From the NCBI GenBank assembly GCA_964023275.1, contig OZ029913.1, positions 49,851,976 through 49,915,975 on the forward strand: a stretch of DNA of 64,000 nucleotides, written 5' to 3'. The notes beneath the pieces are model-generated. The model had not been told where the DNA came from, did not search any database, and saw only the letters and a list, made by a program, of their open reading frames with translations. This document shows, in pieces, positions 1 to 64,000 of the stretch (position 1 is the stretch's first letter; each line of letters begins with the position of its first letter). The stretch is from Norana najaformis. Taxonomy: Eukaryota; Annelida; Clitellata; Crassiclitellata; Hormogastridae. The translations under genes and the position numbers were made by a program.

Positions 1-114
1 CATGACTAGTGTTGCTTGTCAATATGGCAGCTAAATAGTTAAAAGCAGGTCAGATGCTCTGATACAGATATACTTTTAAATTTAAAAAAAAAATTTGTCC
101 AATTATTACGTTAC

Positions 115-319
115 CTAAAATTCGCTTGAGTAAGAAGGACTTTCCTGTTCCAGCACTGCCAGTGAAGAAAAGATTGCATCCACTTAGAACCGCATTTAAG
201 ACATTCTGTTGTTCAGAACTGAGAGCAACAGCACTTAATGAGGAACCGGGTCGAGGAAAAGTCTGCTGCTTCATTTCACAATTAAGCTTCATTCGCAGTG
301 ACTTGCGACACTGACTTTC
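115..319 (-). CDS. PIF1: PIF1 exon 2 (Walker A)
   Basis: This 205-nt exon begins GAA AGT (ES) in phase 0 and ends ATT TTA G| in phase 1. It carries the P-loop GSAGTGKS of the superfamily 1 helicase. Bases 1-114 to its left are intron. Confidence 0.88.
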
Positions 320-1284
320 CTAAAAGAATTGGTCATTTACTTTGTAATTACAGTAATAAAATTGATGCCAAATAATTAACTGATAATGCTGTGCCTATAA
401 GAATTTTCTACAGCGAGTTGTACTGGCTTCAACCGAGTAAGATAAATTTAGATTGAAAAATCTAATATAATCAAATATAGATATTAGCAATCATCATCTT
501 TGGTCATTATGTTCACGTTACAACCTCAAATAACTGCTTTCCTAGATTTGGATTTAATCTCAGGTTTATCCATCTAACTGATGTTGATGCACTGCGATGC
601 ATTTTATAGCTCAGCTATGTAGAAGGCTATCAACAATATGGAAAGACACTGTGAGAAAATTTATACCACGTGCCTGTCATGATCAAAGATTTTGGTATGT
701 TAACCATTCAAAAATCCAGAGCATGAGAACACAAATGTTTTTACCATATTATCTGGAACTGCGTTTTCTTTGCCTTGCTCCATTTCTCTCTTTCGCTTGC
801 CTGCTTTTGCTGTGAAACAATTGTTCCTCTCCATTTTAACTCTTTGTTCATGGGCTGTTCTCGTGTCTTTCATCATCGGTGGACTAATGTCAGTAAACTG
901 ACGTGGCAGATCAGATGTTAATCTTTGACGAACTGTAAATGCTGTCTTCTTTTCTTTTATATGTCCCAATTTTATCAAAAGTATTTTTATAAATATTACA
1001 AGTCGATCTGGAGGGCAATTTGAAATCATCAAATTCATGCTTGGTTTTGTAATCTTAACCGTGGCTTTGCCTTCTTTTGCAAACCGTTGGTACACAACAG
1101 CATCTTTTAAATTTAGCAAAATTATCTGTTTCCCAGTATCCAGACGAAGCAAGATGTCCAAGAATTCATTGCGTCCAAGAACAAGCAAAACATCACGATA
1201 GACACGCCTACTGTCCACTTCACCAGAATCTCTCAGATATTCAGTTATTACTGTGCAGGTTAATTCGTTAATACTCCGTGCCAT
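115..1284 (-). CDS. PIF1: PIF1 5'-3' DNA helicase, first two coding exons (partial)
   Basis: Two minus-strand exons, 1284-745 and 319-115, join in phase 0 across a 425-bp intron (donor ATG|GTAAAA, acceptor TTCTTTTAG|GAA). Exon 1 encodes the PIF1 N-terminal region, with LGRNE, a basic stretch and SNCPPDRL matching what I recall of vertebrate PIF1. Exon 2 carries LSSEQQNVLNAVL followed by the Walker A motif GSAGTGKS and LLKRILG. A good donor (TTTTAG|GTAACG) ends exon 2 at 115, so the rest of the helicase lies left of the window. I chose the ATG at 1284; the same frame is open a few codons further up but without an ATG. Known role of the family: 5'-3' helicase that unwinds G-quadruplexes and acts in mitochondrial and telomeric DNA maintenance. 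Helitrons also carry PIF1-like helicases, but the spliced structure and the PIF1-specific N-terminus argue for the host gene. Confidence 0.9.
745..1284 (-). CDS. PIF1: PIF1 exon 1
   Basis: The coding part starts with MARSINELTC and ends GKENAVPDNM. The exon ends in phase 0 before GTAAAA. It covers the N-terminal region that precedes the helicase domain. Confidence 0.88.
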
Positions 1285-3060
1285 TTCTGTCACAGTCTAA
1301 GTGAAATAAATATCTCTTCCTTTCCTGCTCTTTTGTAACTACAATAAGCATCAAATGAAGAGTAAACAGTAATTACACAAACATGATTTTAAAACTCATA
1401 ACAAGTATGTTTAGTCAGTCACATAACATTTTCCAAACTTTCAAGGAATCGGATTGCATCTCTTTGCTTTTAGCAATTAATGAAAACTTTGCTTCGTTGT
1501 TTGGTTCAAAGCTCAGTCAACTTTTCACATTTTCACACACTGAACATGCATATTGGTTAATGTTTGCACCATAATTAGAATTTAGCACATTTCTATGCTT
1601 ATCTTTGAGTTTTTGCAGCTATTAGATTTCACAAAAATTAGCGGTACTAACCAGTGGTAGGTTTAATTAAGACACAGACAATGCCTTAAATGTGCTCAAG
1701 TCATGCCAGTTTCCAAGTTTACCATCAGGCAAAAATCATAGATTTGGTTTTGCAGCAGTATGAGTTCATGCTCTGGCGTTGGCAACCACTGGGATGTATA
1801 TTATCTACTAGCTCAAACACTTGCAGTCTTATTAAATTAGATTCTAAATTAGATACTTCGTAATCTAAATTAGTTATACGGCCTGAAGTTTAACATGAGA
1901 TCTTTTCTGACATGATTAATGTCAGAAAATCTGTGGCATAACTTGACATATTATGCAGCAAATCTGTAAACACATTGCTCAGGACAAAGTAAGTGTTGCA
2001 AAACATAAACTTATTTTAGGCAATGTTTTGAATGTTAAATCATGCAGTGCAAGTGAAAATCTTGTGCAAAGTCTGTTAATTCCACACAAATATAAATAAT
2101 GTGGCACCCTAGATTGCGAGAGGAGATAGAGCTCCACAGGTCTACTGAAAGTTATCCAACAAGGAATAAAATAAGTTAGAAAATAGCACAAGCATTTGTT
2201 TCACAATACTTTATTTCTTACAATTATTAAATCACATGTTTGCAACATGCAAAAAAGACAGTTTCTAACACATTTATGTTACAAATTGTGCTTCATCATA
2301 CAGACATACAGACTCTCATATGTGTGAAACAAAAAAAAAGAAAGAAAAAGAAAGAAAAAGGAAAAGAAGAAAGAAGAAAAAGGAGTTTGACGAGAAACAT
2401 AAAAAGGAGTTTGTGCGGCACAGTACATTTCATGAAATGTCCCCATCTTACCATCTCAGATTTTGATCATATTTGGCCAGCATGTAGAAAAATATGCAAG
2501 GTTTAAGGTCTGCAAGGTTTAAGATCTTCATACATAGATGACGTGGTGGGACCACTGGTCGATTTGACATGGACACTTGTGTTACTCTCTGCCTTATTTC
2601 TTGTTTCATAACTTCCAGTAAGACTGAAGCACTCTAGATCCTCTTGCAATCTAGGGTAGCCATACTGTTTTACACACACACACGTATACAGTGTATATGC
2701 AGTATTTTATAAACTTTTTGTTAGTCTGTTACGGATGCTTACAACAGATGACTCACATACTTATAAACTAGGAGTGCATTCGGTATGTGGCAGCACTTTA
2801 TTTCTCTCACAGCCTGCAGCGCCAAATTTGTTTTTAAGTAAGACGATTGCAAGCAGTCAATTCTACATGCTTGCCACACATATATATGTATATATATGTA
2901 TGTATATATATAAGCAGAATTAACAAACCTTAAACGAGATTTTGCCAACCCTACTAGTGTGCTGTATCGTATTCTGAATGATGATGACTGGTAATGATGA
3001 TGATGATAATGACGATTTTCCATTTATCGCAAAGTAAATACAAACCGCTGTAACAGCTCC
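1285..3060. other. Intergenic, AT-rich, upstream of PIF1
   Basis: No gene is supported here. The PIF1 promoter should lie just right of 1284, but no clear element is visible. A purine-rich tract (A/G only) runs about 2330-2390, and short CA and TATATG runs occur near 2680 and 2880. Confidence 0.5.
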
Positions 3061-3067
3061 TCTATAT

Positions 3068-3070
3068 CCT

Positions 3071-3110
<40 letters not shown>

Positions 3111-3150
3111 TCTCTGTCTCTCTCTCTCTCTGTCTCTCTCTCTCTCTGGT
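3068..3150. repeat. CT/CTGT microsatellite
   Basis: Nearly pure TC dinucleotides with occasional TG steps. Confidence 0.95.
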
Positions 3151-3189
3151 ATCCCAGCAACTGCATTTGTTCTTCATAACGTATCTCTG

Positions 3190-3275
3190 GACAACCCTCT
3201 GACTTAATGCAGTGCTCATGAATAAGCCAATTCCCTGCATTTAGCTGTTAACTAGTGCTTTAGAAATTTTCGAGA
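3190..3275 (+). repeat. Diverged interspersed tail repeat
   Basis: The order 'gctcatgaataagc', 'gctttagaaattttcgaga' matches a better copy at about 13615-13700. It looks like the tail of a retroposon, and a relative of the copies at 5563, 17020 and 56135. Confidence 0.5.
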
Positions 3276-3337
3276 TCAAGATTTGCATCTATCCCAGATT
3301 CGCATTATGTGTGACCTTGCACGTGTTAAAAATCTTT

Positions 3338-3368
<31 letters not shown>

Positions 3369-3412
3369 CAATAATAATAATAATAATAACAATAATAACA
3401 ATAATAATAATG
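3338..3412. repeat. AAT trinucleotide microsatellite
   Basis: About 24 AAT units with a few AAC variants. Long Asn or Ile open frames across it are artefacts of the repeat. Confidence 0.95.
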
Positions 3413-4213
3413 ACCCAGTTCTACATAAACAATCAGCATGGGATCGCCCTTTTGATTACGAAGGACATTGCCACATTATATGCATCTGCCGTATCGGACT
3501 ATCACAGGGCACAGGTCATGGCGGTGGCATCACCTCATACTAGCGACTGGTGGTTTGCCCTTCCAATAAGTGCCTGTGGTCTAAGACTCGAAGATGAGGC
3601 AGTACAAGTGCTTGTGGCTTTGCGCTTTGGTGCTGAGATATCACACCTCTCATAGGTGCCCTTGTGGTTCAATGGCCTTGACTGATGGTTCTCATGGTTT
3701 GGCTTGTCATCTTGGACCAGACTGCCAGACACGCAGCTCTAAATGACCTAATCTGGTGAGCTTTGGTGAAAGCGGGCTTCCCTTCCTCTAAAGAACCATT
3801 AGGACTTTCAAGATCCGACGGTAAACGCCCAGATGGCGCTACTCTCATTCCCTGGCAGGCGGGCAGGTCTATGGTATGGAATGTTACTGTTGTAGACACT
3901 GGCCGGCCGACTCTTGCCTCACACAGCCACGAATGCAGGTACAGCGGCAGAGTCGGCTGCTCAGAGGAAGGTCACCAAATATATCGATTTATCGGCTTCC
4001 TATCAGTTCATCCCTTTGGCCTTCGAGACCCTTGGCCCGATAAATTTACAGGACCTGGAGTTCTTAACTAATCGGGGTGGACACTTGACCAGGGTTTCCG
4101 GAGACCCAAGGGAGACCGCTTTCCTTCTCCAACGTGTTGCCTGCACAATTCAGCGTTTTAATTCGATTGCCTTCCGGGGCACTTTTGAAGAGCCAGACAT
4201 CAGCGAAGATTAG
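3413..4213 (+). mobile_element. LINE fragment: C-terminus with restriction-like endonuclease
   Basis: Translated pieces follow the C-terminal part of a LINE polyprotein common in invertebrates. ASPHTSDWWFALPISACG comes first, then a CPCG...HGLAC zinc motif, then SDGKRPDG...WNVTVVDT, and finally QRKVTKYIDL...GDPRETAFLLQR. The zinc motif followed by RPD and a downstream D is the pattern of the restriction-like endonuclease of early-branching LINEs (R2/NeSL side); that class is my inference. The reading frame changes at least three times and there are in-frame stops, so the copy is dead. The reverse transcriptase is missing; an AAT microsatellite abuts its left end. Confidence 0.75.
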
Positions 4214-5083
4214 CCATCTCAGAATATAATTTTTTTAACTTCCTGAAGGATCATAAATACCTCGGGACAATTAAAAAATTAATAATAAGATATAATAATA
4301 ATAAGATATAATAATAAGATGAATACCAAAAACATGACACCGATGGTCTCAAAAGTGGTTCCGAAGACTTTTGTTTCTGTCAGAACAACTAATTCGACTG
4401 GTTTTATTATTCATATGTATTACTGAATTCACAAGACTTTGTGCTATCTTACTAACAGTTACAACAAAATATCGAGGAAGGCATAAAAACCATTTAAAAT
4501 GTTGCGATAATTCCTTTCACGGCTACGGCATTTAAATTTACCTCAAAACACCACGACGAGATTTAAACTTTAAGTAGCCAGTTAGAGAGCGTTTTACAAA
4601 CTACAACCAATAGACATCAATGTTACAACCAAGTTCAACGGAAACGGAAACTAAGTAACTCCGAGCATGCTAGGAGTATACACCATTCTAAGTCTGAACG
4701 TGAGCGCGCATTTGTCGCAAATCAATCGTAAAATCAACTTTTCGAAATCTGTGACTAAATTCCAAACACATTGCACAAATTTATGCACAAACACTGTGAG
4801 AAAATAGAACTGCTCAGAGATACCGAAGAACAAGATCTGGTTGCCGTGAGACTAGAGAGCGAAAACGACAAAAGAGCTGTTACGATGGGTTGTGTTTAGG
4901 TTGAAAGAATCGTAATTGCTAAAGTGCTGATCCAAAGCTTATTAGCCCCGGCACCATCTTATTCACGAGCGCTGCGTCACGTTTCACCTTTTCAATAATC
5001 TTATCCAGAACCATCCAATCTGCCGCCTTTCCAATTCTCTCAACCTAAACATAATCCACCGTAATTACCCAGTCATCATACAC
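4214..5083. other. Intergenic, nothing recognised
   Basis: A short AATA-rich run near 4280-4320 is the only structure. No open frame resembles a known protein. Confidence 0.5.
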
Positions 5084-5119
5084 ACGTTGGACCAATGATG
5101 GACAGCGTTGGTCCAACGT
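5084..5119. repeat. Perfect 12-bp inverted repeat
   Basis: ACGTTGGACCAA and TTGGTCCAACGT are separated by 12 bases. The arms resemble the ends of the palindromic elements at 21717 and 39737. Confidence 0.75.
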
Positions 5120-5149
5120 CGGGGTACTGGCTGGGTACTGTTCTTCTGT

Positions 5150-5224
5150 CTGTCCGTCCGTCTGTCTGTCCGTCCGTCCGTCTGTCGCTCTCTGTGTGTG
5201 TGTCTCTGTATCTTTCTCTATGTC

Positions 5225-5255
<31 letters not shown>

Positions 5256-5262
5256 GCCTGCC

Positions 5263-5327
<65 letters not shown>

Positions 5328-5332
5328 CTGAC
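5150..5332. repeat. TCTG tetranucleotide microsatellite
   Basis: Mostly pure TGTC units from about 5220, with a degenerate left shoulder containing CCGT variants. Frames through it are artefacts. Confidence 0.95.
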
Positions 5333-5562
5333 AGTTATCTCACCCATCATACAAACTCACATATACGCCACCGCTTGCAATTTAAGCATTGATCTTTCAC
5401 TCAAAACTGAAAACACTTCTCTTTCACAGATCCTATTGTGACTACTCTCCTCCTTCTTGTCTCTCTTTCCGCTCCAATTCCAAACATCACCCACGATAGC
5501 TGTCTCTCTGCCTGACTTTTGGATCTTGACCTGGAACCGAACCCCTTTTGCCTATCGATATG

Positions 5563-5650
5563 GTTTTGACTGAGCGCCTGTGAACAAGCTGATCCCCGTG
5601 ACGTGGCTTTCGTTGGGCACTGTAGAAATCTCGAGATTACGATTTCGATC
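5563..5650 (+). repeat. Interspersed tail repeat, family B
   Basis: Contains 'gtggctttcgttgggc' then 'gtagaaatctcgagatt'. Inverted copies occur at 56135-56216 and, less complete, at 17020-17091. The structure suggests the 3' tail of a LINE or SINE ending in GATTAC-like repeats. Confidence 0.7.
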
Positions 5651-5760
5651 TCTCTGTCTCTCTGTCTCTGTCTCTATCTATGTCTCTATGACTCTGTCTC
5701 TATCTCTGTCTCTATGACTCTGTCTCTGTCTCTCTCCCTCTCCCTGTGTGTCTCTCTCGC
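5651..5760. repeat. TCTCTG microsatellite
   Basis: Degenerate TC/TG run directly following the family B tail, as expected of a retroposon 3' end that grew into a microsatellite. Confidence 0.85.
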
Positions 5761-6107
5761 CCTCATTCTTGCACTCAGTTGGAATCATTTAATCGTTAGA
5801 CGCTTCTCCGACCTTTTGATGGCCAGACTGCAAAACTACTATGGGAATAATTCCGCTTATTAACTTTGAAGAACACTAAATTCTCAGTGTTTGCTTGTGA
5901 GTTGCTTGTGTGAATTTAACACGAACAGTCTATCAATTAACAATGGCAATAACCAGTGTATCTCCTTACGAACATCGTCTTCTAAAATTTTCGATAAATA
6001 AGAAATAAAAGTTCATACTTATTTTCGTTCTGCTTATATTTGTATTCACTTTTATGTAAAATTCTTGATCTAACGTCTGCTGGAAACGTTCACTTAAGTT
6101 TGTTCAG

Positions 6108-6170
6108 TCAGTTTATTTTAGGTAGCAAATCTTTGAAACTTTAAAAGATTTGCTACCTAAAATAAACTGA
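6108..6170. repeat. Perfect 27-bp hairpin
   Basis: Arms 6108-6134 and 6144-6170 are exact reverse complements around a 9-nt loop. The arms read TCAGTTTATTTTAGG... and its complement. Confidence 0.9.
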
Positions 6171-6171
6171 A

Positions 6172-6226
6172 TTCACAGTAATGTTTGTGTTTAAACTTTA
6201 AACACAAACATTGTAAATTCTGTGAA
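6172..6226. repeat. Second hairpin, 16-bp perfect core
   Basis: Arms 6180-6195 and 6197-6212 are exact complements around one base. The outer TTCACAG (6172-6178) also pairs with CTGTGAA (6220-6226). It sits immediately beside the 27-bp hairpin. Confidence 0.9.
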
Positions 6227-6828
6227 CAGCTTTACTGCAACGTTTGTCTGACACGTTGTTTTAGAATTATTTTAACTTATAATAGGTCTATTTGTCGTTC
6301 AATAATGTAACGCTTTGTCACAATCTATGCTAGAACTTTTGATATAAACGTTATTATAACTTAAGGTACAATTTTAACTTAACAACCAGAGGCGAAGATC
6401 TATATGTAAGTTTGGGGGGTTTTGCATTTTTTCCTCGTTATGGGGACAGAGGGGGACTGCAAACATAAATGGAGGGGACAAAGACTACACAAATATTCAT
6501 AATTCATCAACTGCGTGCAGATTACAGAGTTCATATGACGGAGTAAATATCTAGATTCTAAGTAAAGGCTAAATAAGCCGAAACTGCTAATGACTTTTAG
6601 TTAGGAACAGCAAACAGAAGGTTTACTGTATGTTTTGGACAATTCTACATGCATATTGTTGCAATTTGGTTAAAATTTTTGAACACTTCTTATACACAGT
6701 TGGTGGATAAGGGTAGTGCCAGTGAACATAAACCGTGATAAACGTCACAAATGGGGAGGTATGCAATCATTCATTTGTAGTTTGTCACCAAACAAATTAG
6801 ACCTTGTGGTGAACCTGAAAATAAATGT

Positions 6829-6962
6829 GCAAATCAACTGATAACACTGGCCAACACATAATTTGTTGCCTCAAATGTTAGAACTGTTTCTGGGTATATT
6901 TGACCTGCTGATTCCAGAAAAGGCACCAGTTTTCTCCCAGCAGGTCTAGTTTTCGAGATATA
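6829..6962. repeat. Left inverted repeat of the element
   Basis: Imperfect reverse complement of 9343-9482. The best block is the shared ACACTGGCCAACA. Confidence 0.75.
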
Positions 6963-7160
6963 GAACATTATGCCATATACCAGTCTTTGCCTCTGCTCGC
7001 CCATAAAACATAAGGCTATAGCTATAATTATGTAGTGCTCAATTTATTATGTGATACACTAAATAAACATAATAATACAAATACTTAAAAGAAAATGGTA
7101 GCACCTGAAACTGTACTTATATGATACCAAACAGAACAAGTTTGTTATAAAAATTTCAAG

Positions 7161-8864
7161 TCATTCGACACCGAAGAAGCTCCTTTTGTACGATTTCCGA
7201 GTGTGGCATCTGCCGGAACAATCGCGCATAATATTCCAGCAATAGTCTGCCATCATGTGTGCATCCCGTCTTCCTTGATATCGATTTTCCATTGTTTTGA
7301 TGTCTTGGTGAAATCTTTCACCTTGCTCTTCGCTGAAGTCACCAAGATTCTCTGGAAAGCGATCTAAGTGACTGTGGAGATAATGGACTTTAATGTTCAT
7401 GTTGCAGCCAAGCTTGTTGAAATGAAGAAGCATATCCTCTACTAGTTGTGCATAATTGTCTGCCTTCTTGTTGCCAAGAAAATTTTTAGTTACAAGAACA
7501 AAGGAAGACCAGGCACAAGATTCGATTTCATTCACTGATGGTATGAAAAGTGGGTCATTCATAAGTTGCCTGATCTGTGGACCATCGAAGATTCCAGCCT
7601 TCAATTTTTCCATTGTAATTCCTGGTAACTTGTGTACTATGTATTCGAAGCATGAACCTTCTTTATTCAAAGCCCTGACAAATTGTTTCATCAGGCCTAG
7701 CTTTATATGTAGTGGTGGCAGTATGATCCTATCTCGTGCCACCAAAGATTCCTTGATTACATTTTGAGCTCCAACCACCATGTCTTTCCTCGAAGGCCAA
7801 TCTTTTCTTGTCCAATGTTCATGCTTGGCTCTACTGTCCCAAAGACACAAAAAGCAGGGATACTTTGTGTAGCCACTTTGTTGACCAAGGAGGAAATTTA
7901 CCATCTTCAAGTCTACACAAATTACCCATTGATGTTCTTTGTATTTTATCTTTTCCAGTACTAAAGAGATGGCATTGTACTCTTCTTTCATCCTGGTGGA
8001 GTGACCGATTGGAATAGAACCAAATTTGTTGCCGTTATTTAAAAGCACACATTTCAGACTACGTTTTGAACTGTCGATAAAAAGACGCCACTCATCTGGG
8101 CTGTAATCTGACAGACCAATTTTCTTCAATAAGTTGCTGATGTCATTACAGAATACTAGGTTGTTGTATTCGGTAAAGAATGGCAGCAAATCCTTTTCTC
8201 TGTTTCTATAAATTGTAATTTTCGTTCCAGGCTGAAGTGCATTCTTTTCCTTTAGTCTGGACGCAAGCAATTCAGAGGACTCTTTGGAAAGATTTAAGTC
8301 CCTGATCAGATCACTCAACTCTTTTTGGTCAAAACGTTCACTGTGTGAAGTTGATTGGAAATCACTGTCACTGCCCCCACTTTCTTCACTTTCGTCATCT
8401 TGTCCGATATTGGACATGCAAGTCTCATCGTCTGAGAGCTGAGGTAGTTCGCGAAAAGGTGGAACTGGTACAATATCCGAATGCGGAACAGGTCTCCTGA
8501 CTGAAGGTATATCAGGGTAAGACAACTTGTGACGATTATTTCGATTGATGCCTATGATATTAACCATACAAAAGTAACAGTCGTCGAAGTGGTTTATCTG
8601 TTCCCTCCAAACCATCGGTACACCAAATTTCAGGCAGCTTCTCTTTCCAATTGTCCAGTGGCGCAATTGTTCAATACAAGTTTTGCATACTGTATGAGGA
8701 GCCCATTGCTTATCTTGATCTCCAAGTTTGACACCAAAATAACCTACATATGCTCTTTTTATAAACTCAGAAATCGGTTTCCTGTTTGCTTTTAGTGTGT
8801 ATTCCCCACAAATGTAGCAGAGTATGTCTGGATGGTTAATGCAGCTCCGTCTGGAAGTAGCCAT
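7161..8864 (-). CDS. Intact 567-aa cysteine-rich protein, possible DDE transposase
   Basis: Single exon, no breaks, with its ATG at 8864. I recognise the family: near-identical uncharacterised proteins beginning MATSRRSCINHPD recur in several invertebrates, often in many copies. The N-terminus has a ZAD-like zinc pattern: C16-x2-C19, C60-x2-C63. An acidic, serine-rich linker lies near residues 145-175. The C-terminal half shows a strand-like FIDSSK (D264), then VICVDLKMV (D318), then PCFLCLWDSR, then FSEEQGERFHQD (E516 and neighbours). That order would fit an RNase H-like D-D-E core, which is my inference and not an established fact. The ORF is flanked by long inverted repeats, and base composition is like its surroundings. 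It could instead be a domesticated gene. Confidence 0.85.
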   Translation of the reverse strand: MATSRRSCINHPDILCYICGEYTLKANRKPISEFIKRAYVGYFGVKLGDQDKQWAPHTVCKTCIEQLRHWTIGKRSCLKFGVPMVWREQINHFDDCYFCMVNIIGINRNNRHKLSYPDIPSVRRPVPHSDIVPVPPFRELPQLSDDETCMSNIGQDDESEESGGSDSDFQSTSHSERFDQKELSDLIRDLNLSKESSELLASRLKEKNALQPGTKITIYRNREKDLLPFFTEYNNLVFCNDISNLLKKIGLSDYSPDEWRLFIDSSKRSLKCVLLNNGNKFGSIPIGHSTRMKEEYNAISLVLEKIKYKEHQWVICVDLKMVNFLLGQQSGYTKYPCFLCLWDSRAKHEHWTRKDWPSRKDMVVGAQNVIKESLVARDRIILPPLHIKLGLMKQFVRALNKEGSCFEYIVHKLPGITMEKLKAGIFDGPQIRQLMNDPLFIPSVNEIESCAWSSFVLVTKNFLGNKKADNYAQLVEDMLLHFNKLGCNMNIKVHYLHSHLDRFPENLGDFSEEQGERFHQDIKTMENRYQGRRDAHMMADYCWNIMRDCSGRCHTRKSYKRSFFGVE

Positions 8865-9342
8865 AACCTTAAGGATGTTCGCATCTGAGGAATTAAATGA
8901 CTAACCTAAAAAATAGTAAGAACATGTAGTTATTTAATGCTCACATTCACAGATTGTTCTTGCGACCAACTCTTAATATGCCCTAAGACGACTGCGGCTG
9001 CTCTAGCTTTCAGGAGGCGGTTTATATAGGCTATAAATGCTGACTTCAGCATAATCTATTTACATAGTTCGAAACCATGAAACGCTGTATAAGCACAAAT
9101 AAATTCTAAATGAGGCCATGAATTTAGTGCTGAGTAAGCTGTAGGCTACGGAATAGTTATTTTGTTGAATCAGCAATATCTCAGCACGCGGCAAGATATG
9201 CTGATTTTACATTATAAGGATGTAGGCATTATATGAATCAGCAAGAATTATAATTAGCCATAAATAAAGCTTATTATGACATTTTAGTTTTGCCAAAGAC
9301 ATCGTTTAAAGAGTGGACTGGGTTTTCTTTACAAAATCGACG

Positions 9343-9482
9343 ATATCTCAGAAACTAGACCCGATGCACTCAATCCAATGACATTTTCTGAATCAGCGCC
9401 CAAAATTACCCCAAGAACAGGTCTAAAACCGAAGGCAACAAGAAAAAAAAAATTTTCTGTTGGCCAGTGTAAGTTGACTGCA
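9343..9482. repeat. Right inverted repeat of the element
   Basis: Imperfect reverse complement of 6829-6962. A run of ten A inside it accounts for part of the length difference. Confidence 0.75.
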
Positions 9483-10628
9483 ATGAACGATTGAGGCGTT
9501 CCAACCGACATGAATTATTTAAACTCAAAAATGGTTGCTGCACAAGGCAAAGCAAATGGGACAATGCACAGAAGTTGAAGAAAGCATGGTGACAGTCTTG
9601 GCTTAGCACTGTGCCCTTCTGCTGCCCCCCCCCCCTTTAGAAGTTTTAACTTCGGGGATAATCCCCCCAGTCAAAACTTTGGGGGTACAGTCTCCCTCGA
9701 CTTCCCCTCGTGATTTCTGCCACTTTTAACGTTTTCGTCAAACGTTGCATTTACGATGTCCCACGTTTCTACAACAATAGTGATTAAGCGATTTAGCTAC
9801 ATAAAATAAACTGGTATAGGGCCTGGTCTGAGTGCAGCTTTTGTGAGATGGGATAAAGTGCTATCAGACATGACAATCCTTACTACATTTTTAACTGAAC
9901 AGACTAAATAGAGACTGTCGTCAATCAGTTTTTGATGCTTATCTAAGCGGTTCAGTATTTCATAATACTCATCAGCCCTTTCTTATACCGTTCTCTGGTA
10001 GGCTACGCCTCTCTTGAGACTGATACTACATGAGAGGCTATGAACGCCGTGTTTAGGCCTTCGTATCATTCAGGTGCAGTAAGCAACGTGACGTGAATTG
10101 TTGGCCCCTGCATCACATTCTACAAAGCCATCTTTAGAGAGGCCGCGGCGGCAGCATCGGCATCGGCGTATGCGGATCAACGTCTATGTTGTTGTTGTTG
10201 TTGCTGCTGCTGCTGCTGCTGTTGCTATTGCTGCTGCTATTCGTGATGCATTCGCTCTGTCAGTGGATTATAACGTTTTCGACCGCAATGAACCAAGATC
10301 TACTTGTACGAAAGGATTGTTCACGAAATCTAAAAATAAACACTTTAGGCATAAAATCATATAACGAGCCTATATATTATGCAGTGGACATTAAATACCA
10401 ATGATTGCTGCAGACGGCCTGGAAATATCCTATTTTAAAGTTCAATTTCATGCGCACTCACACATGATTATAGGTGTATTTATAGGCCCCGAGGTATTTA
10501 TACTTGGCGCATTGGACATAAAGGAAGAGTTACAGCCTACAGGTGCTTGATAGTTGTTCTAGTTGACATGAGATGATTTGATCTGCCTGTGCTGGACGGC
10601 TCGTGAAATCAATGCGATCTGCTCTAGT
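9483..10628. other. Intergenic; triplet repeats and a C-rich patch
   Basis: A short C run sits at about 9625. A GTT/GCT triplet microsatellite occupies 10185-10240. It probably includes the upstream region of the receptor gene, but no promoter element is evident. Confidence 0.5.
10185..10240. repeat. GTT/GCT triplet microsatellite
   Basis: GTT units followed by GCT units with few interruptions. Confidence 0.9.
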
Positions 10629-10690
10629 ACGATGTGGGAACGTTAAGTGTGGTTCACCTACGATGTGGGAACGTTAAGTGTGGTTCACCT
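10629..10690 (+). repeat. 31-bp perfect tandem duplication
   Basis: The unit beginning ACGATGTGGGAACG occurs twice head to tail, about 150 bp upstream of the receptor start codon. It may duplicate a regulatory site, or it may be recent slippage. Confidence 0.95.
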
Positions 10691-10841
10691 GTCAAGGTCG
10701 CTGCTACTGCTGGTGTTGGTGATTCAGTGGAATGCAACAGCGATCAACTAGAATGGCAATCAACTGCCTGATTGGCTACGTGACTCTGTGGCTGCATGGG
10801 GCTGTATCGATGTAGTTCTTTCAGTCGAGAACTAAGCGGCG

Positions 10842-12068
10842 ATGACGAACAACGCAACCGTTGAGTTTGTCTTCCACGAGACGTCGTTGCTGCCGTTGCA
10901 CTTGATCGCCGAGTCCGCCATTAACGATTCCATGTGGCTTGAAGAGGCCCGAGGGTCGGAGGGACATAGTTCGCCTGGCGTGTCTCGAGCGGTCAGAGCC
11001 CAGTGGACAGGCGTCGTGCGGACCGTTATGTCTAGCTTCTACCTGGTCACTTTCGTCTTCGGACTGATCGGCAACTCGCTGACAATCTTCGTTATACTGG
11101 CCAACTTGAAGAAGCTGAAATCAGTAGCGATCTGCTTCATCCTAAACCTGGCTGTTGCCGACGACCTCTTCCTCGCCAGCCTCCCATTCATCGCCTACAA
11201 CACGCTGTCACAGAACTGGATCTTCGGCGATGTCATCTGTAAGTTCATGACGGCGTCACGCAGCATCAACAGCTACGTCAGCATCCTGACGATGGTCGTC
11301 ATGAGCATCGACCGCTACCTGGCGATCGTCCATCCGCTTCGGTCTATGCGCTTTCGGACACCGAAGAACGGCGCCATCGCCTGCCTTCAGCTCTGGATCG
11401 CCTGCATCGCCATCCTCACGCCCTACTGGCTCTACGCCAATGTCCGTCACTACGCTGCTCCTCCTTCGGTGTCGGTGAACCTGACGACGTCCAGATGTAT
11501 GATGAACTGGCCGACATTAGCTTATGAAACGGTCTGGGTCAACTTCGAAATTGTGTCTAGTTTTCTTTTGCCAATTCTGGTATTGGTGATGTGTTATACA
11601 AGACTTGTTCGCTCTTTGATGCTGAACCCGGTTCAACTTCAAGATCAGGCAAAAAAGCCGATAAGAAAGGTGACCGTTATGGTGTCCATAGTAACGACGA
11701 CTTTTGTCGTCTGCTGGGCTCCGTACCACTTTATCCTCTATAGAAACCACATGCAGAAAAAAACCTTGGCAACAAGAGCCGCCTCATCGATGCCAAGCGA
11801 AGCGGAAGTCTTCCGTCACGTGGTTTTCAATTCCGTTTCACAGGCTCTTATATTCGTCTCCAGTTGCTGCAACCCCTTCATCTACTGCATCAGCAGCAAG
11901 AACTTCAGTAAGTATGTACGCTATATACATTTTACTCGTTATCTGTATGGTATGTCATTGCGAAGGCCTACAGCTGGAGGTCGCCGGCGTATAACCACAA
12001 GTGTCATTTCTATGTCCTTTGCGCTTTTTCGCAGTGTTTGGTCGACTTCTTCCTTCATTCAGAGGTAG
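10842..12068 (+). CDS. Class A peptide GPCR, somatostatin/allatostatin-C/galanin-like
   Basis: The frame encodes a full seven-helix rhodopsin-type receptor at the plasma membrane. Landmarks are GN in helix 1 (N78), LAVAD in helix 2 (D107), C133 paired with C219, DRY at 157-159, W185 in helix 4, P244 in helix 5, CWAP at 291-294 and NPFIY at 344-348. The CMMNWP loop and the overall pattern fit the somatostatin/allatostatin-C/opioid/galanin branch, G-protein-coupled neuropeptide receptors; the ligand is not decidable here. An N-glycosylation site (NAT) lies near the N-terminus. The start ATG at 10842 is the first in frame. A strong splice donor follows residue 355 (see next entry), so residues after NPFIYCISSKNF are probably intron read-through and the true C-terminal tail lies in an unseen exon. 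Codons are more GC-rich than the flanks. Confidence 0.88.
   Translation: MTNNATVEFVFHETSLLPLHLIAESAINDSMWLEEARGSEGHSSPGVSRAVRAQWTGVVRTVMSSFYLVTFVFGLIGNSLTIFVILANLKKLKSVAICFILNLAVADDLFLASLPFIAYNTLSQNWIFGDVICKFMTASRSINSYVSILTMVVMSIDRYLAIVHPLRSMRFRTPKNGAIACLQLWIACIAILTPYWLYANVRHYAAPPSVSVNLTTSRCMMNWPTLAYETVWVNFEIVSSFLLPILVLVMCYTRLVRSLMLNPVQLQDQAKKPIRKVTVMVSIVTTTFVVCWAPYHFILYRNHMQKKTLATRAASSMPSEAEVFRHVVFNSVSQALIFVSSCCNPFIYCISSKNFSKYVRYIHFTRYLYGMSLRRPTAGGRRRITTSVISMSFALFRSVWSTSSFIQR
11906..11914 (+). other. Probable splice donor ending the GPCR exon
   Basis: TTCA|GTAAGTATG gives an exon end at 11907, phase 1, just after the helix 8 start. Beyond it the translation loses receptor character. No matching acceptor and tail exon could be named. 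Confidence 0.65.
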
Positions 12069-13014
12069 TCTGAGTCCGAATGTGATTCTATACTGTTCTG
12101 AAAGGATATTTCTTAGCTAAAATGCGATTACTGTCTCGAACGCGTGTTGCTAGTGACCTTGGAAGGTCAAAATGCCAAGTTGGGAATTATTACGTCGTTT
12201 TGCGACTACAGGGAAACTGTGAATGCACCGCGAATATGCAAAACGACCAAGGAAACCACACGAGCAGATCTGAGGCAGTAAAACGGCACCAGCTATATCA
12301 TTTTCTGGTTCAAAAATCAGCATCTATTAATGTTCCATCAGTTGACCGTTGCCTTAATTATAACAGCAGAGTCTATTACCTTTAACGCACGATATATGCC
12401 CAGAAGAATAGATCTAGTGGTTGCGACCTTCTTAATACATATCCTATTGTAGGCTATCTGTCAGAGTAGACAGATAGCCTACAGTAGGATACGAATTTTA
12501 GAATTTTTAAGATTATTAACTTGGAAACAATATTACCCATTTTGTTTATTGCCTTCTGAAAAACGTTAATCGAAGAAAAATATTTGCAAATGTAGATACC
12601 GTCTAGGGTACACTTTAGGCCGACAGCCCCAACTTTTGATGTTAAGTCGCATTGAGAGGTGGAAGGCAAAGCAGACATGTGGCTTTGTCGGATTTAGGCC
12701 TACAAGGCTAAACAGATGCATGCTAACATGCACAAATGACCGTAGTCGTCTGCTCCAGCAGTTTTATCTTGGTTTGCATAAATGTTGTGGCTGAATCATC
12801 GAAAGATAACAGGCCTAGAGTTCCGTTTCTTACAATAATATGTTACATTTCTTAATAAGTACAGTATGAAAAGTTGCTTCACCTTCAAAGACCGGCTGGC
12901 ATCTCGTCGTGGTGAACGGATGAACATCTCAATTCGGGGGAATGCCTGCCGAGACTATTCAATCGTTCCCTAAGTTCCCTACTGAATCAGTAGTGAAAGT
13001 AATAATGAAAGTAC
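12069..13014. other. Intergenic or GPCR intron; one hairpin
   Basis: Contains the hairpin at 12441-12490. No gene is supported. Confidence 0.5.
12441..12490. repeat. 22-bp hairpin with one mismatch
   Basis: Arms 12441-12462 and 12469-12490 pair except at one position, with the 6-nt loop AGAGTA. Confidence 0.9.
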
Positions 13015-13178
13015 CAGTAGCGGATCCAGAATTGCTTGCGTGGGTGGGGACAGGAGCATTTCCAGAGGGGCGCCACATTCTGGCAGTCCACCATGCGCGG
13101 GTCTGGTCTGAATGGCGCGAGCATATAACCAAATGGGGCGTGGGGAAGACCCCGCGCATATAGCTAAATCCGCCACTG
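13015..13178. mobile_element. hAT-type MITE
   Basis: The 164-bp element starts CAGTAGCGGATCCAG and ends in the complement of CAGTGGCGGATTTAG. CAGTGGCG is a typical hAT end. Flanking 8-mers GAAAGTAC and GAAACTAG agree at 6 of 8 positions, consistent with an aged 8-bp hAT target duplication. Confidence 0.8.
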
Positions 13179-16100
13179 GAAACTAGGCCTACTGCCTAGA
13201 GCAGGTCTGGAGAAACTTTAATGGCACTCCGCGGCCTCCGCCCCAAAACCAATCTCGAGTTTACTAGTATTTCAGACTGAAGAAATCTGATTATTATAAG
13301 AACGGAATGTTGGCGTGCAGTCAAACAATATGTTACGCATCGCCTGTACCGTGTCCGACGACAAGAGTTGCGCGGTTGTGACCAAGTATTCTTTCACAAA
13401 CTCGCCACCGGAGGGGGGTTTCAGCGGCTTAGGAAAAAATTCTGTAGTTACTTGGCTAGTTTGCGAGACTCCATAAGATATCCGCGGCAGGATGAGTTTT
13501 GAGTTTAATCCTAAAGGATATGATAAAAGAGTGGATAGAAGGATATGAAAGAACTCGTAGAGTGGACAGATACATAGCAGGCCCCTATCTTTGCAAAAAA
13601 CCATTTGACTCGATGCAGCGCTAATGAATAAGCTGATGCCTTGCGCTTAGCTTTAAAGTAGCGCTTTAGAGATTTTTCGAGATTACGATTACGATGGGTT
13701 TTAAGACAGTCACTACACATAGGCCGAACAATTCGTTGTTACACACGGACAGACCAGAAACCTTGAGGCTATGTCAAGACGCATTGCGCACTCTCATTAT
13801 CCAGTTTGAAGAATTTTACGAAAGTGGTCAATCCTCGTCTCCTTAAAATCTGTGAAATATTCAGAGGGTTCAAATGGCAACGGTTGGGGGTCATAACCAA
13901 TAAATCTAATTTCGGTTATGGGCAAGCCCAAAGCAAATATCATATTGAGACTATGACCGGTTTGCCTCCTTTTCGATCCGGCAGTATTTGTAATCATAAA
14001 TTTTTGTAGCTCCGCTTCAAGAGAAACTATAGACATATAAATCTACATATGCCTGAAAATGGCCTACAAAGACTTACGAACAGTATATGCCTACTGATTG
14101 CAATATACTTGTATATATATATACTTGTATGCTTACAAATAATAATACATTATAATTATATGACAGTATAATAATTGGACTATAGATTGCTTTACGAACA
14201 AAAGCTGACGAAAAAGATCAGTTGTCAGTAGAACCAGGATAAATGATCAACACGTGCGCTAGGGCAGATAAAGAGGACGAGAAAGAAGTCAAAAGACTTT
14301 TCATATCAAAGTATATCATCGTTGTGGTAACCGAATGGGATTAGCTCTTTGTGGTGTGCTCGAAAGATCGTTGCAGACATGGGGGATGTCTAAGTGATGA
14401 ACGTGTATATAACAGAGCATTTGCATAGGCAGCGTCTAAACACTGGTGAACGTTTGCAGGATGTCGGCAGCTTATACCGTCGCCTACAACTCTTAATGGT
14501 GTACATATTAAATTGACTTTGAATACCTGGGCCACAGTAATAATTAAGCCTACTGTCAACCACAGCAGCCTACAGTTTAAGGATAAGTCTTAACAACAAT
14601 ACAACACAACTGACAGCAAAATTAAGCGCCACCACTTTCAAACCTTAGGCTATACTACTGGCCATATCCTAAGTGAAAAATGAACTAGCCGAGAAAAAGG
14701 CATAGGCTGTAGGCCTTAGGCCTAATGTGTGGGCTATACTGGGTGTCGGCGGAGCCCTTTGATCCCCACGTTGGTCTGTCTGACCTGTAGGCCTATCAAT
14801 TCCTCTGCTCTCCCGGATTTGCACATCGTCAGTCAGAATATCTGAAGGCCTATACAGCCCACATACAGTCCTAATATCCGTCACATCGTCAGATTTGTCG
14901 TGCACGCTAAAGCATTTATCCCTGGCCGGCCGGCCGGATGGTCGACGAGTGACGAAGGCCTCTTCGTAGTCGACGGTTGCAGCCACTCCGACTACCATGG
15001 CTCGCAGTAACATCACAGAATCCGTGATTCTGAGGTCGCAGACAGCATGGAACTACAGGTTTGATACCGCCGTTCAAAGAGTTTATGGCAAAACTGTTTA
15101 CTTTCATACGGTTCATACCTTTAAAATTAGCGATCCGCCTTCGACGATAAAGATGTCGAATAACGTCGGAAACAGCATGAAATCCATTACAAAGAATTAA
15201 CACCGAAACGAGGTCTAGGACACTAAAGTCATCTGAAAGTTCGAAATCCAATTAAGATACAGCTGTAAACGTCTATATCGAACCTCACAGAGGCGCTAAG
15301 TAATGCTGTGGCAGCGGCTTTTGCTGTAAGGTATGCTAACAACAGACAAGATCGGGCGTATTAGGCAGAACTGGCCTGGCGGCCATTCCAGTTAATCCTG
15401 ATCGATTACTTGTGTGGTCTCAACGATGTTTTCGTAAGGCATTGAGAAACACACGTGTAGAGAGCGGTGAAGGGAAGGCCTCTTATATAGTTCATGCAGA
15501 CAAAATGAAAGCATAATATTTGTTTATCTAAATTTTGTCTCTGAAGAAAGGCGAAGTTTGTGATCTGCATGACACGTTGTCAAAATGATTTAAGAGAAAC
15601 CCAAGTTGGTGGCTGAGAAGAATAATATTACTAGTCTACATCTTCAGGGTGTGAAGCGAAGTGCATGGATATATTGTCACGAGGGTCCAGACGATCGGGT
15701 TGTTGTGTGGGGGACTAGGTAACGAAGCATGCAATTGAGCGACTGCGCAGATGTCGCTGCAGCACCTGGCAATGAATCCCTACGAAGCCGACAGAGAGGA
15801 GGTCGTTTGGCTTTTAATGGATCAGAACAAAAACAACGAAATGTCTTGAACACGTGTTTCAGCATAATGCCCTGCAACTCCACGAGAATGAATTAGCCTC
15901 CGTAGTATGCTTATACTAAAGCAACCATTTTGGGGCTGTTCTGATTCCACAATCTTCTCTCCAAGAGATATTAGAGAACTCCGGTTAGAAACATTTGTAG
16001 AAAAACAGCTTATGTCTGGGCTTAAGTGAGGATCTACTGCCAGCTGCTGGCTTTGAGTGGAAGGTCAAGTCTGGCTTTGAGGCTCTGAGTGGATTTCGTT
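13179..16100. other. Intergenic, rich in TAGGCCTA-like words
   Basis: No gene is supported. A family-B-related tail lies at 13615-13700. The words AGGCCTA and TAGGCCT recur far more than expected across roughly 10-22 kb. Open frames near 14.9-15.25 kb show no recognisable domain. Confidence 0.5.
13615..13700 (+). repeat. Interspersed tail repeat, family B-like
   Basis: Ends 'gcgctttagagatttttcgagattacgattacg', the same order as 3190-3275 and the family B copies. The final GATTAC duplication is typical of a retroposon tail. Confidence 0.6.
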
Positions 16101-16372
16101 TGTGCGGCACAGTGTAACGCGTAACACTTTTGGTCAGTGATCATGCGGTTGCGGGTTCGACTCCGCGTAACGAAACTCTGTCACCAAGCATAGCAATGTG
16201 GTACTGGCGTAAGCTGGGAAGTAAACTGAAGTAAAACTGTGATGGATTCGCCCCGTGTCCAGTAACTTAGGATTCATCCATTGCCGGCTTAATGGCCTAA
16301 TAAAAAGGAAATGAGCGCCCCCACGTCTCACGGGTGGGATATGGGATAGGCCTACTTTACTTTTACTTTACT
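16100..16372 (+). mobile_element. tRNA-derived SINE
   Basis: GGTTGCGGGTTCGACTCC at about 16146 is a good pol III B box, preceded at tRNA spacing by a degenerate A box (GCACAGTG region). The body ends in a CTTTACTTTTACTTTACT tail. This is the layout of a SINE with a tRNA head and short-repeat tail. Confidence 0.75.
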
Positions 16373-17019
16373 GAACTTCGTCTGAATTCAATTAATTCAA
16401 TTCAAGTTTTAGCTTTGGGCAGGCCACAACTTTGACTTATGAACTAGGACCGTGGAATTCTTCATATTAATGACAGACAATTCTATAGTTCGAATAACGT
16501 TTTTTCCGATGACAGGAAATTAGTTGCGACTGATGTTTCAAGGGCTGTTGAAAGGCAAAAGCTTCACGAACACACAAGAAGAATGGCAGGGTCAAGATCT
16601 GAAGCTGAAAACAAACAGGAAAGATCGGCACTCTTATGAGTAATGCTCAGAAATAGGATGAACTAGCATGCAAGGACACCGTGCACACGCATATTATATA
16701 TAGTACGCATATCGATCGTTCATATGTACATCAAATCGTCAGGTAATAATTTACAATAACTGTGACTAGACAGCAATGTGGCATTTTAAAATAATCTGAC
16801 AAAACTGTCTAGCAGCACCCTATAGGGTAATTGCTTTGACATCAGACAGTCTATTTTTAACGTTTTACCACACTAGAGTGTCTTCTGTTAGCAAATATTC
16901 CTTCTAAGAGCGTGGGTCTGGTCCTTGTCGGGAACGAATGTAATGCAATACTCCTAAACTTCTCTGCGCCACACAAAAGCTGCAGCAGCGAGACCAGCTT
17001 ATTCACCGACGCTATATCA

Positions 17020-17091
17020 AATAATCGTAATCGTATCGTAATTTCGAGATTTCTACAGCGCCCAACGAAAGCCACGTCACGTCAAAGGCGC
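17020..17091 (-). repeat. Interspersed tail repeat, family B (inverted)
   Basis: Reverse complement contains 'ggctttcgttgggcgctg' and 'gaaatctcgaaatta', matching 5563-5650 and 56135-56216. Confidence 0.7.
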
Positions 17092-19640
17092 AAATAATGT
17101 CCGCAAGAGGCAGGTTTTTGGGTCATTTTCGGTGCCACGTCAGAATTGGCAGAGAAGACAACGTGTTGCTAAGGTGGAAAGCGATTGTGGTGGCAACGGT
17201 GATGGTAGGATGGTCCAGGATCAGGTGCGGGAGAAAATAGTTTGGTTTCATTCTGGAGCATATTATCGTTTTACTGGCTTCTGCTAATTATGGAGTCCAG
17301 AGCTTTTCAAATTTTCTTATTCAATTATTTGCACCAATGAACTGTAGCTGTGTACCCCTTACCCATTAGGCCTAACTGATTCATTGAGGGCCGGCGTGAC
17401 CTCCTTTTATTATTGAAATTTCTCTGGCATTTAAGAGCATTTAAGGGCCTCGACCTACCTGTATGAGTTTGGAGTTGGTCACAGAGTTTGACAGCAGCTG
17501 TTCGAGGGCGAGTCCGAGGTTTGAAGATTCTACAACTTGACTTGAAAACTACCCGCTGGATATCGTTCACGTCGTAGACAACTCGCATATCTGTTCGAGA
17601 TTTCTTTTATGTAGAGTTAGGTTCGTTGCGAGTCAATAAACGTTGACACCGAAGACTCTGGTTGATTTAGTCTCTTGACAGACCACAGGAGCCTTAATTG
17701 CGCGGAACTGAACCCAAGATTGGGCGCTGGTAGAGGTCATCCTGGTACTTTGTTGTTTTGACCAGCGGCCCAGTGACACACATGGGTTGTTAAACGTCAT
17801 AGAATTTGAAACGCTAAACTTGAAGATGATCATGGTAATGATCATGATCATCAGTTCATTACGCCAGCCATTTGGCGCCGTTGATTGTGAATAAATAATC
17901 TCCTTTCTCCTCGGTCAGTTGTTAAGTCTAGTGCTTTTCTCATTTTGAGTCCAAGAGTTGTTATCTCTTTGTTTATAAAAATGTTTACGTTAGAGAAAAG
18001 AAAAGGAAAAAAGTGGAACTTAGGCCTATCATAATTGCCAATCAAAAATCATTTTCACATGGTAATAAATTTAACGTTATGCGGCGAAGGAGAGGAGAGC
18101 AGAGGAGAAAAGAGAAGAGGAGAAAGGAACGAGAGGAAAAGAGGAACGAGAAGAGACAGAGGAGAGCAAAGCAGAGAAAACAGAGCAGAACAGAAGATGA
18201 AAGAATGAACAAGAGAAAGTAGAATCCGTTTCAAATCGCATTAGCAAGAATAGATCGGATGAGTTGTAGCTTAAACGGATTTTGTCAGATGCGCATTTAT
18301 GTTGTGCGTATTCAATTGCAGGGCGCTTGTATTTGAATGCTCTGTGCGCCGTCTGTCAGCCGCTGTCCGGTTACATACGCATCGACGCATGTAACTACAA
18401 AAGAAACCAAAGATATACTACAACGGGTACGTATGCACGTGTTTGCTCTCCATTTATACAGCGCCTTTATAAAATTTCTCAATATAAAATGTAAATATAA
18501 ATGTATAGGCTTTATATAGCGACCGTATGGCCTCGACCCTGCTCATTTTGCAATGAATTTATAGGGTGAGATCCTTCACCACCGCTGCCCGTTTGAATGG
18601 GCGCCACGCCATTTAAAGTCCCCGTATATTTGGTAGGTCGCCAAAAGCGCTGATGTGCGGCCAAATAAATGCAACCATGGGGTGGGGACACATTCTCCCT
18701 ATTTTTAAACTGGGAAATTTTGGGCTGTATATTAACATTAGGCTTGCGAAAATTTTGAAGATGGAATATTCTGCGCTCGGAACTAGACCTATGTAAAGTC
18801 TTAAATAATACAAAACCAAAAACAAAAATGATAGCTGACTATGTAATTTATAAGTAAATAGGCCTATACAGTGCACACGCAAAGTTACCGCAAGAATTTT
18901 TTTATTGCCGATTTCTATGTGACATGTCTCTCTTAAACTAAAAGATGGCGGATTCTGCAAATGGCCGTTGTTTCGCCTAATCTCGTCATTTCGATAGGCT
19001 CATACTAAATACGAGAAATTTGCTCAATAATTCTTGAAAGTTCGGACTTCTGCTGAGACCGATTGTGCGTTTAGTGTTATCGATTCCTCGGTAGATTTCG
19101 TGTTTCTGACGGTGTTCGGTCGAATGCGATCAAAGCGTGAATGCCACTTCTGACCAGTCCACCGATAAAGGGTGGACAGGTTTCCACCTGACAGTGTCCA
19201 ACCTATGTATGTTGTCTGCAACCAGAAAATCTTGGATTCGTTGCAGTAAGGGCGAGGAGAGTCACTGGAGTAACGTCGACCGTCAGTCACTGATCGAGAG
19301 TTTCTGCGTCTAGTTGACCAATTCCTGCTGTGTCCCTCTTCGCCTGGGTGGAACGCCGTCATCGGTTAAGCGAGACCACTGCCTACCAGAACCGAAGATC
19401 GATAGATTCGACTGTCGTCGAACCCTTTCGTCCTTGAAACATTCTTGGCAAATGCGCTCACAGTGGTTCTTCTTATGGCGATCCAAGAATGTTTCATCTG
19501 TCACCGTAATACCTATGCTCCCATCTGTCCCTCTTAATCATTATCTCAAGTTCCAAGTATCAACCAAAATAGAACCGATCTGGACAGGGTTGCTTCGAAC
19601 TTAACTGATTGACTCGCACTGATTAAGTACGAGGGTTCAG
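17092..19640. other. Intergenic; purine-rich tract
   Basis: Nothing coding is recognised. About 18085-18205 is almost pure A/G on the plus strand, read as an Arg/Glu-rich frame that is an artefact of composition. Confidence 0.5.
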
Positions 19641-19685
19641 GTAAGATGCAAATCAGCCGAGGCAGGACCAGCAAGGCCAACCAGT

Positions 19686-19762
19686 ATGATGATGATGATG
19701 ATGATGATAATAATAATAATAATAATTATAATAATAATAGTAATAATAATAATAATAATAAG
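19686..19762. repeat. GAT/AAT triplet microsatellite
   Basis: GAT units then AAT units. Its position after a degraded segment resembles the microsatellite tails of RTE-type LINEs. Confidence 0.9.
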
Positions 19763-20039
19763 CAACTTCTAATGCGCCGGTGTCTAATGTACAAGGCATC
19801 AACCGATGGCGCACTAAAGCCACAATCAGGTCAATATCCAGGTCAGTCCATGATGAAGCGATGAAGGATATATTATCATAATAGACAGAATCAAAGCGGC
19901 TGAAAATCAAATAAAACGAAAGCAGCTACGTTTCCTAGTCCACGGAGCTGATTATCATATGATTGTAAACGGTTAAGTAGGGCAGTTTAAGTGGAGTGAT
20001 AGGCTATTTGTGATAGGCAAAGGAAAGAGGTAAGTACAG

Positions 20040-20390
20040 TTCCATTTTCCAGAATTTTGGAGATGGAATTGAGATTAGAGATGGGACGATAGTTTGATAG
20101 ATCATCAGAAAAGAGAGAAAGACAGAGAGAGACAGACAGACAGAGTGAGAGACACACAGAGAGAGACACACAGAGAGAGAGACGGCTTTTTGACAAGAGG
20201 GCAAACTATGGCGTGAGCGAAGCCAGCTGGGAAGAAGCCTCCAGAGAAAGAGGTTGGCAACTGATGCGATAATGAGGCCCCAGACATCAAAGCAGTCTCT
20301 TAGAAAAGACGCAGGACTGAGGACCCGAGCATAGTGCTTATCGGGAGTCAAGAAGATGAAATATAAGAATTTCGGCAATTTTGTTGCTTG
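20040..20390 (-). mobile_element. LINE reverse-transcriptase fragment split by a microsatellite
   Basis: The minus strand reads a CPLVKKPSL piece, then a GTCTCT-type microsatellite, then DDLSNYRPISNLNSISKILE. The two halves flank the usual gap-free RT motif 1-2 region (LKKPSLDPDDLSNYRPISNL in intact relatives). The copy is short and frame-shifted elsewhere. Confidence 0.8.
20105..20185. repeat. GAGACAGA microsatellite inside the LINE fragment
   Basis: GAGA/CAGA run that replaces two or three codons of the RT motif, so it grew after or by slippage within the LINE. Confidence 0.85.
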
Positions 20391-20399
20391 GAGTACAGT

Positions 20400-21716
20400 A
20401 GGTTAAGAGCCGAAGAAGGAGACTTAGGGTATGGTAAACCATCAGACAATGAGTCCGAAACCGAGATTTTGTCTGAGGAAAAACTTAAGAACCATCAGCA
20501 AGGGAAGAGTGCGATTTGAGCCGTTTCATTGAGAGTGAGAATATCTACTGGTTAATCCCAAATGTAGTTTTGGAGAGAGGGGGACTTATTTTGGATAGAA
20601 TGGATATTGGTGTGGCAAAACTTGATAGTTTTAAAACGGCATGGACCGGAGTTTAGCTCAATATAACCAGAAAGAAGTTGCAGAAAGCAAACAAGCGATA
20701 GGCTTATGCATTTTGATACTTCTTGGAGCGAGATGTAGATTTGTTATGGGGAAGTAATAGAGAGAGCCAGAAAAGAGCTTGTAGGTATATTAGACATAGC
20801 TGGTTGGATTATGGTGAAATGAATAGGCATCGGAAAGATGGGGAAATAAAACCAAGCAGTCTGTTCCGGCCGTGACATGAGGTGTTGGTTGTGGAAACTG
20901 AGCACACACATGACATAAAAGGACAGCAACAATAATCAATGCAAAGAAAGATGTATACCTCATATTAAACCAGTATCGGTGAGAGCCTGTAATCTGCAGG
21001 TAGTTTAGCTAATAGGCATTGGATCCGAAAACGAACAGCGGGTACAAAAGACGGAGCCTATGGTCCACAGACGACGAGTCAAGAATCTTCGGCATATGGC
21101 CCGATTCATACATGTAAGAGCAATCAAAGGACGCCAGGCTGTTAGTTGTCGACCTATGTTAGAATGTTACTAAAGAGAAGGGAGGAGCTCGCTGCACGCA
21201 ACGAAACTGCGAAAAAATAGCCAGCGACGAACGCATGGGCGATAATTGAAAAATCAGGTGGTAAGCCCACACCAAACTGTTCAAATAAAATGAAAATGAA
21301 TAGGTCAAGGCAATAAATAAATACTTCGTTGATAACAGATTAAATTAGCAACTGAAAATAGCAGTTTATGAAATTATGTTAATTTGAAAACATGTTTAAT
21401 ATCTTATTTAACTTACAGAAATTTAAAATCACCAGCACGTTGCCAATTTCCAGTCCTCGTATGTTAAGTAGGCTATGCAGCTGAAAATGATTCTACCGAA
21501 TTCAGATAAACCTGTGTTAGTGAAAAATCTGCATTTGTGTTTTAGTAACTGCGACACAGATGAGCGTCTTCATTCGGGCATCCACCTGCAGCAGCACCAC
21601 GAATCGTCTCTGATCGAGACCAGTCACAACCAAGCACAGCACACGATGTAGTCAACGACAGCCAGTTCTTAGGAAACGAAAATCGCGTATCCTGCGGTTA
21701 GGAGGGCATTCCCCAG
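20400..21716. other. Intergenic, nothing recognised
   Basis: No protein similarity or repeat structure that I can name. Confidence 0.4.
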
Positions 21717-21817
21717 GAAGCCACGTTCTTTGGGCCCATAGTGAGGCGGCATTGTGCCACTTGTGACAACCGATGCCCACTCATGGGCCCAACGTGGGCT
21801 AAACGAACGTGGCTTTC
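21717..21817. mobile_element. Short palindromic (foldback) element, copy 1
   Basis: The outer arms GAAGCCACGTTC and GAACGTGGCTTTC pair, and TTGGGCCCAT pairs with ATGGGCCCAA further in. A second copy with the same order is at 39737-39824. Confidence 0.7.
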
Positions 21818-22140
21818 AGGGTCGGAGCCGTTTCCTCACAGCGTCTACGCAATATCGATTATACCCAGTATCTTGGACATTATGTTGATTAAGTCTACAA
21901 TCATTTAACTGTTCAGGTCCTACTACGTTTATACGACCAAAGGTTTATCTATGCTGCAAGAGCACGGACTAGGAATGATGTCTGACCACTGCACATGTCA
22001 ACCTAAATCTGCTTTATCTTCTATGACTGGTATAGGCCTAGGTATCGATCATTTGCAAATTTTGTGAAAAGTTATACACTGTTACTCGCAGTGCTAATGC
22101 TTTTTAAAGGCCTGACATCCATTGACGTTCCAGTCGGCGC

Positions 22141-22364
22141 CATGGTATCTCAGCTGGCCTGATTAGCTACATTGGTTAAAGCATACTTTGCATTCAGTTT
22201 ACTGAAAGAACGTTCACAAGACACTACTAAGATTGGCAATGTCAACAGAATTTGAAGAGTTGTGGCCAGTCTTTTATGCCTCATTGATGAAATGTACCTA
22301 AGCAGTCCAGTTGGAGAATAATCTAAACTTCCCCTTTTCATTTGATCTTTCGATGCAGGCGATC
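22141..22364 (-). pseudogene. hAT transposase remnant, C-terminal dimerisation part
   Basis: Minus-strand translation LLTLPILVVSCERSFSKLN is the hAT C-terminal dimerisation motif, as in ZMYM1/THAP12-like transposases (LTLPVTVASCERSFSKLK). Its upstream part is found on the far side of the LTR element at 25143-25300. After the ERSFSKL motif the homology fades. Confidence 0.8.
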
Positions 22365-22369
22365 ATATG

Positions 22370-22596
22370 TGTAAAGGTATCGACCTTCATAAACGCAACA
22401 CCTTGACTGCGGTTATAATCATATATTATTATCTACTCTAATAGTGTCATTACAACAGAAGTGTGTTCTCTATCAGTAGTGTTCATGAGTCCGTGCTTTT
22501 CGTAACCGCCCTATGGGCACGCTAACTGTCTGTCAGTTCACGCACGCTGCAACCCCTAACTGCGATTGGTCGGCGCCGTGAGTCAATCATGTCACA
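22370..22596 (-). repeat. LTR (3' LTR of the minus-strand element)
   Basis: Begins TGTAAAGGTATC and ends GTCACA, paired with 24917-25137. Confidence 0.92.
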
Positions 22597-23459
22597 TCCC
22601 TCTTTTCTTACAGCAAATGATTAAAAAAGTGTTCAAGTCTACTGACAGCCTAATCTAATCTAATATAATCTACTAATCTCATAAAAGTCCCTGGTATTCC
22701 GCTGTTTTAGTCTCTATAACAAAAGTCCATTGCGTTCTGCTCTATCAGTATCTATCTTCATAACATGACGGCCAGATCGCGTCACGGTTAGGCCTACTGT
22801 ATTTCCAGATGGTACGGTGACTGTATCCGGAGAGGTCATTTGTGCGGGTGCTATTGACGATGGCGGTACGGATCGTGTCTCTTCTCCCCTGACCCTGTAG
22901 TAGTCCTGAAGGATAAGAGGCGGCTTCGCTTTGAAACGGACGTGCTTTGAGTTTCGACGGAGGGTCGGTCGGCACCGCTTTGATGGCAGTCTATCCACAT
23001 CAAAGTCTCCATTTAAATAGTCGCCCAGTATTAAGTAGCTCTCCGATGGACGCGAGTGGGCTTGGTGAGGCTGTAATGTTTCTTTCGGACTGGTCTGTTG
23101 ATATCTTTCGCAAATCGCCTCTGCTGCGGTCAAAGGCCGTCGAGTTGCGGTCAAAGGCCATCCATCTGCTATGCGGCGTTTCAGCAGGCTGTACTGTACG
23201 TCTGCTTGGGAGGCTTCTCTGATCTCTTTAGATGGCGGCATCTGGCGAATGGCTTCGATCTTTCTCGGGTATGGTTGTGACCCTTTGGCTGTTAGGTCAT
23301 GACCCGGTTTCTTTTGAGACTCTGTCTGATAGCGGGAGCAGATGTCGCATTTCGATACGATGTCTTTGATGGCGTCAGTTATCCCGTTATCTGCGTCACT
23401 CTGCGTCACTGTTCGTCTACCCTGCTCTGTTGAAACTGTCAGTGATTTCTGCCGCACGT

Positions 23460-23535
23460 TCTGCTTCTGTCTGGCTTTCTGCCTCTTTCATTGCTTCTGT
23501 TTGGCTTTCTGCCTCTTTCATTGCTTCTGTCTGGC
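23460..23535. repeat. 30-bp tandem repeat within the LTR element
   Basis: The unit with TTCTGCCTCTTTCATTGC is repeated about 2.5 times. Confidence 0.85.
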
Positions 23536-23750
23536 ATAATCATGCGTGTGAAAGCGTTCCCTTTAACCAGCCATTTCAAGCTGCTCTTTATCACTTTGCT
23601 CACAAGAGTCCAGCTCCGTCATTGTCTTTGCTCGCGATGCACCTTCAATAGGCTTGCCAGCTTTCGCTTCGACTGTGCTAACTTCTGTAGCGTCTTTTAC
23701 TTGTGGTTGACTAATAAGGCGTCGTAATGGCATCTGGACCGGCAGAATCT

Positions 23751-23880
23751 CTTCGCTGGTGTCGAGTTGGACGTTGCCCTCGAGCCGACCGACGAATTCT
23801 GTAGCTATTTCCGCCTCTTCGCTAGTGTCGAGGTGGACGTTGCCCTCGAGCCGACCGACGAATTCTGTAGCCATTTCAGT
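23751..23880. repeat. 66-bp tandem duplication within the LTR element
   Basis: Two copies of a unit starting CTTCGCTRGTGTCGAG, nearly identical. Confidence 0.88.
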
Positions 23881-24355
23881 CTCTGTCCTGAAGTCGATCC
23901 CGAGTCGAAGAAACAATCTGAGACGTGCCTACCTCACCCATGTCTTCGTCGATTTGCATGCTGGTATGCCACCGGCCATGGCTGGGCGCGCTGAGTGTGA
24001 GTAGTTCTTCGTCGAAGCCTAGTTCGCAGACCTCGGGGCCGCTACCCGATTTGCTTGCTGGCTTGGAGTGGCAGACGACTTCGAAGTGTTGTTTTCTGGC
24101 ACATCGGCGACATATCTGGCCGTATGCAGAGCAGAATTCTTTGCGCGCGCGGTGTGTGCGGGTTGCAGTATTTGCACCTGCATTGTTTGCTCACCTTGCT
24201 GACGTGGTCTGCTGAAACTTCTGGCGATCGGTGTCGGCTGAAACTGCGCGCTGACTTTCGTATCGTACGAGAGAGAGACTGAACTTGATCTGGGCCCAGG
24301 AGTCGTAGGTTTATGTTCATACTGGCGATGCTTCAGTTTCTATTCGTGAGTCCCA

Positions 24356-24592
24356 GCTTATCGATCCTAGTCGAACTTATCGAACTGATTCGAGCTTATC
24401 GATCTTAGTCAAGCTTATCGAACTGATTCGAGCTTATCGATCCTAGTCGAGGTTATCGAACTGATTCGAGCTTATCGATCCTAGTCGAGCTTATCGAACT
24501 CACTATTCCAGCTTATCGATCCTAGTCGAGCTTATCTAACTCACTATTCGAGCTTATCGACTATTCGAGCTTATCGAACTTACTTACTATTC
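24356..24592. repeat. 38-bp minisatellite of two 19-bp half units, inside the LTR element
   Basis: CTTATCGATCCTAGTCGAG alternates with CTTATCGAACTGATTCGAG. About five copies, with the last ones diverging and shortening. Confidence 0.88.
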
Positions 24593-24916
24593 GCTGAATC
24601 GTTGAAAGGCCTCAATCTCTTTGTCGATGTCATTACTCCTCTTCCGTGTCAAACTCCATCGTCTGGAACGTCTCGGTGCCCACGCAGGCCAGGAAGACGG
24701 CGGCGCGCTTCGTGGAAGACTGCATGTGCAAGTCAGTTGCAACTTCATAGTTACGCCACTGTTCCAGTCCGATGCTACGTTACCCCAGACATCGTCAGCT
24801 GCGAGGGGAACGGTATGTTTGACAGAGACTACATCGGGTCTGACGATCGTTAAAGTTTCCAGATGGCCTAAATACCTATATATTCCGTGAGACGTGAGAT
24901 TCACTATCTGACACCA

Positions 24917-25137
24917 TGTAACGGTATCGAACTTCATAAACGCAACACCTTGACTGCGGTTAAAATCATATATTATCTACACTAATCGTATCATTACAGA
25001 AGTGTGTTCTCTATCAGTAGTGTTCATGAGTACGTGCTTTTCGTAACCGCCCTATGGGCACGCTAAGTGTCTGTCAGATCACGCATGCTGCAACCCCTAA
25101 CTGCGATTGGTCGGCGCCGTGAGTCAATCATGTCACA
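24917..25137 (-). repeat. LTR (5' LTR of the minus-strand element)
   Basis: Begins TGTAACGGTATC and ends GTCACA. The 5-bp duplication ATATG follows directly. Confidence 0.92.
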
Positions 25138-25142
25138 ATATG

Positions 25143-25300
25143 TACATTCCTGGTACAGTTCTAATCCATTCAAATCTTTTGAATAATGCTGTGCCAGACT
25201 GATACATCTAGTTTGTTTGCAGTTTGATGCGCTGTTCCCGAATTTGAGGATCCAGTTGATTCATCAAAGATTCAGCATAGTTTCTTATTTTAAGAAAAGC
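25143..25300 (-). pseudogene. hAT transposase remnant, part split off by the LTR insertion
   Basis: Minus-strand frames read YSKDLNGLELYQEC, close to the LYPEDLNGEELVEEC stretch that lies shortly before the C-terminal motif in ZMYM1/THAP12-like hAT proteins. Further up ESLMNQLDPQIRE is open. Together with 22141-22364 this shows that the LTR element landed inside an hAT copy. Confidence 0.65.
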
Positions 25301-25753
25301 CAAAAATAATATAAATATATATTGGTTATTTATATACACTAATCCTTAGTCAATTCAAGATCAATATTCAAATAAATTCAAAGATGTTTGATTAATAAAT
25401 ACTGTACAAAATAATTATGATATCAGTTGTGATGTGATTGCTTAATGGGCTGCTTCAATAATGGGCACTGCCAGAATTTCAGCCATTGTCAGTCTCGTGG
25501 TTGACAGCGTTCATGCCTGCTTTTGTACTTACGAAAAAAGAAAGAGAAAGGAAGACAAAACAGAGGAATGAAGGAGATAAGTGTTCAAAAGGAATGACAG
25601 AGGGAAGAGAGAAGAGACAGGAGAGAGACGAGACAGACTTTAACAGTAATTTTAACACGGAGATTCAGTTTGTAAAAACTGTTCCATCAATAATAAACTT
25701 CTGTCTCCATTTAGCAGTTCACCAGATCAAATTCTGCATTGTGAGATTGCTTG

Positions 25754-54692
<28,939 letters not shown>

Positions 54693-56897
54693 ATCACCAG
54701 TTACTGTAACAGTCAAAAGACTTATTTACATTGTTTTCTCTGTGATGCAGCCAGTTAAATTAACTGTGACTGCACAGTATAAGCCTTAAACGTGTGCCTG
54801 GTCCATGGTCCATGTAGTGCATTTAGAGAAGGCAACATACAATGCTGGTGCCATATCGCAAATAATATGAGAACAAAGTAATTTCTTTGCACTTAGCTAG
54901 GGATAGGAAGAGGGAAAGGGATAGAGACAAGGCACATGCAAAACATACAGATGACTGTGTTACTTCTATATATAAACAGCCTTAGACACATGGTCTGTCT
55001 GTGGTCCATTTAGTACAAGAAAAAGGTGACACATATCGCTGGTGCCACTCATGAGTATTATTATTTCTGCATTCAATAAGTGCCGCTATCTAATGATTAA
55101 GCATCACTCAGTGGCACTAAGCAATTGCCAGATATGGGTGTTTGGTGTGGATATCACTGTCAGATGGGTGCTTTGGATAGTCATATGGGTAGAATGTGTG
55201 GTTTTCGGAAGCAGTTTCATTGCTATGGTGTTGATTACTTGGTTTCGAATGTGAATATTAAATGCTCATGTGAATATGAATATGACTTTCAGCTTGACAG
55301 AAATCTTGAATTTAAGTGTTCAAATAAATGAATAAAGTTGTACTGGCGACAAACTGTTAATAATTATCATTTTCATGACCTACTTATGGTGTTCCAGTGA
55401 ATTTTTTGGGCAAAAAAGGAAGTGGGCTACTAGATTGTATGTAGAAACGTAATATGTCAACTGTGGCGTTTATTAGAAAACATCGGTTTGAAAAATCTCA
55501 CCCTTTTCTTCCTCTTACGACATGAGAAGTGTAAAGCGCAAGCTGTACCGTCCAACAATCAGATTCTGCCTCTCTTCGTCACAGATTCATCTAGTACTCT
55601 TCAGAGAATTTTTACGCCACTTTAAATAGACTTAAGTCCGTACCAAGAGACCCGCTTTCGAAAGAACAAGCTTCTTATTGGTTGTTCTCGATTGCCATAG
55701 AGACAGCACGAACATGTTAGTTCATCCAGATCGACTCTAATGGCGGCTGGCGTTAAAAGTATTAGCGCACCATAGTTCACGTTTTATGCGTTTTATTCTT
55801 GTGTTCGTAGTTTTCAGCTAATTTGCATATATCGGATGCTTATGGTAAAGATAGATTTGAATACGCTATAAAGAGGCGATAATAATATTACTGCCAAAAA
55901 ATTTACCTTACTACAAAAATCCGACCTTTTGACGGACATCATGATTCTGGCAGTGGATCCACATACACATTCAGATGCAATCATTTTTTAGATGTTTAAA
56001 ATAAGAAATAGATGCAGAGATCTGATAGTATTATACAGTAAAATATTCTGAAATAAGAACACAACAAACCCAGTAAAATTTATTAACAGCAACAGAATCT
56101 GATAGCAGTTAACGGCGGTAGGTATCCTGTACAAAATCGTAATCCCGAGATTTATACAGCGCCCAACGAAAGCCACCTAACCGGGACCAGCTTATTCACA
56201 GGCGCTCAGTCAAAACAAAATCTTACTGTACGGTGCAAAGTTTCTGTTGCACTAACAATAGCTAGGTTTTCTCACTGGACAAATGTGCATAATGTTCATT
56301 TCGTATGCCATCATGACAGCACTGAGGAAAGTTACCACTATCCAGTTGCAGTTTTGGCCAGAATAGGCATAGAAAAACAAGAAGAGTTTCTTGAAGTCTT
56401 TCTTCACGTTGCATATGACATTATGCAGAAATTAACAGATACTATTTCCACAAAACAGACACTGTGTCCCTTCTTGGATTCTTATATTTCAAGCTAGGTG
56501 TTTACATGCAAAGTGCCATATGAATTTTCATGTATATATAAAATCTGTTTCGATGTTCCGAATCATCTTTGTGGTTTTCAACGTGAGTAACCCTAGATTT
56601 TGGCATAAATGTGGAATTTATTTAGCAGCAACCATCAGTTTATTACTTGTTATCTGGTTCTGTCATTTTTACAGTAATTAATTTCCAGAGTCAGTTTGAA
56701 AGAGAAAAAATTAATGGCTGACCCCTACCAAGATCTTTTTGCCTCTGCATTAAAACACAGTTAAGTTGGCTCTATAGTAAACCCCTTTGCATCAGACTTG
56801 GTTTTTACAAAATTATGTGCTTTTTAGTGAGTTTATTAATAAAGTAAGTTCCTTGTCCCTTGTTCCTTTATAAACACTTTTATAAACTTTTATTTAG
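54693..56897. promoter_or_regulatory. Region between the divergent ERMARD and coiled-coil genes
   Basis: The two genes start in opposite directions about 2.2 kb apart. 55500-55800 is the least AT-rich part, with an ATTGGTTG CCAAT-like site near 55678 and TAATGGCGGCTGG near 55738. I infer a shared promoter or two 5'UTR exons here; no start site is proven. Confidence 0.35.
56135..56216 (-). repeat. Interspersed tail repeat, family B (inverted)
   Basis: Reverse complement reads 'gactgagcgcctgtgaataagctg' and 'ggctttcgttgggcgctg', the best match to 5563-5650. Confidence 0.8.
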
Positions 56898-57013
56898 ACA
56901 TCATGGCCGTTCCACTGAAGCTGAGTTTGTCGAATAGAATGTCATGTCATGGACTTGATGTGAACCAATCAACCAACAGTGCACAGCTGGCAAAGGCTGA
57001 GAGAGAGATCAAG
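56898..57013 (+). CDS. Coiled-coil gene, first coding exon
   Basis: Acceptor TTTATTTAG, ATG at 56903, 37 codons, phase 0. The donor AAG|GTCTGC is weak. Confidence 0.65.
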
Positions 57014-60000
57014 GTCTGCACTTGCTTAATTTACTTATTCTTATGCCAGGATCATATTTTCATGTATCACATTTGACATTTCAGTTAACTTTAAAGAAAG
57101 CTATGCTGATAAGATAGATGTTGCTAAATGATAGCGGTTTTGAATCAAATCGGCATCTTTCTTTTTAGGCAGCATCCTCCTTGAGTCTTTGATGCCGTTG
57201 TGACTCTTGTCCAAACCTTCTTCTTTTTGATGTGCTTTACTACCGTAACAATGTCTTTCCAGACTGCCAGTGCCTATGTTCTCTCTATGCTGTGCAGCTG
57301 GACAGCAGTTTTTGTGGCTCCACACACTGTAATTCTAAATGATCAAACAATAAAAATTTATCCAAAACAAGCTATCTGCGAAGCAAGTTCAGAAACCCAT
57401 GCAATGAATTTTCAGCTTAGGGGGAACATTACCTGCCACGGCTGTGGATGTGTCAACTTCAGTCCTCATATGTACTACTTAAATTATGGCCAAACAGCCC
57501 AGATTTATTCTTGTTTCAAACTATTGTAATTGTAATTTGAAGATTTATAAAGCGCCTCTTAGAGGATAAACTCAACAGAGGTGCTTCCGACCCGAAAAAG
57601 TAAAATCACTGTTGAACAGTAAGTCTTCAGGCGCCTGCGGAACACTGAGAGGGGGAGAGAAAGGAGCTCAAGTCGCAATTCTCGAGGGAGACGATTCCAG
57701 CAAGTGGGACCAATGTAGGCAAAGCTTCTGGACTGGGCTGCAGCGGTACGCATGCGAAGGACAAACAGAAGATCTTGAATGGCCGAGCGAAGGTTGCTAC
57801 GGCCCGGCAACGAGGAGACCAAAGTGCTATACATGTGAGATACTGCACTGGCTTACAGTTAAGACTAATACAGCAACCTGCTTAAAATAATCATCATGCA
57901 TTTTAGCTGTATTTAGGTGTATGCATTCAAGGCTCTGGTGCCACCCTTCAGCTGGGTGCACGGGCCTCTGGACACCTGCCGACATGTCTCTTCAGCTTAC
58001 AGTTACCTCATCATCCAGCACCCCTTTGTAGATGATAGAAAATGCAGGAGCCAGATTTCCCTTAGGCCGTCAGATCTGTGCAGGAAAGGCATTCATCAGT
58101 GGTCGGCTGATTGGCTGTAGAAGCCCACCGATGATGGGTCAGGATTCACAACGGGACTGGTTTGTGGTTTTACTGATTTTCAACTTTGGTTTAGAGTGTC
58201 ATCATTACAGTTCTTGCAGAGGTGATTAGGTGAGAATAAATTGACAGATCGTGGTCTACTCCAGCAAATGTTTGTAGCTGTAGTTGCTAATTGTAGATAT
58301 CTTGTGAGATTTTAGTTTTCTTATCAGTTTCCCTAACTTCTTTGATTGACAGTTTTGATTTTTATGCTCTGAATCTGATTGATTTTCAGCAATTGCAACA
58401 AGAGAATGCAATGCTAAAGAAAAACTTCAATGAAATCAGGTATTTCTATTGGAATTTAGAATTTGATTGGCTTCTCCAATGGATTATGATTTTGACTGCA
58501 GTTTTGACTTGAAGTGACCATTGGCTGATGCCTTGGGCATTATGATACTGATGCTATAGAAGTCATTAGATTAGATTATATTGTAAAATTGAAGTTGAGT
58601 GTTACATAATAGGCTAGATTACCAGGGTGCTTGTTATTTAAGCATTTTTATTATAAATTAATCTGTAACGTAATTTCTGGGAAATTTGGGGTTAACAGGT
58701 GGAGTCCATATTGTGTGCCATTTTTATATTTTAATGGCAATAAAGTTTAAGGTTGAAAGAGAACATATGAAGACAACACATAATTTTGAGTTCTTTAACT
58801 CGTTCAAATTGACCATACTAAATAAACAAGAAATGACTCTGCCAGATGTTTTATAGTAAAAGAGACCCAAAAAACAGAAATTTTGAAATTATGGTATTTT
58901 GTGTAGTACCATATTTTCTGGACTATAAGTTTTGGTTTTTTACATGAGCTTCTAAGAATGCATTGTATTAAAAGGAACGAATTATATATGAGCTTTTACA
59001 AATTTTTGGACTACTCTAGTATATATAATATGCAGTGCTGAAAAGATGAAGAAAAAGACAGAATATCAAAATGTATTCTTCCTGCTGAGGATGACCTATT
59101 TGAGTTTTGTACACTTAAATATTAAACTCTGAGCAAAAGTAGCTCTAAGTATTATTGTTTCTAGAAAGCTCAGACTTAAACTGTCTGGTGTGATAGCACT
59201 TTCATTGTAGACTACTGCCAGATGATATTGTCCAGTTACTTTATTAGGCCACTTGTATTGTAGTCAAGGGCCAAAATGATTGGCTAAATTATCTCTGAGT
59301 ACAATGAATACAATAATTAATATTTGCAGACTTTATTTGTAAGCATATAACAGCCTGCACCTGACTACCATGGGCACCATACTGTCTGGGCTGTTAGCGA
59401 CACATGGCCAACACGGCTCATTACTGCGGCTTACAGAAATTTGCGATTTATAGTCCAGAAAATATGTTATTGCAATGCAGTGTAACTGATCATTATTATT
59501 GCACCTTCTTTGTCCCATCCAAGGTTGACTTGAGATACCATATTCAGCATTCTTGATCCATGTTGCACTGATGGTGAGGAATGATGACCGCCAAATAAAG
59601 TGATAACAGCACACTGGTACACTCACCGACTGGCATTCCCCGGGCAGTTGGTGGCCTTAAATGGATGGTTAAAGATGCAGCATCCAGATATCACTGGTAG
59701 CTGCCAATCAGCTTGGTCTTCAGATTTTTTATTCTTGATGACAGAAGCATAGGCAGTGAACATCAAAAAACTGTACCACCATAATTTTACCAGAATCAAG
59801 CTAACTGCTGATATGTTTTCAGTTAACTGGTGTTCAAATATGACTAATGCTAGTCTATAAAGTGTGAAGGACTGTTTTAACATAGTTGTTTACTCAAGTT
59901 GATGTCATTATTTTTTGCAGCAAAATTGAGGTCTTATATGGCAAAAAACTGGTGGGGCTTAAAGGACCTCTGGCCTCCAAGTTTTTAAGTTAGGGTCCAG

Positions 60001-63000
60001 GGCCTCCCTGCTGTGTGATGCCCTTGCTCAGTATTATGACATTCATGGGACTGAAAGGCCCTGACAGGGTTGTGGCCTTCTTGTGTGAATAAGATTTGCT
60101 TTGTCACTAATTATTAGGCCTATAAAGTGGTAGTTATATAGAGGGCTATGCAAGAAGACTTGTACTAAGGGTTATGACATTGGATTATTTTTGCTTTCTA
60201 TGTTGTGGATGACTCTCTTTTCATCAAAGTTTCTGATTGTAGTATGCAGTTTTCTACAAACTTACTTACTTTATAGATGCCTTCATTTTCTAAATGCAGC
60301 TGTTGTTCATATTTGCTGTCAGCAGTGCCATTTTCTGTTTATTTGTCTTTAACTTCAGCTCGTTATACACTCAGCTAATTGGTGAAAGCAATCATGAAAA
60401 TTATGATGAATGGCGTGTGATGCTACTTAAGTCACAGATCATTCAGCTGGAAAGGCAGGTGAGGAACTTTGTCCATTAGGACGATTGGAAGTCTCTGCTC
60501 TTTGTTCTAGTGTTGAATTTTCTTCCTTAACAGTTGTCGAGGTAACAGATGATCGGATGTCTCAAAATACCATTTCTTCATGGTAATAAGTTGACGTAGA
60601 AGTTCTTTTACATTAACAAGTGATTGCATATACCTTTTGTTATATTTGGTTTTCAGATAAGAACATTTTGTGATTGGACACTTATTGCCCATTACACGTA
60701 CGTGTATGTATGTATGTATCCAGGTGCTTAATATGGTGCTTTTTAAATACTTCACTAAAGTGCTGCATTTGCTAACCAAGGTGGTGCTTAAATTAATTAG
60801 GGAAAAAAAGTTCATCTGTAAGCAAATAATGCTCAAATACTGGAAAAGTCACCAAATGGCGGCTCTTGCACACACATAAAACCAAGCCAACAGTCCCATC
60901 CAGAATTTACACTCGACATTACCTTCAGAGTTCATGGTCCACGTTGTGTTGAGGATTAAGAGTGACCACAGCCAGCATGTCTGACTGACACTCAGTCACA
61001 GGCTTCCTGGTCTGTGCAGGACAGGCATTCATCAGTAATTGTAATTGTAATTGTAATTAGAAATTTATATACCATCACTTCAAGAGAAACTAATTTTCTG
61101 AGTGCTATTATGCTTAGATCCTAAATGATGTTAAATGTTATTAAAAACAGAAAGTTTCACAGTTAGCAAGCAGTGTTCAGAAAATTAGGAGAGTCACCAG
61201 TGGTGAGCTCCCGCACACATGCAGAGTCCATCCAACATCCAGAGTTACTATCTGACACCATGTTAAGAATTCTTGGGGCATGTTGCATCAGGGATGATAA
61301 ACAATGCTAGTAGCAGGCCAGTTGGTCATAAAATCTCTCCATGATTGACAGTTGATACCACTCCAAGGATTTGCTTCACCAGAGCCAAGATTTCCTGGTT
61401 GCAGATGGTACGTGTAAGTCTTGGGCTTGATACAGTCCAAACACCGAATCACCGCCCTCTGTTATGGATGGACTGATTCAAAATGGTGGTCAGGCCTTGA
61501 TGTCCAAACACAATCCAAAAGTCGCAAAAAACAAGCATTAACTTTTAAATGCGCACTCGGGCATAGCAGAAGTCCATCCATAATATCCATCAATGTATTG
61601 ATGTTGAATTGAGGCTTTTGTAAGCAAACAGAGTATCTCAGTCATTTTCTCCCAAGCTGATGGTCACTGATGGTATCTGATCTTTGAACTTGAGAAACAT
61701 TGAGGGATGACCGACATTCATGTGTACCATGACATTGGGAAGATCTGAGACTGTGGTGGATATAGGAGGGCTACTGAGAATGCCTTCAGTGTTCCATTAG
61801 TTTAATTGACCATGCAAAAATGCAAATCAGCTGGATTGACATGCAATTAGTCTGTTGGAGGGTAGACTAATTATAAAAGGCATAGCACAGAATGGAATAC
61901 AGGGACGTGGGAGAGGAATAAGACAAGCAGGCTGTCGCTGGCAGAAGAGCTCAAGTTGACCAGCAAGCTGAGTTGAGGCCTGCATTTGATTGTCATTGTG
62001 AGGCTGGATGGCCATCAGTGGGGGGTCAGCAGTAACATGGGCTGTATAAGGAGGTGAGAGGTATCTGAGGGGTTCTAGGACAATAACCCCTGGACAATTA
62101 CCCCCCGGACAATTACCCCCGGACAATTACCCCCCATGCAAATAACCCCCCCGGACAATTACCCCCCCGGACAATTACCCCCCTATACAGTAAAGAGTAG
62201 ACATGAAAGATTTACCATACATCAAAAACTAATTATTAGACAATTATTAGACAACTGGGCACAGTGTAGAGATGAAAGAATTACCAAACATCAAAAACTA
62301 AATATTGGACAATTATTAGACAATTGGGCCCAGACTAGACATGAAAGAATTACCACACATCAAAAACTAATTATTAGACATCAGACAGTTGGGCCCAGAC
62401 TAGACTCTTTCATGTTGTGTGGTAATTCTTTCATGTCTAGTCTGGGCCCAATTGTCTGATAATTGTCTAATAATTAGTTTTTGATGTATGGTAAGTCTTT
62501 CATGTCTACTCTTTACTGTATAGGGGGGTAATTGTCCGGGGGGTAATTGTCCGGGGGGTTATTTGCATGGGGGGTAATTGTCCGGGGGTAATTGTCCAGG
62601 GGGTTATTGTCCTGTTACCATCTGAGGGCCTTGTCTTCTGGTGGGGCTTCTTGTTCTGGCTTCTTTGATGGGTGCTGGTGAGAAAGCTTGTTGGGGCTGG
62701 ACAATCGTTGCCACCAGAGAGATGCGAGCAGGGACTCAGCCGAGCAGCAAATAAGGGTGAGGAAGTCAGTAACATGGACTATATAAGGAGGTGAAATATA
62801 TTGCTTGGAGTCTTGAGGGAAAAGGGGTCAGTATCAGGTGAAAGATTTATCCATTTTGTTCTGATTGGAGGACAGTCTCAGAGTTTCATTTGAGTGGCAA
62901 GGGACCCATTGGTTTCATTCAGTCAGCGGCCTCTTTATCTCTGAATAAGGTGTGCTTTGGAATTCTAAGTGGTCAGCCTTAAACCAGTCATAGCTGCAGG

Positions 63001-63347
63001 CTTGTGCTGGACTGAGAGTTTTGAAAGTAAATTACAACATTGAATGGCTTGGAGAGGGCCTCTGTATTGGTGGATCTTGATTCCAACGCAAGAAGCTTTA
63101 GTGCTAGCTCTGGAAATCCAGTAAGCATGAATTCCCTCAACCACCATACCTTGGTCTATGCCATTATGTTTGATTCCCCTTTAAAACTTCTGGTTACAGC
63201 CCTGATATTTACTGTACTATTTGAAATATTAATGGTGCTGTTGTCTTCTGGTAGGTTCTGTTGTTGACTGATGCCGTGAGTAGACGATCTGCAGTCATTT
63301 TGGATGTTGAAAATTCTTTGGCTGCTGCTGGGGATTTATGTCGGTTG
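56898..63347 (+). CDS. Coiled-coil protein, 5' part of gene (unidentified)
   Basis: Four plus-strand exons join with matching phases: 56898-57013, 58390-58439, 60359-60458 and 63255-63347. The protein starts MAVPLKLSLSNRMSCHG at 56903, then AQLAKAEREIK|QLQQENAMLKKNFNEI, SLYTQLIGES, EWRVMLLKSQIIQLERQ and VLLLTDAVSRRSAVILDVEN. The heptad-like spacing of L, I and A gives a coiled coil from about residue 28. I do not recognise the family with confidence; a centrosomal or cytoskeletal role is only a guess. More exons should follow right of the window. Introns hold LINE pieces, the unclassified repeats and the foldback element. Confidence 0.7.
57541..57850 (-). mobile_element. LINE 3' end
   Basis: Minus strand: RTAAAQSRSFAYIGPTCWNR, LPRELRL and SVFRRRLKTY, the usual LINE C-terminus, followed by a tail with AATTACAATTACAA. 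Confidence 0.85.
57905..58160 (+). repeat. Unclassified interspersed repeat
   Basis: 'agatctgtgcaggaaaggcattcatcagt' matches 'ggtctgtgcaggacaggcattcatcagt' at about 61010. Confidence 0.5.
58390..58439 (+). CDS. Coiled-coil gene, second exon
   Basis: 50 nt between TGATTTTCAG and ATCAG|GTATTT, phase 0 in and 2 out. QLQQENAMLKKNFNEI. Confidence 0.75.
58480..58582 (+). repeat. LINE 3'UTR tail, family A
   Basis: 'gaccattggctgatgccttgggcattatgatactgatgctatagaagtc' then TTAGATTAGATT. Confidence 0.75.
60359..60458 (+). CDS. Coiled-coil gene, third exon
   Basis: 100 nt between TTTAACTTCAG and CAG|GTGAGG, phase 2 in and 0 out. SLYTQLIGES then DEWRVMLLKSQIIQLERQ. Confidence 0.8.
60830..61100 (+). repeat. 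Unclassified repeat with AATTGT tail
   Basis: Shares 'gtcacca..tgg.g.gctc..gcacaca' with 61190 and the 'ctgtgcaggacaggcattcatcagt' word with 58075. AATTGT repeats at 61025-61055 join another tail. Confidence 0.5.
61190..61600 (+). repeat. Unclassified interspersed repeat, longest copy
   Basis: Begins 'gtcaccagtggtgagctcccgcac' and aligns in blocks with 34900-35230, 60840-60910 and 31065-31160. It has no coding frame I can name. Confidence 0.55.
62077..62613. mobile_element. 537-bp foldback element
   Basis: AGGACAAT opens and ATTGTCCT closes the element. Both arms carry five or six copies of a 13-15 bp unit GGACAATTACCCCC(C) plus one ATGCAAATAACCCCC variant, in mirrored order. Inside are three direct copies of a ~68-bp unit (GACATGAAAGAATTACC..., AAAAACTAATTATTAGAC, GGGCCCAGAC) in the left arm and one inverted copy in the right arm. 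It lies in an intron of the coiled-coil gene. No protein is encoded. Confidence 0.92.
63255..63347 (+). CDS. Coiled-coil gene, fourth exon (3' end uncertain)
   Basis: Acceptor CTTCTGGTAG, phase 0. VLLLTDAVSRRSAVILDVEN...GDLCRL. The donor could be at 63343 or 63347, both imperfect. Confidence 0.65.
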
Positions 63348-64000
63348 GTCTCCTCTTTTTTTAGCTGAATTCTTTTTTAAAGTTGCTTATCACAAAAATA
63401 ATCAATTTGACTTGTGAAAGACATTATAAAAATTCTAACTGATAGATTTTCTATTCATCACTTAAATTCACAGGTATGGCTAACCTACTTGACCCTACTT
63501 TATTCTTTATCTTGATGTGCCTGGAGTACTGAAATTCCATCCTCACAGGTCTGCTGAAGTTAGAATGTCAGTTTTAGTCCCTGCCTGTCTTGTGACGAAC
63601 TCACCAAGATTATGTCATATAGCAGAGTATCTTAGAGATATGCTTGACTGATGTCTTGACACATGCTAGGAGATTGCACGCATGAGACATGATATTTGGA
63701 AACACAGGTTGTTGTACTAAGTGTCTCACATTTTCTGTACCATTTCCATTGTAACATTCAACATCAGGAAATGAATGGGAGCTAAGCACACACAGGAGCA
63801 GTGATGGCAAGACCAAATACTGCAAACAAATCCTGATCAGTCCTGAGCAGTGAACTATATATAGAATTTGCTAGTCTCGGCTAACTTATGTAAACAGTCT
63901 GTGTAAAAATGTAATAAGCATAGGTATCTTATATGCTTATAAACAATGTCTGTAACTAATTATTGCTTAGTAAAGGAAATGGAAGCATAATCTGAAATGG
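63348..64000. other. Intron of the coiled-coil gene, nothing else recognised
   Basis: No exon beyond 63347 could be supported up to the end of the window. Confidence 0.4.

What the first reader, a model, noticed from the sequence alone, without database searches (positions are those of the whole stretch)
6829..9482. Intact 567-aa ZAD-like/possible DDE protein inside long inverted repeats: a likely undescribed transposon type
Seen: an unbroken single-exon ORF flanked by ~135-bp imperfect inverted repeats sharing six ordered blocks. Known: proteins of this family recur as uncharacterised multi-copy genes in invertebrates. Inferred: the gene is the transposase of the unit, with an N-terminal ZAD-like zinc domain (C16, C19, C60, C63) and D264, D318 and E516 as candidate catalytic residues in an RNase H-like fold. 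A ZAD fused to a DDE core would be unusual.
Basis: partly seen in the sequence, partly recalled or inferred. Interest (0 to 1): 0.8.

Follow-up and report, generated by a model that had tools for sequence, protein, structure and literature searches.

The report
Chapaev3-type DNA transposon, recently very active
The gene is the transposase of a cut-and-paste DNA transposon that fits a known animal kind (Chapaev3, a relative of the RAG1 antibody-gene recombinase) and has spread recently and widely in this genome, so it is a fine example of a known kind and not a new one.

The parts
6845..9469 (.). whole transposon, 2,625 bp, 5'-CACTGGCCAACA...TGTTGGCCAGTG-3'
   Evidence: CACTGG/CCAGTG ends in 40 of 40 copies; lengths 2624-2626 in the 40
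6842..6844 (.). left target site duplication TAA
9470..9472 (.). right target site duplication TAA
6845..6983 (+). left long imperfect terminal inverted repeat (inner limit approximate)
9331..9469 (-). right long imperfect terminal inverted repeat (inner limit approximate)
7161..8864 (-). single-exon transposase ORF, 567 aa
   Evidence: 35 of 40 copies keep a 567-aa ORF
8568..8843 (-). N-terminal zinc domain, residues 8-99 (C8, C16, C19, C60, C63, H92, C96, C99), read as the Chapa domain
   Evidence: these eight residues are the same in every relative piece that covers them (6 to 9 pieces each); weak zf-AD and RAG1_imp_bd matches
7281..8090 (-). catalytic region, residues 259-528: RNase H-like core with C(2)C...LH...H(4)H insert; D264 (8073-8075), D318 (7911-7913), E516 (7317-7319)
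   Evidence: model m28cbb289f1a9; fold matches; residue conservation

Best explanation
A complete, probably autonomous Chapaev3-type (CMC clade) cut-and-paste DNA transposon that multiplied very recently in this animal genome. Inferred mechanism: the 567-aa transposase binds the long subterminal inverted repeats through its N-terminal zinc domain and the helical region before the core; pairs the two ends; [quoted passage not shown] and inserts with a 3-bp stagger, preferably at A-TWA-T, leaving a 3-bp duplication. Shown here: anatomy, duplication, copy number, youth of the sampled copies, intact frame, motifs, best fold match to Transib/RAG1. Inferred: zinc and DNA binding, cleavage chemistry, present activity.
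Against: No Chapaev3 protein was at hand, so there is no alignment or tree with Merrow, Garfield or Conan. No Pfam family reaches its cut-off, and DUF1280 (linked to Chapaev in PMC3985635, passages only) is not among the matches. PMC4079192 reports TWA in all and A/T 'always'; here 26 of 32 TWA and 26 of 32 with both A and T. 8 of 40 copies lack a clean 3-bp duplication. In broken relatives C340 is lost in 2 of 8 pieces, H499 in 2 of 10, H494 in 1 of 10, D264 in 1 of 9. Conservation does not separate E516 from E513. Confidence of the model is moderate, low at the N-terminus and around 331-348. The 40 copies are the best matches to the window, so intactness and youth are biased upwards; the query flanks also bias that set toward TAA (23 TAA against 3 TTA, but 34 against 36 in the listing).
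Confidence: 0.9

Rival explanations
1. It is an animal EnSpm/CACTA element (same CMC clade) and not Chapaev3.
For: 3-bp duplication and CAC...GTG ends fit EnSpm too, and EnSpm, Mirage, Chapaev and Transib share C(2)C and H(3-4)H (PMC12730594, passages).
Against: No match to Transposase_21, the Pfam family that PMC3985635 (passages) groups with CACTA transposases, at E <= 10 in 25 protein pieces; TWA preferred between A and T, the 567-aa single-exon protein and the N-terminal zinc domain fit Chapaev3.
Confidence: 0.06
2. An undescribed transposon superfamily with a ZAD fused to a DDE core.
For: No Pfam family reaches its cut-off and no NCBIfam family matches; weak zf-AD match.
Against: The published marks of Chapaev3 that could be tested are met, two of them as strong tendencies; the fold goes to Transib/RAG1; a complex zinc domain is already reported for Chapaev3.
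Confidence: 0.03
3. PIF/Harbinger element, which also duplicates TWA (recalled).
For: Mostly TWA 3-bp duplication.
Against: CAC/GTG ends; RAG1/Transib is the top fold; no Harbinger-type family among the Pfam matches.
Confidence: 0.01

Closest known systems
Chapaev3 DNA transposons (e.g. Garfield_BM of silkworm, 2,289 bp, 556 aa; Merrow; Conan), CMC clade
   Same: CAC...GTG ends, TWA duplication between A and T as the main pattern, C(2)C-LH-H(4)H motifs, size of element and protein, single-exon gene as in most Chapaev3, N-terminal zinc domain
   Different: Sequence relation to the named families not measured; TWA and A/T setting not absolute here; Garfield and Merrow have two exons, this has one
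Transib transposase and RAG1 recombinase
   Same: Best fold matches over residues ~176-562; DDE plus zinc insert with C(2)C and H(4)H; D-to-C spacing of 19 equals RAG1
   Different: Identity 8-13% in the listed rows; 3-bp and not 5-bp duplication (5 bp for Transib/RAG recalled); D264-D318 spacing 54 against 108 in RAG1; no second long ORF in the element, so no RAG2-like partner
zf-AD (ZAD) zinc domain
   Same: CxxC...CxxC over residues 16-70, sub-threshold match
   Different: Eight conserved C/H residues, not the four of a ZAD (recalled); below the curated cut-off in every piece where it was listed

Membership tests
Chapaev3 (CMC clade) | 3-bp TWA target duplication | tested here: met
   32 of 40 copies with identical 3-mers, 26 of the 32 TAA/TTA, control 0.434; unfilled sites. 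Predominant, not absolute
Chapaev3 (CMC clade) | insertion between A (5') and T (3'), 'always' in PMC4079192 | tested here: inconclusive
   28 of 32 A, 29 of 32 T, both in 26 of 32: a strong bias, not always
Chapaev3 (CMC clade) | 5'-CAC...GTG-3' termini | tested here: met
   40 of 40 copies
Chapaev3 (CMC clade) | C(2)C, LH and H(4)H motifs between second D and E | tested here: met
   C337/C340, L385-H386, H494/H499 in the window protein. In relative pieces: C337 8 of 8, C340 6 of 8, L385 7 of 8, H386 8 of 8, H494 9 of 10, H499 8 of 10
Chapaev3 (CMC clade) | DDE triad in an RNase H-like, RAG1/Transib-type core | tested here: met
   D264 in 8 of 9, D318 in 8 of 8, E516 in 9 of 9 relative pieces. 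Distances between the three residues in the model were not measured
Chapaev3 (CMC clade) | N-terminal Chapa zinc domain | tested here: inconclusive
   eight C/H residues conserved; one relative matches RAG1_imp_bd at E 0.0044, 17.1 of 23.3 bits needed, 1 of 25 members; no Chapa model at hand
Chapaev3 (CMC clade) | groups with Chapaev3 transposases in a tree | not testable with these tools
   no Chapaev3 protein sequence was found to compare with; a text search for six peptides of this family listed one paper, on West Nile virus, with one of them (listing only)
Chapaev as modelled by Pfam DUF1280 (PF06918) | match to DUF1280 | tested here: not met
   not among matches at E <= 10 for 25 pieces
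EnSpm/CACTA | Transposase_21 (PF02992) domain | tested here: not met
   not among matches at E <= 10 for 25 pieces
EnSpm/CACTA | 3-bp duplication and CAC...GTG ends | tested here: met
Transib | 5-bp target duplication (recalled) | tested here: not met
   3 bp in 32 of 40; a single copy (L030) shows 5 bp
zf-AD (ZAD) | score above Pfam gathering cut-off (28 bits) | tested here: not met
   17.6 bits whole protein, 19.1 bits N-terminal 188 aa

The most novel reading that the evidence does not exclude
The arthropod-type ZAD domain and the N-terminal Chapa/RAG1 zinc domain share an ancestor, so that ZAD zinc-finger transcription factors took that domain from Chapaev3-like transposases; and this family, still mobile, is a compact RAG1-like transposase that works without a RAG2 partner.
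Probability: 0.12. Interest if true: 0.65.

Novelty: new member of a known kind. Interest (0 to 1): 0.33.

Why it matters
It corrects a claim of a new superfamily. It also shows that a Chapaev3-type family has more than a thousand places in one animal genome, with the sampled copies nearly identical and mostly intact, and gives structural-model support that such transposases have the zinc-pinned DDE core of Transib and RAG1. A young single-exon family would be a practical subject for biochemistry of the Chapaev branch; none of the 9 titles listed (listing only) is about that, which is no proof of absence.

Tried and rejected
Single-sequence AlphaFold run: pLDDT 34, discarded. Relatives in viral and prokaryote collections: none found; three pattern hits in viral contigs gave no protein match better than E 0.22. 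Viral structure library: no hit at E <= 0.001. Sequence search of the PDB with the protein, A1, the N-terminus and A2: nothing at E below 1.4. Pfam scan of A1 also lists Myb_DNA-binding in 4 of 25 members (best E 0.0039); I did not follow which, and do not use it. Orientation bias of the duplication (23 TAA against 3 TTA) looked interesting but is absent from the listing that did not use flanks as query (34 against 36), so it is most likely a choice artefact. A1, used for the model, held 24 of the 32 stop-free relative pieces; residues were therefore recounted on all 32 (A3), which added exceptions at H494 and H499. dN/dS of about 0.77 from 25 silent and 73 changing variants among 35 intact frames is not used as an argument, because intact frames were selected. 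The other families of this genome were not taken to their ends; self-comparison showed no clear long inverted repeats around the ORFs of L048-L051.

Full report
What is there. The ORF 7161-8864 (minus, 567 aa) is unbroken. The outer inverted repeats are at 6844-6867 and 9447-9470 in the raw search. Comparison of 40 copies sets the ends at CACTGGCCAACA...TGTTGGCCAGTG, window 6845-9469, 2,625 bp, with TAA on both sides; lengths of the 40 copies are 2624-2626.

Copies. The 40 copies are the 40 scored of 1,288 candidates of the DNA search, so they are a favourable sample. 32 of 40 have the same 3-mer on both sides; mismatched left-right pairs of the same sites, in element orientation, agree in 677 of 1,560 cases, binomial P 2.5e-6. 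Six of the 32 have unusual 3-mers that still agree on both sides. The other 8 have a 4- or 5-bp duplication (L047, L030) or no clean one. Of the 85 left ends among the 100 places listed by an end-pattern search (1,347 places in all, reversed control 0), 36 bear TTA and 34 TAA (that pattern demanded T at the first base). Joined flanks of copy L034 find 40 scored places: two are its own flanks, and 37 of the other 38 run across the junction without the element; in the one place there read by base (L066) one 3-bp slot stands where the filled site has two. A weaker case of the same is in L051.

Number and age. A 27-base piece of the core occurs at 1,504 places with at most one mismatch, reversed control 0. 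A protein search scored 77 places of 6,373 candidates, each 98-100% identical over at least 566 of 567 residues, 76 of them without a stop. The 39 fetched copies differ pairwise by 0.40% on average, at most 0.65%, and on average by 5.5 substitutions from their majority. 35 of 40 (window included) keep a 567-aa frame. This is a recent burst; how far the other places share this youth was not measured. No mutation rate is known for the unnamed host, so no date is given.

Protein. No Pfam family reaches its cut-off and no NCBIfam family matches. Searching the genome with a variant of a conserved peptide found 404 further places, and a second pattern 19, some of which are variants of the window's own family (L060, 97%). 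32 stop-free pieces of 12 relatives (L048-L059) were cut out; they are 30-73% identical to the window protein (A3). In those that cover the position, C8 (6), C16 (7), C19 (7), C60 (9), C63 (9), H92 (8), C96 (8), C99 (8), D318 (8), C337 (8), H386 (8), E513 (9) and E516 (9) never change; D264 is kept in 8 of 9, C340 in 6 of 8, L385 in 7 of 8, H494 in 9 of 10 and H499 in 8 of 10, the exceptions lying in broken copies; C77 is kept in 0 of 8; H497 (7 of 10) and E512 (6 of 9) vary. That leaves H494/H499 as H(4)H and E513 or E516 as the acid; E516 lies 17 residues after H499, E513 14, against 20 for RAG1 H942-E962, which favours E516.

What it is. PMC4079192 (passages; section 14) gives for Chapaev: 3- to 4-bp duplications and 5'-CAC/GTG-3' ends; for Chapaev3: TWA duplications set between A and T; C(2)C, LH and H(4)H motifs in Garfield; a 556-aa transposase in Garfield_BM; a single exon in most other Chapaev3. 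These fit here, TWA and the A/T setting as strong tendencies and not without exception. PMC4411706 (passages; section 6) reports a complex N-terminal zinc finger, the Chapa domain, shared by Chapaev, Chapaev3 and the RAG1 N-terminus. The eight conserved C/H residues at 8-99 fit that; one relative (L056) matches Pfam's RAG1_imp_bd at E 0.0044, below cut-off, and zf-AD matches at E 0.0015 to 0.014 in the window protein, L053 and L057, also below cut-off, and not in L049-L052. With 25 pieces scanned such values are suggestive, not proof. PMC12730594 (passages) puts EnSpm, Mirage, Chapaev, Transib and RAG1 together by C(2)C and H(3-4)H; PMC3985635 (passages) links DUF1280 to Chapaev, and that family does not match here.

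How it most likely works. Cut-and-paste transposition by a RAG1/Transib-like DDE transposase acting on long subterminal repeats, with 3-bp staggered joining preferably at A-TWA-T. Anatomy, duplication and fold match are shown; cleavage chemistry, zinc binding, DNA binding and present mobility are inferred.

Verdict. New member of a known kind, with unusual youth and intactness as the chief point of interest.

Noticed in passing
window 10842-12068 (+): 408-aa single-exon ORF with hydrophobic stretches and DRYLAIVHP and NPFIYC motifs: by eye a class A (peptide-type) G protein-coupled receptor, about 1.4 kb from the transposon.
   Followed up: no
window 40821-42358: 32 copies of a 48-bp unit at 99% match; open on the minus strand as 16-residue repeats [16 protein letters not shown]. 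Young satellite, frame probably incidental.
   Followed up: no
window 62078-62183 and 62523-62612: Two minisatellite arrays with units GGACAATTACCCCCC and GGGGGGTAATTGTCC, reverse complements of each other, on either side of a 69-bp tandem repeat at 62194-62380; unexplained inverted arrangement.
   Followed up: no
genome G000, loci L048-L059: Further Chapaev3-like families in the same genome (404 places for one peptide variant); the copies fetched are broken, 30-73% identical in pieces to the window protein.
   Followed up: partly
genome G000 C11:25338357-25343192 (L060): Three places with a motif variant of the window family about 2.4 kb apart on one strand: perhaps a tandem or nested group; the one read is 97% identical in protein and broken.
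   Followed up: no
L034 flanks; 38 other places in G000: The element sits in a repeat of about 200 bp that is spread through the genome at 72-86% identity; interspersed repeat of unknown kind.
   Followed up: partly
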